64,000 bases of DNA from CBDCXE01 sp965223725 [NCBI: Nitrospinota bacterium]. Its GTDB lineage: Bacteria > Nitrospinota_A > UBA7883. The notes under the pieces were generated by a model. That model made no database searches, was not told the DNA's origin, and saw only the letters and a program-made list of their open reading frames with translations. Shown here piece after piece: positions 1 to 64,000 of the stretch. The position numbers were made by a program, and so were the translations under genes. The stretch lies in contig CBDCXE010000003.1 of assembly GCA_965223725.1 (NCBI GenBank), positions 124,001 to 188,000 of the forward strand. Reading direction: 5' to 3'. Each line of letters starts with the position of its first letter. The first letter of the stretch is position 1.

Positions 1-273
1 TGTGCTGACAGATTTTTCAACAGCGAACGCTTCGGCGGCGCGGATGATTTCCGGGTCGAATACCAGCTGGTCGATCAGTACTTGCCGCTTGGTCAGTTTG
101 AACGGCTGTATTTTCAGTTGCAGGCGGGTATTCAGCTCATCGATCACCCTTTGCGCCCGCCGCCGCAAAAACCATCGGACACCCGGGATCAGCATACTGC
201 CCAGCAGGGCCCATAGCGCAAGGGCGCATATGAGAACGAAAAGCCAAAATGGCAGGGTTACACCGTCTTCCAT
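1..273 (-). CDS. PlsB-like glycerol-3-phosphate acyltransferase, N-terminal fragment
   Basis: Ninety-one codons read leftward from an ATG at 273 and run off the window edge, so only the N-terminus is seen. It starts with a hydrophobic segment (about residues 7-30), followed by a basic stretch RRRAQRVIDELNTRLQ and then PFKLTKRQVLIDQL and VFDPEIIRAA. From memory these resemble the N-terminal region of PlsB-like phospholipid acyltransferases annotated in alphaproteobacteria. The catalytic HX4D and EGTRS blocks would lie outside the window, so the function is an inference. It would acylate glycerol-3-phosphate or lysophosphatidate at the inner membrane. Confidence 0.55.
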   Translation of the reverse strand, partial: MEDGVTLPFWLFVLICALALWALLGSMLIPGVRWFLRRRAQRVIDELNTRLQLKIQPFKLTKRQVLIDQLVFDPEIIRAAEAFAVEKSVST

Positions 274-515
274 ACTAAACCTTTCAGATCAGCTAATATT
301 ACCATAGTCGCATAACGCTGACGGGACAGATGGAACTGCCTGTACGGTTGACCCGGTTCGAAATTAACCGGCCCTTATAAGCCGCATATGTATCGAGCGA
401 ATATCGCAGGATCTCTGCATCCACAACTTTTGGTCTTCATAACTTTTCTCCTATTCCTAGTCATCCGCACTTTATTGCGCGTCAACCTGACAATACAAGG
501 GTTATTACCGCCAGT

Positions 516-530
516 AAATAGCAGGTGAGG
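516..530 (+). repeat. 15-bp direct repeat, copy 1
   Basis: The sequence AAATAGCAGGTGAGG occurs here and again, identically, at 762-776. The two copies bracket repeat copy A, so the segment between them may be an inserted or duplicated unit. This is an observation only; no transposase or other mobility gene is present. Confidence 0.6.
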
Positions 531-596
531 GTGGCGGAACGCCACTTTTGTCCCCGATGGGATAAGTGGAACTTCCTTTCTGTTTGTATGTCCATC
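531..596 (+). repeat. dispersed repeat with conserved hairpin, copy A
   Basis: This 66-bp element starts with GTGGCGgaaCGCCAC, a perfect 6-bp stem with a 3-nt loop, and ends in CTGTTTGTATGTCCATC. A diverged copy lies at 1716-1780, with the stem intact and a loop one base shorter. Preservation of the stem despite drift elsewhere suggests a REP- or MITE-like extragenic element. Confidence 0.6.
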
Positions 597-757
597 TCAA
601 TCGTCCTTTTCATACAGGACCGCAGGCAGTGGTGCAAGCCATGCTTCCTGCGCGTTACCAAATTGCATGCCGCATACGCGACAGCGTTACAAAAGTGTCG
701 TTCCGACACCTGCAGCGCTCGCTGCATTAAGTACGAGATTACAACAGAAAAAGTAGA

Positions 758-871
758 ATGCAAATAGCAGGTGAGGCATTTGAAGCATTTGGAGCATATG
801 AGGCATTTGGGGCAAAAGAAGCATCTGTGGAATCCATTTTCACCCGTTTTGGTATGCTTTTTGTTCTATAG
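758..871 (+). CDS. possible 37-residue peptide with EAF-type repeats
   Basis: An ATG at 758 opens a 37-codon frame that runs through the 9-bp tandem repeat and ends at TAG 869-871. The peptide contains six triplets of the form (E/G)-A-(F/Y/K/S), such as EAFEAFGAYEAF, then a hydrophobic tail ending GMLFVL. The start lacks a clear Shine-Dalgarno sequence. It may be a real small peptide or simply a repeat that happens to be open. Confidence 0.2.
   Translation: MQIAGEAFEAFGAYEAFGAKEASVESIFTRFGMLFVL
773..826 (+). repeat. tandem 9-bp repeat, six units
   Basis: Six contiguous 9-bp units of consensus GRRGCATTT can be read without gaps: 773-781, 782-790, 791-799, 800-808, 809-817 and 818-826. The unit length is a multiple of three, so it stays in frame within the small peptide frame at 758-871. 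Confidence 0.7.
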
Positions 872-990
872 CAGAAATATACTATACCAACGCGACAGCG
901 CCCCTGGTCTGCCTATGTCGCCTATGTTCCGGTAACCCGTTGTAATTATTAACCAACCATTTTATAGTATAGTAGCCAGAGAGAATTGTT

Positions 991-1734
991 ATGAACGATA
1001 AAAGAGCGGACACAGTCTGGAAGCAGACTGCGCAGGCGAAAAACTTCCTGGAAGGGACGAGGGGCGCCATACCCCTGGCCGCGGAACAGATCGACATGAT
1101 GTTGAAGCTGCTGGTCAAAACCCAACCGGAGCTGAAAGCGTTTATGGATATCGGTTGCGGGGACGGCATCCTGGGGGCCGCTGTCCAGGCGCGTTTTCCG
1201 GAATCGTCGGGTGTGTATATCGATTTCTCCGATACCATGCTCAATGCCGCCTGCGAACGACTGGAAGCCAGCGGGCGGGCGCATGAGATTATCAGCGCTG
1301 ATATAAAGGACCACCAGTGGATGGATAAGGTTTCGAAATTCGCTCCGTTCGACGCTGTCATTTCCGGATACGCCATCCACCACCAGACGACGGAACGGAA
1401 AAGAGAGATTTATGGCGAAATCCATGACTTGCTGAAGCCGGGCGGGATTTTTTTGAACATCGACAATGTTTCTTCGCCGACGGAGTGGTTGGCCAGGCTG
1501 TTCGAAGAGGATTTTGTCAACCGGTTGTATGACTACAACAAAAACCGTGGCGCCGGGAAGAGCCGGGAGGAGCTGTGGGACGAATGGTCCGGCAGGCGGG
1601 CCGAGGACCTGGAGGTGACCACACCCTTGGACATCCAGCTCGAGTGGCTGCGGGAAATAGGCTACGAAAACGTCGACTGCTATATAAAATATTACGAGCT
1701 GGTCATGTTCGGCGGGTGGCGAACGCCACTTTAA
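991..1734 (+). CDS. class I SAM-dependent methyltransferase
   Basis: The 247-residue protein has a Rossmann-type methyltransferase fold. Motif I is DIGCGDGILG near residue 53, an acidic strand-2 end follows (GVYIDFSDTML), and motif post-II/III is seen in the stretch around DAVISGYAIHH. A later LLKPGGIFLNID is typical of motif VI. The substrate cannot be read from the sequence. The start ATG at 991 follows a purine stretch GAGAG. The final codons overlap repeat copy B (1716-1780), so the C-terminal WRTPL is encoded by repeat sequence. It is probably monocistronic. Confidence 0.85.
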   Translation: MNDKRADTVWKQTAQAKNFLEGTRGAIPLAAEQIDMMLKLLVKTQPELKAFMDIGCGDGILGAAVQARFPESSGVYIDFSDTMLNAACERLEASGRAHEIISADIKDHQWMDKVSKFAPFDAVISGYAIHHQTTERKREIYGEIHDLLKPGGIFLNIDNVSSPTEWLARLFEEDFVNRLYDYNKNRGAGKSREELWDEWSGRRAEDLEVTTPLDIQLEWLREIGYENVDCYIKYYELVMFGGWRTPL

Positions 1735-1780
1735 GCCCTGACGGGAAAGTTGGAGCTGCTCTTCTGTTTGCATATCCATC
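1716..1780 (+). repeat. dispersed repeat with conserved hairpin, copy B
   Basis: This 65-bp element is the partner of 531-596. It has GTGGCGaaCGCCAC at its left end and CTGTTTGCATATCCATC at its right end. It overlaps the 3' end of the methyltransferase gene. It could act as a transcript end or mRNA-stabilising hairpin; no U-tract follows directly. Confidence 0.6.
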
Positions 1781-1955
1781 TTTGCTGGCCCTGTTATTCA
1801 TAAAAGAGCGCCTTACCACAGTTGAAATCATCCATTCATCTCAATTTATGGGCCATAAAGGGCCTTTTTCATGTTATTATGTACAGTAACTGCATGAAAA
1901 ATTGCAAATATCTGCTTTCAGGGAGATTAAGTACGCCGTGATCGGCGACATTGTC

Positions 1956-2038
1956 GCGAAAGTGGCGGAACTGGCAGACGCGCTGGATTTAGGATCCAGT
2001 GGGCAACCGTGGGGGTTCGAATCCCCCCTTTCGCACCA
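1956..2038 (+). tRNA. tRNA-Leu (anticodon UAG)
   Basis: The acceptor arms GCGAAAG and CTTTCGC pair perfectly, followed by an encoded ACCA. The anticodon loop carries TTTAGGA between the arms CTGGA and TCCAG, giving anticodon UAG, which reads CUA and other CUN leucine codons. A long class II variable arm and a T-loop GTTCGAATC are visible. It lies about 55 bp upstream of tig. Confidence 0.95.
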
Positions 2039-2092
2039 ACTATGATTCCAGGGCGCCATGATTGGCGTTTCGGTTTGTAAAGGAGAATTTTT

Positions 2093-3397
2093 TTGAAGAT
2101 TGAACTGCAGGATGTCGAGTCCTGTGTTAAGAAAATATCTATCGAAGTGCCTATAGAAACAATAAATGAAGAAAAATCCGCAGTATACGATGAACTAGCC
2201 AAAACAGTTGACATACCAGGGTTCCGTAAAGGCAAAATTCCGCGCAAGGTTCTGGAAAAGCGTATGTCCAAATCTGTTCTGGCGGAGTCGGCCCAGCGGC
2301 TGATGGACAAGGCGTATCGTGAAGCGATAGAGTCGAACAAACTGCAGCCGATCAGCGAGCCGAAAATAGACAACGTTACAATCGAAGAAGACGTTCCGCT
2401 CTCGTTCACCGCCACCATCGAGACGTTTCCTGAATTTGAAATCGGTGATATAACCGGCCTGGAGTTCGAGCGGAAGATTGCGCCGGTCACAGATGCGTCT
2501 GTGGACAATATCGTTAACGAAATGCGGGAACGGCATGCCCGGTTCGAGCCGGTGGACGACAGGGCGATCGAAGAGGATGACTATCCGCTGCTCGACTACA
2601 GCGCCACCAAAGATGGCGAAGAAGTCAGCATGCTGAAAGGCGAAAACAAGCAGGTGAACGTATCCAAAACCGATATGCTCAAAGGCTTCCATGAAAATGT
2701 TCTTGGGATGAAAAAGGGCGAGGAGAAAGAGTTCGACGCGCAATTGCCCAAGGAGTTCCCCGACCCGGAGCTGGCGGAGGCGAACATACATTTCAAGGTC
2801 AAGGTAAACGAAATAAAGAAAAAGGTATTGCCGGAGCCGGATGACGATTTCGCCAAGGAGACCTCGCAGTTCGAGACCATGGCCGAGTTGCGGGACGACC
2901 TGCGGCAAGGACTGGAAGAGCGAAACAACTCCATGGCGGACGAGGGCCTGCGCAACGAAATCATGAATACACTGATAGAAAAAAATCCTTTCGACCTGCC
3001 CCCTGGCATGATCGACAAGACCGCCGAGTCGATGGCGAAGCAGGCAGGCCAAAGGTTTGCGGCTGGTGGCGGCGATTTGGAAAACAGTGGGTTCGAGCTG
3101 GATAAAGTAAAAGAGGATATGCGCGATAACGCCATCAGAGAGATTAAGGAAGAGGCAATCATGGCCGAGTTCGCGAAGAAAGAAAACACCGATGTGTCTG
3201 AAGAGGACCTGGATAAAGAGATCGATACGCTAGCCAAAATGATGGGCCAGCCGATGGAAGAGACCCGCAATCAGCTGGCCAATTCCGGTGGTATCAACGG
3301 GCTGTATCATAAGGTGTTCAAGGACAAGGTATTTAACGAAATAAAAAATAAAGTGACGATAAAAGATCAAATAATAGAGGTAGTAGATGACAAATAA
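2093..3397 (+). CDS. tig: trigger factor, ribosome-bound chaperone and PPIase
   Basis: The 434-residue length matches the family. The N-terminal ribosome-binding domain has the signature GFRKGKIP at residues 43-50, which docks on ribosomal protein L23. A central FKBP-like domain (about 150-245) and a helical C-terminal cradle rich in K/E follow. Translation starts at TTG 2093, preceded by the strong Shine-Dalgarno AAGGAG at 2080-2085. It folds nascent chains in the cytosol. The 3' end overlaps clpP by 11 bp, so the two are probably co-translated in the classical tig-clpP-clpX-lon order. Confidence 0.97.
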
Positions 3398-4079
3398 ATA
3401 TGGACACCCATTTGACACGCAAAATAATGTTGAATTCGCTGACCCGGCGGCGATAAGGGCGCAGATGCTGGTGCCGATCGTCGTGGAGCAGACCAACCGG
3501 GGCGAGCGGTCATACGATATATACAGCCGGCTGTTGAAGGACAGGATCATATTCCTGGGCACGCCGATAGACGACTATATAGCCAACCTGATCATCGCGC
3601 AGCTGATCTTTCTGGAGGCGGACGACCCGGGCCAGGACGTGTTCCTGTATGTCAACAGCCCTGGCGGCATAGTCTCCTCCGGCCTGGCCATATACGACAC
3701 CATGCAATACATCAAGCCGGACATACAGACCATCTGCATAGGCCAGGCGGCTTCCATGGGCGCCGTGCTGCTGGCCGCTGGCGCCAAGGGCAAACGCCAC
3801 GCCCTGCCCAACAGCCGGGTGATGATCCATCAGCCCTCCGGCGGGTTCCAGGGGCAGGCGTCTGATATAGAGATCCAGTCGCGCGAGATCAGGAAACTGC
3901 GCGACCGTCTGGATAGCATACTGGCCAAACACACCGGCCAGACTACAGACAAAATATCGACAGATTCCGACCGCGACTTTTTCATGTCGGGTGAAGAGGC
4001 GATGGAGTATGGCCTGGTGGATGCGGTGATCGAGTCCCGCCCGGACCTGAAGAAAACAGACAACAGCGAGAAAGAGTGA
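3387..4079 (+). CDS. clpP: ATP-dependent Clp protease proteolytic subunit
   Basis: A 230-residue serine protease that forms the tetradecameric chamber of ClpXP. The catalytic triad is visible as Ser123 (GQAASMGA), His148 (MIHQPSGG) and Asp197 (DRDFFMS). The start at 3387 lies inside the end of tig. A second possible start is Met27, just before LVPIVVEQT, which is closer to the usual N-terminus; the extra 26 residues may be propeptide or reflect a later true start. clpX follows after 34 bp. Confidence 0.97.
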
Positions 4080-4113
4080 CAATCATTCAAAAATAACAAG
4101 GTGAGGAATTAAC

Positions 4114-5364
4114 ATGGCGAAGAAAAGACCAGCGGACAGTCCCCAGTGCTCTTTCTGCGAAAAGGGCCAGGATGAAGTGGAAAAGCTGATTGCAGGATCC
4201 TCAGTATATATTTGCGATGAATGCATCGACCGGTGCAACGAAATCATACTGGAGGAATGGAACCAGAAAAAAGGCTTCTCCTCGCCGTCGTTGCCAAAGC
4301 CTCAGGAAATCTATGAAACCTTGAACGATTATGTGGTGGGGCAGAACCAGGCGAAAAAGGTTCTGTCGGTGGCGGTGTACAACCACTATAAACGGATCGA
4401 CGCCAACCTCAGCCCGGAGGATGTGGAACTGCAGAAAAGCAACGTGATGCTGATCGGCCCCACCGGCGCCGGCAAAACGCTGCTGGCCCAGACGCTGGCC
4501 AAGGTGCTGCAGGTTCCTTTTACTATCGTAGACGCCACCACGCTGACCGAAGCGGGCTATGTGGGCGAGGATGTGGAGAACATCATCCTGCGGCTTTGCC
4601 AGGCGGCTGATTACGATATAGAAAAAACCGAGCGCGGAATCATCTACATCGACGAGATAGACAAAATCTCGCGCAAAAGCGAAAACATGTCGATCACCCG
4701 CGATGTGTCGGGTGAGGGTGTGCAGCAGGCTCTGCTGAAAATCATCGAGGGCACCGTCGCCTCCGTGCCGCCCCAGGGCGGCCGCAAGCATCCGCATCAG
4801 GAGTTCATGCAGGTGGACACCTCCAACATCCTGTTCATATGTGGCGGCGCGTTCGTCAGGCTGGACAAGATTATTGAGCAGCGGATCGGCCGGAAGATGA
4901 TGGGTTTTGGCGCCAAGCTGAAAGATAAAAAGGATATCGCCATCGGCGAAGTGCTGGAGCAGGTCCGCCCGGAGGATCTGCTGAAGTTCGGATTAATACC
5001 AGAGTTTATCGGCCGGCTGCCTGTGGTGGCCACGTTGCAGGACCTGGACGAGGACTCCCTGATCAAGATATTGACCGAGCCGAAAAACGCGCTGGTCAAA
5101 CAGTTCTCCAAATTTTTCGATCTGGAACATGTGAACCTGAAATTCACCGACGGCGCCTTGCGCGCCATCGCCAAGGAAGCGGTCAAACGGAAAACCGGCG
5201 CCCGCGGCCTGCGCTCCATTCTGGAAGAGATCATGCTCGACCCGATGTATGAGCTGCCCAGCAAGCCGGAGATAACGGAATGTATAGTTAACGAAGACGT
5301 AATTTTAAACAGAGAGCAGCCATTGATGCTTTTCAAGCAAGAGGATACGAAACAGGCCAGCTGA
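4114..5364 (+). CDS. clpX: ClpX, AAA+ unfoldase of the ClpXP protease
   Basis: 416 residues. The N-terminal zinc-binding domain has Cys12, Cys15, Cys34 and Cys37. The AAA+ module shows Walker A GPTGAGKT (115-122), pore loop GYVGEDVE (149-156) and Walker B IIYIDEID with Asp180 and Glu181. A C-terminal [10 protein letters not shown] block belongs to the small lid domain. The loop that docks ClpP reads GFGAKL here. It unfolds tagged substrates and feeds them to ClpP, encoded just upstream. Confidence 0.97.
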
Positions 5365-5468
5365 TAACCGGCCTGCACAACCGCCATATAACAGGCGGCA
5401 AGGGGCAAGTTGGCGCGCCTGCCGATATCCTTTCCGGATTTGGCTGATTGATATATTGGTAGATAAAA

Positions 5469-7922
5469 ATGAACGACAAAGCTGACTCCACACCTCCTTT
5501 CAACTGGGACAACCCGGTCCCCCTCCTTCCCCTTCGCGACATTGTTGTGTTCCCCGGCATGGTGACGCCGCTGTTCGTCGGGCGGGAGAAATCGGTAAGC
5601 GCCCTGGAAGACGCGTTCGAAGGCGCCAAATATATAATGCTGGCCGCCCAGAAGGACGCCGTGGTCAACGACCCGCCCACCGACGGAATCTACGAGGTGG
5701 GTTGTCTCTCTGTTATTTTGCAGATCCTCCGCCTGCCGGACGGCACTGTGAAGGCGCTGGTGGAGGGGCTGGAGCGCGCCTGCATCAAGGAGTACATGAA
5801 AAACGACGATTTTTTCAAGGTGCAGGTGGAGCGGATAGAATCGGAAGCCAGCTTTGACACGGAGATATCGACGCTGACCAAGGCCGCGCAGTCACTGTTC
5901 GACCGATACATGAAGCTCAACCCCGGCATCTCCAAAGAGATCGCCCACGGCCTGTCGATAATGGAAGATCCGGAATCTTTTTCCGACGCGGCGGCGGCGC
6001 ACCTGATCTCCGGCGCCAGCGAAAAACAGCAGATCCTCGAAGCGCTGAATGTGAAAAAGCGGCTGGAGCTGCTGATTGAAAAGATGCAGGAAGAGATGGA
6101 AGTGCTGAAAATCGAAAAGAAGGTCCGTGGCCGGGTCAAGAAGCAGATGGAGAAGACGCAACGCGATTACTATCTGACCGAGCAGATGAAAGCGATCCAG
6201 AAAGAGCTGGGCAGAACCGACGGCGAGAAGACCGAGTTCGAGGAGATTAACGATAAAATCGAAGCGGCTGGTATGCCTAAAGAGGTTAAGGACAAAGCGG
6301 TGAAAGAGCTGGCTCGATTGGAGCAGATGCCGCCGATGTCGGCCGAGGGCACGGTGGTCCGCAACTATCTGGACTGGCTGGTGGATGTGCCGTGGAAGAA
6401 GCGGACCAAGGACAAGCTGGATATCAAGATGGCCGCAAAGATCCTGGATGAGGACCACTACGGACTGGAGAAGGTGAAGGAGCGGATCCTGGAATACCTG
6501 TCCGTGCGCAAGCTGGTGAAAAAAATCAAAGGGCCGATCATCTGTTTCGTCGGCCCGCCGGGCGTGGGCAAAACCTCGCTGGGCAAATCGATCGCCCGGG
6601 CCATGGGGCGCAAGTTCGTCCGGTTCTCGCTGGGCGGTATCCGGGACGAGGCGGAGATCCGGGGCCATCGGCGCACATACATAGGCTCGCTGCCGGGCCG
6701 GATCATCCAGAGCATGAAAAAGGCGGGGACAAAAAACCCGGTGATCATGCTCGACGAGATCGACAAAGTATCGTCCGATTTCCGGGGTGACCCGTCGTCG
6801 GCGCTGCTCGAAGCGCTCGACCCGGAACAGAACACAGCGTTCAACGACCATTACCTGGAGGTGGACTACGACCTTTCGGAGGTGATGTTTATAACAACCG
6901 CCAACGTGTTGCACACCATCCCCCGTCCGTTGCAGGACCGGATGGAGATCATCAACATATCCGGGTACACAGACGATGAAAAAGCTTCTATTGCTCAAAA
7001 GTTTCTGCTACCAAAACAGCTGAAGGAAAACGGGCTGGATGAAAAGAGCGTGGCGCTTTCCGAAGAGATGCTGCAACTGATCATCAGCGGCTACACGAAG
7101 GAGGCGGGCGTCCGGAACCTGGAGAGAGAGCTGGCCCGGCTTTGCAGAAAAGTGGCGCGTAAAGTGGCGGAGAAATCTGGCAAGGGCAAATCGAAAAAAA
7201 CGAAGAAGACACAAGAAAAAGTCACCGATGAAAAAACGTTGGTCGAATACCTGGGCGAGATAAAATTCCGGTCGGACCAGAAGGAGAAAAAGAGCGGATC
7301 TGGCGTGGCCACCGGCCTGGCCTGGACCCAGTTCGGCGGCACGTTGCTGAAGATCGAGACGATCATCCTGGAAGGGAAGACCAAGTTTATCCTGACCGGC
7401 AAGCTGGGCGAAGTGATGAAGGAGTCGGCCCAGGCGGCGTTTTCATATATCCGGTCGCGGGCGAAGGATTTCGGGTTGAGCAAAGGGTTCCATAACAAGA
7501 TCGACATCCATATCCACATCCCGGAGGGCGCCATCCCGAAGGATGGTCCATCCGCAGGTATCACGCTGGCCACTTCCATCGTCTCGTCGCTGTTGAACAT
7601 CCCGGTGCGGCACGACCTGGCAATGACCGGCGAAATAACCTTGCGCGGTCAGGTGCTGCCGATTGGCGGGCTGAAGGAGAAGCTGTTGGCGGCGCATCGG
7701 GCGGGTGTCCGGCAGGTGCTTATCCCAAAAGAAAACGAGCGGGACATCAAGGAAATCCCGGACAACGTGAAAAAGGATTTAAAAATAACCCCTGTGGAGC
7801 ATCTGGATGAGGTGTTGAAACTGGCGCTGACCAAGTCGCCCTGGAAGAAGAACGGGCCCGGCTCCAAATCCACCACGAAACAAAAAAAACCGGAAACCGG
7901 TCACGATATCGTGCTGAATTAA
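5469..7922 (+). CDS. lon: Lon protease (LonA type)
   Basis: 817 residues. The N-terminal substrate-binding domain opens with [15 protein letters not shown], and a coiled-coil segment follows. The AAA+ domain has Walker A GPPGVGKT (362-369) and Walker [10 protein letters not shown]. The C-terminal protease domain has the Ser-Lys dyad Ser695 (DGPSAGI) and Lys738 (GGLKEK). Between AAA+ and protease lies a lysine-rich insert ([12 protein letters not shown]) that is more charged than usual. It degrades misfolded and regulatory proteins in the cytosol. It sits 104 bp after clpX and may have its own promoter. Confidence 0.97.
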
Positions 7923-7962
7923 TCTATAATTAAATAATAGATACAAAATACAGGTAGTAACA

Positions 7963-9087
7963 ATGGAACCAGCATTTCCGAATCCAATAGGGACCTTGAT
8001 CCTTTTAGGGATTTTGATGTTTATAGTTTTTCGAGTTCTTTCCTCGCTCAGCCGGCAAGACGAGCAATCCACCGGCCCCAAAAGCAGCAAAGGAAAGATA
8101 CTTCCGTTTAGAAACAGGCAAGCGCCGCCCAATCCACCGACCATAGAGCTGATAAGTCACACTGGTCCGGAGGACCCGTTCGCCGATAAAAGCGACGCTA
8201 TGGAAGCGCACAAAATGCTGATAGAGAAAGGCGGGCTCAGCCGGATCGGTGACTTTAAAATAAAAGAGATACCAGGGTTTATCATACGTTCGTTCACCCA
8301 TCCGGACCAGTTCCTGCTGGGTGTGCTGTTTCGCGGTCCGGAAGACAGGGTGTGGGTCAACCTGGTCACCGAATATAAAGATGGGCGGGTGATCACCACC
8401 AGCTCCGCCGAGCGGGGTATGATTTCGCCTTCGAGGCCGTGGGGTATGCCGCTGTTCAACTTTCCTGACCTGTCGACAGACCAGCTCCTTCGTCGGCATA
8501 AGCTGGAGGTTCGGGGCAATGAGCAGAGCCCGGCCCTGCCGCCGGAAAAGTTCCCGGAATATTTTGCGGCAAACTATGCCAAACTAAGGGCGCATATAGA
8601 TGAAAAACAGACCTCGCTGAAGGAAGTTTCCGGCGGCGATCGGTCATACGCGCCTGTGCCGGTGGGTCTTCCGGCTAGTGATGAGCAAAGCGACGCCGCC
8701 ACCGAAGATGACCAATCGGGTGAAAACGAGCTGGCGCCGTCCCGCGCCCAACTGACGGAATGGCTGAACCTTATCTATGCGAAAATGAATATTCCTCCGA
8801 AGGATCGCTCCCGGTTCCGTCGTGGACTTGTCTGGATCGCTGAGCAGGCCAGCGGCGAATCGGTGATAGAAACAATAACTGATTATGCAGATGTTACCAT
8901 TGAAAGCACACCCACAGGCCAGCTGGTGATACGCACTTCCCAAGGCGCGGAGGATATAATTGAACCAGACGACCTGAAAGGGACCGCGTTGTTCGACAAG
9001 ATCAACTCATGCCTGCCTGAAGGTAGCCGGTTTACCAGGTTGCCGGTCGATAGCAAAGGCGTGGCGTTTTACAGCAGGGCGACATAG
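7963..9087 (+). CDS. membrane-anchored protein of unknown function
   Basis: 374 residues, not recognised. One N-terminal transmembrane helix (about residues 9-27) is followed by a basic, serine- and proline-rich linker. A soluble region of about 130 residues contains GFIIRSFTHPDQFLLGV and DRVWVNLVTEYKDGRVITTSS. A second acidic linker precedes a C-terminal segment with LNLIYAKMNIPPKDRSRFRRGL. The ATG at 7963 gives a sensible membrane anchor. The gene follows lon by 40 bp in the same direction and may be co-transcribed. Confidence 0.75.
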   Translation: MEPAFPNPIGTLILLGILMFIVFRVLSSLSRQDEQSTGPKSSKGKILPFRNRQAPPNPPTIELISHTGPEDPFADKSDAMEAHKMLIEKGGLSRIGDFKIKEIPGFIIRSFTHPDQFLLGVLFRGPEDRVWVNLVTEYKDGRVITTSSAERGMISPSRPWGMPLFNFPDLSTDQLLRRHKLEVRGNEQSPALPPEKFPEYFAANYAKLRAHIDEKQTSLKEVSGGDRSYAPVPVGLPASDEQSDAATEDDQSGENELAPSRAQLTEWLNLIYAKMNIPPKDRSRFRRGLVWIAEQASGESVIETITDYADVTIESTPTGQLVIRTSQGAEDIIEPDDLKGTALFDKINSCLPEGSRFTRLPVDSKGVAFYSRAT

Positions 9088-9098
9088 CCCCGCTGGTT

Positions 9099-9476
9099 TC
9101 ACAGCCCGTTGATCACGATATCCGCGAACTCCGATATTTTCTTGTCGTTTAGTCTCACACCGGAATTTATCATTATCGCGTCGTAGTATATATTGCCCCA
9201 ATCGCCCACCTCGCTGAACTGCGCCTCCAGGGCGCGGGATACGCTACGTTTTATTATCTCCGCAATATTCATCGGGGCCAGGTTTGGTGTGGCGGTGATA
9301 GATATTTTGTGATACTCCGGTGTGAAAACGATCTTTGTGAGCGAGGAGTTGAGCAGCTCCAGCTCCATTTTGATAATCTGTTTGCAGGCTTTCTCCATAT
9401 CTTTTGTCATTGGCGGGTCTAGCCTGGGCAACAGCACCATAATATATTTTAATTCGGATACAACAGAGAGACTCAT
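9099..9476 (-). CDS. conserved-looking protein of unknown function
   Basis: 125 residues, soluble, with no signal peptide and no motif I recognise. The sequence alternates helices and strands (MEKACKQIIKMELELLNSS, then KIVFTPEYHKISITATP). It starts about 60 bp from, and diverges from, thiD; the shared spacer is AT-rich and contains the 10-bp palindrome TACTATAGTA at 9492-9501. It ends 11 bp from the convergent 7963-9087 gene. Confidence 0.65.
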   Translation of the reverse strand: MSLSVVSELKYIMVLLPRLDPPMTKDMEKACKQIIKMELELLNSSLTKIVFTPEYHKISITATPNLAPMNIAEIIKRSVSRALEAQFSEVGDWGNIYYDAIMINSGVRLNDKKISEFADIVINGL

Positions 9477-9537
9477 TTCTTCCTTCTTTTATACTATAGT
9501 AATAGTGTAGACCTATGATACTTGGAAAATATAACAA

Positions 9538-10341
9538 ATGGTGATAAAAAATATTGCGATGACCATAGCCGGGTCCGATAGTGGCGCGGGGGCGGGCATT
9601 CAGGCCGACCTGAAAACCTTCGCCGCCAACGGGGTCTACGGGACCAGCGTGATCACCGCTCTGACCGCCCAAAACAGTGTGACAGTGGCAGGGGTCCACC
9701 CGGCGCCCGCCGAATTTATCGCCCTCCAGATAGACACCTTGTTCGATGATATACAGATAAACGCCGTGAAAACCGGCATGCTGTTCAACGAAGCCATAAT
9801 CCGCGCCGTGGCGGACCGGCTGGAAAAGCATAACGTCGCAAACCTGGTGATCGACCCGGTGATGATCGCGAAAAGCGGCGACAACCTGCTGGAGCCTGCG
9901 GCGGTGAACGCATTGAAAACCGCTCTGTTGCCGATGGCGCTGGTGGTCACGCCGAACATTCCGGAGGCGGAATCGCTGACCGGGATGGAGATCAGGGGTG
10001 TTGCGGATATGGAACGCGCGGCGAACCGGCTGGTCGAAATCGGCGTCCCGAACGTCGTCATCAAGGGGGGCCATATGCCAGGGGCGGAGCTGACCGATAT
10101 CCTGATGAGCGATGGCGCCATCCAACGGTTCACACGGAACAGGATCGATACCATACATACCCATGGCACTGGGTGCACATTCTCCGCCGCGATAACGGCC
10201 GGCCTCGCCAAAGGCCAGGAAGTTTTGGAAGCTGCTCAAAACGCCGCGCAGTATATTGAAAATGCTATCAGAAGCGCCAGCGCGTTGGGCGGTGGTCATG
10301 GCCCGGTGGACCATTTTTACGATTTCGGCAAAGGGAAATAG
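9538..10341 (+). CDS. thiD: hydroxymethylpyrimidine/phosphomethylpyrimidine kinase
   Basis: 267 residues, full family length. The N-terminal AMTIAGSDSGAGAGIQADLKTF stretch (split here as AMTIAGSDSGAGAG and IQADLKTF) is the ThiD signature. DPVMIAKSGDNLL and the C-terminal anion-hole motif HGTGCTFSAAITAGLA are also characteristic. It phosphorylates HMP and HMP-P for thiamine biosynthesis in the cytosol. No TPP riboswitch was recognised upstream and no other thi genes are adjacent. The ATG at 9538 is followed directly by a GTG, which could also initiate. Confidence 0.95.
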   Translation: MVIKNIAMTIAGSDSGAGAGIQADLKTFAANGVYGTSVITALTAQNSVTVAGVHPAPAEFIALQIDTLFDDIQINAVKTGMLFNEAIIRAVADRLEKHNVANLVIDPVMIAKSGDNLLEPAAVNALKTALLPMALVVTPNIPEAESLTGMEIRGVADMERAANRLVEIGVPNVVIKGGHMPGAELTDILMSDGAIQRFTRNRIDTIHTHGTGCTFSAAITAGLAKGQEVLEAAQNAAQYIENAIRSASALGGGHGPVDHFYDFGKGK

Positions 10342-10355
10342 AAACAGACCAACGG

Positions 10356-11345
10356 CTAATTCAGCAGCGCTGTGACCGGCACAATACGCACACCCATAGA
10401 CTCCAGCTTCGCGATATTTTTTTGCAGCGCGGCTATGGTCTCCGGGTATGGGTGCCCGATGCCGATGGCCGACCCGGACCGCTGGGCTGATTCGACCAGC
10501 TCCATCAACCGCTTTTCCACCAGCTCCACCTTGCGGTCGTTGTCCAGGAACACCCGCCGGCTGGCCGTGGGCACACCTGCTTTGATAGCGGTATCGTACG
10601 CTTTGGTCTGCGGAGAAGTGCGCGAATCGATAAAAAACATGTCACGCTTTTTCAACTCATCGATAACGATGGACATCTTTGCGCCCTGCTCTGTAAACAG
10701 CGAACCCATATGATTGTTGATCCCCTCCGCGCCCGGCACACTGTTCAAATGATCATCGATCAGCTTCAGGATCTCTCTTTTGCTGTGGGTCACCCGTAAT
10801 GCGCCGTCGCCCAGGCTGATGCCGTTCGATTTTGGCTCCATCGGCAGATGAAGCATGACCACCTGCCCATGCTTCTTCGCGTCCAGCGCCACCGACCGGG
10901 AATGTTTCAGGTGGGGCAATATGGAAAAAGCGATGGGGATATTCAGCGCCATCAGCTGTTTTACAACAGCCCGATCCCTGCCCAGGTCATCTATTATCAA
11001 CCCGAGCAAAGGCTTTTTGGTGAATACAGATTTCTGTTTCGATTTTGGCGCTGTCAACGATGCGATGCGCTTTTCCAGGCTGGCAGTATCATGATCTTCC
11101 GTGTCGTTGATAACCTGCTCTTCAAATATATCTTCGGCTTGCTCTACGAAATCGCCCGCCTGTTCGGTTATGGTCGCTTCACCATGATCGACACGTCCAC
11201 CCGATACAACCGACCATATTGCGCCAATAATAGCGATGAACAGAATCCCCAGCGCAATCTCATAGCCATAGCGACGTAAGAATGATTTTTTCTTACGCGA
11301 AGAGGAACGGCTCCTTCTCTTGCCACTTCGCGATGATCGAGCCAT
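10356..11345 (-). CDS. divergent polysaccharide deacetylase family protein (YibQ-like)
   Basis: 329 residues. A very basic N-terminus (RSSRSGKRRSRSSSRKKK) precedes one transmembrane helix (about 29-47), then an acidic linker, then a catalytic-type domain from about residue 110. That domain starts with LGLIIDDLGRD and contains MLHLPMEP, INNHMGS, FFIDSRTS and GIGHPYPET, typical of the YibQ-like family. It is presumably periplasmic and anchored. It is the last gene of a leftward operon with split transketolase and ctpA, an association with peptidase genes that is common for this family. Confidence 0.88.
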   Translation of the reverse strand: MARSSRSGKRRSRSSSRKKKSFLRRYGYEIALGILFIAIIGAIWSVVSGGRVDHGEATITEQAGDFVEQAEDIFEEQVINDTEDHDTASLEKRIASLTAPKSKQKSVFTKKPLLGLIIDDLGRDRAVVKQLMALNIPIAFSILPHLKHSRSVALDAKKHGQVVMLHLPMEPKSNGISLGDGALRVTHSKREILKLIDDHLNSVPGAEGINNHMGSLFTEQGAKMSIVIDELKKRDMFFIDSRTSPQTKAYDTAIKAGVPTASRRVFLDNDRKVELVEKRLMELVESAQRSGSAIGIGHPYPETIAALQKNIAKLESMGVRIVPVTALLN

Positions 11346-11362
11346 TCTCTGAAATTAGCGCG

Positions 11363-12745
11363 CTAGTTAGCTTCGCGGATGGCGGCCACGGCCTGCTTCC
11401 GGCTCTGTATCCCTTGTATGATCTCCCAGCCTTTCAACACATCAATGGCGCGCTGGAGCTGATAATCTTTCTCCAGGTTTACGATGGAAGGCTTGCCGTT
11501 GTTCTTTTCACCATCGCCCGCCTTGTCATCTTCCTTATCTTCCGACTTTGCCTCTTCGCCGTTGGGATGCGCGCCCTTATCCGCGCCATTTTTTTCATCA
11601 TTCTCTCCAGGTGCGGCAGGCTCTACAACAATGTCCGGAGTGATGCCCTCGCCATGGATCTGCCGGCCGGATGGCGTGAAATAGCGCGCCGTGGTCAGGC
11701 GCAGGCCGGCGCCCCCTTTCAGGGGTATAATGGTTTGCACAGACCCCTTGCCAAAGGTCTGGGTACCGACGATCACGGCCCGCTTAAGGTCCTGCAGCGC
11801 GCCGGCCACAATCTCGGAGGCCGATGCGGAACCTTTGTTGACCAGGACAACCATTGGATAGTCGTTCTCTTTATGGCTGTTCTTTGCCGTAAACTCTGTA
11901 TTCTGATTCGGTATCCTGCCGCGGGTATAGACGATTAACTCGCCTTTATTTATAAACTGCTCTGTCACGGCCACCGCCTGGTTGAGCAGTCCGCCCGGGT
12001 CGTTTCGCAGGTCGAGCACCAGTCCCTTGGTCTTTGCGGCTTCGAATTTTGCCAGCGCCTTTTTAAGGTCCACCCCGGTGTCCTTGCTGAAGCTGCGTAT
12101 CCGGACATAGCCCCAGTCGCCGGGTAGTATCTCGCTTTTCACCGAAGTAACATGGATGGTATCGCGAACAATCTTGAATGGTTTTGGCTCATCAAACTCT
12201 TTTCTCATAATGGTCAAGGTCACCGGGGCTCCAATTTCGCCCCGCATCATACGCACCGCCTCGAGCAGGTCCATATCCAATGTGGAAGTGTCATCCACCT
12301 TCACAATCTTGTCGCCAGCCTTGATCCCTGCGCGCCAGGCGGGGGTGTCCTCTATGGGGGCGACCACTGTCAGGATGTCATCCTTAAGGGTGATCTCTAT
12401 GCCGACACCGCCAAACTGCCCCTCGGTCTCCACCTGCATCTCTTTGAACAGGTCGGGCGTCATATAGCTGGAGTGCGGATCGAGCGAGCGCAGCATACCG
12501 CTGATCGCGCCGTCCAGAAGCTTCGACTCGTCCACTTCTTCCACATAGCTTTGCTCCACCAGCGAGAGCACATCGGCGAAAACTTCCAGATGGTCGTAGG
12601 TTTTCACCACCGCCATCACCGTGTCGGACTTCAGGACGCCGAACGCGATACCGAATAAAAATGCGGCGAATACAGCGGCAGTCGCCAGGCGTGGCGTAAT
12701 TCTCGACACTTTATGTTGGGGAAGGCCGCCAGTGGAAGAAGACAT
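11363..12745 (-). CDS. ctpA: S41 family C-terminal processing peptidase with PDZ domain
   Basis: 460 residues. An N-terminal signal anchor (about 18-38) exports it to the periplasm. A PDZ domain (about 110-185, GGVGIEITLKDD) precedes the S41 protease core. The catalytic Ser308 lies in KGSASASEI and Lys333 in TFGKGSVQ; the 25-residue spacing matches the family. The C-terminal tail is acidic and lysine-rich and probably disordered. It trims C-termini of periplasmic substrates. It lies 12 bp after the transketolase gene and 18 bp before the YibQ-like gene. Confidence 0.93.
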   Translation of the reverse strand: MSSSTGGLPQHKVSRITPRLATAAVFAAFLFGIAFGVLKSDTVMAVVKTYDHLEVFADVLSLVEQSYVEEVDESKLLDGAISGMLRSLDPHSSYMTPDLFKEMQVETEGQFGGVGIEITLKDDILTVVAPIEDTPAWRAGIKAGDKIVKVDDTSTLDMDLLEAVRMMRGEIGAPVTLTIMRKEFDEPKPFKIVRDTIHVTSVKSEILPGDWGYVRIRSFSKDTGVDLKKALAKFEAAKTKGLVLDLRNDPGGLLNQAVAVTEQFINKGELIVYTRGRIPNQNTEFTAKNSHKENDYPMVVLVNKGSASASEIVAGALQDLKRAVIVGTQTFGKGSVQTIIPLKGGAGLRLTTARYFTPSGRQIHGEGITPDIVVEPAAPGENDEKNGADKGAHPNGEEAKSEDKEDDKAGDGEKNNGKPSIVNLEKDYQLQRAIDVLKGWEIIQGIQSRKQAVAAIREAN

Positions 12746-12756
12746 ATCAAATACTC

Positions 12757-13746
12757 CTAATTGGTTTGCTCGTTATGCGCTGGATATTTTTTCAGCGCGA
12801 TAGCTTTGTGGGCCGATTCTGCTATGGCCGAGGCGTTCATCTCGTAATAATCCAGCAGGTCCGCCGGTTTGCCCGACTGGCCCACCCCCGCTTTCATCCC
12901 CACACGGATGACAGGGCATGGGTCGTTTTCGCATATGACTTCCGCCACGGCGGAGCCCAGCCCGCCGATGATGGAATGCTCTTCGGCGGTGACAATGGCG
13001 CCGGTGGTGGCCGCCATTGTGATGATAAGATCTTCGTCCATCGGCTTGATGCTGGACATGTTCACCACAGACGCCGAGACACCCTCGCCAGCCAGCATAT
13101 CCGCCGCCACCAGCGCCTGCGACACCATATATCCGCAGGCTATGATCGCCACGTCCGCGCCGTTTCGCAGCACGGAGCCTTTGCCCATGTTGAACATATA
13201 ATTCTCATCATATATCACCGGAAACTTCGACCGGGCGGTGCGGATATAGGCGGGGCCATGGTGTTGCGCCATATAGCGGATCACCGCCTTCGTCTCGTTG
13301 GCGTCCGCCGGCACGACCACCTGCATGTTCGGCAACACCCGCATCAGCGTAATATCCTCCAGCGCCTGATGGGTCGGCCCATCTTCGCCGACGGTTATGC
13401 CGCCGTGGGAGGCCACGATTTTTACGTTCATCTTGCCCAGGCAGACCGATTGGCGGTTCTGCTCCCACGCCCGGCCGGACGCGAACACGGCGAATGTGGA
13501 GGCGAACGGTATCTTGCCCGCCGCCGCCAGACCGGCCGCTGTGGAAATCATGTCCTGCTCGGATATGCCCATGTTGAAAAACCGGTCGGGGAACGCTTTG
13601 GCGAATTTCGATGTGCGGGTGGAGCCAGAGAGATCGGCGTCCAGCGCCACCACGTTCGGGTTGGCGGTCCCGATCTCCACCAGCGCGTCGCCATATGCGT
13701 CGCGCAGTGATTCCTGTTTATCCATCTTTACTGTTTTCACTGTCAT
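12757..13746 (-). CDS. transketolase, C-terminal subunit
   Basis: 329 residues covering the pyrimidine-binding and C-terminal domains of transketolase. DLSGSTRTSKFAKAFPDRF and FFNMGISEQDMIS are typical, and GPTHQALEDITLMR follows. The catalytic glutamate lies in ISEQDM. It has no PP domain; that is supplied by the upstream gene, with which it overlaps by 4 bp (13743-13746). The two halves should form the enzyme that transfers two-carbon ketol units in the pentose phosphate pathway. Confidence 0.94.
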   Translation of the reverse strand: MTVKTVKMDKQESLRDAYGDALVEIGTANPNVVALDADLSGSTRTSKFAKAFPDRFFNMGISEQDMISTAAGLAAAGKIPFASTFAVFASGRAWEQNRQSVCLGKMNVKIVASHGGITVGEDGPTHQALEDITLMRVLPNMQVVVPADANETKAVIRYMAQHHGPAYIRTARSKFPVIYDENYMFNMGKGSVLRNGADVAIIACGYMVSQALVAADMLAGEGVSASVVNMSSIKPMDEDLIITMAATTGAIVTAEEHSIIGGLGSAVAEVICENDPCPVIRVGMKAGVGQSGKPADLLDYYEMNASAIAESAHKAIALKKYPAHNEQTN

Positions 13747-14570
13747 GCCTGGCCCAGCTCCACCAGCGCGATTTCCAACTCTTCATCCGTCGGCGTCACG
13801 CCATGGAACGCCACTTTATTTTCCATAAACGATACGCCTTTACCTTTCACTGTGTGCGCCCAGATGATGGCCGGTTTGCCCTTCACGGCATTGGCCCAAT
13901 CGATGGCGTCCAGTATCGCGCTCATGTCGTGCCCGTCAATCTCGGTCACTGCCCAGCCGAACGCTTCCCACTTCTCCCGGATAGGCTCGATACCCATTAT
14001 CTCCTTCACCGGCCCGTCGATCTGCAGGCCGTTGTTGTCCAGGATTGCGATCATGTTGTCCAGCTTGTAGTGGGCGGCGGACATGGCCGCTTCCCAAATC
14101 TGGCCTTCCTGTATCTCGCCATCGCCCAGCATGCAGTACACGTTACCCTTCCGGCCGTCCAGCTTGCCCGCCAGCGCCATGCCGTTGGCCATCGACAACC
14201 CCTGGCCCAGCGACCCGGTGGAGACCTCGACCCCTGGCGTATACGGCGCAAAGGGGTGGCCGGAGAGGATCGAATGGATCTTCCGCAAGGTCATCAGATG
14301 TTTTTTATCAAAATAGCCGCAATGCGCCAGCGCCACATAGAGCGCCGGGGCGCAATGGCCCTTGCTCAGCACGAACTTGTCACGGTCGGTATCATCATCA
14401 TACATCGGGTCATGATTCATCTTGCTGAAATAGAGCGCTGTGATTATATCGATGGAAGAGAGCGACCCGCCCGGATGGCCAGAGCCGGATTCATTGAGCA
14501 TCCTGACAATGTCGATACGCAGCTGACGCGCAATTTCGTTCAGCTGGTCTATATTATTCGTTAATTCCAT
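13743..14570 (-). CDS. transketolase, N-terminal subunit (TPP-binding)
   Basis: 275 residues comprising the PP domain. SGHPGGSLSSIDI, SKGHCAPALY and the TPP/magnesium motif GDGEIQEGQIWEAA (from residue 149) with LDNNGLQIDG are visible. It is the first gene of the leftward operon and overlaps the C-terminal subunit by 4 bp (ATGA), which supports translational coupling and a 1:1 ratio. Split transketolases are common outside the classical enterics. Its promoter should lie in 14571-14978. Confidence 0.94.
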   Translation of the reverse strand: MELTNNIDQLNEIARQLRIDIVRMLNESGSGHPGGSLSSIDIITALYFSKMNHDPMYDDDTDRDKFVLSKGHCAPALYVALAHCGYFDKKHLMTLRKIHSILSGHPFAPYTPGVEVSTGSLGQGLSMANGMALAGKLDGRKGNVYCMLGDGEIQEGQIWEAAMSAAHYKLDNMIAILDNNGLQIDGPVKEIMGIEPIREKWEAFGWAVTEIDGHDMSAILDAIDWANAVKGKPAIIWAHTVKGKGVSFMENKVAFHGVTPTDEELEIALVELGQA

Positions 14571-14978
14571 AATCCAGTTCGTTATATATGGTTGTGCCTT
14601 GCCTTTACAGCCCTATTGACAAGGCGGAAAAGAAAATCGCGAGGCATGAGGCCAGCCTGTTCCGGAATTCTTTATGACTAACCTAAATGCCCAATTTATC
14701 ATCAAACCAGACCGGTTGCAAAGATTTTTGTTTTTTGTCAATTCCATGATTTGCAGTGGAGAAAAAGGCCAACAAATCATAGATTAAGCGATGCGCCGTA
14801 TATAACGCGCCCTGTACGGCGAATATATAAAATCTGACCCTGCCGTAGTGATCACCATTTCTCTTTGGTGATATACTTTCATGCAAGCAATTTGTGTACA
14901 TCATATCGCATGGAGACAGGGCCTTGTGATTATTTCTTTTGTCATAAAAGTTGTAACTCGAGGCTCCTGGATTGAAAT
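14571..14978. other. divergent intergenic region
   Basis: About 400 bp between the leftward transketolase operon and the rightward cytochrome fusion gene. It should hold both promoters. One 7-bp inverted repeat, ATCACCA/TGGTGAT with an 8-nt loop, is present at 14851-14872. No RNA gene or coding frame with recognisable content was seen. Confidence 0.5.
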
Positions 14979-15911
14979 TTGAGCAAAAAATTATTGGAAA
15001 GCCGAAACCATTACAACATGATGTTGCTGTTTTGCCTGGCGGTTTTGTCGCTTTCCACCGCAGCGAAGGCAACGCCGGAGCATACCGAGACCACACGGCA
15101 GGGATGTGTGACCTGCCATGTTTCAGAGGAGGATGGAACGTTAAACGATGTGGGTCTTGCGTACCTTTTATCAGGATATCAATGGCCGCCCGAAGGCGAA
15201 AGCGTGGCAATACTCGACCTGGGCAGGGGGAAGGCGCTGGTTGGTTTCCTCCATTTGCTAGCATCCATCGCATGGTTTGGCACGATTATATATGTCCACC
15301 TGATCCTCAAGCCGGCTTATGCTTTGCGAGGGTTGCCCAAAAGTGAGGTGCGGCTGGGCATATCCTCTATAGTTGTGATCGGGATCACCGGGGTGTTGCT
15401 CACCCTCTCCAGGATCAACGACCCACAAGTATTATTGGAAACAAACTGGGGGATTCTGTTGACGGTCAAGATGTCGCTTTACCTGTTTCTAGCGCTTGCC
15501 GCCCTGTTCGTCGTACGGTTTCTGGGCCCGCGACTGAAACCAAAACAGGTAGAACAGAACTTGGATGAAGGCCGTTTTACACCTGCGTCACTGCGCAAAT
15601 ATGATGGGAAAGAAGGGAGAAGGGCATACATCGCCCGCATGGGTAAGGTTTATGACGCCACCGATTCTGCGCGATGGAAGGATGGTGAGCATTTCAAGCA
15701 CCTTGCAGGGGAAGATTTGACCGATTCGCTGGCCCACGCGCCGCATGGTGAGGAGATGCTGGAACGCTTGGACGAGATCGGCGAGCTCCGGGAAGAGGAA
15801 ACACCCGGAATGACGCCCCATCAAAAAATCTTCTATTTCATGGCATACCTAAACCTGGCCGTAGTATTTGTAGTGATCTGTGTCATCGCGCTTTGGAGAT
15901 GGGGGATTTGA
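14979..15911 (+). CDS. multidomain haem protein: cytochrome c motif, CopD-like membrane domain, cytochrome b5-like domain
   Basis: 310 residues. A signal peptide (about 1-31) is followed by a short region with one c-type haem motif, CVTCH. Several transmembrane helices (about 85-180) resemble CopD (GFLHLLASIAWFGTIIYVHL). A soluble domain starting at LRKYDGKEGRRAYIA has the HFKHLAGEDLT and LAHAPHGEE pattern of cytochrome b5-like domains. A final helix is at about 285-305. It is probably an inner-membrane electron-transfer or copper-related protein. The start used is TTG 14979; the double ATG at 15018 is an alternative that still leaves a signal sequence. Confidence 0.8.
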   Translation: MSKKLLESRNHYNMMLLFCLAVLSLSTAAKATPEHTETTRQGCVTCHVSEEDGTLNDVGLAYLLSGYQWPPEGESVAILDLGRGKALVGFLHLLASIAWFGTIIYVHLILKPAYALRGLPKSEVRLGISSIVVIGITGVLLTLSRINDPQVLLETNWGILLTVKMSLYLFLALAALFVVRFLGPRLKPKQVEQNLDEGRFTPASLRKYDGKEGRRAYIARMGKVYDATDSARWKDGEHFKHLAGEDLTDSLAHAPHGEEMLERLDEIGELREEETPGMTPHQKIFYFMAYLNLAVVFVVICVIALWRWGI

Positions 15912-16056
15912 ATTAGACACTATTGGCTCTGCGCCGATTTTCAGTATCCCTCCATATCTGTAGTGATATATAATATGAGCGATAGTAGTCAGTTATATTG
16001 ATAGGCGCCTGGCTAAAACGAATCGGGAAATCATCCTATTTTAGAGGGATAGAAAA

Positions 16057-17349
16057 ATGTCAAAAGACAGTGTAACCATAATAGACAACTCCACAGGAAA
16101 ATCAGTCGATTTCCCTATTTTGCGCGGCACCCACGGCCCGCCGGTGATCGATGTCCGGTCATTGTTCAAGGAGCTTGGCATGTTCACCCTCGACCCCGGT
16201 TTCCTGAGCACCGGATCATGCACAAGCAAGGTTACATTTATTAACGGCAAAGAGGGGATCCTGTTATACAGAGGTTACCCCATCGATCAGCTGGCAGAGC
16301 AGAGCGAATTTCTGGAGGTCTGCTATCTGTTATGGTACGGCGCGTTGCCTACCAAAAAAGAGTATCAAGATTTCAAATGGATGATTTCTCATCATACGAT
16401 GGTGCATGAAGGGCTGAAAGATTTTTATAACGGTTTCCGTCGCGACGCCCATCCCATGGCGGTCATGGTTGGCGTTGTTGGCGCTCTGTCTGCTTTCTAC
16501 CACGACTCGCTGGATATAACCGACGCCAGGAGCCGCGAAATTTCCGCCCACCGGATCATCGCCAAGTTGCCCACCATTGCCGCATGGGCGTATCGGTATT
16601 CCCGGGGAGAGCCGTTTATCTACCCTAGAAATGATCTCGGCTATGCGGAGAATTTTCTGCGCATGATGTTCTCGTACCCGGCGGAGGATTATGAAATCAA
16701 CCCGGTGGTGGCGAAGGCGATGGATCTTATTTTCCTGCTGCACGCCGATCATGAACAGAACGCCTCCACATCGACTGTTCGGCTGGCCGGCTCGTCGCAG
16801 GCCAACCCCTTCGCCTGTATCTCGGCCGGGGTGGGCGCGTTGTGGGGCCCGGCCCATGGCGGCGCCAACGAAGCGGCCATTAATATGCTGGAAGAAATCG
16901 GCGACCCGAAAAATGTGGGCAAATATGTGGACAAGGCCAAGGACCCGGATGACAATTTCCGCCTCATGGGGTTTGGGCATCGTGTCTATAAAAACTACGA
17001 CCCGAGGGCCAGGATCATCCGCACCGCCTGCAAGGATGTGCTCGAAGAGCTGAAGGTTGACGACCCACTGTTCGAGATCGCCATGGCGCTGGAAGAGATC
17101 GCCCTGAAAGACGAATACTTCATCGAGAAGAAGCTATATCCGAATGTCGACTTCTATTCCGGTGTCATACAGCGGGCCATCGGCATCCCCTCCAGCATGT
17201 TCACGGTGGTGTTCACCATCGGCCGGAGCGTCGGCTGGATCAGCCAGTGGGGCGAGATGATCACCGACAAGGTGCAAAAAATCGGCAGGCCGCGCCAGCT
17301 GTATGTGGGCGAAGCCAAGCGCGATTATGTGCCGATCGACAATAGGTAG
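16057..17349 (+). CDS. gltA: citrate synthase
   Basis: 430 residues, typical of the hexameric type II enzyme. The catalytic residues can be placed: His267 ([10 protein letters not shown]), His308 ([15 protein letters not shown]) and Asp365 (PNVDFYSG). The N-terminal small domain with [11 protein letters not shown] and [12 protein letters not shown] is complete. It condenses acetyl-CoA and oxaloacetate in the TCA cycle. AGAGGGATAG at about 16043-16052 upstream is a fair ribosome-binding site. It is probably monocistronic; the next gene converges with it. Confidence 0.97.
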
Positions 17350-17366
17350 TTAAAGGGCAGGCCCGA

Positions 17367-18392
17367 TTACTTTCGGGCGATGAACAGCTCGGAGCGCAGC
17401 TCGATCCGGTTGATCGACTGCATGGTCAACCCGGCGCTTTCCATGATGTCGGTTATTTCGTTTTCCGTATAGACGGCGCCGCTTTTCGTCCCCAGCATCA
17501 TCTGTATGGCGAACACCGCGGCGGGGCCGGGCGCGCTGTCCGGCCCGAGGGTCATGTCATGTACGGCGACGATACCCCCAGGTTTCGCGGCGTTGGCCGC
17601 CTTCTTCAACAATTCGACCGACTGCTGCTTCGATATGATATGGATGACCTGGGAGACCAGGGCCAGGTCGAACCGATCCTTGAAATCGAGATCATTGCCT
17701 AAAAAATCACCACCCACAAACTCCACCCGATCCGCCACACCCGCGCTTTTCACCCGGCCGTTGATCACATCTTCAGAAGCGGGCCGGTCGAACGCGACGG
17801 CGGTCATGTTCGGCAACCGTTTCAGAAAGTCGATGATATAGGTCCCGGGGCCGCATCCGATATCCAGCATCGCGCTGCCGTCCTCCAGCGCCAGGGCGTT
17901 AAATATATTATCTGTATGATGGCACGCGATATCATCCATCGCCTTGATAAACGTCTCCTGCCATTTCTTGGCCGCTTCTTCCGTGGCGTCCGGTTTCGGG
18001 ATCGGCTCACCGCTTTGCGCCACCTCCGGGATTCGAAGCCAGTTGGTGATCGCCCTGGCGTCATACTCCACGATGGCGCCCCGATATTCTTCGGAGCTTT
18101 TCACAAGGTGCCGCTCGATCACCGGCGCGTTGCGATATGTTCCATCCTTTTTCTCCAGGAACCCGGTTCCGCTCAGCCCCAGCAGCAACATCGCCGTTGC
18201 CCTGTTATCCAGCTCCAAAGCTTCGGCGATCTGATCCGGATTTTTCCAGCCGCCCGCCATAGCGTCGAATATACCGATCTTGTGCGCCTGCAACAGCAGC
18301 ATCGACGGCCTCCACGCCCACGACAGGTCCATCAAGTCATCTAGAGTAAGCTCACCCTCCGGCTCATACGATCTGCTCATAACACCGTCCAC
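17367..18392 (-). CDS. O-methyltransferase of the CrtF/acetylserotonin methyltransferase family
   Basis: 341 residues. The N-terminal dimerisation domain (winged-helix type, about 15-110) precedes a class I SAM-binding domain with motif MLDIGCGPGTYIIDFLKRLP. AFDRP, FVGGDFLGNDL, LALVSQVIH and AKPGGIVAVHDM are the following motifs. The family methylates hydroxyl groups of small aromatic or isoprenoid molecules. The start overlaps the end of the IspH-UbiA gene by 16 bp, so the two are translationally coupled. This suggests the substrate is made by that prenyltransferase; that is inference. Confidence 0.85.
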   Translation of the reverse strand: MDGVMSRSYEPEGELTLDDLMDLSWAWRPSMLLLQAHKIGIFDAMAGGWKNPDQIAEALELDNRATAMLLLGLSGTGFLEKKDGTYRNAPVIERHLVKSSEEYRGAIVEYDARAITNWLRIPEVAQSGEPIPKPDATEEAAKKWQETFIKAMDDIACHHTDNIFNALALEDGSAMLDIGCGPGTYIIDFLKRLPNMTAVAFDRPASEDVINGRVKSAGVADRVEFVGGDFLGNDLDFKDRFDLALVSQVIHIISKQQSVELLKKAANAAKPGGIVAVHDMTLGPDSAPGPAAVFAIQMMLGTKSGAVYTENEITDIMESAGLTMQSINRIELRSELFIARK

Positions 18393-20116
18393 AAAATCGC
18401 CATGATCCCGGCTGTATAAAATACACCATCCAGCGCAAAGTCAAATCGAAATCCGCGGGATATGATCCGCTTGTTGTAAAGGACAAGGTAGAGCGCAGTG
18501 TAAGCCACCGGCGCCAGCATCAGATAACCAAAAGCCGATACCCAGCCGAACGCGGACGCCACGACAATGAGTATGGCCAATCCGAAGGTTAACATAGCCA
18601 GGAATAGTTTCGTGGGCTCCTTGCCGATCAGGATCGGGATCGTCTCCCGTCCCACCAGCTTGTCGCCATGGATATCACGGATGTCCGACACCAGCGACCG
18701 GATATAAACCAGCCCGAAGGTGAACAGGCACGCCACCAATACCGGCGCGGTAAAAATTTCGACCGACACAGACAACGCCGGGATTATAACCGTGACCGCC
18801 ACCCAGGCCACACCCACAAACATATCTTTCGACGCAGGGATATCTTTCAGCCGTTGGATTTTTATAAACCGGTTTTTAGGAAACAGCTTGACTGTGTAAC
18901 CAAAACCAAGGGCCAATGCCCCCAGAAATACCCATGCAGGGGGCCACCCCAAGGTCATCGCCGCCGCAATCGATATCAACGACACAGTAAATGCCACCAG
19001 CTCGATCGGGCGTTTATGTTTATGGTAAAACCTGGTCTTCTCCGGCTCGTTATGATTGAAAGTCTGGGCGTCACCCAGCTGGTTGAGCGCATGCATGGAA
19101 AACATATACGCAGCCGCGATAAATGCAGTGGTCCAGCTAAACTGAAACCCGGCCAAAACAGAATTGGCGAAAACCATCAGCGCCGCGCCTGCCGCCACCG
19201 AAACCTTGCTGATAACCAGCCCTTCGAGGAGAGAGAGCCAACGGGATGGTCGGTTTTGCTTTTCATTTACTATCCCCTTAACCCGGGCCAGCACCCGCTG
19301 GATCATCCATGTGGGGGTGGAGGCGCCGGCGGTCAGGCCGATGCGGCCGTGATCGATTATTTCGTTCGGGTCGATATCCTCATCCGATTCGATCAGTATT
19401 GTCTTGGCGCCCCGGTCGCGGGATAATTGCGCCAGCCGGGCGGTGTTGGCGCTGTTGCGCCCACCCACCACGATCATCAGATCCACATCCTTCGCCAGTT
19501 CCAGAGCTTCCTCCTGACGTTCACGGGTTGCGTCGCATATGGTGTCCGCAATCACCGCGTCGGGGTAACGCGCTTTCAGAGCGTCCGCCACGTTTTCATA
19601 CCGGGCCACTTCGCAGGTCGTCTGGGCGACGATGCACACCTTATCCATCGGCGGCAGCTCGTCGATCTCTTCAAGCTTGCCAACCACATGCCCCCGGCCC
19701 TGGGTATAGCCGGTCAGGCCGATCACTTCCGCATGGCCCTGGTCGCCAATTATTATTGTGTGATAACCCTGGTTGGCGTGTTTTTTTATGATTCCCTGCA
19801 CCCGGGCCACCAGCGGGCATGTGGCGTCGCTGATATCCAGCCCGCGGCCCTTGAGCTGGCGCCGGATGTCCGGGGTGATGCCGTGGGTCCTGATGATCAC
19901 TGTGCCGCTGTCTAACGTGGTGGCGTCATCGAGGGCATAGACATTTTTCTCCTCCAGCATTTCGATCACCTGCGGGTTGTGGATCAGCGGCCCGTGGGTA
20001 TGCACAGCGGCGCCGTTTGCTTTCGCGGCGGTCTCCAGGGTCATATCCATGGCCCGTTTGACACCCCAGCAGAATCCGGCGGTTTCCGCCAGCCTGATTT
20101 CACTATTTTCATTCAT
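18377..20116 (-). CDS. IspH (HMBPP reductase) fused to a UbiA-type prenyltransferase
   Basis: 579 residues from ATG 20116. A TTG eight codons upstream is possible but adds no family sequence. Residues 1-285 are IspH: the three iron-sulfur ligands are Cys16 (GFCWGV), Cys100 (DATCPLV) and Cys194 (DTICDATRERQ), and catalytic Glu130 sits in GHAEVIG. IspH makes IPP and DMAPP in the last MEP-pathway step. Residues about 300-579 are polytopic and UbiA-like, with the second Asp motif intact (SDIRDIHGDK). The first motif (NQLGDAQTFNHNE) is a weak match to NDxxD. The fusion would place precursor synthesis beside prenyl transfer. The gene is coupled to an O-methyltransferase. Confidence 0.9.
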   Translation of the reverse strand: MNENSEIRLAETAGFCWGVKRAMDMTLETAAKANGAAVHTHGPLIHNPQVIEMLEEKNVYALDDATTLDSGTVIIRTHGITPDIRRQLKGRGLDISDATCPLVARVQGIIKKHANQGYHTIIIGDQGHAEVIGLTGYTQGRGHVVGKLEEIDELPPMDKVCIVAQTTCEVARYENVADALKARYPDAVIADTICDATRERQEEALELAKDVDLMIVVGGRNSANTARLAQLSRDRGAKTILIESDEDIDPNEIIDHGRIGLTAGASTPTWMIQRVLARVKGIVNEKQNRPSRWLSLLEGLVISKVSVAAGAALMVFANSVLAGFQFSWTTAFIAAAYMFSMHALNQLGDAQTFNHNEPEKTRFYHKHKRPIELVAFTVSLISIAAAMTLGWPPAWVFLGALALGFGYTVKLFPKNRFIKIQRLKDIPASKDMFVGVAWVAVTVIIPALSVSVEIFTAPVLVACLFTFGLVYIRSLVSDIRDIHGDKLVGRETIPILIGKEPTKLFLAMLTFGLAILIVVASAFGWVSAFGYLMLAPVAYTALYLVLYNKRIISRGFRFDFALDGVFYTAGIMAILWTVL

Positions 20117-20338
20117 CCTTATATTTTGCCATATAACCAACCGACTTCATCTCAATAATTATCCTCTCTTTTTATCTTCAGTACATTACGTATTACATAT
20201 GACGATACAACTAAGGGGGTTATTAGATAGCCATTTAATCATCAGTTAGATATAATATTGACTAAGTATAAATAACAAGGCAAATCAACTTAACATAGAA
20301 ACTAGGCTTGGGTACACTGCCATATTGGGAGGGAGCGG

Positions 20339-22738
20339 ATGAGCAAGAACATACATTCAATTTTTTATACGCATTTCATAAGCATTATCACATTATTAGT
20401 CCTGTCTACGCTTCATTATGCGGACGCCGCAACTTACAATGTCACCACAACCTTGGACCCGCCTCCTGGCGCTTGCTTGCCTGCCGACTGTTCATTGCGT
20501 GAAGCTATAAGCGCGGCAAACGCAAGCAATGGCGTGCATGATTTTATTAATATCCCTTCGGGAGTATATAAGATCACTATTGCTGGAGTAGATGAAGATG
20601 GGAATATGACTGGTGATTTTGATATTACTGATAGCGTCAGCATTTTTGGTGTCGGTAGCGGCTCGACAATAATAGATGGTAATCAAAAAGACCGTGTGTT
20701 TCATATCACGTATGGTTCTGGTCTGGCAGTTATAACAGGTGTTACTGTCCGTAATGGTCATTTAATCAGTGGAAATGGGGGAGGCCTTAATGTCGAACAT
20801 AGTAACGCACTTTTTGTTACCAGTTGCACAATCAGCAATAATTCAGTTAGTGGTTTCGCCGGCGGTGGCAATGGCGGTGGGATTATCAACTATGGCTCGG
20901 TAAGTATCACAAATTCAACTATTAGCGGCAATGCAGCCAGTGGTAGTGGGACCAACAATGGCGGCGGTATTGAAAATCTCGGCACACTTTCTGTCACTAA
21001 CTCCACAATCAGTGGCAACACCGCCGACTCTAGCGGCGGTGGTATTTCAATTGAATCTGGTTTCACGCTAAATATCACTAATTCCACAGTCAGTGGTAAC
21101 ACTGCTTCTAGTGGCTCCGGCATATCTAATATAGGTACGCTTACGGTCACCAACTCTACTATCAGCGGCAATACAGCCACTTTGCACGGTGGGGGTATTT
21201 GTACCCTGGGTATGGCTACAATCATCAACTCTACTGTCAGTGGCAATAATGCTATTAGTAGCAGCCAAGCGGCTGGTGGCGGCATTTTTAACGCATCGAC
21301 AGTCACTATTTCCAATTCAACTATAAGCAATAATACATCCGGTCATATTAGCGGTGGCATCCACAATCAAAGTCTGTTAACTCTTTCCAACTCCACTATC
21401 AGTGGCAACACAGCTGGTGAGCGCGGCGGCGGTATTCTTCATACTGGTAGCGGTACGGCTACAATCACCAGCTCCACCGTTGCTAACAACACGGGCTCCC
21501 TCGGAGGTGGGGGTATTCTTACCTGGGGTACGGTTAACTTATCCAACAGCATTGTTGCAAAGCAGAATAGCGGAAGTGATTGTGTTGGTCTTTTGACTTC
21601 CACCGGTTACAACCTGGAGAGTGGTACGAGTTGCGGTTTCACGCAGTCGACGGACAAGCAGAACGCTAATCCTCGGTTGGGTCCTTTGGCTTACAACGGT
21701 GGGCGGACGAAGACGCATGCTTTGTATGCCAGTTCTCCTGCTGTGGACAAGGGGTCGTGCGTCAACGCCACCGACCAGCGGGGTGTGTTCCGCCCTATCA
21801 GCCGGTGCGATATCGGGGCGTACGAAGTCAGCAACGCGCCCAACGACTTCAACGGCGATGGCAGGTCGGATGTGTTGCGCAAGTATATCCCGGATGGCCG
21901 CACCGTTGTCTGGACCATGGCTGGCCGCACTGTGGCGCTGGCTCAATGGACTTCCATGTTCAACAATCTCAACTGGGAGGTGGTGGGTTTTGGCGACTTC
22001 AACGGCGACCGTAAGATCGACATCCTGTGGCGCTACAAACCGGACGGTCGTACCCTGATCTGGTTCATGTCGGGCAAAACAGTGCTGGGTGCGCAATGGA
22101 CCTCGCTGCATTTCAACAACAACTGGGCAGTGTCTGGTGTGGGGGACTCCAACGGCGATGGCCGCGCTGATGTGGTCTGGCGCTACAAGCCTGATGGCCG
22201 AACGTTGATCCGGTTTATGTCTGGCAGCACTGTGGCGGCCAGCCAATGGACGACGATGTTCAACAATATTAATTGGGCTGTGGCAGGTGTTGGTGATTTC
22301 AACAACGATGGCCGTGTAGACATCCTCTGGTTGTACAAGCCTGACGGCCGGACGTTGCTGTGGACGATGTCTGGCAGCACTGTGGCGTTGGTTCAATGGA
22401 CGACGATGTTCAATAACCTCAACTGGGAGATCGTTGGAGTGGGGGACGTCAACAACGACAGCAAGCTGGATATATTGTGGCGTTACAAGCCGGACGGGCG
22501 TACGCTGATCTGGTTCATGAACGGCAATGTTGTGTTGGGTGTTAAATGGACGTCGATGTTTTTCAATAACAGTTGGGCTGTGGCCAGGCTGGGCGACCAC
22601 AACGGCGACCGGCGGTCGGACATATTGTGGAAATACAAACCAGACGGCCGGACATTGCTGTGGACCATGTCCGGCAGCACAGTAGCCGCCAGCCAATGGA
22701 CAACAAAACTGTATAACAACCAATGGACCGTGGAGTAG
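20339..22738 (+). CDS. secreted parallel beta-helix protein with six FG-GAP/VCBS-like repeats
   Basis: 799 residues. A signal peptide (about 1-30) precedes the CSLREAI motif seen at the start of many surface beta-helix proteins. Residues about 100-430 are coils of a right-handed parallel beta-helix, with recurring NSTISGN and GGGI turns. Residues about 503-799 are six tandem 50-residue units starting with calcium-loop sequences such as DFNGDGRSD and DFNNDGRVD, followed by PDGRT and W(T/F)MSG. This fits an extracellular or cell-surface protein. No sorting signal, catalytic domain or anchor was recognised. Confidence 0.85.
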   Translation: MSKNIHSIFYTHFISIITLLVLSTLHYADAATYNVTTTLDPPPGACLPADCSLREAISAANASNGVHDFINIPSGVYKITIAGVDEDGNMTGDFDITDSVSIFGVGSGSTIIDGNQKDRVFHITYGSGLAVITGVTVRNGHLISGNGGGLNVEHSNALFVTSCTISNNSVSGFAGGGNGGGIINYGSVSITNSTISGNAASGSGTNNGGGIENLGTLSVTNSTISGNTADSSGGGISIESGFTLNITNSTVSGNTASSGSGISNIGTLTVTNSTISGNTATLHGGGICTLGMATIINSTVSGNNAISSSQAAGGGIFNASTVTISNSTISNNTSGHISGGIHNQSLLTLSNSTISGNTAGERGGGILHTGSGTATITSSTVANNTGSLGGGGILTWGTVNLSNSIVAKQNSGSDCVGLLTSTGYNLESGTSCGFTQSTDKQNANPRLGPLAYNGGRTKTHALYASSPAVDKGSCVNATDQRGVFRPISRCDIGAYEVSNAPNDFNGDGRSDVLRKYIPDGRTVVWTMAGRTVALAQWTSMFNNLNWEVVGFGDFNGDRKIDILWRYKPDGRTLIWFMSGKTVLGAQWTSLHFNNNWAVSGVGDSNGDGRADVVWRYKPDGRTLIRFMSGSTVAASQWTTMFNNINWAVAGVGDFNNDGRVDILWLYKPDGRTLLWTMSGSTVALVQWTTMFNNLNWEIVGVGDVNNDSKLDILWRYKPDGRTLIWFMNGNVVLGVKWTSMFFNNSWAVARLGDHNGDRRSDILWKYKPDGRTLLWTMSGSTVAASQWTTKLYNNQWTVE
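21845..22738 (+). repeat. six in-frame 150-bp repeats encoding FG-GAP-like units
   Basis: Units start at 21845, 21995, 22145, 22295, 22445 and 22595, exactly 150 bp apart, each with a D-x-N-x-D-x-x-x-D calcium loop; the last ends with the gene. The constant period and close DNA similarity suggest recent expansion or ongoing gene conversion. Such repeats are prone to copy-number change. Confidence 0.85.
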
Positions 22739-22879
22739 TTGAGTGGTAATTCAAACCTGTTAATATCTGAATTGCCTCTGATCAATATATATGTATAATA
22801 TATTCAATATATAAGCATCGTTTAGCGCTTATGAAGACTGTCGGAAGGGATTTATCAAGGTTTAGTTGGGGAGCTTGCA

Positions 22880-23806
22880 TTGACGGATATCACCATATTT
22901 TCTAGTTATCAAAACAGGATTAGAAACCTGTTGACGGTCCTGGCTGCAATTGCATTGCTATGTATGGCGGCAGAAGCTGAAGCTAACGCCGAATGGGTCG
23001 AATGGATCGCGGATGCAGAGCTGGCTTATGAAACCAACAGTAATATAAACAACGCAGTGTTCGAGTCTGCGGAAGAGAACGAAACGATTGTAAGCCCTTT
23101 CGTTTCCCTGGGGCGCGTATACCAGCTGACCGACCTGACCCGCCTGACCTTCACGGTGGACGCCACCGCTGGCTTCCATCGCGAATTTGAAAAGCTTGAT
23201 TACAACAGTTTCGGGCTATCTGTTTCCGCCCGTCACAAACTCGGTATAGGGCCAACGGTTCCGTGGATTAAGGCTGCGGCAAGGGCGAACAGGATCAATT
23301 CCAGAAGTGATTTGCGGACGGGGCAAAAATACGAGATATCGCTGCAAGCAGGCAAACGGATAAATGAACGGTTGGACGGTTCTGTCACCTATACATACGA
23401 CAATCGTGATAGCGATGACTCGACGCCAATCATCGCAGGCTTGCCTGGCAACGTCTACGACCTGCAAGGTCACAAAGTTGGCGCCAACGTCAATTTCCTG
23501 GTATGGGACAATATAATGTGGTCCCTTGCCTATGCTTACCGACGTGGTGATATAGCTTCCACGTGCACCCCTGATATTTTGCCTATCGTGATGAGTGTTG
23601 TCGACGCGGTTACCGAGGATGACGCGATACCAGGTTGCGCATACAGGATGGACGCAGCCACCAATCAGATTTCTACTAACCTGAGCTATACGTTCCTGCA
23701 GGGCCACGCCGCCTTTAGCGTCGGTTATAACAGGCGCGAAGGTGTGAAGGAGAATTTCTCATATATAAATGATATATGGCGCGCACGTATAAACTACAGC
23801 TATTAA
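22880..23806 (+). CDS. predicted outer-membrane beta-barrel protein
   Basis: 308 residues from TTG 22880, which follows GGGGAG at the right distance. A signal peptide with a hydrophobic core (LLTVLAAIALLCMAAEAEANA) ends near residue 36. The rest is a run of amphipathic strands with alternating aromatic residues (LTRLTFTVDATAGF, DGSVTYTYD, MWSLAYAYRRG, AAFSVGYNRR). The C-terminus INYSY ends in an aromatic residue, as BAM substrates do. No family is recognised. It is followed in the same direction by the cupredoxin gene after 36 bp. Confidence 0.75.
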   Translation: MTDITIFSSYQNRIRNLLTVLAAIALLCMAAEAEANAEWVEWIADAELAYETNSNINNAVFESAEENETIVSPFVSLGRVYQLTDLTRLTFTVDATAGFHREFEKLDYNSFGLSVSARHKLGIGPTVPWIKAAARANRINSRSDLRTGQKYEISLQAGKRINERLDGSVTYTYDNRDSDDSTPIIAGLPGNVYDLQGHKVGANVNFLVWDNIMWSLAYAYRRGDIASTCTPDILPIVMSVVDAVTEDDAIPGCAYRMDAATNQISTNLSYTFLQGHAAFSVGYNRREGVKENFSYINDIWRARINYSY

Positions 23807-23842
23807 CTATGCAACTATGACAAGTATTCTCCGGAGTGAATC

Positions 23843-24517
23843 ATGTTCGATAAAATAAAAATCAGTCTCCAGCTTGCGGTTGTTCTTTCTGCGTGGACGC
23901 TGGTTTCCGGCGCCGGGGCGGAGACGCTAAATGTATCTGTCAACGCTGGCGGCAAACCGGTGGATGGGGCCGTTGTATATGCTATGCCGGTTTCCGCCAA
24001 GGCTGTTCAATCAGCGGCCAAAGCAAAATCAGTGGTGGATCAGATCGACAAGGAATATGTCGCCCGGATAACCCCGATCCGCACCGGCACAGCGGTCACT
24101 TTTCCTAATCATGACAACATCCGCCATCACGTATACTCCTTTTCGCCGGCCAACACTTTCGAGATACCGCTCTACCTGGGCGTGCCCCGGGAGCCGATAA
24201 TGTTCGACAAACCGGGGGTGGTGACCCTCGGCTGCAATATCCACGACTGGATGTCGGCCTATATCTATGTGGTGGATACGCCATATTTCGCCAGCGCCGA
24301 CGGTAATGGCAAGGCCCGTCTGGATCTGCCGCCGGGTGATTATGATGTGGCGGTATGGTACCCGAACATAAAAAAATCTGCGGGCGCCACCAAACAGCAG
24401 ATGACCGTCCAATCGGGCAAGCCTGCTGATGCGGCTTTCGCCATCGAAATGAAAAAGGTGTGGAAGCCGAGGCGCGGGCCTATATCCTCACGATCTGGAG
24501 GAGGAGGTTATCGCTGA
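23843..24517 (+). CDS. periplasmic cupredoxin-like protein
   Basis: 224 residues with a signal peptide (about 1-28). An N-terminal beta domain with NVSVNAGGKPVDGAVVYAMP resembles proteins often labelled 'methylamine utilization protein'. The candidate type-1 copper ligands are His in NIRHHVYSF and then Cys, His and Met in GCNIHDWM, as in plastocyanin-like folds. The C-terminal tail is basic and glycine-rich (RRGPISSRSGGGGYR). It should bind copper in the periplasm. Its stop overlaps the proposed CTG start of the downstream cyclase. There is no mau cluster here, so the methylamine label should not be taken literally. Confidence 0.78.
   Translation: MFDKIKISLQLAVVLSAWTLVSGAGAETLNVSVNAGGKPVDGAVVYAMPVSAKAVQSAAKAKSVVDQIDKEYVARITPIRTGTAVTFPNHDNIRHHVYSFSPANTFEIPLYLGVPREPIMFDKPGVVTLGCNIHDWMSAYIYVVDTPYFASADGNGKARLDLPPGDYDVAVWYPNIKKSAGATKQQMTVQSGKPADAAFAIEMKKVWKPRRGPISSRSGGGGYR
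24497..24507 (+). promoter_or_regulatory. strong Shine-Dalgarno sequence before a CTG start
   Basis: GGAGGAGGAGG lies inside the end of the cupredoxin gene and 6 nt before CTG 24514. No ATG, GTG or TTG lies at a suitable distance in the cyclase frame. Confidence 0.6.
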
Positions 24518-26442
24518 GTTTCCTACCGAGGCTTCGCAAGTTTCAATCCCGTCTGCTGCTGCTGTTTTCCGGCCTGATGGGCCTTGTTCTGATAGCGGTT
24601 CTGGTCTCGGTCAATAACGCAAACCTTCGCAGCGCCCGGATCCAGATTGAACAGAGCCTGAACACCAGCGAAAAGGTTTTCAACCGTCTGCTGGAAACCC
24701 GCAACCGCCAACTGGCCGAAGGGGCCAACCTTCTATCGAGCGACTTTGCGTTCAAACGCGCCATCTTTACCTGGGATCATGACACGATCCTCTCTGCCCT
24801 CGAAAACCTGGGCGGCCGTATCAACGCCGATGCGTTGATGCTGGTTTCGCTGGAGCATACGCTGCTGGCGGACACCACCCGGCCGCAGGCGCGGGATGAA
24901 GATTTTTTCGCGCCGGAGCTGATCGAAACCGCAGAAGAGGAGGGCGCCGCCTTTTCCTTCGCCACCCTGGGCGCCGAGACCCATCAGATCGTGGCGGCGC
25001 CACTGTTGGCGCCAGACCCGATGGCGTGGATATGTGTGAGCTTTGAGATTGACCAGACATTTGTCGATCAGTTGCGCCAGCTCACCTCCACCCATATTTC
25101 ACTTTTCCGGCGTAACACGAAGGAAGGGTATGACCATGTGGCGACCACCCTGCCTGATCCTTTACAAAGCGCTCTGGCGCAAAATATTGCAGACATAAAA
25201 ATAAATGATAAAGGAAGCCGATCCATTACACTAGATGGGGATGAATATGTGACACGGTCCACTGCCGTTTTTACGAATCAGCGGATATCGGTGATCGCTG
25301 TTTTGCAGCGATCCCTGGAGGAGGCGCTGCGGCCGTTCTATCGTCTGCGAACATTGCTGATCGTCATCTCTGTCATCGCCCTGGGCATAACGGTGCTGGG
25401 TTGTATATTGGCGGCGAAAAACGTCACCCAACCGGTGCTGACCCTGGTGCGGGGTGTGCGGGAAACGGCGAAGGGAAACTATGGCCACAAAATCGTCATC
25501 GACCAGCAGGACGAGCTGGGCGAGCTGTCGGACGCTTACAACAAAATGTCCCTGGGACTGAAGGAGCGGGACAATGTGCGCAACCTGCTGGGCAAGGTGA
25601 TGTCGCCGACTGTGGCGCATGAGCTGTTGAGCAAAGAGATCAAGCTCGGTGGGGAGGAGCGGTATATGACCGCGCTGTTCTCCGATGTGGAAGGTTTCAC
25701 GCAGATTTCCGAGAAGCTGGCGCCGGTGGCGTTGGTGGCGTTGCTCAACGAATACCTGTCGGCCATGGCGGACATCATCAACGAATCGAACGGGGTGATC
25801 GACAAGTTTATCGGCGATGCCATTGTCAGTTTCTGGGGCGCGCCGTTGGCGGAAGAGCGGCATGCCGAGCTGGCGGTCCGAACGGCGCTTCGCATGCAAA
25901 AAAAGCTGGAGAATATGCAAGATAGCTGGGACGTAAATGGTCATGTGAAAATAAACGCCCGTATAGGCGTCAACACAGGCCCGATGGTGGTGGGGAACAT
26001 GGGGTCGAAGGATCGAATGGACTACACCATGATAGGCGATTCGGTGAATTTGGCCGCCCGGCTGGAGGGCATTAATAAATATTATGGCACCAACCTGATG
26101 GTTTCCGAATATACCTATAAATTGACTAGCGATCTGTTTATATGCAGGGAGCTGGATATAGTTCGTGTGAAAGGGAAAACCGAGGCGATCACAATTTATG
26201 AAGTTATAGATGAAATTGAAAACCAACCGGAGCAAACCACTGAATTCATAAAACTATTCGGCGCCGCGTTAAGCGTATACAGGGCGAAAGATTTTGACAA
26301 AGCGAAACGCCTGTTTGAAAACTGTGACGAACTTAAAGATGGCGGCGATGCGGCCAGCAGGTTATATCTGGAGCGGATAAATCGACTGGTAGAAAATCCA
26401 CCTGCGCCTGATTGGGATGGGGTTCACGATCTTGATAAATGA
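24514..26442 (+). CDS. membrane sensor adenylate cyclase, class III (periplasmic sensor-HAMP-cyclase)
   Basis: About 642 residues from a proposed CTG start at 24514; a GTG at 24460 in the same frame is the conventional alternative. A transmembrane helix (LLLLFSGLMGLVLIAVLVSV) is followed by a periplasmic sensor region of about 230 residues, a second helix and a HAMP domain. The class III cyclase domain comes next: metal Asp in FSDVEGFT, GVIDKFIGDAIVSFWG, and MDYTMIGDSVNLAARLE. The Lys (VIDKFIGD) and Asp (RMDYTM) pair indicates ATP rather than GTP. A short C-terminal helical region follows. It should make cAMP in response to a periplasmic signal, possibly relayed by the cupredoxin. Confidence 0.87.
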   Translation: MSFLPRLRKFQSRLLLLFSGLMGLVLIAVLVSVNNANLRSARIQIEQSLNTSEKVFNRLLETRNRQLAEGANLLSSDFAFKRAIFTWDHDTILSALENLGGRINADALMLVSLEHTLLADTTRPQARDEDFFAPELIETAEEEGAAFSFATLGAETHQIVAAPLLAPDPMAWICVSFEIDQTFVDQLRQLTSTHISLFRRNTKEGYDHVATTLPDPLQSALAQNIADIKINDKGSRSITLDGDEYVTRSTAVFTNQRISVIAVLQRSLEEALRPFYRLRTLLIVISVIALGITVLGCILAAKNVTQPVLTLVRGVRETAKGNYGHKIVIDQQDELGELSDAYNKMSLGLKERDNVRNLLGKVMSPTVAHELLSKEIKLGGEERYMTALFSDVEGFTQISEKLAPVALVALLNEYLSAMADIINESNGVIDKFIGDAIVSFWGAPLAEERHAELAVRTALRMQKKLENMQDSWDVNGHVKINARIGVNTGPMVVGNMGSKDRMDYTMIGDSVNLAARLEGINKYYGTNLMVSEYTYKLTSDLFICRELDIVRVKGKTEAITIYEVIDEIENQPEQTTEFIKLFGAALSVYRAKDFDKAKRLFENCDELKDGGDAASRLYLERINRLVENPPAPDWDGVHDLDK

Positions 26443-26567
26443 TTATATCGAAAATGTGATAATATTGACATTCTGAAAGCTTGGTTTATCCTTGTAAGAA
26501 GATTTATAGCGTTAATTAAATATTATTGTATACTTTTCCGATTCCAGTTAACAGAGGTGGTTTTTAA

Positions 26568-27713
26568 ATGAACATGAAATTTATTGTTATTGTTTTGTTG
26601 GCTTTCCTGGCCGGAGGCTCTTCAATCTACTTTTATCAGAATATGCAAGAGCAAAAAGCGGCTACGCCAGAGCAAGAAGGGGCGAAGGTAGCCAGCAACC
26701 AGGAGGAACCTGTCCATCCCACTCCGGAGCAATCAGCCACGCCAGAACCACCTAACCAGTATCAACTGCCCGAACCGGATCAGGAGACTGTAAAAGCGCT
26801 GGAGATTGACTATGAAGCTATCCCGGACGTAATTGCAGAGATAAATGGAGCGCCAGTCAAAAAAGATATGTTTGTGGAAATGCTCAAAGGGTTCCAGAAC
26901 AATATGCTCCAGTTTAACCAGAAACTGACAAAAGCCGATGTTGAAAGGGTTAAGCAGGATATTCTGGATAACATAGTAAACGCCAGGACATTACTGACAA
27001 AGGCGGAGATGGACAAAATAACCGTCGACCAGGCCAAAATTGACGAGCAGTTGGCCCAGATAAAAGGTAACTTTCCCAAACCGGAAGCTTATACAAAATC
27101 TTTGGAAGCTCAAGGCATCACAGAAGATTTTGTGAAAAACGAGATCGGTAACTCTCTAAAGATAAATCAGCTCGTGGAGAAAAATGTATTAAGCAAGATC
27201 AACATCACCGATGAACAGGCGAAAGATTATTACGACCTTCACCAGACAGAATTTAATCAACCGGAGCGTGTGCGCGCTGCCCATATCCTCGCCAAGTTCG
27301 AATCGCCACAGCCAACAGAAGATGAAAAGAAAAAAGTGCGGGAGCGGATAGAAAAAATAGAGGAGCGCATTAAAAATGGAGAGGATTTTACAAAACTGGC
27401 GACGGAGGAAAATGATGATATGTTAGCCAGTAAGCAAGGTGGAGATATCGGCGTATTTGCCAAGGGCCAGGTCGATCCGGCCTTCGGAGACGCCGCATTT
27501 GCGCTGGAGCCTGATCAGGTGTCTGATATTGTAGAGAGCGCCTTTGGCTATCACCTGATCAAGGTTTCGGAAAAGCTGTCCGCCGGGATCCTCCCTTTCG
27601 AAGATGCGGTGGAAAGTGTGAAGGCCAACCTGAAAAATAAAGAGTCGCAAGAGAAAGTAAAAACATATATCGATCAGCTTAGAGAAGAGTTTAAAGTCAA
27701 GATTCTGCTCTGA
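26568..27713 (+). CDS. parvulin-type peptidyl-prolyl isomerase (PpiC/SurA-like)
   Basis: 381 residues. An N-terminal signal anchor (about 4-22) is followed by a low-complexity Q/E/P linker. A SurA-like helical chaperone region (about 85-215, INGAPVKKDMFVEMLKG) precedes a parvulin domain (about 225-340, RVRAAHILAKF, GGDIGVFAKGQ, FGYHLIKV). It probably folds outer-membrane or periplasmic proteins. TTAACAGAGGTGG upstream offers an AGAGGTGG ribosome-binding site. It is separated from the cyclase gene by 125 bp. Confidence 0.9.
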   Translation: MNMKFIVIVLLAFLAGGSSIYFYQNMQEQKAATPEQEGAKVASNQEEPVHPTPEQSATPEPPNQYQLPEPDQETVKALEIDYEAIPDVIAEINGAPVKKDMFVEMLKGFQNNMLQFNQKLTKADVERVKQDILDNIVNARTLLTKAEMDKITVDQAKIDEQLAQIKGNFPKPEAYTKSLEAQGITEDFVKNEIGNSLKINQLVEKNVLSKINITDEQAKDYYDLHQTEFNQPERVRAAHILAKFESPQPTEDEKKKVRERIEKIEERIKNGEDFTKLATEENDDMLASKQGGDIGVFAKGQVDPAFGDAAFALEPDQVSDIVESAFGYHLIKVSEKLSAGILPFEDAVESVKANLKNKESQEKVKTYIDQLREEFKVKILL

Positions 27714-27745
27714 TCCATAAGCCGGACAGTTGTTGAAGATGTCGT

Positions 27746-28421
27746 TTATAATAAAGCGCCGTTGAGCAAAGCAGTGGAGACCAGGGCGCCTTGATAATCA
27801 GCCTTTTCGAGGGCGACCAGGTCTTCGGGCCCGCGTACACCGCCGCCGGCGTACCAATGCTCATCCTGGGCCGGTGTCATCAATGATGATGGGTCGAGCC
27901 CGCCTGCGCCCACAGCTTCCAGCCGCATATGTATAAATTTTCGCGCCCCAGCTTTTCTTGCATGGCCGATAATTTCGCCCTGGCTCATACCGCTGGCCGA
28001 TAGTATCTTGCTGTTTTTACTGTCTATGGAAACTATGGTTTTCGACAGGTCGACAACCTGATCCCACTGTTTAAAAGTTTCTGTGGCGATCACCGGTGTC
28101 ATCAAAGGCTGAACCTTTACGTCATCAATGCTTACATATCCGTTGTCGAGCCAGATTTCGAAGCTGTTACTGGTAAGCGTTGCTTCTATTAATTTTTTGT
28201 TACGGTCTCTGTTATTCATGATGGCGTCCAGGTCGGCAATATAATATGTGTCAAACTCGGCCAGGGATGAATAGAAGTCGATGACTGATTGTGGATCAGC
28301 GGAGCTTATACCTGGAGCAGAGAGTGGCTTGTACTCATCCCCGTCGGCCGCCCACCGCGCGAACAACCTGACCGTCCAGGATATCGAGAACAGGTATAAC
28401 CTTGACTGGAAACATAGCCAT
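27746..28421 (-). pseudogene. HisA/HisF-like TIM-barrel protein (COG1411 type), apparent frameshift
   Basis: Reading leftward from ATG 28421 gives MAMFPVKVIPVLDILDG, then QVVRAVGGRR, and stops at a TGA. The rest (DEYKPLSAPGISSADPQ to the end) is in another frame. Removing one base from the run of four at 28339-28342 restores a 224-residue frame. The restored protein matches the HisA-related family found with tetrahydromethanopterin-linked C1 pathways and in methanogens, with the phosphate-binding end GGGVRGPEDL. It may be a sequencing indel, a recent mutation or a slippage site. It ends 32 bp from the convergent parvulin gene. Confidence 0.8.
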
Positions 28422-28535
28422 TTTTGAACCAAGCCTCGACATAGATATTAATAATCAATTGCAAAGAACAATGTTTACCGATAACAGAACCAATGGTTAT
28501 AGTAGCGTGGAAGGATTAAATTGTCGATAAGGCCC

Positions 28536-28675
28536 CTCCTGAACAGAGAGCCAGGAGCACCGTTATTTTGTCGGAAAGGCGTTATCAACAATAATTTTAT
28601 ATGTTTGCCGGTTCCGGGATGACCAATCTCCAGAACCGGCAAACCTGGGGGAGGCAAGGCGCTTGCAAGAAGCGC
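28536..28675. repeat. three successive perfect inverted repeats in an intergenic spacer
   Basis: CTCCTG/CAGGAG at 28536-28557, TTTGCCGGTTC/GAACCGGCAAA (11-bp arms, 18-nt loop) at 28604-28643, and GCGCTT/AAGCGC (5-nt loop) at 28659-28675. They fill the 286-bp gap between two leftward genes. No U-tract follows any of them, so simple intrinsic terminators are unlikely. A structured leader or small RNA is possible. Confidence 0.5.
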
Positions 28676-28707
28676 TTACCGGCTAACTTGAAATGCAGTC
28701 TCCTCTT

Positions 28708-29263
28708 TTAGCTGACAGGATCAAGTTTCGCCAAAATCGTCATATATTGATCCGCGTTGTTCGAATCAGATTTCCGACCGGCAGCTTTATTTATTTCTAT
28801 CCGCGCCGGTTTATAGTTATGGTTGCGTACATAATAGTTTATCAACCCCATCCGCGCTTCAGAGTGGTCAGGGTTCCATCGGAGAGCCGCTTCAAAATCC
28901 CTCGCGGACTGTTCATCCTGCCCAATCTTTTCCAGCAGGCGGGCGCGAAGGTAGTACACTTTATCTTTTTTGATACCCGGATTTGTCGCTGATAGCGCCG
29001 TCGATGGCGTCCAATAGCGCTTCATACGCTTTAGGACCTGTCAGCATTCTGGCCTTGTATATCAACCTGTCTATAGATTGATCCGTCCCTTGCAAATAGC
29101 GTGTAATCGACCTTTCAAGCTCTGTTGTAAGGGCCGGCTCTACAGTAGAAACAGGATGTGAAGTAACTTTCCACATCGAAGGCTCCACAACACTGATTGA
29201 TTGCGCCAATAAAAGAACCATAACGACAGCAGTAAAGGCAACTGCAGAATGTATTAAAATCAT
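28708..29263 (-). pseudogene. TPR-like signal-anchored protein, apparent frameshift
   Basis: Translation starts at ATG 29263, preceded by AGGAGATG. It gives an exported or anchored protein (hydrophobic residues about 4-22) that stops after DKSGYQKR. The neighbouring frame continues with DKVYYLRARLLEKIG, QDEQSARDFEAAL and RWNPDHSEARMG, a clear tetratricopeptide pattern. Dropping one A from the AAAAAA run near 28970 joins them into 184 residues. The function is unknown; TPRs mediate protein contacts. The frame break lies in a homopolymer, which is compatible with a read error. Confidence 0.65.
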
Positions 29264-29487
29264 TTTACATCTCCTGATTTGTTCATTTATTGAGTGTAGC
29301 AATCCGCATGCCAAAATAATATTTAATAAAACTATATAATTCAATATATTACACTGTATTGCTTAAGAAGCGTCTTTAATAAATCGCTGTTTACTACAAT
29401 ATTTGGAGTTGTGACACTGAAATTTGGAGGTTATGATAAGTCTGCCCATGGTACAGTTTAATCATAAATGCCCATTAGAGGATTATC

Positions 29488-29964
29488 ATGGTAACAAGTT
29501 ACAGATCAATGTATTACACCGTTATCCTATTCCTTATGACGACCGCGCTGGCATCGTGCGGCAGCTCCAGCACATCCACCACCCTCTCGCTGGAACCACT
29601 ATTTGGCACGTGGAACATCGACTTTCTGAATGGGCAATCTGTCTCTTCACAAGGCTGGACCGTTAAATTTGATGAGCGCCAGATAACCCTTGATTTTCCA
29701 AACTCCAACTGTATGGAAGTTGTTGATTATATATCTGATGGTGTTGCGCCGGGTGGTGGTCCATCCGAAATAATTGGTGAAATTCATGGGCCTTTCTGTA
29801 ACATTGCTATACCGCTTTATGAAAATCTCCTGCAACCGCCATCTCCCACAGACACTCTCTCCGGCACAGTTGAGGTTTTCGATGACGGTAATCAACTGAC
29901 GCTCATACTTCAGGGCAATATACAAGGCGCAAACCAAAGCCTGGAAATCATCGCCTCCCGTTAA
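29488..29964 (+). CDS. putative lipoprotein of unknown function
   Basis: 158 residues from ATG 29488, which follows AGAGGA. The lipobox LASC places the lipidated cysteine at residue 24, after a hydrophobic stretch. The mature part starts GSSSTSTTLSLEPLFGTWNI, reminiscent of small lipocalin/META-like beta proteins (GTW, then WTVKFDERQITLDF), but I do not recognise a family. It lies 40 bp before uvrC in the same direction. It is probably anchored in the outer membrane. Confidence 0.7.
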   Translation: MVTSYRSMYYTVILFLMTTALASCGSSSTSTTLSLEPLFGTWNIDFLNGQSVSSQGWTVKFDERQITLDFPNSNCMEVVDYISDGVAPGGGPSEIIGEIHGPFCNIAIPLYENLLQPPSPTDTLSGTVEVFDDGNQLTLILQGNIQGANQSLEIIASR

Positions 29965-30004
29965 TCGATATCCGCCAATTCCCAAACCGGATATAATCGT
30001 ATCC

Positions 30005-31832
30005 ATGAGTGATCGTTACGAACATCTGCGTCATGCGCTGGATAGTCTGCCCGGCTCGCCCGGTGTCTACATCATGAAGGGCGAAGGTGGAAAAACCTTG
30101 TATATAGGCAAAGCGAAGTCGTTGCGCAACAGGGCCCGCTCATACTTTCAACCCTCCGCCAAGCATTCGCCCCGGATAACGGTGATGACCGGCAAAGTGA
30201 AAAGCGTGGAGTACATCACCACCGCGTCGGAGCTGGAGGCGCTGATCCTGGAGGATAACCTGATCAAAAAGGAGCAGCCGCCATACAACGTGATGCTGCG
30301 CGACGACAAGAACTACCCATACCTGAAACTGACCATGGGCGAAGAATTCCCCCGGCTCGTCCTGGCGCGCAAACAGCTGGAGGACGGGGCGGAGTATTTC
30401 GGGCCATACATTTCGGCGCGCGCCGTCAACGCCACCATCAAGTTGATCAACAAAATATTCAAGCTGCGGCAAAGCAAGGACGACCTGGCCGGGAAGCCCC
30501 CGCGAAGGCCATGCCTGAACTATGAAATGGGCCGATGCATGGCGCCTTGTGCAGGGAAGGTGACGGAAGAAGAGTATCGGGAAACAGCACGGCAGGTCAG
30601 CCTCTTCCTGAAAGGTCGCGACATAAAACTGCTGGACAGGTTGAACGATAAAATGATGGAAGCGGCCGAGCAGGAAGCTGTTCGAAACCGCCGCCCGCTA
30701 TCGCGACCAGATCGCCGCCATAAAACGGCTCAGCGAAAAACAGCTGATAACCGACACCAAACTGGCCGACGAAGATGTGATCGCCTCCTGTGAAGAGGGC
30801 GGGCAGTCGGTCATCAAAATATTGCGGATACGCCGTGGCAAAATGAACCAGGAGCGGCACTATGTTTTCGACAAGCTGGACCGGCAGGACCGGCCGGAGG
30901 CGCTCTCCGCCTTCATCCGGCAGTTCTACGCCCATGGGATGGAGATCCCCGCATACGTCCTGGTGAACGATGAACCGGAAGATCGCGAAATACTGGAAGC
31001 GCTCCTGACCAACCGGCGAGAGCGCAAGGTGAAGATCATCGTTCCGGTCCGGGGCCGCCGCAGAAAACTGGTGGAGATGGCGCAACGAAACGCCAAGCTC
31101 CAGCTCGACTCCATCTCCGACAGTGATGAACTTCTGCAGCGGGCGCTGGTGGAGATACAGGAGAAGCTCGGCATGGAGAAAGCGCCCGCCGTCATCGAAG
31201 GCTACGATATATCGAACACCAGCGGGCTCTCCTCGGTCGGGTCGATCGTCATGTTCCGCGATGGGCTGCCATCGAAGGCGGACTATAGAAAATATAAAAT
31301 CAAATCTGTAGATGGGCCGGACGATTACGCATCCCTGGCCGAGGTGGTACAGCGGCGGTTCAAACGGTTGAAAGAAAGTGGACAACCGACGGCCGATCTG
31401 CTGGTGATCGATGGTGGCAAGGGCCAGCTGGGCGTGGTGGTCGATAGCCTGGAGAAACTGGGCGCTGGCTCTCAAAAAGTTATCGGCATAGCCAAAGGCA
31501 AGGATAGAGAAAACCGTGAGACCGACGCGATATTCCTGCCCGGCGCTTCGACTCCGGTAAACTTCGCCCCTTCGTCGCCTGGGTTTATGCTATTGCAAAG
31601 GGTCCGGGACGAGGCGCACCGCTTTGCCATCGATTATCATCGCAAGCTGCGCGGCGGCAAGGCGCTGGCGTCGTCGCTGGACAGCGTGCCCGGCATCGGG
31701 CCGAAACGGAAAAAAGCTTTGCTGAAACATTTTGGGTCGGTCAAGGGTGTGCGCGAGGCCAGCCTGGAGCAGGTGGCCAACGCGCTGGGCATATCGGAAA
31801 AAGCGGCCGGCAAGATCCATGAATATCTGTGA
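30005..31832 (+). pseudogene. uvrC: UvrC, excinuclease ABC subunit C, with apparent +1 frameshift
   Basis: The gene is full length (608 residues) if one base is removed near 30674-30678. The first frame has the GIY-YIG nuclease (GSPGVYIMKG, TLYIGKAKSLRNRARSYF). It leaves the family sequence inside the UVR motif, after MMEAAEQE. The next frame resumes exactly with LFETAARYRDQIAAIKRL and runs through the RNase H-like nuclease domain. The C-terminal helix-hairpin-helix (VPGIGPKRKKALLKHFG) is intact. UvrC makes both incisions in nucleotide excision repair. No other damage is present, so a recent mutation or a sequencing error is likely. Confidence 0.92.
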
Positions 31833-31912
31833 TCGGCGCCCTCTGCCCTTGCCGATATGGGGGCGATGAAGTAGAATCAAGCGTTTATGAAACCACATGA
31901 TGATGATTACAG

Positions 31913-32863
31913 ATGACTGATGCGCCGAAGATTTCGCTGGTAGCGCCGATCTATAACGAAGAAGAAAATATCGACCGCTTCATAGAAGAGCTGACACCGG
32001 TCCTTGATAAGCTCGACCCTGGCTTCGAAATTATTGCAGTGGACGATGGGTCGACCGATTCGACATATGAAAAACTGACAGCGCTGCGCGATAAGGACGA
32101 GCGGATAAAGATCATCCGGTTCCGTGGCAACTTCGGCCAAACCGCCGCCTTTTCCGCCGGGTTCGATTATGCCCGGGGCAAGACGATCGTGACCATAGAC
32201 GCTGACTTGCAAAACGATCCGGCTGATATCCCGAAACTTCTGGATAAACTCCACGAAGGCTACGACATAGTCTCCGGCTGGCGCTACGACCGGCAGGACA
32301 AGTTTATCTCCCGAAGGCTTCCATCGATCATCGCCAATAAAATCATTTCCAAAACGACAAAAGTGCATCTGCACGATTACGGCTGTTCGCTGAAAGCTTT
32401 CGATCATGACGTGGTGAAAAACATCCAGCTATATGGCGAGATGCATCGGTTCATCCCGGCGGTGGCTTCCTGGATGGGCGTCAACGTGGCGGAGATCAAG
32501 GTCAACCATCGGCCCCGGGTGGCGGGGGTCTCCAAATATGGCATCGGGCGCACTATCCGGGTACTGCTCGATCTTATCACCGTGAAGTTCCTGTTGAGCT
32601 ATTCCACCAGCCCGATCCAGATATTTGGGTTGATCGGTTTTGTCAGCGGGGTCCTCGGGTTTATCCTGGCGTCGTGGCTGACGATCCAGAAATTTTTCTT
32701 CAGCATAGCGCTGGCCAACAGACCGGCCTTGCTGCTGGCGATAATGCTGATATTCATCGGCGTGCAGTTTGTGTCGATCGGGCTGCTGGCGGAGATGCTG
32801 TCGCGCACATACCATGAATCGCAAGACAAGCCTGTGTATGTGATCAAGAACATTCTGCAGTAG
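31913..32863 (+). CDS. family 2 glycosyltransferase (polyprenyl-phosphate sugar transferase type)
   Basis: 316 residues. The GT-A domain starts SLVAPIYNEEENIDRFIEEL and has the DXD region VTIDADLQNDPADI and VSGWRYDRQDK. Two C-terminal transmembrane helices (about 232-255 and 267-295) match the GtrB/DPM1-like group, which loads a sugar on undecaprenyl phosphate at the inner membrane. The downstream sulfotransferase-like gene, 33 bp away, suggests a role in modifying a surface glycan. Confidence 0.9.
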   Translation: MTDAPKISLVAPIYNEEENIDRFIEELTPVLDKLDPGFEIIAVDDGSTDSTYEKLTALRDKDERIKIIRFRGNFGQTAAFSAGFDYARGKTIVTIDADLQNDPADIPKLLDKLHEGYDIVSGWRYDRQDKFISRRLPSIIANKIISKTTKVHLHDYGCSLKAFDHDVVKNIQLYGEMHRFIPAVASWMGVNVAEIKVNHRPRVAGVSKYGIGRTIRVLLDLITVKFLLSYSTSPIQIFGLIGFVSGVLGFILASWLTIQKFFFSIALANRPALLLAIMLIFIGVQFVSIGLLAEMLSRTYHESQDKPVYVIKNILQ

Positions 32864-32896
32864 CGCCCGAACCACCACAATGGAGCCTGATGATAT

Positions 32897-33799
32897 ATGG
32901 CTGTAAAACTTCTGGTGAACGGTTTTTTCCGGAGCGGGACGACCATCATCTGGAAAATCCTAAAAAAGAGCAACCCGAACGCTCTGGTCCTTTATGAACC
33001 ATGCCACGAGCTGATCGTCCATCATCTGGAGGAGTACCAACGTAAGCCGTTCGTCGATGAAACCCACGGCATGGATATCTGGGAGGATTACACGAAAGCT
33101 CCCGGCCTGATCGATAAAATCAGGCAGACGCATCCGAACCTGGGCAAGGGAAGGCTGTTGCCGGAGAGCGCGGATGATCTGCTCCGCTACGTTACTATCT
33201 TCGACCAGCTGGATAAAGATATAGTATTGCAAACCAACCGCTGGAGTTTTCATCTGAAAGAAATTACCGAGTCCAGCGGTTGCAAGACAATCCAGGTTGT
33301 CCGCAACCCGATCGATGTGTACAGGTCCATCATGGGAATTTATTTCAAACAGGGCGCCGCGCCGAAGCGGGCCATCAAAAATTTGCTGAAACCGCTGTTC
33401 ATCAACAAGGCGTTCGGCCTTGGCCCCATGTATAAGCATACATGGAACAAGTTTGGCGGAGCGTCCCACGGGTGGGAGCCGCCCTCGAAAACAGCGATTA
33501 ACATGAGGCCGTTTAATACGTTTCTGATCACATGGACCATGGCCAATTACAGCGCGCTGAAGGCGACACAGGGCGCGGGTGGAACATTCGTATCGTATGA
33601 AACGGTGATGAACAACCCAGACGAGCTGAAAACTATAACAAATGAAAGCACAGGACTGGAGTTCAACCATGTCGGCATTTTGACCGAGCCGAAACGCCGC
33701 TTATTCATAACCGATGCGGAGCGGTGTGTGTTGGTGGCAAAGGCGGAGCAGTTAAATATAAACGAGGAGTTTAACTGCATCCTGAAAAAACTGGCCTGA
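32897..33799 (+). CDS. sulfotransferase family protein
   Basis: 300 residues. The N-terminal FFRSGTTIIWKIL matches the 5'-phosphosulfate-binding loop for PAPS. VVRNPIDVYRSIMGIY matches the 3'-phosphate-binding motif. There is no membrane segment, so it is cytosolic or peripheral. The acceptor is unknown. Its position just after a polyprenyl-phosphate glycosyltransferase suggests a carbohydrate acceptor; this is inference. It converges with pcm after 10 bp. Confidence 0.82.
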   Translation: MAVKLLVNGFFRSGTTIIWKILKKSNPNALVLYEPCHELIVHHLEEYQRKPFVDETHGMDIWEDYTKAPGLIDKIRQTHPNLGKGRLLPESADDLLRYVTIFDQLDKDIVLQTNRWSFHLKEITESSGCKTIQVVRNPIDVYRSIMGIYFKQGAAPKRAIKNLLKPLFINKAFGLGPMYKHTWNKFGGASHGWEPPSKTAINMRPFNTFLITWTMANYSALKATQGAGGTFVSYETVMNNPDELKTITNESTGLEFNHVGILTEPKRRLFITDAERCVLVAKAEQLNINEEFNCILKKLA

Positions 33800-33809
33800 A
33801 GCCCAACCT

Positions 33810-34481
33810 CTATACAGAGTTTTGAGCGGAGCCGGTCATCGGTACGAACCGGACAGCAGTGATATGGCGATATTTAATTTCTCCGTCATGCTTGTCCCCA
33901 CGAACAAGCTCCTGATATACAGCGTCGCCCCTGGGTATGACGATTACCCCACCATCGGCCAACTGGTCTTCCAGAACAGCGGGTGTTGTCTTTGGCGCTG
34001 CGGCGGATATGATCTTGTCATACGGCGCGTGCTCGGCCAAGCCTTCCGATCCATCCCGGTTGATCACCGTTACATTGTTATAGCCGAGCTTTTTTAATCT
34101 CTGGCCAGCTCCGTCCGCCAGCTCCGGCACGATCTCCAGGGCATAGACATACATGGAAAGCAATGACAGCAACGCAGCCTGATAGCCGCATCCGGCGCCG
34201 ATCTCCAGCACGGTGTCCGTCTCTTTTAGCTCCAGCCATTCGATCATAAGGGCGACGATATATGGCTGGCTTATGGTCTGGTCGAACCCGATGGAGAGAG
34301 GGTTATCATCATAAGCCGCGCGCTCGAGCTGTGGCGCGATGAATTTTTCTCTGGGGATGGAATCCATTGCCTGGAGCACCCTGGGGTCGCGGATGTTCCG
34401 GCCGATCAAATGCTTCTCCATCATCACAGACTTTGCATGTTTCAGCCGTTTCGCCGGAGATTTCTGTAATGATGAGAACAT
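33810..34481 (-). CDS. pcm: protein-L-isoaspartate O-methyltransferase
   Basis: 223 residues. RVLQAMDSIPREKFI, SIGFDQTISQPYIVALM and VLEIGAGCGYQAALLS are the defining blocks. The last of these is SAM motif I, followed by the LEIVPEL acidic region. It methylates isoaspartyl residues in aged proteins to start their repair. The start at 34481 has an AGGAG somewhat far upstream; Met20/21 are alternative starts. The first 19 residues are basic and not part of the core. Confidence 0.95.
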   Translation of the reverse strand: MFSSLQKSPAKRLKHAKSVMMEKHLIGRNIRDPRVLQAMDSIPREKFIAPQLERAAYDDNPLSIGFDQTISQPYIVALMIEWLELKETDTVLEIGAGCGYQAALLSLLSMYVYALEIVPELADGAGQRLKKLGYNNVTVINRDGSEGLAEHAPYDKIISAAAPKTTPAVLEDQLADGGVIVIPRGDAVYQELVRGDKHDGEIKYRHITAVRFVPMTGSAQNSV

Positions 34482-34565
34482 AATGGTTTACACCACTCCT
34501 GTGTATATATGGCCACGTTAAACGGCGGCTTTAATTGGGCAGGCGCGTTTTAAACGGATCTGTGG

Positions 34566-34958
34566 CTATAATATGAGGCCGTTTTTCTTCAGCCACTCGT
34601 CCTGATCGAACCTGTCCGCAAGGAATTTTCTAAAAGCGGTTTCGCTGGAAGTTTCCCTGATTCCATCTACTATATTGCTGATATCGATATCATGGTTGCG
34701 GAGTTCTTCTTCGACTTTTGTGTTAAACTCCAGCCTTTTTTCGTGGGTAAATTCTGTTCCGTTTTCGCCCTCGGTCCCCAACGAGTCGGCCAGATTCTGC
34801 ACCTTCAGCATCAGCACCATCAACGATTTGGCATAGCTTTCGTCCGCCTGGAACAGTTTGTTCATGGCGTTGCGGACATCCTTTGATTTTACGATCGCGT
34901 CGATGATGGCCCGGGATAAGAGCTCCATTTCTTCATCAGGCCGTTCTTCATCAGGCAT
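34566..34958 (-). CDS. small acidic helical protein of unknown function
   Basis: 130 residues with no signal peptide or membrane segment, predicted mostly helical (AKSLMVLMLKVQNLADSLG, KRLEFNTKVEEELRNHD). No family recognised. The start ATG at 34958 follows GGAGG at a good distance, which supports it as a real gene. It is upstream of pcm in the same direction with 84 bp between them. Confidence 0.65.
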   Translation of the reverse strand: MPDEERPDEEMELLSRAIIDAIVKSKDVRNAMNKLFQADESYAKSLMVLMLKVQNLADSLGTEGENGTEFTHEKRLEFNTKVEEELRNHDIDISNIVDGIRETSSETAFRKFLADRFDQDEWLKKNGLIL

Positions 34959-35051
34959 TATTCAATCCTCCGATAGGGGAAAACAAGTAACACCTAGATT
35001 CTACCACACGGCAACAATCAGTCAAGGCGAGGTTAGGGCGGGCCTGTCGGG

Positions 35052-35642
35052 TCAAGTGCAAAGCCAGCCAGAGCCTTGTGACTCCTTATGCTCAATGCCT
35101 TCTGGTATAACTACATCATCACCCAGAGGAGGTATTATCGGTTTCCTATGTGGTGGCCGTTTCGAGTCGTCGATTTCTTTTATAACATGAATGTTATCTG
35201 AAAAATACTGAACCTTGAAGGACCGTCCATTTCCAATAGTAACCCTCGCTACTGTATGTCCACCACTTCCGATTCCTATGGTTACATTGCTATACTCGTT
35301 ACCTTCAAGATGCCCGAAATAAACAGTGGTCCCACCAGTACCGGATACACGCACTCTATCAATAACAACAACAAAGTTGGCGTCGGGAAACAGGTTAAGA
35401 GTGATTTTCGGCGCTTCATTTGCTTCAGTGTTATTATTCAACACTTTGCCAGCATTGATAAGAAGGGAGGTATTAACCGTAGCATAGGTTTGCCGTATCA
35501 CCCATCGACGCATCTTGGCGGGCCCTGAGGTCGGCGCTTCCGCTGGCCCTACCACCGGGGTGAACAGCTCCGGCGGGGTTTGGGCATGGCCGGTGGTGGT
35601 GGTGAAGAGCAGCATCAACACCGCAATGGTGGCGGCGAGCAT
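35052..35642 (-). CDS. exported protein resembling a metalloprotease propeptide, no protease domain
   Basis: 196 residues from ATG 35642, chosen because GAGGAGG lies 7 nt upstream and the protein then starts at a clean signal peptide (MLAATIAVLMLLFTTTTGHA). A longer in-frame start at 35747 exists. Blocks such as LNLFPDANFVVVIDRV, YFGHLEGNEYSNV and KVQYFSDNIHVIKEID resemble, from memory, the N-terminal propeptide-like region of bacterial peptidyl-Asp-type zinc metalloproteases. The protein ends soon afterwards at TGA, with no HExxH domain. It could be an inhibitor-like stand-alone domain or a truncated protease. Confidence 0.6.
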   Translation of the reverse strand: MLAATIAVLMLLFTTTTGHAQTPPELFTPVVGPAEAPTSGPAKMRRWVIRQTYATVNTSLLINAGKVLNNNTEANEAPKITLNLFPDANFVVVIDRVRVSGTGGTTVYFGHLEGNEYSNVTIGIGSGGHTVARVTIGNGRSFKVQYFSDNIHVIKEIDDSKRPPHRKPIIPPLGDDVVIPEGIEHKESQGSGWLCT

Positions 35643-36013
35643 GCCGGGTCCTCCTCTGATCGACTGAAACAGCCGGGTGTGGAGATAATCGTGCACGATT
35701 AATCGATTGTTATATTGCATAACGACCACCTTCGTTAAAGGTTGCAACTTGCCCGCCCCGGCGCTTCCTACCCGGGGCCAAATATCACTACCATCAGTAG
35801 AGCAAGGTTATCTTACCGTATGGTATTAATAAATGCAACCAAATATTAATACTATTATTATCACAGGCAATTCAAGGCATTGCGCCACCTGGAGGCGCCG
35901 GACATTGGGCAACTTGTGGAAGTATGAGGATAAACCAAAGGACAGGAATCCATCGTATGTATTGTTGTATGCAATTGCCAGCACAGATATCTGATTATTT
36001 ATACCGCACCGGC

Positions 36014-36970
36014 CTACTGTTTATCTAAAGAGTTCCTGCGCTCCTCCAGCAGATCTTCCAGCGTTTTATCCAGCGCGATCACCGGCGCCCAACCGGTCAG
36101 TGTGTTTAGCCTGGAAGCGGAGCCATATACAACCGGATTCTCCGACGCCCGCGCCCTGTCCGGGTCCAATACATGCTCGATTTTGCCAGTATAATTGCTA
36201 AGGTTAACAAGCCGGTTATAGACCGATTCGATCTTCATAGGTATGCCAGAGCAGATATTGTATATGGCGCCCGACTCAGCTTTTTCCAATATCGACGTGA
36301 ACGCCCGGACCACATCCCGCACATCACAAAAATCGCGCATGGCCCCCAGGTTGCCTGTTTTGATAACCGGCTCCTGCAACCCCGCCTCGATCCGGGCGAT
36401 CTGCGTGGCGAACGCGGGCGCCGCGAACAGCTGTGACTGGCCCGGCCCGGTGAAATTGAAAGGACGCGCTATCACCACATGCAGTTTGCCGCTGTGGGCA
36501 TATTGACCGGCAATAATCTCAGCGCACAATTTCGATGCGGAATAATGGTTGGCCGGCGCGGGCTCTCTGGTCTCTGGAACCGGGTTTTCGTCTGGCTTGA
36601 CTTTCCCGTAAACTTCGGCGCTGCTGACGACAAGGGTTTTGCAGCTCGAGGTGTTTCTGGCCAGCGCTTCCAGCAGGTTGCATGTGCCGACACTGTTTAT
36701 CTGGTATGCGTATGGTGGATTTTTATTCGCCTCCGGTACGAACGAAAGGGCGGCCATGTGATAAACCTCGTCTGGCTTGACATCTTTAATGACAGATTCC
36801 AGATCGCCGAGCTTATTTAGGTTCAACTCGACCCCTTTTCCCCTGAAACCACCTGGCAAAGGACTAGAGCTGTATGTGCCGAAAACTTCTGCGTCGGGCG
36901 CCACGGTGGAGATATGCTCCGCCAGATGCGCTCCGGCGAAGCCTGCGGCCCCGGTAATGAGAACTCTCAT
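36014..36970 (-). CDS. NAD-dependent epimerase/dehydratase, GDP-6-deoxy-mannose reductase-like
   Basis: 318 residues, extended SDR fold. The nucleotide-binding motif GAAGFAGAHLAEHI is N-terminal, with catalytic VVSSAEVYG and the YSASK pair. RPFNFTGPGQSQLFAAPAFA and RDFCDVRDVVRAF resemble Rmd/GDP-mannose dehydratase-type enzymes. It probably makes a 6-deoxyhexose nucleotide for surface polysaccharide. It lies 5 bp downstream of the mini-secretin gene, so it is co-transcribed with it, though the functional link is unclear. Confidence 0.88.
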   Translation of the reverse strand: MRVLITGAAGFAGAHLAEHISTVAPDAEVFGTYSSSPLPGGFRGKGVELNLNKLGDLESVIKDVKPDEVYHMAALSFVPEANKNPPYAYQINSVGTCNLLEALARNTSSCKTLVVSSAEVYGKVKPDENPVPETREPAPANHYSASKLCAEIIAGQYAHSGKLHVVIARPFNFTGPGQSQLFAAPAFATQIARIEAGLQEPVIKTGNLGAMRDFCDVRDVVRAFTSILEKAESGAIYNICSGIPMKIESVYNRLVNLSNYTGKIEHVLDPDRARASENPVVYGSASRLNTLTGWAPVIALDKTLEDLLEERRNSLDKQ

Positions 36971-36975
36971 TTAAA

Positions 36976-37839
36976 TCATGGTTGTTGTGATTGCCCGGAG
37001 TTTACCGACAGGATCATGACAAAGCTCGATTTCGATTTTTCCTTGTCCACCCCCCGCAGGAAGTTGACACTGAAGGAATCGGAGACGCCTTCCGAGCTGG
37101 CGATGACAACGCTTCCCGGGTCGTCCATCAAAATTTCTGTCGCCGCGTTTTTAACAATGAATGTTTCCCTCTTCTTGTCGTAATAGCTGACTTCTGGAAC
37201 GAGGGAGACCCGCATCTTACCCTTACCAGCGCTCCTTGCCGTCACAACAAAGCTGGTACCAGCGTCCTTGAACTTCACATTTCTGGAGATATAGCCATAG
37301 CGATAGCCATAGCTGAAAAAGTACTCCGTCAACGGCACCGATTCACCAACGAATATCCTGCCCTCGTGCCCTTCCATGAGCAGCAGAAACTGCTTCTTCT
37401 TGCTGTCGAGGGTGGAGGAGGTGACCGAGCCTGTTACATGGACACCTTCCATGTCGTGGGGAACATTGCCCACGGTCCATCCAGGCCCCGAAATTCGCCA
37501 GTCCACATTGATTCCCAGCTTGTCCAGTTGCTCCTTCTCGATGAAATCGACATCTATCCGGATATTCTTCGGCCTGCGGTCCAGCCGCGCGATAAGGTCA
37601 CGCGCCCTGGCGATATAAGCGGGAGTATCTACAACAATTAGAGTATTGGAAGGTGAGTTGACCGTGACCTTGCCTTTGTCACTCAGCACAGACGCAACAG
37701 ATTCGATAAGCTCCTGCGCGTCGGAATAATGGATCTCGAATACTTCAACAACGGTGGATTGGGCATATGCCGGGCTAGCCATAAGCAGAAGCTTGCAAAA
37801 CACCAACCCGGCAAATGTTACCTTCGCAGATCCATCCAT
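36976..37839 (-). CDS. small secretin-like periplasmic protein
   Basis: 287 residues from ATG 37839, which opens a signal peptide ending in SPAYAQ. An N1/NolW-like region (FEIHYSDAQELIESVASVL, NTLIVVDTPAYIARARDLI) matches the RxxxLIxxLD linker seen before secretin domains. The remaining 190 residues align in style with the start of the secretin fold (FVGESVPLTEYF, RNVKFKDAGTSFVVTA), but the full barrel is shorter than in GspD or PilQ. It may be a mini-secretin or a partner subunit. It is flanked by a DUF2111 gene and an epimerase gene on the same strand. Confidence 0.7.
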   Translation of the reverse strand: MDGSAKVTFAGLVFCKLLLMASPAYAQSTVVEVFEIHYSDAQELIESVASVLSDKGKVTVNSPSNTLIVVDTPAYIARARDLIARLDRRPKNIRIDVDFIEKEQLDKLGINVDWRISGPGWTVGNVPHDMEGVHVTGSVTSSTLDSKKKQFLLLMEGHEGRIFVGESVPLTEYFFSYGYRYGYISRNVKFKDAGTSFVVTARSAGKGKMRVSLVPEVSYYDKKRETFIVKNAATEILMDDPGSVVIASSEGVSDSFSVNFLRGVDKEKSKSSFVMILSVNSGQSQQP

Positions 37840-37849
37840 ACGAATAATT

Positions 37850-38173
37850 TTATGCCATGGCATGGCGCAGATCGATAACGCCTATAACCGCCACACAATC
37901 GCCCTTGGAGTCCCGAATAGGCGCGGCCATGACAGGTATCCCTTTATAGGGGCCGGATGTTGGCTTCTCACGCACGATCTCGTTTGTTTCCAGAACCTTT
38001 TCCAGCACCGGGCCGGTAAAATCATCATTTAATATGCGGCCAGATTCAACACGAATACCGTTCTTGTTTTTGCTGCGCATTGTAACCGGAAACTGGTCAA
38101 CTATCTGATAAACAGCCAGCGCTATCGGGGCCAACTCTTCGCCGGTAGTGTCGGCAGTAATTAAATCTTTCAT
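37850..38173 (-). CDS. DUF2111-like sensor-type protein
   Basis: 107 residues, soluble. From memory it resembles DUF2111, a domain first described in methanogens and looking like a single PAS/GAF/Roadblock-size sensory unit. GPYKGIPVMAAPIRDSKGD and VAVIGVIDLRHA are the most characteristic parts. It is the first gene of a leftward set with the mini-secretin and epimerase genes, with 10 bp to the next start. No ligand is known. Confidence 0.6.
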   Translation of the reverse strand: MKDLITADTTGEELAPIALAVYQIVDQFPVTMRSKNKNGIRVESGRILNDDFTGPVLEKVLETNEIVREKPTSGPYKGIPVMAAPIRDSKGDCVAVIGVIDLRHAMA

Positions 38174-38564
38174 AAGACGATCTCCTTCATATTAGTTTTG
38201 TCACTATTCGTTTTGCAAGCTTTCACTAATTATTGCTACGAAGCATCATATGACAGCTAACAATGTTTTACAATAAAAGATAAATAATCAAACCAGCAAA
38301 TATAACAGACGGATTGAATGCAAAATTGACGATCCAAGCGCCAGTATCAGCCAAAATGCCTGATCACAAAATATCTTTGGTGATTGCTACAGGTTGCTGT
38401 TCATGGATCTCCCTTATTGTCGAAAATATTATATCACAGGAAAAGGACCAGCCAAGCTTGATCAATGAATTGTACAAAAGTCGTTTTACCTGGAATATAT
38501 GTTATGCCAGGCAAGTTTTATTGGAACGTTTTGTTATAAATCAACCGATCTTTACCTACATTTT
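38174..38564. other. AT-rich intergenic region
   Basis: About 390 bp between two leftward genes. It is AT-rich and no RNA gene or repeat was recognised. A rightward open frame at 38314-38619 overlaps the HTH gene in antisense and has no family features, so it is not annotated. Confidence 0.45.
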
Positions 38565-38801
38565 TCAGAATGCCACTTTTCTTTCGTACGACTCTATAGA
38601 ATCGCGGGATACGCGATAAACACCACGTATTTTCAAGCCAGTAAGTTGGCCTTCCTCAATAAGACGCACAACAGTCGGCGCGCTAACACCCCACCGAACA
38701 CTTAATTGAGAAACGCCAAAATACTTTTTTCTGGATGGTCCAAGAGGGCCAAGCTTAAGTCCTGGCAAAACCAGAGTTGTATCCTTTTTTTCCAACACCA
38801 C
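38565..38801 (-). CDS. excisionase/MerR-type helix-turn-helix protein
   Basis: 78 residues from GTG 38801, chosen because GAGGAGG sits about 7 nt upstream. The domain KYFGVSQLSVRWGVSAPTV, then VRLIEEGQLTGLKIRGVYRV and SRDSIESYE, is the winged-helix fold shared by excisionases and MerR-like DNA-binding modules. It diverges from the LexA-like repressor gene across a 100-bp region with overlapping promoters. It may be a recombination directionality factor or a small regulator; no integrase is in the window. Confidence 0.75.
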   Translation of the reverse strand: MVLEKKDTTLVLPGLKLGPLGPSRKKYFGVSQLSVRWGVSAPTVVRLIEEGQLTGLKIRGVYRVSRDSIESYERKVAF

Positions 38802-38829
38802 TAAACACCTCCTCAAAGACAGATTAAAT

Positions 38830-38858
38830 TTGCCAAATCCGTCGCACACATTTATAAT
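38830..38858 (+). promoter_or_regulatory. sigma70-type promoter for the repressor gene
   Basis: TTGCCA (38830-38835), a 17-bp spacer and a perfect TATAAT (38853-38858). The expected start near 38865 falls on the edge of the palindrome at 38864-38879. Confidence 0.65.
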
Positions 38859-38879
38859 GTTAATTAACAGATCTGTTAA
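38851..38879 (-). promoter_or_regulatory. divergent sigma70-type promoter for the HTH gene
   Basis: On the minus strand TTAACA (38879-38874), a 17-bp spacer and TATAAA (38856-38851). The -35 box is the outer half of the palindrome, and the -10 boxes of the two promoters overlap, so they should exclude each other. Confidence 0.55.
38864..38879. promoter_or_regulatory. 16-bp perfect palindrome, candidate repressor operator
   Basis: TTAACAGATCTGTTAA is fully self-complementary. It covers the start site of the rightward promoter and the -35 box of the leftward one. This suits autoregulation by the adjacent XRE/S24 repressor; binding is inferred. Confidence 0.6.
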
Positions 38880-38901
38880 ATGTCAATACAAAAATTTACT
38901 A

Positions 38902-39627
38902 ATGCATAAAACAAATATTGCAGACCCGGAAGCCATTGGAAAAAGAATCAGGGCTATCAGAGGAAAGCAGACTTTGAAGCAGTTTGGCGACATTATCGGT
39001 GTTTCCCATACATCTGTCAAAAGGTATGAAGAGGGAACATTACCAGATATAAACATACTTCTGAAAATCGCCAGCGCAGGCAAAATCGACCTGGGGATGC
39101 TGATTTTGGGAGAGCTTCTTCCGGTCGATGTGCGGGAGGCCAGGCCATTGGAAATTAACATTATCGACGACAAAAAGCATAAGGCTGATGGCCTTAAAGA
39201 GTATGATTATATACCTGTTCCGATAACCGAGGGCAAGGTCGCCGCGGGCGCGCCAAGGATCATGGAAGATGATACGATCGATTACCTGCTAATACATTTC
39301 TGGATGCTTAAAAAAAGTGAAGTGTCGAAAAATATCATCGCGTGCAGGCTGGAGGGAGAGTCGATGTACCCACACCTTTCATCGGGCGACATTGTCATAA
39401 TAGACCGTGGGATAGACAAGGATAAAATCGAGGAGCGGCGAATCTACGCCATTTTCGAAAGTGGCGGTATTACAGTCAAAATGCTACAAAAAGATGGGCC
39501 GCACCTTTATCTTGTTCCCTCCAATTCCGCCGAGAAAATCCGCCATGTCGATCTGCGGGAGGTGGAGCATCCGGTCGTCGGGCTGGTGGTGGGCGCCTGG
39601 AAAAATTTTGGAGGTAAACTGGATTAG
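38902..39627 (+). CDS. XRE-family repressor with S24 (LexA/CI-like) self-cleavage domain
   Basis: 241 residues from ATG 38902. The N-terminal HTH (IGKRIRAIRGKQTLKQFGD, then SHTSVKRYEEG) is followed by a linker. The S24 domain has Ser154 in EGESMYPHL and Lys193 in TVKMLQKDG. The likely autocleavage bond is Ala115-Gly116 in KVAAGAP. Such proteins repress prophage or damage-induced genes and are inactivated by RecA-stimulated cleavage. It faces an excisionase-like gene, giving a phage-type switch arrangement. An upstream extension of the frame lies within the operator and is unlikely to be translated. Confidence 0.88.
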   Translation: MHKTNIADPEAIGKRIRAIRGKQTLKQFGDIIGVSHTSVKRYEEGTLPDINILLKIASAGKIDLGMLILGELLPVDVREARPLEINIIDDKKHKADGLKEYDYIPVPITEGKVAAGAPRIMEDDTIDYLLIHFWMLKKSEVSKNIIACRLEGESMYPHLSSGDIVIIDRGIDKDKIEERRIYAIFESGGITVKMLQKDGPHLYLVPSNSAEKIRHVDLREVEHPVVGLVVGAWKNFGGKLD

Positions 39628-39662
39628 CAACAGGCCGTAAAGGGCAAACTTGAGGCCCGGAA

Positions 39663-40760
39663 TCAGTCCCCCTTGATCTGTTCTATAGTTTTTTTCACCA
39701 TATCCTCTGCGATGCCCAGGGTCAGCTCTCTGGTTATAGCGTTGATCTGTTCCAGGATCTCCGGCTGTAGGTTGTTTATGGCTCTGCCGACACCCTTTTC
39801 AATGGCTTCTTCAAAATCGCCACCTGCAAATTTATTATTTATCACATTCTTCACTTCATCTTCGATCAGCGTCTGGAAATAGCTGGTGGATATTACATCT
39901 TCCACAGCTTTCCTGGTAGCTTCTTCCCACATATGGGAGCCAGGCTCAATCTTGTCTGTAGAGGTGACAACATTGTCTGGCACATCGATAGGCTCTGTTC
40001 CGATATCACTTTCTTCCAGGATGTCGTTAGAGTCGCTTTCCAGATAATCGTACAGCTCTTTTTCAAGATCCACCGGCGTGTCATCCCGGGCGGCCGCAAA
40101 GCTGGCGCCTCGATTGTGTCTGGGTGAATTATTCTGGTCAACCAGCTCAGGCGTCTCTTCTCCGGTTGAATCGAGCAATATATCGCTCGCAACCTCGATG
40201 TCAGCATCATTCGGCTCAACATCAGCCGGGCGATCTATTTCCGCTTCCAACAGTTCTATATTGTAATCAAAACCATCATCATCCTGTTTATTATCGGTTG
40301 CTACAGTCTCTAGCAAGCTATCGAGCTGGACATCGATATCTTCAAATGAATCATCATCGCCATCTTCCTGTTGGCCAGGGTCAGCAGAAATAATTTTATG
40401 AACCTCGCTCACCATGTTTTCTGACCGAAATGGCTTTTCGAACCTTCCAGCGGCTTTCACTTTGTCAGCTTGATCAAAATCAAAATCATCCAGAGCGCTC
40501 GACATCAGATAGACAGGAATCTGCGCAGTGGAAGGGTTTCTCTTTAACGCGGCGCAAAGCTCGAACCCGTCAAGGCCAGGCATGCTCACATCCGCAATAA
40601 CCATGGATGGCTTGTATTGCACCGCCCGCTCCAGCGCTTCATCACCGTCGCGCGCAATTATCATATCTATCGCTTCATTCTCGAATGCAAGCTCAAACAC
40701 TTTCTGTATAGTAACGCTATCGTCCGCTACCACTACTTTCGGATTGTTTCCTTCAGACAT
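39663..40760 (-). CDS. response regulator with acidic linker and conserved C-terminal helical domain
   Basis: 365 residues. The N-terminal receiver domain (about 8-125) has the acidic pair Asp13/Asp14, phospho-acceptor Asp57 (IADVSMPG) and Lys in FEKPF. A very acidic low-complexity linker (about 130-265) follows. The C-terminal 90 residues (MWEEATRKAVEDVIS, then YFQTLIEDEVKN and LTLGIAEDMVKKTIEQIKG) are helical with no DNA-binding motif. Similar proteins occur in delta-proteobacterial type lineages. The output is unknown, perhaps protein binding. It is divergent from selC and the sensor pair. Confidence 0.82.
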   Translation of the reverse strand: MSEGNNPKVVVADDSVTIQKVFELAFENEAIDMIIARDGDEALERAVQYKPSMVIADVSMPGLDGFELCAALKRNPSTAQIPVYLMSSALDDFDFDQADKVKAAGRFEKPFRSENMVSEVHKIISADPGQQEDGDDDSFEDIDVQLDSLLETVATDNKQDDDGFDYNIELLEAEIDRPADVEPNDADIEVASDILLDSTGEETPELVDQNNSPRHNRGASFAAARDDTPVDLEKELYDYLESDSNDILEESDIGTEPIDVPDNVVTSTDKIEPGSHMWEEATRKAVEDVISTSYFQTLIEDEVKNVINNKFAGGDFEEAIEKGVGRAINNLQPEILEQINAITRELTLGIAEDMVKKTIEQIKGD

Positions 40761-40921
40761 AGTTATCGCTTCAATTGACAGTTGATTTGACCAGCTTACA
40801 CATACTGCCGGGGTGTGTCAATCAACTGGTTGTAAACTTTAATATTTCGGCACTATTTTATCTAATAGAAACTAAAACTGCCGGCTGGTTTCTGCTATTA
40901 TATTCGATAGTTTCATAATGT

Positions 40922-41015
40922 GGAAGATGAGCGCGCCCGGTGGCGCGGCTGGACTTCAAATCCAGACAGGGGCGAATACGTCCTGGGAGGGTTCGACTCC
41001 CTTCATCTTCCGCCA
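40922..41015 (+). tRNA. selC: tRNA-Sec (selenocysteine, anticodon UCA)
   Basis: 94 nt. The 8-bp acceptor arms GGAAGATG/CATCTTCC pair perfectly with discriminator G and encoded CCA. The anticodon stem-loop CTGGActTCAaaTCCAG has the UCA anticodon at 40956-40958. A long variable arm and GGTTCGACTCC T-loop match bacterial selC. It decodes UGA as selenocysteine, so the organism should also carry selA, selB and selD, which are not in this window. selC loci are frequent integration sites. Confidence 0.96.
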
Positions 41016-41023
41016 TATCTTCA

Positions 41024-42043
41024 ATGATAACTATGGAATTAAACGACAATGAACATTCCAGCAATATGAGCATGCAGGAAGGGGCCACAACCATTCGACC
41101 GGGGCACAAGTTTGCCGCTATACTTTTCTGTTGCTCCATCACCTTGATGCTATCCACCACAGATGTGGCGCAAAGCGCCGGCAGGGATTCCACATTGATA
41201 ATAGGTCAGGTCTCCTCCAACCCGAAAGATGATTATCATAAGCTTAAACCTGTTGTTGATTACACAGTTTCGCATATGGCTGATCTGGGTATCACAGAAG
41301 GTAAAGTTGTGATGGCAAAGGATAACTTACAACTTGTTGAATATATACGTGAGGGGAAGGTGGACTGGGTGACGCAGCCGCCCTTCTCCGCCATGATCTG
41401 CATGGAAGAAACAGGCGCGGAGATCATTTTGCGCAGGTGGATAGAAGGCGCGCCCGATAACTATTCAATTATCTTTACCCATAAAGATAACAAAGTAAAA
41501 TCGCTCGATTTTCTGAAGGGTAGGACTATAGCTTATAAGGACCCAGGCTCCACAGCGTCATACCTGGCGCCCATGGCGGAGCTTCGTATGAATGGAATTG
41601 AATCGGCGCCCCTTAAAAGCGTGAATAGTAAACCAATGCCCGAAAAGGCAGGATATGTTTTCGCCGGTTCTGATTTGAATATAGCGGCATGGGTGCGCGA
41701 CAAAAAAGTAAACGCAGGGGCCATGAGCAACGTAGATTATATCAACATGAAAAAAAGCCTGGGCCCATGGCAGAAGGATATGAAAATAGTGTATGAAACT
41801 GCTCCGTTCCCGGCGGCGTTGGAGATGGTAAGACGAGACCTGGACCCAAACATCAAGCGGAGGCTGACGCAAACCTTGCTGGGCGCCCATCGAGACAAAG
41901 CCGCCGGCGCTGCCATTGCAGCCTATAATAGTACATCCAAATTTGAAAAAGTTGACCAGGGCCTGAAGCAAAAGCTGGATGATCTGGGTCAGTTTGTTAA
42001 TCTGATCCGCCCAGAAATAAAAATCAGCCGGCAGAATCTATGA
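41024..42043 (+). CDS. PhnD-like periplasmic phosphate/phosphonate-type binding protein
   Basis: About 339 residues from ATG 41024; ATG 41033 is equally plausible. Upstream frame extension would run into selC. A signal peptide (FAAILFCCSITLMLS) ends near SAG. The mature part shows the PhnD family pattern: IGQVSSNPKDDYHKLKPVV, DWVTQPPFSAMICME, LKGRTIAYKDPGSTASYLAP and VNAGAMSNVDYI. No ABC permease or ATPase is adjacent. Instead it overlaps a sensor gene by 4 bp (ATGA at 42040), so it probably acts as the periplasmic ligand sensor of that protein. Confidence 0.82.
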   Translation: MITMELNDNEHSSNMSMQEGATTIRPGHKFAAILFCCSITLMLSTTDVAQSAGRDSTLIIGQVSSNPKDDYHKLKPVVDYTVSHMADLGITEGKVVMAKDNLQLVEYIREGKVDWVTQPPFSAMICMEETGAEIILRRWIEGAPDNYSIIFTHKDNKVKSLDFLKGRTIAYKDPGSTASYLAPMAELRMNGIESAPLKSVNSKPMPEKAGYVFAGSDLNIAAWVRDKKVNAGAMSNVDYINMKKSLGPWQKDMKIVYETAPFPAALEMVRRDLDPNIKRRLTQTLLGAHRDKAAGAAIAAYNSTSKFEKVDQGLKQKLDDLGQFVNLIRPEIKISRQNL

Positions 42044-43842
42044 AGTCACTAAAGGCGCAGTTTTCAATTGCATTGGCTATATTCATAGTCATTGCCATTA
42101 CGCTATTGGTCATGTTAAACATGGTCAATCTGAAATCCACAATCAGCCAAGCAAACAAACTGACATCTGAGCAAACGCAAAACAGCCTGGCAGAGCAATT
42201 CAAATCGAAGGCGGACACAATGGCTGCATTGATTACCGATGATGTAGCAAACCACCTTTACCATACCGATTATAGCGGAATCGACCGAACCATGACCCGC
42301 GCGCTGAATATAAAGGATATATCGGCAGTTCAGCTGTTCGATGGCAGCGGGAACCTGATCTATGACGGTGTAGAAAAATTTCTGGTCAAGGATAAAACCG
42401 CCAACCGTGAAACGAACCTGCGTGTCATTGAATCAAAAAAACGTGAATTGAGGGTGAAGGATAATCTTCTGGAAGTCACCAGTCCGGTATTGATTGGCGA
42501 GGATGCCATCGGAGGAGTAAGAGCCACTTTTTCCATGGCTGACATGAACCACAATATCAAAAAATTAACCCGCAACATCAGTAGCATCAGCGACGAACAG
42601 TATAACAGCAGCCTGGCTGACATCGCCGCCATAGCGCTTGCTGCTTCGCTTCTGGTCATATTCGCGCTGGTGATACTACTCAATCGATTACTGGACCCGA
42701 TCGCCTCCCTTGCCGACGCGACAAACAGGATGGATAAGGGCGAGTATAGCGTGAACCTGCCTGTAGAGCGGCGCGATGAAGTTGGCCAACTGGCAGAGAC
42801 ATATACGAAAATGCGCAAAGAGATATGGGATCATAAGATCAGCATGGGAAAACAAGAAGAGGAGCTTGAGCGAAAAGCAAGTCTACGAATCGAGGAGCTG
42901 TTAAAAAAAACGACGGAACTGGAATCGACCCAGCAGACGCTGTTGCACGCTTCCCGGAAATATGAGGAGCTGTTTAATATCAGCAATAGCTTGCTGATGA
43001 ATTGTCCTGTGGGGATACTTCGCATTAACAAGGAGCTGGAGGTGGTTTACCTGAACAATGAAATGGAAAGGTTATTGTGCGAGGAAACCGGTGTGGGGTC
43101 AGACTTTACAGCGATGAAGATCATGAAGATTCCACAGTTCCAGTCTACGGCGTTCGCAAATGCGCTGATATCGATGGAAGATGGAAACGAAACGGTGGTT
43201 GAGAACAAATTTCTCTCACGGTTTGGCAAAGAGATATACTTGTCACTGAAGTGTACCCCGGTAATGGAGAATGGCCGGTTTGACGGAGCGGTTATATTTG
43301 TAACCGACATAACGGAATCGAGGCGGGTTGAAGAAGGTTTGCGTCGGGCCAAAGAGGAAGCGGAAAAGAAAAGCATGATGAAAAGCGAGCTGTTGGTCAA
43401 TATGGGTCACGACTCTCTTCAACCTCGAAAAAACAGTTTTGCTGGTATTGCTGATGACACAGATAGAATATTCAATATAATGCTGGTGGGCGATTTCCAG
43501 CTAAATGACCAATCACCAAAAACCGCTCTTGAAGAGCTGGGCCATAAAGTTGCGGAAGTCGATACCGGCATGGAAGCTGTGGAAAAATGGGAAAATGGTG
43601 ATTTCGACGCGTTGCTGATGGATGGGGATATGCCGTTTTCCAGCGGCATCGACGCGACCATGCTGATCCGGTTCAAGGAGAAGTCGCCCATCAACAGGAC
43701 AGTAATTATTGGCGCCACTGTGGATAAAAGAGATACGCAAAAATATCTCAGCTCCGGTATGGACGATCATTTACAAAAGCCTGTCGACATCGACCTGCTT
43801 ATCCAGACAATAGACCTCCATACGCGAGACCGCCAGAATTGA
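42040..43842 (+). CDS. hybrid sensor protein: sensor-HAMP-PAS-vestigial HisKA-REC, lacking HATPase
   Basis: 600 residues. Transmembrane helix about 7-29, periplasmic region about 30-190, second helix about 193-218, HAMP (LLDPIASLADATNRMDKGEY), coiled coil and PAS (about 305-430). A histidine-box remnant KSELLVNMGHDSLQ keeps His457 but lacks the rest of HisKA and the whole ATP-binding domain. About 25 residues later a receiver-type domain begins (FNIMLVGDFQLND) with candidate phospho-Asp528 (LLMDGDMPFSSGID) and Lys in LQKPVDID. It cannot phosphorylate itself; it must be a phosphate relay partner, a scaffold or a decaying kinase. It is translationally coupled to the PhnD-like gene. Confidence 0.85.
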   Translation: MKSLKAQFSIALAIFIVIAITLLVMLNMVNLKSTISQANKLTSEQTQNSLAEQFKSKADTMAALITDDVANHLYHTDYSGIDRTMTRALNIKDISAVQLFDGSGNLIYDGVEKFLVKDKTANRETNLRVIESKKRELRVKDNLLEVTSPVLIGEDAIGGVRATFSMADMNHNIKKLTRNISSISDEQYNSSLADIAAIALAASLLVIFALVILLNRLLDPIASLADATNRMDKGEYSVNLPVERRDEVGQLAETYTKMRKEIWDHKISMGKQEEELERKASLRIEELLKKTTELESTQQTLLHASRKYEELFNISNSLLMNCPVGILRINKELEVVYLNNEMERLLCEETGVGSDFTAMKIMKIPQFQSTAFANALISMEDGNETVVENKFLSRFGKEIYLSLKCTPVMENGRFDGAVIFVTDITESRRVEEGLRRAKEEAEKKSMMKSELLVNMGHDSLQPRKNSFAGIADDTDRIFNIMLVGDFQLNDQSPKTALEELGHKVAEVDTGMEAVEKWENGDFDALLMDGDMPFSSGIDATMLIRFKEKSPINRTVIIGATVDKRDTQKYLSSGMDDHLQKPVDIDLLIQTIDLHTRDRQN

Positions 43843-43988
43843 TCGACCGCTAAATTCTGTTTGACTGCATAATGCATGGTTTGTCGCCAGGCCAGGCAGG
43901 TTATCTTATTATACAATCCCGATTTGAAAAGATTGTTTCGAAAAGCGCAACTGCTTTATACTGATCTGGAAAGGAAAAATATTACGAC

Positions 43989-45296
43989 ATGAATCAAAAA
44001 CAGAGACTTAAAGTAGGCATACTGGTGGGCGGTGGGCCAGCGCCAGGTATAAACAGTGTTATCAGGGCGGCCACGATCAAGCTGCAAAACCATTGCATAG
44101 AGGTGGTGGGTATATACGACGGATTTACCAGCCTTATGCAAAAAGATATAACTAACGTAAAATATTTGACCATAGAAGATGTGAGCGCGATCCACTTTGA
44201 GGGTGGCTCTGTGTTGCGCACGGCGCGCGCCAACCCGACCAAACGTAGAGAAGATATGGAAAATGTTCTCGACAGCCTGGCTCGGCTCAAAATTAACTGT
44301 CTGATCACCATCGGCGGGGATGATACCTGTTTCACAGCACACACCATCGCCAAGGAGGCGGAGGGTAGTATCCAGGTGATCCATGTGCCTAAAACCATCG
44401 ATAATGACATCAATCTTCCATTCGGCATACGCACATTTGGCTTCGCGTCGGCCCGCAGTTTTGGTGTGAACATTGTCAAAAGCATAATGAATGACGCCAA
44501 AACCACAGGCCGATGGTATTTCATTATCGCCATGGGCCGGAAGGCGGGGCACCTCGCGCTCGGTATCGGCAGCCCTGCGGGCGCTACAATTACTGTTATC
44601 CCGGAGGAGTGCAAATCGCCGAAGCTCGATTTCCAATGGCTCACTGATACGCTCATTGGGTCTGTCCTCAAACGTAAAGCGGCCGGGCGCAACTATGGGG
44701 TGGCTATCCTGGCGGAAGGTCTGGCGGAAAAGCTGACAACCGAGGAGCTGGCTGATATGGGCCAGCTGGAATATGACGAGCATGGCCATCCCCGGCTGGC
44801 CGAGATTGATTTTGGCAAGGTTATTAAAACAAAGGTACGGGAAGAGCTGGCAGAGATGGGTGTGAAAATTACGATCGTTGACAAGGATATCGGCTATGAA
44901 TTGCGTTGTGTGGATCCTGTGCCGTTCGATATGGAGTATACAAAAGAGCTGGGATTCGCCGCCGCCAAACATGCCATCCTGGGTGGATCGGGCGACATGG
45001 TGTCGATCCAGGACGGAAAATTTGTCCCTATACCGTTTTACGCAATAATGGATCCTGGTACCGGAAAAACAAAGGTGCGTATGGTTGATATCCGATCTGA
45101 AGCCTACGAAATGGCGCTGGAGTATATGATACGCCTGATACCTGCTGATTTTAAAGATCAGAAAAAAGTGGAGCAGCTGGCCCAGAGCGCAAATATGAAT
45201 GTGGATGAGTTCCGGGAACGGTTCGAGCCGGTGGCGGCCAGGTTTGAAGGGCAGTCAACTTTGGAAAGCTACATGCAGCCGGTGGAGATGGATTAA
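43989..45296 (+). CDS. 6-phosphofructokinase, PPi-dependent type
   Basis: 435 residues, longer than the roughly 320 of ATP-PfkA. The N-terminal GILVGGGPAPGINSVIRAA is the family start. The phosphoryl-donor determinants read GGDDT (Asp112 where ATP enzymes have Gly) and PKTIDND (Lys135 where ATP enzymes have Gly). This combination is characteristic of pyrophosphate-using enzymes. It would interconvert fructose-6-P and fructose-1,6-bisP reversibly. AAAGGAAAA upstream is a fair ribosome-binding site. Confidence 0.9.
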   Translation: MNQKQRLKVGILVGGGPAPGINSVIRAATIKLQNHCIEVVGIYDGFTSLMQKDITNVKYLTIEDVSAIHFEGGSVLRTARANPTKRREDMENVLDSLARLKINCLITIGGDDTCFTAHTIAKEAEGSIQVIHVPKTIDNDINLPFGIRTFGFASARSFGVNIVKSIMNDAKTTGRWYFIIAMGRKAGHLALGIGSPAGATITVIPEECKSPKLDFQWLTDTLIGSVLKRKAAGRNYGVAILAEGLAEKLTTEELADMGQLEYDEHGHPRLAEIDFGKVIKTKVREELAEMGVKITIVDKDIGYELRCVDPVPFDMEYTKELGFAAAKHAILGGSGDMVSIQDGKFVPIPFYAIMDPGTGKTKVRMVDIRSEAYEMALEYMIRLIPADFKDQKKVEQLAQSANMNVDEFRERFEPVAARFEGQSTLESYMQPVEMD

Positions 45297-45351
45297 AGCC
45301 TGGGTTTGATTATCAGGTTGCCCCGGTTTTGTCCGTCATATACATATAGAT

Positions 45352-46506
45352 ATGAAACATAAGCAATTAGTATTATCCATAACCCTGCTTTTCGTAATGG
45401 CGAGCAGTGGCTGCTCCACCACCACAGGTGTGACCGGCGGCGGCCCGACCATGGCCCAGGCGATGAAGGCTGGTTATGACGGGCCGAAGGCGCGGGTGGC
45501 TGTGGTCAGGTTCCTGAACAAAACCGCCCATGGTGGTGGAGAGTTTGGCAGTGGGTTGTCTGATATGCTGATCAGCTCCATGTTTCAATCGGATCGTTTT
45601 ATCATGCTCGACCGGTCCGACCTGGGCGATGTTGTCACCGAGCAGGACTTCGCCGCGGCCGGGCGAATATCGGAAGAGACCGCCGCAGCCATCGGCCAGA
45701 TAGAAGGCGCCGACCTGCTGGTCATGGGCTCTGTCACAGAATTTGAGAAGGACCAGATCGGCGTGGGTGGTATCCTCATTGGAATATTGAGTATAGTAGG
45801 GTCTGTGGTGATAGCTTCCAAAAATGACGACGCTCCGCTCGGCGCGGTTACCTATAAGCAATCCCATGTGGCTATGGACCTGAAGGTGGTGGACGCGCGC
45901 ACAGGCCGGGTGGTGCACGCTAATAACGTAACAGGAACATATCAGGATTGGGGCGGCGGAATCATCGGCGGCGTGGGCGGCGGCCGGTCGAGGGTGCCGG
46001 TGGGCCTGGGCGGATTCGCCGGGACCGGCGCAGAACAGGCGATCAAAAAGCTGATCAAGGCTTCAGTCGGCGAAATAGTCAAAAACACACCCACCAAATA
46101 TTATCGGGAAATAACAGAGCCGGTGATCAAGGCAGGTCGGCTGGCCGCCATCTATCCGGTGGCCCTGCCGGACGCCAAGTCGGTCAACCTAACGAAGAAA
46201 GAAGCGTTGATTATTGATGACGAAGAGAGTTATGGAAAACTGCTGGGCGACCTGGGTGTCGCTCGGGAAGGCGCGCCCGACTTCGACTGGAAACAAGCCA
46301 GGCTGATTGCCACATTCGCCGGGTCAAAAAAGTATTCTGGACATCGCATCGCCGTTGATAAAGCCATCCATCACAAAGACCATCTGGAAATTCAAATCAG
46401 GGAAGTCGAACCGGAAGAGAAAACAGAATTAGCCCACCCGGAAACTCCCTTCGACATCGCCCGTATCCACAACCCCGGCAAACCGATCCGCATAGTTTGG
46501 AAATAA
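45352..46506 (+). CDS. CsgG-family lipoprotein with C-terminal PrcB-like domain
   Basis: 384 residues. A lipoprotein signal ends ASSGC (Cys21). Residues about 45-250 are CsgG-like: RVAVVRFLNKTAHGGGEFG, LSDMLISSMFQSDRF and GADLLVMGSVTEF, with a glycine-rich loop later. The last 100 residues (LIATFAGSKKYSGHRIAVDK, PFDIARIHNPGKPIRIV) resemble the PrcB C-terminal domain, which is linked to prolyl-type proteases. CsgG is a curli export pore, but many CsgG-like lipoproteins have other roles, and no curli genes are here. The gene follows PFK by 55 bp. Confidence 0.8.
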   Translation: MKHKQLVLSITLLFVMASSGCSTTTGVTGGGPTMAQAMKAGYDGPKARVAVVRFLNKTAHGGGEFGSGLSDMLISSMFQSDRFIMLDRSDLGDVVTEQDFAAAGRISEETAAAIGQIEGADLLVMGSVTEFEKDQIGVGGILIGILSIVGSVVIASKNDDAPLGAVTYKQSHVAMDLKVVDARTGRVVHANNVTGTYQDWGGGIIGGVGGGRSRVPVGLGGFAGTGAEQAIKKLIKASVGEIVKNTPTKYYREITEPVIKAGRLAAIYPVALPDAKSVNLTKKEALIIDDEESYGKLLGDLGVAREGAPDFDWKQARLIATFAGSKKYSGHRIAVDKAIHHKDHLEIQIREVEPEEKTELAHPETPFDIARIHNPGKPIRIVWK

Positions 46507-46514
46507 ACTTTTTC

Positions 46515-47693
46515 CTACAACGGCTCTGTTCCTTGGGATAAGATGTTAAGATAGCTGCCGTACACAAATAGTCGGCCTCGTTGCCTTCCGGTTATTTCTT
46601 TTGCAATACCTAACTCAGCAAGATGTCCTAAGGATTTCTGGACTGTTGGCGTGGACAGTTTTAGTTGCTGGGCCGCTCTTGATGCCGAAGCAACAACTTT
46701 CGACTGCAAATAGTGATGCACCCGAAGCGCAGACGCCGCCGGGCGACCCAGCTTTTCTATCTGCCTCCTGTCCTTATCAAACAAATCAAGAATACTTTTT
46801 GCCGCCTCTGCAGCCTGTTCCGAGGTTTCCTTCACACCGATTAGAAAAAATTCCAGCCAGGCTTCCCAATCTCCATGCTCACGAACCCGTTGAAGCAGAT
46901 TATAATATTGGCGCCGATTAGTTTTTAAATACAAGCTCAGATAAAGTATTGGCTCCTTTAGCACCCCTTCTGCACATAGCAGAAATGTGATGAGCAGCCG
47001 GCCCAGCCTGCCATTACCATCCAGGAATGGGTGAATACTCTCGAACTGAACATGGATAAGAGCGGCTTTGACCAGAGGCGGCAATCCTGAACTTTCCTCA
47101 TATATAAATTTCTCAAGTTCTCCCATGCAATCCAATACCATGTCATCCGGTGGTGGGACAAATATAGCGTTACCTGGCCTTGTGCCACCAATCCAGTTCT
47201 GGCTACGCCGAAACTTGCCAGGTTGCCTGGTAGCCCCCCTTCCTTTTGAAAGCAGCTTTTCATGGATTTCTTTTATCAAGCGAAGCGACAACGGAAACCC
47301 ACCACGTAACCGTTCCAGTCCATAATCCATTGCTGTGACATAGTTGGAAACTTCTCGCACATCTTCCAGTGGCGCACCAGTCGTTTCTTCGCTTTCAAAC
47401 AGCAATAGATCAGACAAGGATGATTGTGTCCCTTCGATCTGGGATGACAATAACGCTTCTTTGCGCACGTAGGTGTATAGGAACAATTCGGTATCTGGCA
47501 GAACTGTGGTAACGCCATCCAGGCGGCCAAGCGCTTGATTGGCCTCTTCCATCAATATATAAAAGCGCTCCAACTTTATCGGTGGGTTTGGCGGTAATGG
47601 ATTAGGAATAAATATACGTATAGACTCGCTAGCAACAATTGTTTCTCTGAATCTTCCGGCTCTACGCGAAATGTCGTTAATTCGTTTGTTCAC
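46515..47693 (-). CDS. Fic family protein (class II) with winged-helix C-terminus
   Basis: 392 residues. The active motif HPFLDGNGRLGR spans 221-232, with catalytic His221. The inhibitory motif S83-SQI-E87-G88 lies N-terminally, making it a class II Fic enzyme that is autoinhibited. A Fic_N-like region precedes it. The C-terminal 80 residues (ALRVHHYLQSKVVASASRAA, LSTPTVQKSLGHL) form a winged HTH. Fic enzymes AMP-ylate proteins. The HTH and the inverted repeats just upstream (47706-47774) point to autoregulation. The region is AT-richer than its neighbours. Confidence 0.92.
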   Translation of the reverse strand: MNKRINDISRRAGRFRETIVASESIRIFIPNPLPPNPPIKLERFYILMEEANQALGRLDGVTTVLPDTELFLYTYVRKEALLSSQIEGTQSSLSDLLLFESEETTGAPLEDVREVSNYVTAMDYGLERLRGGFPLSLRLIKEIHEKLLSKGRGATRQPGKFRRSQNWIGGTRPGNAIFVPPPDDMVLDCMGELEKFIYEESSGLPPLVKAALIHVQFESIHPFLDGNGRLGRLLITFLLCAEGVLKEPILYLSLYLKTNRRQYYNLLQRVREHGDWEAWLEFFLIGVKETSEQAAEAAKSILDLFDKDRRQIEKLGRPAASALRVHHYLQSKVVASASRAAQQLKLSTPTVQKSLGHLAELGIAKEITGRQRGRLFVYGSYLNILSQGTEPL

Positions 47694-47705
47694 TTATGAA
47701 ACGAT

Positions 47706-47788
47706 CCTTTAATAAGCAATTTCCTTATTAAAGGATAGGCTATTAAACTTTAATAAGCAAGCACCTTATTAAAGAATAGGCTATTAAA
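47706..47788. repeat. two 41-bp direct repeats, each with a long inverted repeat: candidate fic operators
   Basis: Unit 1 contains CCTTTAATAAG-7 nt-CTTATTAAAGG (47706-47734, perfect 11-bp arms). Unit 2 contains CTTTAATAAG-7 nt-CTTATTAAAG (47748-47774). Both are followed by ATAGGCTATTAAA, and a third partial half-site starts near 47789. The centres are 41 bp apart, about four helical turns. They lie 13 bp before the fic start and suit binding by its winged-helix domain. Confidence 0.75.
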
Positions 47789-47805
47789 CTTTAGTAATCT
47801 TCCGC

Positions 47806-48045
47806 CTACGCCCGCGGCTTATATTTCATTTTCATATATCGATCACCCTTGCGCAGCTCGTCTAGCATCTGGTTCAGCCGTTTTTGCTTGGTCTCCTCCC
47901 GCTTGGCGCTGGTTATCCAGCCGATATAGTCGTTTTGCTGGTATGGCGGGCGCTGTCGATATTTTTCCATGAGGCTTTCCGTTTCCAGCGCGTTACGAAC
48001 AAACCTGGGCATCGGGTGACGTGGCCGTTTCAACATAAGTGACAA
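47806..48045 (-). CDS. YdeI/OmpD-associated (OmdA) family small protein
   Basis: 79 residues. PRFVRNALETESLMEKYRQ and RPPYQQNDYIGWITSAKRE, then ETKQKRLNQMLDELRKG, match the C-terminal OmdA-type domain found alone in many bacteria. Function is unknown. It is the last gene of a leftward run, starting 4 bp before the end of pgsA. Confidence 0.78.
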   Translation of the reverse strand: MSLMLKRPRHPMPRFVRNALETESLMEKYRQRPPYQQNDYIGWITSAKREETKQKRLNQMLDELRKGDRYMKMKYKPRA

Positions 48046-48048
48046 ACC

Positions 48049-48606
48049 TTAATAAAAATCGCCGGCGTTTTCCTTGTCGAGCTTGCTCCAGAACTGGCTG
48101 AAGTAGTCGGCGGCGGAGACCACCGACAGGATCATGGCGATCCAGATGCCGACCTGGCCCAGGTAGTGGAACACAATATTGAAATCGAGGATCAGAAACT
48201 CGATGGCGACTATCTCCGCGATCATCTTGTATTTGCCGGAGGCGCCCGCGGCTATGTGGATGCCCTGCGCCGACGCGATCATCCGCAGGCCGGACACCGC
48301 GAACTCCCGCCCGATGATCACCACCACGATCCACGCCGCCACCCTGTCCAGCTCCACCAACGGCACCAGCGCGGCGATGACCAGCAGTTTATCCGCCACC
48401 GGGTCCAACAGCTTGCCCAGCAAAGTCACCTGATTGGTGACCCGCGCCAGATGACCATCCAGCCAGTCGGTGGCGGCGGCCAAGCCGAACACGATCGACG
48501 CGGCGATGCAAGAGATCAGCGAGGGTGATATGAGAACAAGCACCAGCAGCGGGACGAGGAAAATACGAAAAAGTGTAATTTTGTTAGGGAGGTTCAGGCC
48601 GTGCAT
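48049..48606 (-). CDS. pgsA: CDP-diacylglycerol-glycerol-3-phosphate 3-phosphatidyltransferase
   Basis: 185 residues, polytopic. The CDP-alcohol phosphotransferase motif is present as DWLDGHLARVTNQVTLLG followed by KLLDPVADKLLV, with all three aspartates. The N-terminal NLPNKITLFRIFLVPLL is the usual PgsA start. It commits CDP-DAG to phosphatidylglycerol at the inner membrane. The gene downstream is the OmdA-like gene; upstream is the M23 peptidase gene on the same strand. Confidence 0.95.
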   Translation of the reverse strand: MHGLNLPNKITLFRIFLVPLLVLVLISPSLISCIAASIVFGLAAATDWLDGHLARVTNQVTLLGKLLDPVADKLLVIAALVPLVELDRVAAWIVVVIIGREFAVSGLRMIASAQGIHIAAGASGKYKMIAEIVAIEFLILDFNIVFHYLGQVGIWIAMILSVVSAADYFSQFWSKLDKENAGDFY

Positions 48607-48664
48607 AGAGCCCTCTGGTTAATGAACCTGGTAAAAGTCGCTTCAAACAAGAGAAGTTTCGGAA

Positions 48665-49594
48665 CTACTCTTCCAGTATATATCGGTATGGGTTGACCGG
48701 CACACCGTTCAACAGCACCTCGTAATGCAGGTGCGGGCCGGTCGATCGGCCGGTGTTGCCCACCAAGGCCACCTTTTCGCCCCGCTTAACCCGTTGACCA
48801 ACCTCTACAAGGCTCTTGGAACAATGCCCATAACGGGTGACAACACCATATCCATGGTCTACTTCCACCATCTTGCCGTATCCGCCATGATACCCGACAC
48901 GGATAACCACCCCATTGGCAGGGGCCAGTATAGGCGAGTTCATCTGTGTGGCGACGTCAAGACCTTCATGCATCTCCCGCAGACCGGTGAATGGCGATTT
49001 GCGATAGCCAAACGCCGAAGTCACCCAACCTCGGGCGGGCCAGATCGATGGAGTGTGCGACAGCAACGAGGACTGCTCCTTGAAAAACTCGTCCAGCTCG
49101 AAAAAGCTGATCTCCTGATTTTCCGCCCTTTCATTCATCAGATCGACTTCCTGGTTCAAAGAGTCGATAAGCGACTGGGTATATTGCCTGGAAGCGGAGG
49201 AGAAATTGACCATAGTGTCTTTCTCTGGGCCGCCGGAGCCGAAATCTTTATCTTTTTCTGGTTGACTCTCCAGAGCGGTGATAACGCGCAGTTTCTTGTC
49301 AAACTGTTCCAACCGAATCAGCTGCGCTTCTAACTGTTTAAGTTTTTGTGTAAATTTCTGAAATTCTTTTTTGTGGGTGGATGATACGCCTTGTAACGAC
49401 TTAAGCTCTTCCAGGCCCTGGCTTTTATCAAGGATATAATTGGAGAAATAGCCAAAACCAAAAATGGATACCAGCCCCACAAGGAGAATACCTTTAACTA
49501 CAATTTTTGAAACAGATATTCGCTTGAATTCGCCAGTAACGTCAGGAATAAAAATGAAAGTGTATTTATCTTTAGCGAACAAAACATCCCCCAA
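48665..49594 (-). CDS. M23 (LytM-type) murein endopeptidase, membrane anchored
   Basis: 309 residues. A short cytoplasmic N-terminus, one transmembrane helix (about 33-52) and a coiled coil (about 55-100) lead to a C-terminal M23 domain. Zinc ligands are visible as His and Asp in MHEGLDVAT and His in GPHLHYEVLL. The preceding TSAFGYRKSPFTGL is typical. It cuts peptidoglycan cross-links or activates amidases in the periplasm. Confidence 0.92.
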   Translation of the reverse strand: MGDVLFAKDKYTFIFIPDVTGEFKRISVSKIVVKGILLVGLVSIFGFGYFSNYILDKSQGLEELKSLQGVSSTHKKEFQKFTQKLKQLEAQLIRLEQFDKKLRVITALESQPEKDKDFGSGGPEKDTMVNFSSASRQYTQSLIDSLNQEVDLMNERAENQEISFFELDEFFKEQSSLLSHTPSIWPARGWVTSAFGYRKSPFTGLREMHEGLDVATQMNSPILAPANGVVIRVGYHGGYGKMVEVDHGYGVVTRYGHCSKSLVEVGQRVKRGEKVALVGNTGRSTGPHLHYEVLLNGVPVNPYRYILEE

Positions 49595-49788
49595 AATTAA
49601 CGGTAGCAGATAGACAAACCGTTTGAACTAGCACGATTTAATTTCTTCCCCAATAAAACAACGGTCTACAGGTCATTGCCGGTCATATGGTCAAAAATCG
49701 ACTGCATGGGCAGTATTTTTCAATAGAATACGGGTAAATCAGCCTAAAAGTCATTAACGTTGATTTATATCTGTTTTCAAATGTCGCG

Positions 49789-50292
49789 TCAAGGTTTTTT
49801 TGTGGTTTTTGACGACCGCTTTTGCCTGGGCGCCGCCTTGTCTTTTAATATATAAGTCGAGTCGAGGGAAATGTACCTGTCAGCGGCGTCTTTCATCATA
49901 TCCGCGCACGTTTCCGGGAACGACCAGACCTCCACTTTGCAGCCCCGGTTTTTCAGATACCAGACCAGCGGAAGATAATCCTTGTCGCCGGCCACTATTA
50001 TCGCCACATCCAGCTTTTCAGACAGGGTGACCGCGTCTATGGTCAGCCAGGCGTCGGCGTTTTTGACCGGTTGCTTTATTTCTCCCCCCAGCCCTTGCCA
50101 GAATCTTTTGAAATCCTCGCTGATGTTCTTGTGGATCGGTTTGTAATAGATGATCCGGGTCACTTCCCGCTGGCCGATTTCATCGATCAGCATCGCATAG
50201 TTAAACCGGCCTCCATGCAGGTTATACCCCGCCAGCTCGATATTCTCCGCGTCGATCAGGACGCCCACCTTCTGATAAACCAAATGTGACAT
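49789..50292 (-). CDS. NYN domain (LabA/DUF88 family) protein
   Basis: 167 residues. The PIN-like fold shows acidic residues in VGVLIDAENIE, DAWLTIDAVTL and IVAGDKDYLPLVWYLKNRG. The C-terminus is a basic tail (RQKRSSKTTKKP), which is compatible with RNA binding. NYN proteins are predicted RNases of the PIN superfamily. The gene is separate from its neighbours by more than 190 bp on each side. Confidence 0.9.
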   Translation of the reverse strand: MSHLVYQKVGVLIDAENIELAGYNLHGGRFNYAMLIDEIGQREVTRIIYYKPIHKNISEDFKRFWQGLGGEIKQPVKNADAWLTIDAVTLSEKLDVAIIVAGDKDYLPLVWYLKNRGCKVEVWSFPETCADMMKDAADRYISLDSTYILKDKAAPRQKRSSKTTKKP

Positions 50293-50315
50293 ATAAATTC
50301 TAATCCTTAAAATTC

Positions 50316-50363
50316 GGGGCTATAGAACCCCTAGGGTCGTAAACCCCCTGGGTCATGGACCCC
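50316..50363. repeat. three tandem 16-bp repeats with GGG/CCCC ends
   Basis: Contiguous units at 50316-50331, 50332-50347 and 50348-50363 share the pattern xxGGG-tcxtxxa-CCCC, for example CTGGGTCATGGACCCC. Each can form a small hairpin, and adjacent units can pair alternatively. They lie in the 285-bp spacer between two divergent genes. Confidence 0.7.
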
Positions 50364-50577
50364 ATAAAATAACTTGCGGCATTCAGGCAACGGCTCATCT
50401 TACCAGCTTTTGTCATATAAACCTTCAAAAATATTGCTTGGTAAAGCGGCAACCAGGCATAATCAGATAGCCACTATCTATTTGCCACCATAACGGTCGG
50501 GTGCTATATTGATTTGGATCGATGTACGTCGGATCACAGTTTTATAAATAATTCCAGGTTAACAAGGTAGCGTCGCT

Positions 50578-51636
50578 ATGGCTGGTTGTTTATTCAGGTT
50601 TGTTTTTCTACCCATCATCATAATCGCCGCATTATTAACGATTTTCTCCCTTCGCGAGCCATATCCAACGCTCGATTTCGAAGCGGAAGGCGCAGTGACA
50701 GCCGCTTTCGTTATCGGTTTTCTCATCTGGTGGGCCGTCATCTCCTGGCTCGATATGCGTGATTTGTCGTCGACCCTGACGCTTTCCAAAAAATATGATT
50801 TCAAGGATGGCCAACCGGCGGTGATCTCCGGCCGTATAGAAGCGAAAGAAGAAACGCTGAAGGCGCCCTTCAGTGGTCAGGATTGTGTGGGCTATTGCTA
50901 TAGGGTGCTTTATTTCGACAGTCCGAAGCGTGATAAAGATATGGACAATGAAAATGAACATCTGTTAAAGGCAAAGGACTATGAGGGGTTCGCCTTTGCT
51001 CCATCGGCAGTGCGTGGTTCATTACGCACTGCCAACATATTGGCCGAACCAGACGAAGGCCTGTTCGATGAAGCGCCAGAACGGGTGATAACCAGTAAGG
51101 ATGATTGGAAACGAGCAGTAGAGTATTTTGATAAAACAGATTTTGGCATAATGGAACCAGGAGAGAAAGAGAAAAAACAAACACGACTGATCCATGAGAA
51201 GCCTGGCGTTTTCCGTGAGGATAAAAAGGTGAATGAGCCACCTGAAAACCTGATGGATCATAGGCCAGATTATGAATCGATGGAAATGGATAACCGATTA
51301 GCCGGAAAAATAGACGATCCAAACGTCGCCGAGTTTGTCAAAAAAAGCCTGTTCAAGGTCCAGGGAAAGTTTGATAAAAAGCGCACGTTGCTGGAGTCTG
51401 TTATCAAGGAGGGGGACGAGGTTATGATCTCCGGTGTTTTCTCCGCCGCGCAAAATGGTATCGCGCCAGATCCAGACACAATCATGAATCCTTTTAAAGT
51501 CTCATACGGTGGAGCAGAGCTGATCAGAAAAAAAATACGCAACCGCGTTATAGGCATTACGATCTCTTCACTGCTCGCCATTATTGGCGTCGCCTATTAT
51601 TACTTTATTTACATGACAGACAACCTTGTTAAATAG
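50578..51636 (+). CDS. membrane protein with GIDE-like domain
   Basis: 352 residues. Two N-terminal transmembrane helices (about 6-22 and 37-58) and one C-terminal (about 325-345) frame a soluble region. Its start, AVISGRIEAKEETLKAPFSG then QDCVGYCYRV, resembles the GIDE domain of MULAN-type membrane proteins and their bacterial relatives. A long charged insertion (about 150-245) is atypical. KRTLLESVIKEGDEVMISG closes the fold. Function unknown. A PEBP gene follows after 27 bp. Confidence 0.7.
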   Translation: MAGCLFRFVFLPIIIIAALLTIFSLREPYPTLDFEAEGAVTAAFVIGFLIWWAVISWLDMRDLSSTLTLSKKYDFKDGQPAVISGRIEAKEETLKAPFSGQDCVGYCYRVLYFDSPKRDKDMDNENEHLLKAKDYEGFAFAPSAVRGSLRTANILAEPDEGLFDEAPERVITSKDDWKRAVEYFDKTDFGIMEPGEKEKKQTRLIHEKPGVFREDKKVNEPPENLMDHRPDYESMEMDNRLAGKIDDPNVAEFVKKSLFKVQGKFDKKRTLLESVIKEGDEVMISGVFSAAQNGIAPDPDTIMNPFKVSYGGAELIRKKIRNRVIGITISSLLAIIGVAYYYFIYMTDNLVK

Positions 51637-51663
51637 TTATTACAATCAGCCAGGAGTAAGTAA

Positions 51664-52221
51664 ATGAAATCTTTTGTCATTCAGGTCTCGATTTTGACCG
51701 TCGCGATATTTGCAGGGCTCACTTTGTCTGTGCAAGCGTTTGAGATGAAAAGTGAAGATATATCAGAAGGCCATCACATGGATAAAACCTTTGAATATAA
51801 AGGTTTTGGGTGCGATGGCGATAACCTGTCGCCGATGCTGGAGTGGAGTAATCCACCGGAAAGGACCAAGAGCTTTGCATTAACTGTATATGATCCCGAC
51901 GCGCCAACGGGCAGCGGCTGGTGGCACTGGATTGTCACTGATATTCCAAAGGATGTATCTGGCCTGCCGCAGGGAGCTGGGTCCAGAGGATCTCAACTGC
52001 CCAAGGGCAGTCAATCACACAGTAACGATTTTGGATCAAAACAGTTCGGTGGCGCCTGCCCTCCGGAAAATGATGGGATGCATCGCTATCAATTTACCGT
52101 GTGGGCGCTACCTGATGAAAAGCTTTCGTTGGCTGATGACGCCACCCCTGCATTAATTGGGTATATGTTAAACGCCAAATCGCTCGGCAAGGCGACCATA
52201 ACGGCAACATACGCGCGATAA
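51664..52221 (+). CDS. YbhB/YbcL family (PEBP-like) periplasmic protein
   Basis: 185 residues with a signal peptide ending near VQAFE. The PEBP family blocks are DGDNLSPMLEWSNPP, LTVYDPDAPTGSGWWHWIV and GGACPPENDGMHRYQFTVWAL. The family binds small ligands; the bacterial function is unclear. AGGAG lies 8 nt before ATG 51664. It is probably co-transcribed with the upstream membrane protein. Confidence 0.92.
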   Translation: MKSFVIQVSILTVAIFAGLTLSVQAFEMKSEDISEGHHMDKTFEYKGFGCDGDNLSPMLEWSNPPERTKSFALTVYDPDAPTGSGWWHWIVTDIPKDVSGLPQGAGSRGSQLPKGSQSHSNDFGSKQFGGACPPENDGMHRYQFTVWALPDEKLSLADDATPALIGYMLNAKSLGKATITATYAR

Positions 52222-52299
52222 ACAGTATAAATTATGATGTGCAAAGCAATTTATCCTAAACTGTGTTAATCGAAAATTTTGAAGTAGGACGGAATATTT

Positions 52300-53301
52300 G
52301 TGATTCTAAAATATGATATTGATCAACTCACTGGATTAATAGGCGGACGTCTTTTTGGTGGCCAGCCAGGCCAAAACCCGCCTTTAATGATTACCACCAT
52401 GTTTGCCGCCGGCGATAAAATCGTGAAATCCCGCAAGCAGAACAGGTTTGATCAAAATGCCGCCCGTGCGCAAATAGAGCGAATCATGGAGCTGGAGATC
52501 ATAACAGGTTTACCTTCCCTAATAGATTTTGTGGCCAATTCAACCGGGGAAATAATACGCTATATAGATCTGTTTCTGGAAGTGACCGGCAAAACCGGGA
52601 TGCCGTTCGCTTCTGACATGTTTATGAAAAAGGATAAGCTGGAAACCGCCAGGTATGTGGCCTCGATCGGAGAGCTGGACCGATACTTATATAATTCACT
52701 CTCATTTTATGAAACAGAAGATCTTCAGGATGAGATTGAAGCGATCGCTAAAATCGGTGTAAAACATCTGTTGCTGGCGCTATGGGACAAAGATTCCGAG
52801 CTGTCTGAAGGGCGGATGAAATGTCTGGGGAAAATGGCGCCACTACTGGAGCCATACAACTTCGAAACCATCCTGTGTGATACCACACCGCTCAGCCTGC
52901 CCGCCTCGATGATTGGTAACAGGGCTGCGGAACTGATAAAGGAGAAATATGGCTTGTTATCTGGCTGTGGCCGTAACAACGGAGTATTGAACTGGTGGCG
53001 GGCATCGGGAGAGATGGGCGGAGTTAACACCTACAAGTCTGTTGATACTTCCATGGAAGCGCTCGGCTCTATGGGCGCGGACTTTCTGTTATATGGGCCA
53101 GCCGACGCCGCAGGCCGGATATACCCGGCGGTGGCCATCGCCCAATGCAACCTGGCCACCCTGGTTATGGACAAATATAAGACCTTGCCAGAAAATATGG
53201 AGCATCCGATCTACAAGATGTTTCCGGACGCAGTGAAAATGTTCCAGGATATGATTGCCGGCGCGCAAACAAAAAGACGCTGGCTTATGAAACCGGGGTA
53301 A
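52300..53301 (+). CDS. MtrH-like methyltransferase (tetrahydromethanopterin S-methyltransferase subunit H family)
   Basis: 333 residues from GTG 52300. GGQPGQNPPLMITTMF, then KSRKQNRFDQNAARAQIER, and GADFLLYGPADAAGRIYPAVA are strongly MtrH-like. In methanogens MtrH moves a methyl group between tetrahydromethanopterin and the corrinoid of MtrA. Bacterial homologues act with corrinoid proteins on folate or pterin carriers. No corrinoid protein, MtrA-like or demethylase gene is adjacent, so the partner must be elsewhere. Confidence 0.85.
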   Translation: MILKYDIDQLTGLIGGRLFGGQPGQNPPLMITTMFAAGDKIVKSRKQNRFDQNAARAQIERIMELEIITGLPSLIDFVANSTGEIIRYIDLFLEVTGKTGMPFASDMFMKKDKLETARYVASIGELDRYLYNSLSFYETEDLQDEIEAIAKIGVKHLLLALWDKDSELSEGRMKCLGKMAPLLEPYNFETILCDTTPLSLPASMIGNRAAELIKEKYGLLSGCGRNNGVLNWWRASGEMGGVNTYKSVDTSMEALGSMGADFLLYGPADAAGRIYPAVAIAQCNLATLVMDKYKTLPENMEHPIYKMFPDAVKMFQDMIAGAQTKRRWLMKPG

Positions 53302-53377
53302 TGAACAGATACCAGCGACCTTCACCCAGAACCCCTTTATTCTATAACCGCCAGAAGTAATGTGCCAGGAGTATATA

Positions 53378-53824
53378 TCAGATGCACAAATAAACACACC
53401 TTGTCTTAGCGGCGCCTGGCGTGGGGCAAACATTGACACTGCACCCAATCAGAAAACAGAATTTCCCTGCGGGCGCGCCCGGTGGGTTAAAGGCTGGGCA
53501 ACCCCGCAGCAGGCAAACCCATTGCCCCATCGGGATCCAGACATTGCAAAATCGTAACATTTCAAAAAGAGCGGCTTTTGGATCGTTAAGCTTATATGTG
53601 GTAACGACTGGTTTCGATTTTGGTTTATCGAGCAGATGCTCGACAATGCGTAACTCAGACCCCTCGTTTTCTGTCGCCATCTCATATAACTTGGCGGCCA
53701 ATTCCAACTGGGCCTCGGCGCCCTTTGTTTGGGATTCCAAAGCTTTTTCCCACTTTTTTCCGATGGAAGCCAGTTTGCGGTCCAGAGCGGTCCTGCTCGT
53801 TTTTGTCCCCTTTTTTTTCTTCAT
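53378..53824 (-). CDS. small protein with basic N-terminus and cysteine-rich tail, unknown function
   Basis: 148 residues from ATG 53824, preceded by GGAGGAGG at a good distance, which supports translation. Residues 1-65 are basic and helical (TALDRKLASIGKKWEKAL). The last 60 residues contain eight cysteines (RFCNVW, QWVCLLRGCP, KFCFLIGCSVNVCP, TRCVYLCI) with no obvious zinc-finger spacing. No family recognised. The tail could be lipid- or metal-binding, or an artefact if an indel lies after about residue 90. Confidence 0.55.
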   Translation of the reverse strand: MKKKKGTKTSRTALDRKLASIGKKWEKALESQTKGAEAQLELAAKLYEMATENEGSELRIVEHLLDKPKSKPVVTTYKLNDPKAALFEMLRFCNVWIPMGQWVCLLRGCPAFNPPGAPAGKFCFLIGCSVNVCPTPGAAKTRCVYLCI

Positions 53825-54083
53825 TTTAAATCCTCCTCCATATAACGGTTAGCGGGCCAAGACATCTGGCGTCTCCATCCGCGCAAAACCCCCTCCTGCC
53901 ATAGGCTGGGGCGCCCTGGGTTATAAATATAAGATCATTAGCATATTATTGTCAAGCGGAATAATTAGAAATTTATCATTATTAATATTTGTCGGATTAT
54001 GGCGACCCAAACCGACCAGATAAAAACAGCGCCCGCGATAAACCCCTTGTTTTGGGCTGCCGTTGTCCGGTATATTTTCATGT

Positions 54084-54788
54084 ATGTCTGATAACAGTGA
54101 TGATGAGTTTTATATATCCCGCCCATTACGATGGGCAATGTCCGCGGCGCGGTTCGTTAGCTATCCATTTGTCGATTTCTTTTTCAAAGTACTCAACCGA
54201 GCAAAAGCTATTGGCCAGGAAAATATTCCCAAAAAGGGTGGCGTAATAATTGCTTCGAACCATATATCCGGCATCGATACCCTCCTTATCCCGTTAATGT
54301 CGGCCCAGCGGCTCTCCACAATGCCATACGTAGCCCCAGGCAAGGAGGAGCTGTTCAAAATACCGCTCATTGGCCAGATAATAAAATTGTGGGGCAGCTT
54401 CCCGGTGAAGCGCAGAGCGCACGACTATCAGTCGATGAACAGGATGATCTATTATGGCAAACATTATAATATGATGCTCTTTCCGGAAGGCACCCGCAGT
54501 AAAACCGGTGAGCTTTTAAAAGGCAGATCCGGCGCAGGGCGGGTGATCTATATGTCCAAGCCGACTGTGATCCCAACGCTGGTGATCAATACACAGCAAT
54601 TCTTCTGGCCCGGGCGTAAGCGCCCATGGTTTTTTGTACCATACCGGGTAGTGTTCGGGGAGCCGTTGAACCTGGAAAAATATTACGAAATGGAAGACTC
54701 TAAAAAAACATCGCAAGCTTTGATTAACGAGGTGATGAAAGCCATAGCCGATTTGAGGGAAAAACATAAAGACCTGTACCTGGACTGA
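54084..54788 (+). CDS. plsC: 1-acyl-sn-glycerol-3-phosphate acyltransferase
   Basis: 234 residues from ATG 54084; a TTG seven codons upstream is an alternative. The acyltransferase motifs are NHISGID (HX4D), FPEGTRSKTGELLKG and VIPTLVI. It converts lysophosphatidate to phosphatidate at the inner membrane. The stop overlaps the rnhB start by one base, so the three genes plsC, rnhB and yraN are co-translated. Confidence 0.92.
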   Translation: MSDNSDDEFYISRPLRWAMSAARFVSYPFVDFFFKVLNRAKAIGQENIPKKGGVIIASNHISGIDTLLIPLMSAQRLSTMPYVAPGKEELFKIPLIGQIIKLWGSFPVKRRAHDYQSMNRMIYYGKHYNMMLFPEGTRSKTGELLKGRSGAGRVIYMSKPTVIPTLVINTQQFFWPGRKRPWFFVPYRVVFGEPLNLEKYYEMEDSKKTSQALINEVMKAIADLREKHKDLYLD

Positions 54789-55444
54789 TGCTGACCTTTG
54801 AAATAGAAGCGAAGCAAGCTGGCCACTCGGTTATAGCCGGGATAGATGAAGCGGGCAGGGGGCCGTTGGCCGGGCCGGTGGTGGCGGCGGCTGTTTACTT
54901 GCCGGATAATTGCGAAATGGACGGGCTCACCGATTCAAAAAAGCTGACGGAGAAGAAGCGGGACCGGTTTTATGACCAGATCCTGGAGCATGCTGTATGC
55001 GTCGGGGTGGGCATAGTGGACCATGAAACCATCGACGCCATCAACATCCTGCAGGCGACAAAGCTGGCGATGATCCGCGCCGTGCAACAGATGAAGCAAA
55101 CGCCGGACATATTACTGATAGATGGCAACCAAACAATTGAGTGGGACGGGCCGCAAAAAGCCATAGTAAAAGGCGACAGCCTCTCCCTCTCCATAGCCGC
55201 CGCGTCGGTGATCGCGAAAGTAACAAGGGACAGGATAATGGTGGAAAACGCGAGCCACTATACAAACTATGGCTTCGAGAAAAACAAAGGCTATGGATCG
55301 AAAACTCACCTGAAAGCCATCGAAAAATATGGCCCGTGCTGTATACACCGTAAAAGTTTTAAGGGCGTCCGCGAATTTGTCGAGGCCGCAAACAGCAATC
55401 ATGACATCTCTGCTTCGCCCACTCAACTGGACCTGCTACCGTGA
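54788..55444 (+). CDS. rnhB: ribonuclease HII
   Basis: 218 residues. GIDEAGRGPLAGPVVAAAV contains the first two catalytic acids (DE), and DSKKLTEKKRD and LLIDGNQ follow. KGDSLSLSIAAASVIAKVTRD completes the signature. It removes RNA primers and misincorporated ribonucleotides. It overlaps plsC by 1 bp and yraN by 4 bp. Confidence 0.96.
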   Translation: MLTFEIEAKQAGHSVIAGIDEAGRGPLAGPVVAAAVYLPDNCEMDGLTDSKKLTEKKRDRFYDQILEHAVCVGVGIVDHETIDAINILQATKLAMIRAVQQMKQTPDILLIDGNQTIEWDGPQKAIVKGDSLSLSIAAASVIAKVTRDRIMVENASHYTNYGFEKNKGYGSKTHLKAIEKYGPCCIHRKSFKGVREFVEAANSNHDISASPTQLDLLP

Positions 55445-55866
55445 TCAAAGGCGGCTTGATACAATCGGCTTTCGACGCTATCGCCAGGCTGAAGGATCGA
55501 TACCGCCAAGGTCCCGCCCATATAAAAACCGGCAAACTGGGCGAAGATCTGGCCGTCAACGCTTTGCGCGCCGACGGCTATAAAATTGTGGAACGCAATG
55601 CAAGGGTATACAAACGAGAGATCGATATCATAGCCGTCGATGGATCCTTGCTGGTGTTCGTCGAAGTCAAGGCCCGGGCGGATCACTCCCTCGGCAAGCC
55701 GATAGAAGCAGTCAACAGAAAGCGTCAGGCGCGGATACGCAAAGCGGCCGATCTATATATGATAGGCAAGAAACTGAGAAACAGTTCGGTCCGGTTCGAT
55801 GTGGTCACCGTCGATTTTACAGATGACCCGAAAGGGAATGTGGAGATAGTGAAAAACGCGTTTTAG
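55441..55866 (+). CDS. yraN: YraN/UPF0102 family nuclease-like protein
   Basis: 141 residues from GTG 55441, overlapping the rnhB stop. The core GKLGEDLAVNALRADGYKI, then REIDIIAVDG and LLVFVEVKARAD, is the PD-(D/E)XK-type fold, with D and EVK in place. The rnhB-yraN order is widely conserved. Precise function is unproven. Confidence 0.94.
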   Translation: MIKGGLIQSAFDAIARLKDRYRQGPAHIKTGKLGEDLAVNALRADGYKIVERNARVYKREIDIIAVDGSLLVFVEVKARADHSLGKPIEAVNRKRQARIRKAADLYMIGKKLRNSSVRFDVVTVDFTDDPKGNVEIVKNAF

Positions 55867-56013
55867 TGAAGAAAGGTCGATTAGCTGGGCAGGTTATGTC
55901 GCGACCTGTTGAGTCTACATTCATCAAGCGATGAACACCGCCCAGGCAGACAACAGCATCACAGCATGTGAACTGACGCGTGGAGCCATTACTCCGCAGC
56001 GCCAGGAAGCGGG

Positions 56014-56175
56014 TTACGCTGTTTTCTGCAAAGTTTCTTCGTTACAGTGGTGGCATACATGGCTCTGGTCCCGGCCGCACATCAGGCAGGAGACGGAGCC
56101 TCTGTAGTAGCGGATTATTCCACCACAATGCTTGCACTTGTTTTCTTGTTTGACGATTGTTTTAGCTCTAATCAT
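56014..56175 (-). CDS. 53-residue zinc-ribbon protein
   Basis: A short leftward gene from ATG 56175 to TAA. It contains three Cys pairs: CKHC (14-17), CLMC (30-33) and CHHC (41-44), with extra histidines, in the order IIRYYRGSVSCLMCGRD. The pairing suggests one or two structural zinc sites and perhaps nucleic-acid binding. The ribosome-binding site is weak. No family is recognised, but the spacing is too regular to be chance. The rest of the gap up to 56431 is AT-rich and shows no gene. Confidence 0.6.
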   Translation of the reverse strand: MIRAKTIVKQENKCKHCGGIIRYYRGSVSCLMCGRDQSHVCHHCNEETLQKTA

Positions 56176-56431
56176 TTTTCTGTTCTAAAAAAATTAATAT
56201 TTGCAATTAGTAAAACGCAAATTGCATGCCTGAATGCTATAAGTATGCTAAATAATTGTAACATCTATAAATACAATCTATTGAGACCATAGATTGCAAG
56301 TTGTGTTTTCTTATTGGCTTAAAGAATTTATTATTGCGACAATTTTTGTAGCGTTTGCCAAAAATAGTCACCACCAAAATGCTATATTTGTATAGTAAAA
56401 GTGTACAAAAATCGCTTAATGAACTAAAAAA

Positions 56432-56935
56432 TTGAAGATTATCACTTATCCCGATCCGATCCTTCTCAAAAGCTCTGAGCCGGTGGAGAGGATAACCGAT
56501 GAAATTCGTCATTTTTGTGAAGAGCTGATTTCAACCACCACAGCTATACCAGCCTACGGCATAGCCGCGGTCCAGGTAGGCATGCCTTTGCGTTTGTTCA
56601 CAATCTACCCGGACGCAGGCGGCGATGTGAGTGGGATCGACCCTTTTGTTGTGATCAACCCGGAAATAAAAGGCGTCGATGGGTCGATTACAAAAAGCGA
56701 AGGTTGCCTCAGCGCCCCCGGTGTGTATATTAACATTGCCCGGCCAGAGCATATAGACCTGGCGTATACGAACATAGATGGCGTCGCCTCCCGGTTCGAC
56801 GCAACCGGTATCATGGCGCGCTGCGTGGCCCATGAGATGGATCATCTGAACGGGATTATGTTTTGGGACGCGTTGAGTAAAACAAAAAGGTTTCGATATA
56901 AAACCAAATTTTATTATATAAACGGATTTAAATAA
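56432..56935 (+). CDS. def: peptide deformylase
   Basis: 167 residues from TTG 56432. The three metal motifs are recognisable: YGIAAVQVG (motif I, usually GxGLAAxQ; the first Gly is Ala here), EGCLSAPG with the cysteine ligand, and CVAHEMDHLNG with HExxH. It removes formyl groups from nascent chains. Its stop overlaps the start of fmt by one base, a common def-fmt pairing. Confidence 0.95.
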   Translation: MKIITYPDPILLKSSEPVERITDEIRHFCEELISTTTAIPAYGIAAVQVGMPLRLFTIYPDAGGDVSGIDPFVVINPEIKGVDGSITKSEGCLSAPGVYINIARPEHIDLAYTNIDGVASRFDATGIMARCVAHEMDHLNGIMFWDALSKTKRFRYKTKFYYINGFK

Positions 56936-57870
56936 TGAACCCTGTTAAAGTTGTGTTTATGGGAACGCCAGATTTTGCCGTACCCACATTATTATCTTTG
57001 AATTATGACATTCGGTTTGATGTTCTGGCGGTGATGACCCAGCCGGACCGACCGAAGGGCAGAGGTAGAAAGCTAACCCCTTCACCGGTGAAAGTTGTGG
57101 CCACTGAATTTGATATCCAGACCCTGCAGCCAGCAAAAGCTTCCGCCCCCGAATCTCTGGATATACTGCGCAAACTGGCGCCAGATTTTCTGGTCGTGGT
57201 CGCTTATGGGCAGATCCTTTCCCCGGAGGCGCTGAATGTACCAAAATACGCCCCTGTGAACCTGCATGCGTCGCTGCTGCCCAAATGGCGCGGCGCGGCG
57301 CCTATACACAGGGCATTTTTAAGTGGGGATACACTCACCGGGGTATGTACCATGATAATGGAGGAAGGGCTCGACACCGGCGATGTTCTGCTTTCCAGAA
57401 AAACTGAAATAACAGATGAGGATACCACTGGTAAAGTACACGACAGGCTGGCGCTGACTGGGTCGACATTGATGATAGACACATTGATCGATTACAAAGC
57501 CGGCAAAATAGAACCAGTGAAACAAAATGACGCGGAAGCCACATATGCAAAAAAACTGACCCGGGAAGATTTCGATATAGACTGGAGCCAGCCGGCGGAA
57601 ATCGTCAGCAGGCAAATCCGAGGATTGTCGCCATTCCCTGGGGCGGTCACAAAATTAAACGGCAAAATTATCAAGCCGCTCTTTGCCACCGTAAGTAAAA
57701 ACAGTGAAGGAACTCCAGGAGATGTGATATCATTAGAAGACGGGATAACAGTGGCTTGTGGAGACAGTTCTGTAACTATCACAGAACTGAAACCAGAAGG
57801 AAAAGGTAGCATGACAGCAAAATCGTTTTCTTTGGGACGTAATATAAATGTTGGCTCCAGGTTTGAGTAA
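56935..57870 (+). CDS. fmt: methionyl-tRNA formyltransferase
   Basis: 311 residues, full length. FMGTPDFAVPTLLSL, NLHASLLPKWRGAAPIHRA and the Asn-His-Asp region with MEEGLDTGDVL are typical. The C-terminal OB-like domain is present (about 205-311). It formylates initiator tRNA, working with the deformylase encoded directly upstream. Confidence 0.97.
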   Translation: MNPVKVVFMGTPDFAVPTLLSLNYDIRFDVLAVMTQPDRPKGRGRKLTPSPVKVVATEFDIQTLQPAKASAPESLDILRKLAPDFLVVVAYGQILSPEALNVPKYAPVNLHASLLPKWRGAAPIHRAFLSGDTLTGVCTMIMEEGLDTGDVLLSRKTEITDEDTTGKVHDRLALTGSTLMIDTLIDYKAGKIEPVKQNDAEATYAKKLTREDFDIDWSQPAEIVSRQIRGLSPFPGAVTKLNGKIIKPLFATVSKNSEGTPGDVISLEDGITVACGDSSVTITELKPEGKGSMTAKSFSLGRNINVGSRFE

Positions 57871-57908
57871 GGGAAGCAATATTTATATTTTTGAATAAAT
57901 AGAAACAG

Positions 57909-59153
57909 ATGAATAACCGCGACAGAACCGGGATGAAACAAAGCTTTACCACCGGCGAGGTGGATCAGGGTCTGGTTCAGTTCCTTCTTGATCTCGGCAT
58001 ATCCCTCTCCTCCGAGTTGTATATCGACAAGCTGCTGGAAAAAATAGTCGATGAAGCGCTGAGAATAACCAACGCGGATGGTTGCTCGCTATACCTGGTG
58101 CACGAAGACGGCATGCTCCACTTCACCATTAGTAAAAACAAATCGCTGAAGATGAATATCGGCGGCTATTCCGGCACACCGGTGCAGTACGCCCCGGTCC
58201 CGCTGGATCCTGCGTTTGTTTCCGCCTATGCGGCCATCCACAACAAAATTGTCAATATACGGGATGTCTATAAATCATCCGAGTTCGATTTTACCGGGCC
58301 CAAAAAATATGATCTTCTGAACGAATACCACAGCGAGTCGATGCTGGTCTCTCCGCTCACCAACCATGAGGGCGAAGTGATCGGCGTCATGCAGCTGCTA
58401 AACGCCATCGACCCTGCCAACGGCGGCGTCATACCGTTCGACAAAAAGTTCGAGGTGCTGATAAAATCGTTGTCCAGTTTCGCGGCTATGGCGATAACCA
58501 ATGTCCGCCTGGTGGATGAAACCCGGGAGCGGGCGCGGCTGCTCAAAGACGCCAATCTGGACGCCATATACAGCCTGGCCATGGCGGCGGAGGAAAAGGA
58601 CGACACCACCGGCGAGCATGTGCGCAGGATACAGATGTACTCCACGGTGCTCTCCAGCAAGCTGGGGCAGTCGGATCGCTATTCCGACGAAATCGGGTAT
58701 TCATCGATCATGCATGATGTGGGCAAGCTGTCCATTCCGGACAGCATTATAAAAAAGCCGGCCAAGCTCTCCTCGGAGGAGTTTGATATTATGAAAACCC
58801 ACACAACCGCGGGGGAACGAATATTGCCCTCAAGCACATTTTTCGAGATAGCCCGGCAGATAGCCAAATGCCACCATGAAAAGTGGGATGGCTCTGGCTA
58901 TCCGGATGGCCTGGTGGGTGAGGATATTCCGTTGCCCGCCCGGATAGTGGCGGTGGCGGATGTGTTCGACGCGTTGACCAACGCCCGGCCGTATAAAGAG
59001 TCGTGGCCTGTCGAAAAAGCGTTGGAAGAACTGAAGAGAAACTCCGGCTCCCATTTCGATCCATATCTCATCGGTGTTTGGGAGAAGCTGTGCAAACAAG
59101 GCACCCCCCAGCAAATTGCGGAAAAAATGAAGCAGAGAGAAAGCCTGCCGTAA
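57909..59153 (+). CDS. GAF/HD-GYP domain cyclic-di-GMP phosphodiesterase-like protein
   Basis: 414 residues. An N-terminal GAF domain (about 35-205, ADGCSLYLVHEDGMLHF) senses an unknown ligand. The HD-GYP domain (about 215-405) has His237, His269-Asp270 (IMHDVGKLSIPD), His298 (KTHTTAGERIL), His322-His323 (CHHEKWDGSGYPDGL) and the GYP at 330-332. All metal ligands are present, so it should be active against cyclic dinucleotides. It is cytosolic and follows fmt by 38 bp. Confidence 0.93.
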   Translation: MNNRDRTGMKQSFTTGEVDQGLVQFLLDLGISLSSELYIDKLLEKIVDEALRITNADGCSLYLVHEDGMLHFTISKNKSLKMNIGGYSGTPVQYAPVPLDPAFVSAYAAIHNKIVNIRDVYKSSEFDFTGPKKYDLLNEYHSESMLVSPLTNHEGEVIGVMQLLNAIDPANGGVIPFDKKFEVLIKSLSSFAAMAITNVRLVDETRERARLLKDANLDAIYSLAMAAEEKDDTTGEHVRRIQMYSTVLSSKLGQSDRYSDEIGYSSIMHDVGKLSIPDSIIKKPAKLSSEEFDIMKTHTTAGERILPSSTFFEIARQIAKCHHEKWDGSGYPDGLVGEDIPLPARIVAVADVFDALTNARPYKESWPVEKALEELKRNSGSHFDPYLIGVWEKLCKQGTPQQIAEKMKQRESLP

Positions 59154-59215
59154 TCTTGCCGTTTCATTTTGATTCCACGTCAACCTGCTATTAACTAACC
59201 TGAAGGTATAAATAA

Positions 59216-60871
59216 TTGAAAAGTGATCTGATTAAAAAAGGAATCGAGCGGGCGCCCAGCCGTTCGTTGTTATACGCCACCGGCGTGACGGAAAAATCGA
59301 TGGACCGGCCGTTCGTGGCGCTGATATCCTCCTTCACCGACATCATCCCCGGGCATATCGGGTTTCGCGACCTGGAGCGGGCCATAGAGAAAGGCATACA
59401 CTCCGGCGGCGGCCAGGCGTTCATGTCATCGGTGCCAGGCGTGTGCGACGGGATAGCCATGGGCCACAAAGGGATGCACTACTCCTTGCCGACGCGCGAC
59501 CTGATCGCGGATATGATCGAATGCGTGGTCGAGGCCCACGCCTTCGACGGGATGGTGATGCTGACCAACTGCGACAAGATAACCCCCGGCATGCTGCAGG
59601 CCGCGGCGCGGCTCGATATACCAACCGTTGTGGTGACCGCTGGGCCGATGATGGCCGGTGTGCACAGACAACAGCGCAGATCGCTGGTGCGCGACACGTT
59701 TGAGGCGGTGGGGCAGGTGCAGGCAGGCAGCATGTCTTGCGACGAGATGACCGCCCTGGAGAAGGAAGCATGCCCCGGGCCCGGCTCCTGTTCCGGGATG
59801 TACACGGCCAACACCATGGCCTGCGTCACAGAAGCGATCGGCATGAGCATCACCGGTTGCGCCACGGCGCTGGCCGTCAGCGGCAAGAAAAGGCGCATCG
59901 CCTTCGACTCCGGGTTACAGGTGATGGAGCTGATAAAGAAAGGGGTCACCGCCCGGTCGATCATGACCCGCAAAGCGTTCGAGAACGCCATATGCGTGGA
60001 CCTGGCCCTGGGTGGCTCGACCAATACTGTGCTGCATATCCCCGCCATCGCCCACGATGCCGACGTCAACCTTCCGCTGGAGACGTTCGACAAGCTGGCC
60101 AGAAAAGTTCCACAATTATGCAGTGTGCGCCCCGGCGGCGAAGACTTTATCGAGGATGTGGAGTATGCAGGCGGCATCCCGGCGGTGATGAAAGAGCTGA
60201 GAAAATCGATCCACGACCTGCCGACGGTAAATGGCATCTCTACAAAAAAGATAATCGGCAAAGCGATCAACGCCAACCCGGAAGTGATCCGGCCCGTGTC
60301 CAAGGCTTACAAAAAAGAGGGCGGGCTGGTGATACTAAAGGGAAACCTTGCTCCGGACGGTTCTGTGGTCAAACAATCGGCCATCGTGCCGGAGATGATG
60401 AAGTTTTCCGGCAAGGCGGTCTGTTTCGATTCTGAAGAGGCGGCCATGGAGCGGATCATGGCGGGCAAAGTGAAAGCAGGGCAGGTCGTCATCGTCCGCT
60501 ATGAAGGTCCGAAAGGCGGACCCGGCATGCGGGAAATGCTGGCGCCCACCGCCGCCATCGCCGGCATGGGTCTGCAAAACAGCGTGGCGTTGATCACCGA
60601 CGGCCGCTTTTCCGGCGGCACCCGTGGGCCATGCATCGGCCATGTATCGCCGGAGGCCATGGAAGGTGGCGTGATAGCACTGGTGAAGAACGGCGACGTG
60701 ATAGACATCGATATCCCGAAACGGAAGATGCATCTGAATGTATCCCAGGCGGAACTGAAAAAACGGCTCAAAAAATGGAAAAAACCGAAGCCGAAAATCG
60801 ATAAAGGTTACCTGGTGCGCTATGCCGAAACCGTGTCCAGCGCCGCGCAGGGAGCGATATTAAAAAAGTAG
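59216..60871 (+). CDS. ilvD: dihydroxy-acid dehydratase
   Basis: 551 residues from TTG 59216. The iron-sulfur cysteines are in [23 protein letters not shown] and [40 protein letters not shown] is the conserved C-terminal block with the catalytic serine. It performs the fourth step of valine, isoleucine and pantothenate synthesis. The adjacent genes are not ilv genes. Confidence 0.97.
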
Positions 60872-60889
60872 TGTCGGCCACTCTGTGCC

Positions 60890-61453
60890 ATGGGGAAGGG
60901 TATAAAACCAAGGATCAGCAGATCGACGGAAGCAGATATAACCGAGGCGCTGAATGTCGAAGTGGAAGCGTTCGGCGCCGATGAAGGCCCGGTCATCGCC
61001 GACCTTGTCACCCGGTTGTTGAATGACCCCACAGCGATGCCGCTGCTATCGCTGCTAGCCAGATACAATGATCAAGCCGTCGGGCACATCCTGTTTACAA
61101 AAGTACATATCAACTCCACCGACGATTCAACATCGGCTGCCATCCTTGCGCCCCTCGCGGTTCTCCCCTCCGCACAATCGCAAGGCATCGGTCGTGCGCT
61201 TATTGAAGAGGGGCTGCGGCGATTGTCCAACTCCGGGGTTGACCTGGTCTTTGTGCTGGGGTATCCGGATTATTATTCCCGCCATGGGTTCCGTCCGGCG
61301 GGCGCGCTGGGGTTCCAGGCCCCCTATTCAATAGCGGAAAAAAACGCTGACGCCTGGATGGTCCAGGAGCTTCGTCCTGGTGTGATTGGGCGTGCAAGTG
61401 GAACAGTCATATGCGCCGATGCGTTGGATCGACCTGAATATTGGCGTGAATAG
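60890..61453 (+). CDS. GNAT-family N-acetyltransferase (YhbS-like)
   Basis: 187 residues. The acetyl-CoA site is ILAPLAVLPSAQSQGIGRALI, and YPDYYSRHGFRPAG follows, a common ending for YhbS-type enzymes. The substrate is unknown. It starts 18 bp after ilvD and may be co-transcribed with it. Confidence 0.87.
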   Translation: MGKGIKPRISRSTEADITEALNVEVEAFGADEGPVIADLVTRLLNDPTAMPLLSLLARYNDQAVGHILFTKVHINSTDDSTSAAILAPLAVLPSAQSQGIGRALIEEGLRRLSNSGVDLVFVLGYPDYYSRHGFRPAGALGFQAPYSIAEKNADAWMVQELRPGVIGRASGTVICADALDRPEYWRE

Positions 61454-61557
61454 AAACCGGTAGATCAAAGATAAAATATGTGAATGGAGTGCAAATTGTA
61501 GTATCCTGAATACGAAACAATAATCGTCCCCAAAATACTCGAAAGGGTTATAGAAAC

Positions 61558-63204
61558 ATGAGCGATTACGACTATTCAGACCTGCCCAGCAAGCTGGATT
61601 ATCCTGAAACTCCAATAACTTCACTGCTTTACGACGCTGTATCAAAATATCCTGACAATATTGCCATAGATTTTTTCGGCCACACCTTGACGTATCGTGA
61701 GTTTGACCGGCAGGTCCAAATATTCATGAGTGTATTAAAAGGACTGAATATAGCCCAGGGTGACGTGGTGGCGATCATGGCGCCCAACTGCCCCCAAGGG
61801 ATGATAGCATATCAGGCGATCCTGCGGCTGGGCGGGATCGTGGTGCAGACCAATCCGCTGTATGTGGAGCGGGAGATCGAGCATCAGTTCAACGACGCCG
61901 GTGTCAAGGTCGCGGTTGTCCTGGACCTGATGGCGCCCAAGGTGGATGAAGCGCTGGATAAAACATCGGTGGAGAAGGTGGTCGTTTTCAAACTGCAGGA
62001 TTATATGCCGTGGCCCATATCGTGGCTGTTTCCGATCAAGCTTATGGTCCAAAGGCAAAGCCCGAAAAAAGTCAGCGGGCCGAAATATTTCAGGTGGACC
62101 GACCTGATGGCAGGCGCAAAAGAGGGCGCGGAGACTGTGGATGTGTCGGTGGATGATATTGCGCTGTACCAGTACACCGGCGGCACCACCGGCGTGGCCA
62201 AAGGTGTGGAGCTGACCCACCGGAACCTGATAGCCAACGCCATGCAGGCGAAAACATGGTTTGTGGGCGCGGAGGAGGCGAAGGAAGTGTTTTTGCTGAC
62301 ATTGCCGACTTTCCACGCGTTCGGCATGACCGTGGGGATGAACCTGGGTATATCACTGGCGGCGAAAATTGTTGTTGTACCAAAGTTCGATCCGTCAATG
62401 ATCCTCAAGCTGATAGAGAAGCATCGGGTCACAATGTTCCCGGGCGTGCCTGCGATGTATACCGCCATCAACAACAACCCGAAAGCGGCCACCACTGATA
62501 TCTCGTCGATCAAATACTGCATATCCGGCGCGGCGCCCTTGCCGGGGGAGACCCGCGACAAATTCGAAGAGATCACCGGCGGGACATTGGTGGAAGGTTA
62601 CGGCCTGACCGAGGCCAGCCCGGTCACCCATTGCAACCCATTAACCGGGGGCGCCAAGCTGGGGTCCATCGGCCACAACCTGCCCGGTACAGAGCATAAA
62701 ATTGTGGGCGAAGAGTCTGGCGAGGAGTTGCCGAAAGGTGAGGTGGGCGAGCTGCTGATCAAAGGGCCGCAGGTGATGAAAGGCTATCGCAACAACCCGG
62801 AGGAGACCGCCAATGTGCTCAAGGATGGCTGGTTGCTGACCGGCGACATGGGTTATGAAGATGAGGACGGGTTCATATTCCTCATGGACCGGAAGAAGGA
62901 GATGGTGATATCTGGCGGCTATAACGTATACCCAAAAGAAGTGGAAGAGATCCTGTACAAAATCGATGGTGTAAAAGAAGCGGCGGTCATTGGCGAGCCG
63001 GACGAACGGTTTGGTGAAATGGTTGTGGCGGCTTTGGTGAAACAGGAAGGGGCGGAGATCACCGAGGAGAGCATTATAGAAGAATGTAAAGAGGAGCTGG
63101 CCAGCTATAAAGTCCCCAAAAAGGTTGTGTTCCTCGATAGTTTGCCAAGGACTATCATAGGCAAGGTTTTAAAACGGGAGCTGAAGAAACAGCTTCAAGG
63201 CTGA
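61558..63204 (+). CDS. long-chain fatty acid-CoA ligase (AMP-forming)
   Basis: 548 residues of the ANL superfamily. The P-loop-like motif is YTGGTTGVAKGVELTH, the A5 motif is VEGYGLTEASPVTHC, and the A8/A10 motifs are LLTGDMGYEDEDGF and PRTIIGKVLKREL with the catalytic lysine. It resembles FadD, activating fatty acids to acyl-CoA at the inner membrane. The N-terminal region is complete. GAAAGGG precedes the ATG. Confidence 0.92.
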   Translation: MSDYDYSDLPSKLDYPETPITSLLYDAVSKYPDNIAIDFFGHTLTYREFDRQVQIFMSVLKGLNIAQGDVVAIMAPNCPQGMIAYQAILRLGGIVVQTNPLYVEREIEHQFNDAGVKVAVVLDLMAPKVDEALDKTSVEKVVVFKLQDYMPWPISWLFPIKLMVQRQSPKKVSGPKYFRWTDLMAGAKEGAETVDVSVDDIALYQYTGGTTGVAKGVELTHRNLIANAMQAKTWFVGAEEAKEVFLLTLPTFHAFGMTVGMNLGISLAAKIVVVPKFDPSMILKLIEKHRVTMFPGVPAMYTAINNNPKAATTDISSIKYCISGAAPLPGETRDKFEEITGGTLVEGYGLTEASPVTHCNPLTGGAKLGSIGHNLPGTEHKIVGEESGEELPKGEVGELLIKGPQVMKGYRNNPEETANVLKDGWLLTGDMGYEDEDGFIFLMDRKKEMVISGGYNVYPKEVEEILYKIDGVKEAAVIGEPDERFGEMVVAALVKQEGAEITEESIIEECKEELASYKVPKKVVFLDSLPRTIIGKVLKRELKKQLQG

Positions 63205-63368
63205 CTGGCCCGCGTACGAGATATGGACCCTGGGGCCTGCATATAAGCCGACTGTAAAACGGGGAATAAAAACAACCTGTTGTAAAATTAGTGCTAAACA
63301 GATAAAATATCACAGGTAGCTGAATTGCTTCAGTTTAACTTAATTGAAAAAGAGATTGGAATAGTGGT

Positions 63369-63653
63369 ATGACAAAAATAGACATTATTAATCGTGTAGC
63401 CGATCAGACTGGACTTCCAAAACAGGACGCAGACCTGTCCATCGAAACCATCATAGCTTTGATTAAGGAATCACTTTCGCACGATGAACCGGTCATACTA
63501 CGCAGGTTCGGCTCGTTCCAGACCCGCGAAAAAAGTCCCCGCATCGGCAGAAACCCGAAAACGGGTGAAGAAGCAAATATTTCGGCGCGCAAGGTTGTTC
63601 GCTTCAAGGCGGGCAAACATTTCAAGCAGGCAGTAAACAACGAAATCGACTGA
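63369..63653 (+). CDS. HU/IHF family nucleoid protein
   Basis: 94 residues. [20 protein letters not shown] is the N-terminal helical part, and [19 protein letters not shown], then [19 protein letters not shown], forms the DNA-bending arms with the conserved Pro. It cannot be assigned to HU, IHF-alpha or IHF-beta by eye, though RRFGSF and GRNPKTG look IHF-like. It lies 65 bp before folE. Confidence 0.93.
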
Positions 63654-63718
63654 TCCGGCCAACCTGGTCAAGCAGTTGTAATAAATCCACACCATATAGA
63701 AAATCAGAGGTCCCACCC

Positions 63719-64000
63719 ATGGAAGAATCTGTAAGATCAATATTGACATCAATTGGCGAGGACCCGGACCGTGAAGGTTTGCTGGATACCCCCGCCAGAG
63801 TGAATAAATCCTTAAGGTTCCTGACCAGCGGATACAAGATGAACGCCGCTGATGTCATAAAAAACGCGCTGTATACTGAAAAATGCGACGATATGGTCAT
63901 TGTCAAGGATATCGACCTGTTCTCGCTGTGCGAGCATCATATGCTCCCGTTTTACGGCAAGGTCCATGTGGCCTACCTGCCCCGCGGCAAGGTTGTGGGG
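63719..64000 (+). CDS. folE: GTP cyclohydrolase I, N-terminal part
   Basis: 94 codons from ATG 63719; the gene runs off the right edge. [20 protein letters not shown] is the family start, and [19 protein letters not shown] contains the zinc ligands Cys and His. It makes dihydroneopterin triphosphate, the first step to folate or related pterins. Confidence 0.95.

What the first reader, a model, noticed from the sequence alone, without database searches (positions are those of the whole stretch)
40922..43842. Binding protein and sensor pair directly downstream of selC
Seen: selC ends at 41015, and a PhnD-like periplasmic binding protein starts within about 10 bp, then overlaps a membrane sensor by 4 bp (ATGA). 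There are no transporter genes. Inference: the binding protein is the ligand receptor for the sensor rather than part of an ABC importer. Known: selC is a common insertion site for genomic islands. This may be a stand-alone phosphonate, phosphite or phosphate sensing module acquired there.
Basis: partly seen in the sequence, partly recalled or inferred. Interest (0 to 1): 0.65.

Follow-up and report, generated by a model that had tools for sequence, protein, structure and literature searches.

The report
Kinase-less partner of a periplasmic receptor
Next to a selenocysteine tRNA gene, a Nitrospinota bacterium carries a two-gene outside-to-inside sensing module of a known type (a free periplasmic receptor plus a membrane relay protein), but here the relay has lost the kinase part that most of its relatives use to pass the signal on.

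Summary
In detail: selC (40922-41015), a PF12974 substrate-binding protein (SBP; ATG 41024 or later, to 42043) and a 600-aa membrane protein (42040-43842, 4-bp overlap) stand in a row, without transporter genes. The SBP is a receptor, not an importer part: its nearest solved relative is XAC2383, half of a published receptor/diguanylate-cyclase pair; it falls in a 20-row clade (support 100/99) with only sensor-linked members; and at 15 of 16 genomic places with a close relative (E<=1e-20) a membrane sensor follows (the 16th runs off its contig). So the kind of module is known. The odd part is the output. The partner keeps ectodomain, HAMP, PAS, the helix up to the phospho-histidine (0 of 2000 shuffles score as high) and a receiver, but lacks the rest of the kinase. 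All 12 receiver-bearing partners examined have it, and no such domain is found in the 64 kb. Two oxyanion-pocket residues are changed, so a phosphonate, phosphite or phosphate ligand is doubtful. Gene order breaks exactly at the selC 3' end (relatives: selC-mutS2), but no att repeat was found. It is a kinase-less relay or a decaying one; these data cannot decide.

The parts
40922..41015 (+). selC, tRNA-Sec
   Evidence: ARAGORN; Rfam RF01852 76.1 bits
41024..42043 (+). SBP, PF12974, XAC2383-type sensor-linked clade; true start may be 41066 or 41072
   Evidence: Pfam 126 bits; PDB 5ub3 E 3.7e-57; trees
41549..41557 (+). SBP codons 176-178 (S-T-A), oxyanion-binding loop; Ala where 18 of 20 clade rows have Ser
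   Evidence: alignment; pocket residues from PMC5908839 passages
42040..43842 (+). membrane transducer, 600 aa, overlaps the SBP by 4 bp
42040..42675 (+). TM helices and Cache-like ectodomain (residues 1-212)
   Evidence: alignment with SBP-linked sensors; dCache_1 sub-threshold; many relatives hit sCache_3_2 near or above its cut-off
42676..42825 (+). HAMP (residues 213-262)
   Evidence: Pfam 47.2 bits
43000..43326 (+). PAS (residues 321-429)
   Evidence: PAS_4 27.8 bits, cut-off 23.1
43315..43413 (+). truncated DHp/H-box stub, residues 426-458, ending at NMGHD
   Evidence: H-box profile 19.1-23.8 bits, 0 of 2000 shuffles reach it
43477..43812 (+). receiver domain (residues 480-591): phospho-Asp, Thr and Lys kept, first acidic residue replaced by Gly
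   Evidence: Pfam 65.6 bits; alignment
39663..40760 (-). divergent receiver-domain gene, syntenic upstream neighbour of selC in relatives

Best explanation
The two genes are a divergent member of the XAC2383-type 'free SBP plus Cache-HAMP transducer' receptor pair. The SBP captures a small solute in the periplasm and docks on the ectodomain of the overlapping membrane protein, which shifts the TM/HAMP/PAS/coiled-coil rod. In the window the rod does not end in a working kinase. It ends in a DHp stub cut just after the histidine, followed by a receiver domain. The ancestor was most likely a hybrid histidine kinase that lost the rest of DHp and the ATP-binding domain (roughly 200 aa). The most likely working output, which is inferred, is that the signal changes how the receiver is presented to, or dephosphorylated by, other kinases in trans. 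Shown: gene order, family, clade, partnership across genomes, missing kinase. Inferred: docking, ligand, use of the receiver.
For: PDB 5ub3 (XAC2383) is the best solved match, E 3.7e-57 (name). The X. sacchari relative (same PDB hit, E 4.7e-118) overlaps a GGDEF-EAL gene by 4 bp. Of 16 genomic places at E<=1e-20, 15 have a membrane sensor next (two tandem SBPs share one) and 1 runs off its contig. Pfam on 23 partner proteins, these included: 20 HATPase, 2 GGDEF-EAL, 1 MCP. SBP clade 100/100 (16 rows) and 100/99 (20 rows), all sensor-linked; the 9 transporter-linked rows lie outside. H-box stub above all 2000 shuffles. No HATPase in six frames of the window, while 4 of 4 control loci were found. 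12 of 12 receiver-bearing partners have HATPase.
Against: No experiment and no complex model: the only fold, single-sequence, had pLDDT 36. The receiver lacks one of the two acidic residues that 13 of 13 compared receivers have. The SBP has lost two pocket residues. GC3 drops to 0.40 in codons 431-480, the junction, against 0.55-0.59 in the other parts of the gene. These could mean decay instead of use. Reverse search: 11 of 17 ectodomain matches have no SBP beside them. No close relative of the pair was found to test for selection.
Confidence: 0.5

Rival explanations
1. Decaying remnant: the pair was a normal SBP/hybrid-kinase receptor, lost its kinase core by an in-frame deletion and no longer signals.
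For: Kinase core missing and H-box no longer recognisable after the His. One receiver acid lost. GC3 falls to 0.40 in codons 431-480. SBP deviates at 6 of 26 clade-conserved columns, incl. two pocket positions.
Against: Both frames open for 339 and 600 codons, 4-bp overlap kept, codon-position GC pattern kept in the receiver (0.58/0.32/0.58), phospho-Asp/Thr/Lys kept. Three other clade members deviate more in the SBP: 10 of 30, 8 of 26 and 7 of 27 columns.
Confidence: 0.35
2. Assembly artefact: the kinase core is missing from the assembly, not from the organism.
For: Source record unknown; no whole genome held.
Against: The junction is in frame, and the stub departs from the H-box consensus already at and just after the histidine (MGHDSLQP), which a false join of intact sequence would not explain.
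Confidence: 0.08
3. The SBP serves an importer encoded elsewhere and the sensor is a chance neighbour.
For: Same Pfam family as PhnD, PtxB and HtxB.
Against: Sensor-only clade; 4-bp overlap here and in several relatives; 0 of 20 pair loci with a PhnE relative, and none in L171-L174. PhnC-like ATPases appear in 3 of the 20 (L090, L094, L097), 2.5-3.7 kb from the SBP; by look other ABC types.
Confidence: 0.04

Closest known systems
[quoted passage not shown] 2018, JBC; only the title seen, in the reference list of PMC10380989; paper not held)
   Same: SBP in the same supported clade as the X. sacchari relative of XAC2383; membrane partner with HAMP directly downstream; no transporter genes.
   Different: Output is a DHp stub plus receiver, not GGDEF-EAL; SBP pocket changed at two positions.
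AioX/ArxX/ArrX with AioS-type kinases (PMC5908839: abstract and passages seen)
   Same: PhnD-like SBP as first component of a signalling system.
   Different: Those partner with a histidine kinase and a regulator; membership not tested here.
PhnD/PtxB/HtxB binding proteins of ABC importers
   Same: Same Pfam domain.
   Different: No PhnC/PhnE nearby; below the PhnD cut-off; transporter-linked rows lie outside the clade.
Hybrid histidine kinases (HAMP-PAS-HisKA-HATPase-REC)
   Same: HAMP, PAS, helix up to H-box, REC.
   Different: Rest of HisKA and all of HATPase absent.

Membership tests
XAC2383-type SBP/transducer pair | SBP in the XAC2383 clade | tested here: met
   Trees: 16-row clade 100/100, 20-row 100/99, both with the X. 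sacchari relative; PDB 5ub3 E 3.7e-57. XAC2383 itself was not a tree row
XAC2383-type SBP/transducer pair | directly adjacent membrane partner with ectodomain and HAMP, no transporter genes | tested here: met
   4-bp overlap; N-terminus matches partners in L093-L095 at E 5e-31 to 4e-24; no PhnC/PhnE in 30-56 kb
XAC2383-type SBP/transducer pair | enzymatic or chemotaxis output domain | tested here: not met
   No HATPase, GGDEF, EAL or MCP hit; 23 of 23 partners examined have one
XAC2383-type SBP/transducer pair | SBP binds the ectodomain | not testable with these tools
   No complex modelling; single-sequence fold failed, pLDDT 36
Oxyanion-binding PF12974 proteins | Tyr and both Ser of the anion pocket (AioX Tyr131, Ser161, Ser163) | tested here: not met
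   Window N146, S176, A178. Column 146 is Tyr in 19 of 20 clade rows and 8 of 9 transporter rows; column 178 is Ser in 18 of 20 and 9 of 9. N146 matched to AioX Tyr131 by spacing, my inference
PhnCDE/PtxABC importer | permease and ATPase genes alongside | tested here: not met
   None in 30-56 kb of the window
Hybrid histidine kinase | HisKA and HATPase | tested here: not met
AioX/ArrX three-component system | AioX-specific Cys and membership of the AioX clade | not tested
   AioX/ArrX were not put in the trees; weak phmmer hit to ArrX only
selC genomic island | synteny break at the selC 3' end | tested here: met
   MutS2 (or, in 1, its C-terminal part) lies downstream of selC in 10 of 10 relatives looked at and has no match in the window
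selC genomic island | direct repeat of the tRNA 3' end | tested here: not met
   one copy only at up to 3 mismatches within 64 kb; the far end could lie outside
selC genomic island | integrase gene | tested here: inconclusive
   none among ten window proteins scanned with Pfam, the pair included; other ORFs of the window were not scanned

The most novel reading that the evidence does not exclude
A kinase-less transducer under the control of a free periplasmic receptor: ligand binding outside switches a membrane-tethered receiver domain, which acts as a regulated phosphate sink or docking site for kinases made elsewhere in the cell.
Probability: 0.3. Interest if true: 0.65.

Novelty: new variant of a known kind. 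Interest (0 to 1): 0.42.

Why it matters
The comparison shows one receptor clade with four outputs (hybrid kinase, simple kinase, GGDEF-EAL, chemoreceptor) while the receptor half stays put, a good case for studying modular signalling. The window case, if it works, would be a receptor pair whose membrane half carries only a receiver, which I find unusual; I did not search print for kinase-less partners. If it is decaying, it shows how such a pair dies.

Tried and rejected
Whole-genome search of the window's own assembly: none held. The search for related loci with the sensor: no relatives; the PFK query was then used to place the organism in Nitrospinota and to get genome handles. Single-sequence AlphaFold of the sensor: pLDDT 36, not used. 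Low-GC island idea: rejected as evidence, since the syntenic REC gene has lower GC3 than the pair. selC att repeat: none. SBP in viral contigs: not run.

Selection in the counts. The 23 partner proteins are those of loci where a sensor follows; transporter-linked relatives (G180/L066, L051 and seven plasmid loci) went into the trees as such. The weaker hits (G505, G562, G557, G535, G470, G585, G466; E 3e-15 to 6e-13) were seen only as short loci and not counted: by look L071 and L074 have a kinase-like ORF next, L070 has neither a sensor nor a transporter next, the rest are unclear. Of 14 PF12974 places in Nitrospinota, three were opened with wide flanks and L051 was used as a transporter row; ten were not followed. 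The plasmid search matched 78 records and listed 40; 12 were opened: 4 sensor-linked, 7 transporter-linked, 1 unannotated. Six sensor-linked rows (L089, L090, L091, L092, L157, L165) lie outside the window's clade in the first tree. Rows L092 and L157 were dropped from the second tree because their long branches met. The second tree as a whole needs 3 label changes (sensor versus transporter), the first only 1; the clade that holds the window is supported in both. Tree rows from frames were cut to their last 345 residues or less. L173 is cut by its contig end, so a receiver beyond it cannot be excluded.

Full report
WHAT IS THERE. The tRNA-Sec gene lies at 40922-41015. A PF12974 binding protein follows in the same direction; its earliest ATG is 9 nt after selC, but in-frame ATGs at 41066 or 41072 would give 325 or 323 aa, closer to most relatives (about 295-325 aa as longest ORFs). 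It overlaps by 4 bp a 600-aa membrane protein with HAMP, PAS and receiver domains and no HisKA or HATPase hit. No PhnC/PhnE-like gene is in window 30-56 kb.

WHERE IT COMES FROM. The phosphofructokinase just downstream is 67-78% identical to that of ten MAGs titled Nitrospinota, Nitrospinaceae or Nitrospirae, all ten within one phylum group of 24 genomes held. Only weak SBP relatives exist there: 2 of 24 at E<=1e-3, 0 of 24 at E<=1e-12. At E<=1e-12, 3 of 377 genomes of a second phylum and 9 of 198 of a third have one. At E<=1e-20, 8 of 257 genomes of one class of the third, 4 of 395 of that phylum and 1 of 377 in a second draw of the other have one; these draws overlap. The best is 43% identical (G984).

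THE RECEPTOR HALF. The best solved match is 5ub3 (E 3.7e-57; next best HtxB at 4.9e-9), which PMC10942540 names XAC2383 (passage). [quoted passage not shown] I saw only the title, in a reference list, because the paper is not held. The X. sacchari relative sits on a plasmid and overlaps a GGDEF-EAL gene by 4 bp. In a tree with 9 transporter-linked relatives, 16 SBPs including the window's form a branch with support 100/100, all sensor-linked. With four more relatives and two long branches removed, the branch has 20 rows and support 100/99. Six further sensor-linked rows lie outside it in the first tree, so sensor linkage is not confined to this clade.

THE PARTNER HALF IN RELATIVES. At E<=1e-20 there are 16 genomic places: at 15 a membrane sensor follows (two tandem SBPs share one), and one runs off its contig. 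Adding weaker and plasmid loci, I scanned 23 partner proteins with Pfam: 12 hybrid kinases, 8 simple kinases (one cut by a contig end), 2 GGDEF-EAL and 1 chemoreceptor. HAMP or Cache was called in all but two: L165 (neither) and L157 (both only sub-threshold). The window's is the only one with no catalytic or chemotaxis output. Spacing runs from a 4-bp overlap to 105 nt, leaving aside L057, L086 and L089, whose start codon the script set too late. In the three relatives with the most similar SBP (L171, L093, L095; 40-43%), a phosphate-selective porin O/P gene lies directly upstream (PF07396, 262 and 237 bits for L171 and L093; L095 by 93% identity to L093). This hints at a phosphorus-type ligand for those relatives. 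Eight other pair loci searched and the window have no such porin.

THE MISSING KINASE. A profile from 10 non-redundant H-box segments (of 18 found in fetched loci) scores 19.1 bits on the window protein at residues 426-458 and 23.8 on the 80-residue segment; none of 2000 shuffles of that segment reaches it (best 6.2). The match stops at NMGHD, right at the phospho-histidine (residue 457), and 21 residues later the receiver begins. A HATPase profile finds nothing in six frames of the 64 kb and finds it in 4 of 4 control loci. All 12 receiver-bearing partners have a HATPase. The simplest history is an in-frame loss of most of DHp and the ATP-binding domain from a hybrid kinase. The receiver keeps the phospho-Asp, Thr and Lys but has Gly for the first of the two acidic residues that 13 of 13 compared receivers have. 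Codon-position GC is normal in the receiver (0.58/0.32/0.58) but GC3 drops to 0.40 in codons 431-480.

THE POCKET. In PhnD and AioX, two Tyr, two Ser and a His line one side of the oxyanion site (AioX Tyr88, Tyr131, Ser161, Ser163, His192; PMC5908839, passages). The window has N146, S176 and A178 at the places of Tyr131, Ser161 and Ser163. Column 146 is Tyr in 19 of 20 clade rows, column 178 Ser in 18 of 20 and in 9 of 9 transporter rows. N146 was matched to Tyr131 by its 30-residue distance from the first Ser, my inference; the other two pocket positions were not scored. Overall the window SBP deviates at 6 of 26 clade-conserved columns; three other members deviate more, so this is no proof of decay. 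It does make a phosphonate, phosphite or phosphate ligand doubtful.

THE selC SITE. tRNA-Sec was sought in 24 genomes; I looked at the ten with scores of 74 bits or more. In 10 of 10 a convergent MutS2 gene follows selC (full length in 9, only the C-terminal Smr part in 1), within 5-710 nt, with LysA beyond in 9 of 10 and the REC gene upstream in 8 of 10 (one a weak match over 80 residues, one 2.7 kb away). The window keeps the upstream REC gene (up to 65% identical) but has no MutS2 or LysA match at all. So the order broke exactly at the selC 3' end. The sequence beyond includes ordinary housekeeping genes, there is no second copy of the selC 3' end, and composition does not stand out. A rearrangement is as likely as an island.

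TEST OF PARTNERSHIP IN THE OTHER DIRECTION. Residues 1-212 of the sensor found 17 places in 15 of 257 genomes. The four strongest and two more have an SBP beside them; the other 11 have no hit to my SBP profile in the fetched region. Three of the eight SBP-bearing genomes of that class (G689, G725, G729) were not found this way. Close relatives of the SBP come with a sensor, but this broad ectodomain class does not always come with the SBP.

VERDICT. A new variant of a known kind. That the SBP is the receptor for the membrane protein is well supported by comparison. What the membrane protein does without a kinase is open: a relay whose receiver is served by other kinases, or a decaying one. 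I lean slightly to the former because both frames, the overlap and three of the receiver's key residues are kept, but the margin is small.

Noticed in passing
L090 (G007) 1064-6310 and L091 (G023) 3170-11042: Two Nitrospinota genomes have a PF12974 SBP overlapping a kinase by 4 bp, with a response regulator behind (sigma-54 type by Pfam in L090; L091 by look only), divergent from an Fe-S protein (Pfam in L090) and, in L091, a molybdopterin oxidoreductase; reminiscent of arsenic XSR clusters (recalled resemblance).
   Followed up: partly
L093, L095, L171: Phosphate-selective porin O/P gene directly upstream of the SBP-hybrid kinase pair.
   Followed up: partly
L086 (G441): Two tandem SBPs of the clade share one hybrid kinase.
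   Followed up: no
window 37850-38173 (-): Short gene with a strong match to DUF2111 (112 bits), a family described from archaea.
   Followed up: no
window 38565-39627: Small HTH-like ORF (by look excisionase-like) divergent from an S24/HTH repressor-like gene, 1.3-2.4 kb upstream of selC; possible phage trace. The S24 gene has a 51% relative in L010.
   Followed up: no
window 47707-47788: Two tandem copies of a 41-nt AT-rich repeat (90% alike) upstream of the Fic-family gene.
   Followed up: no
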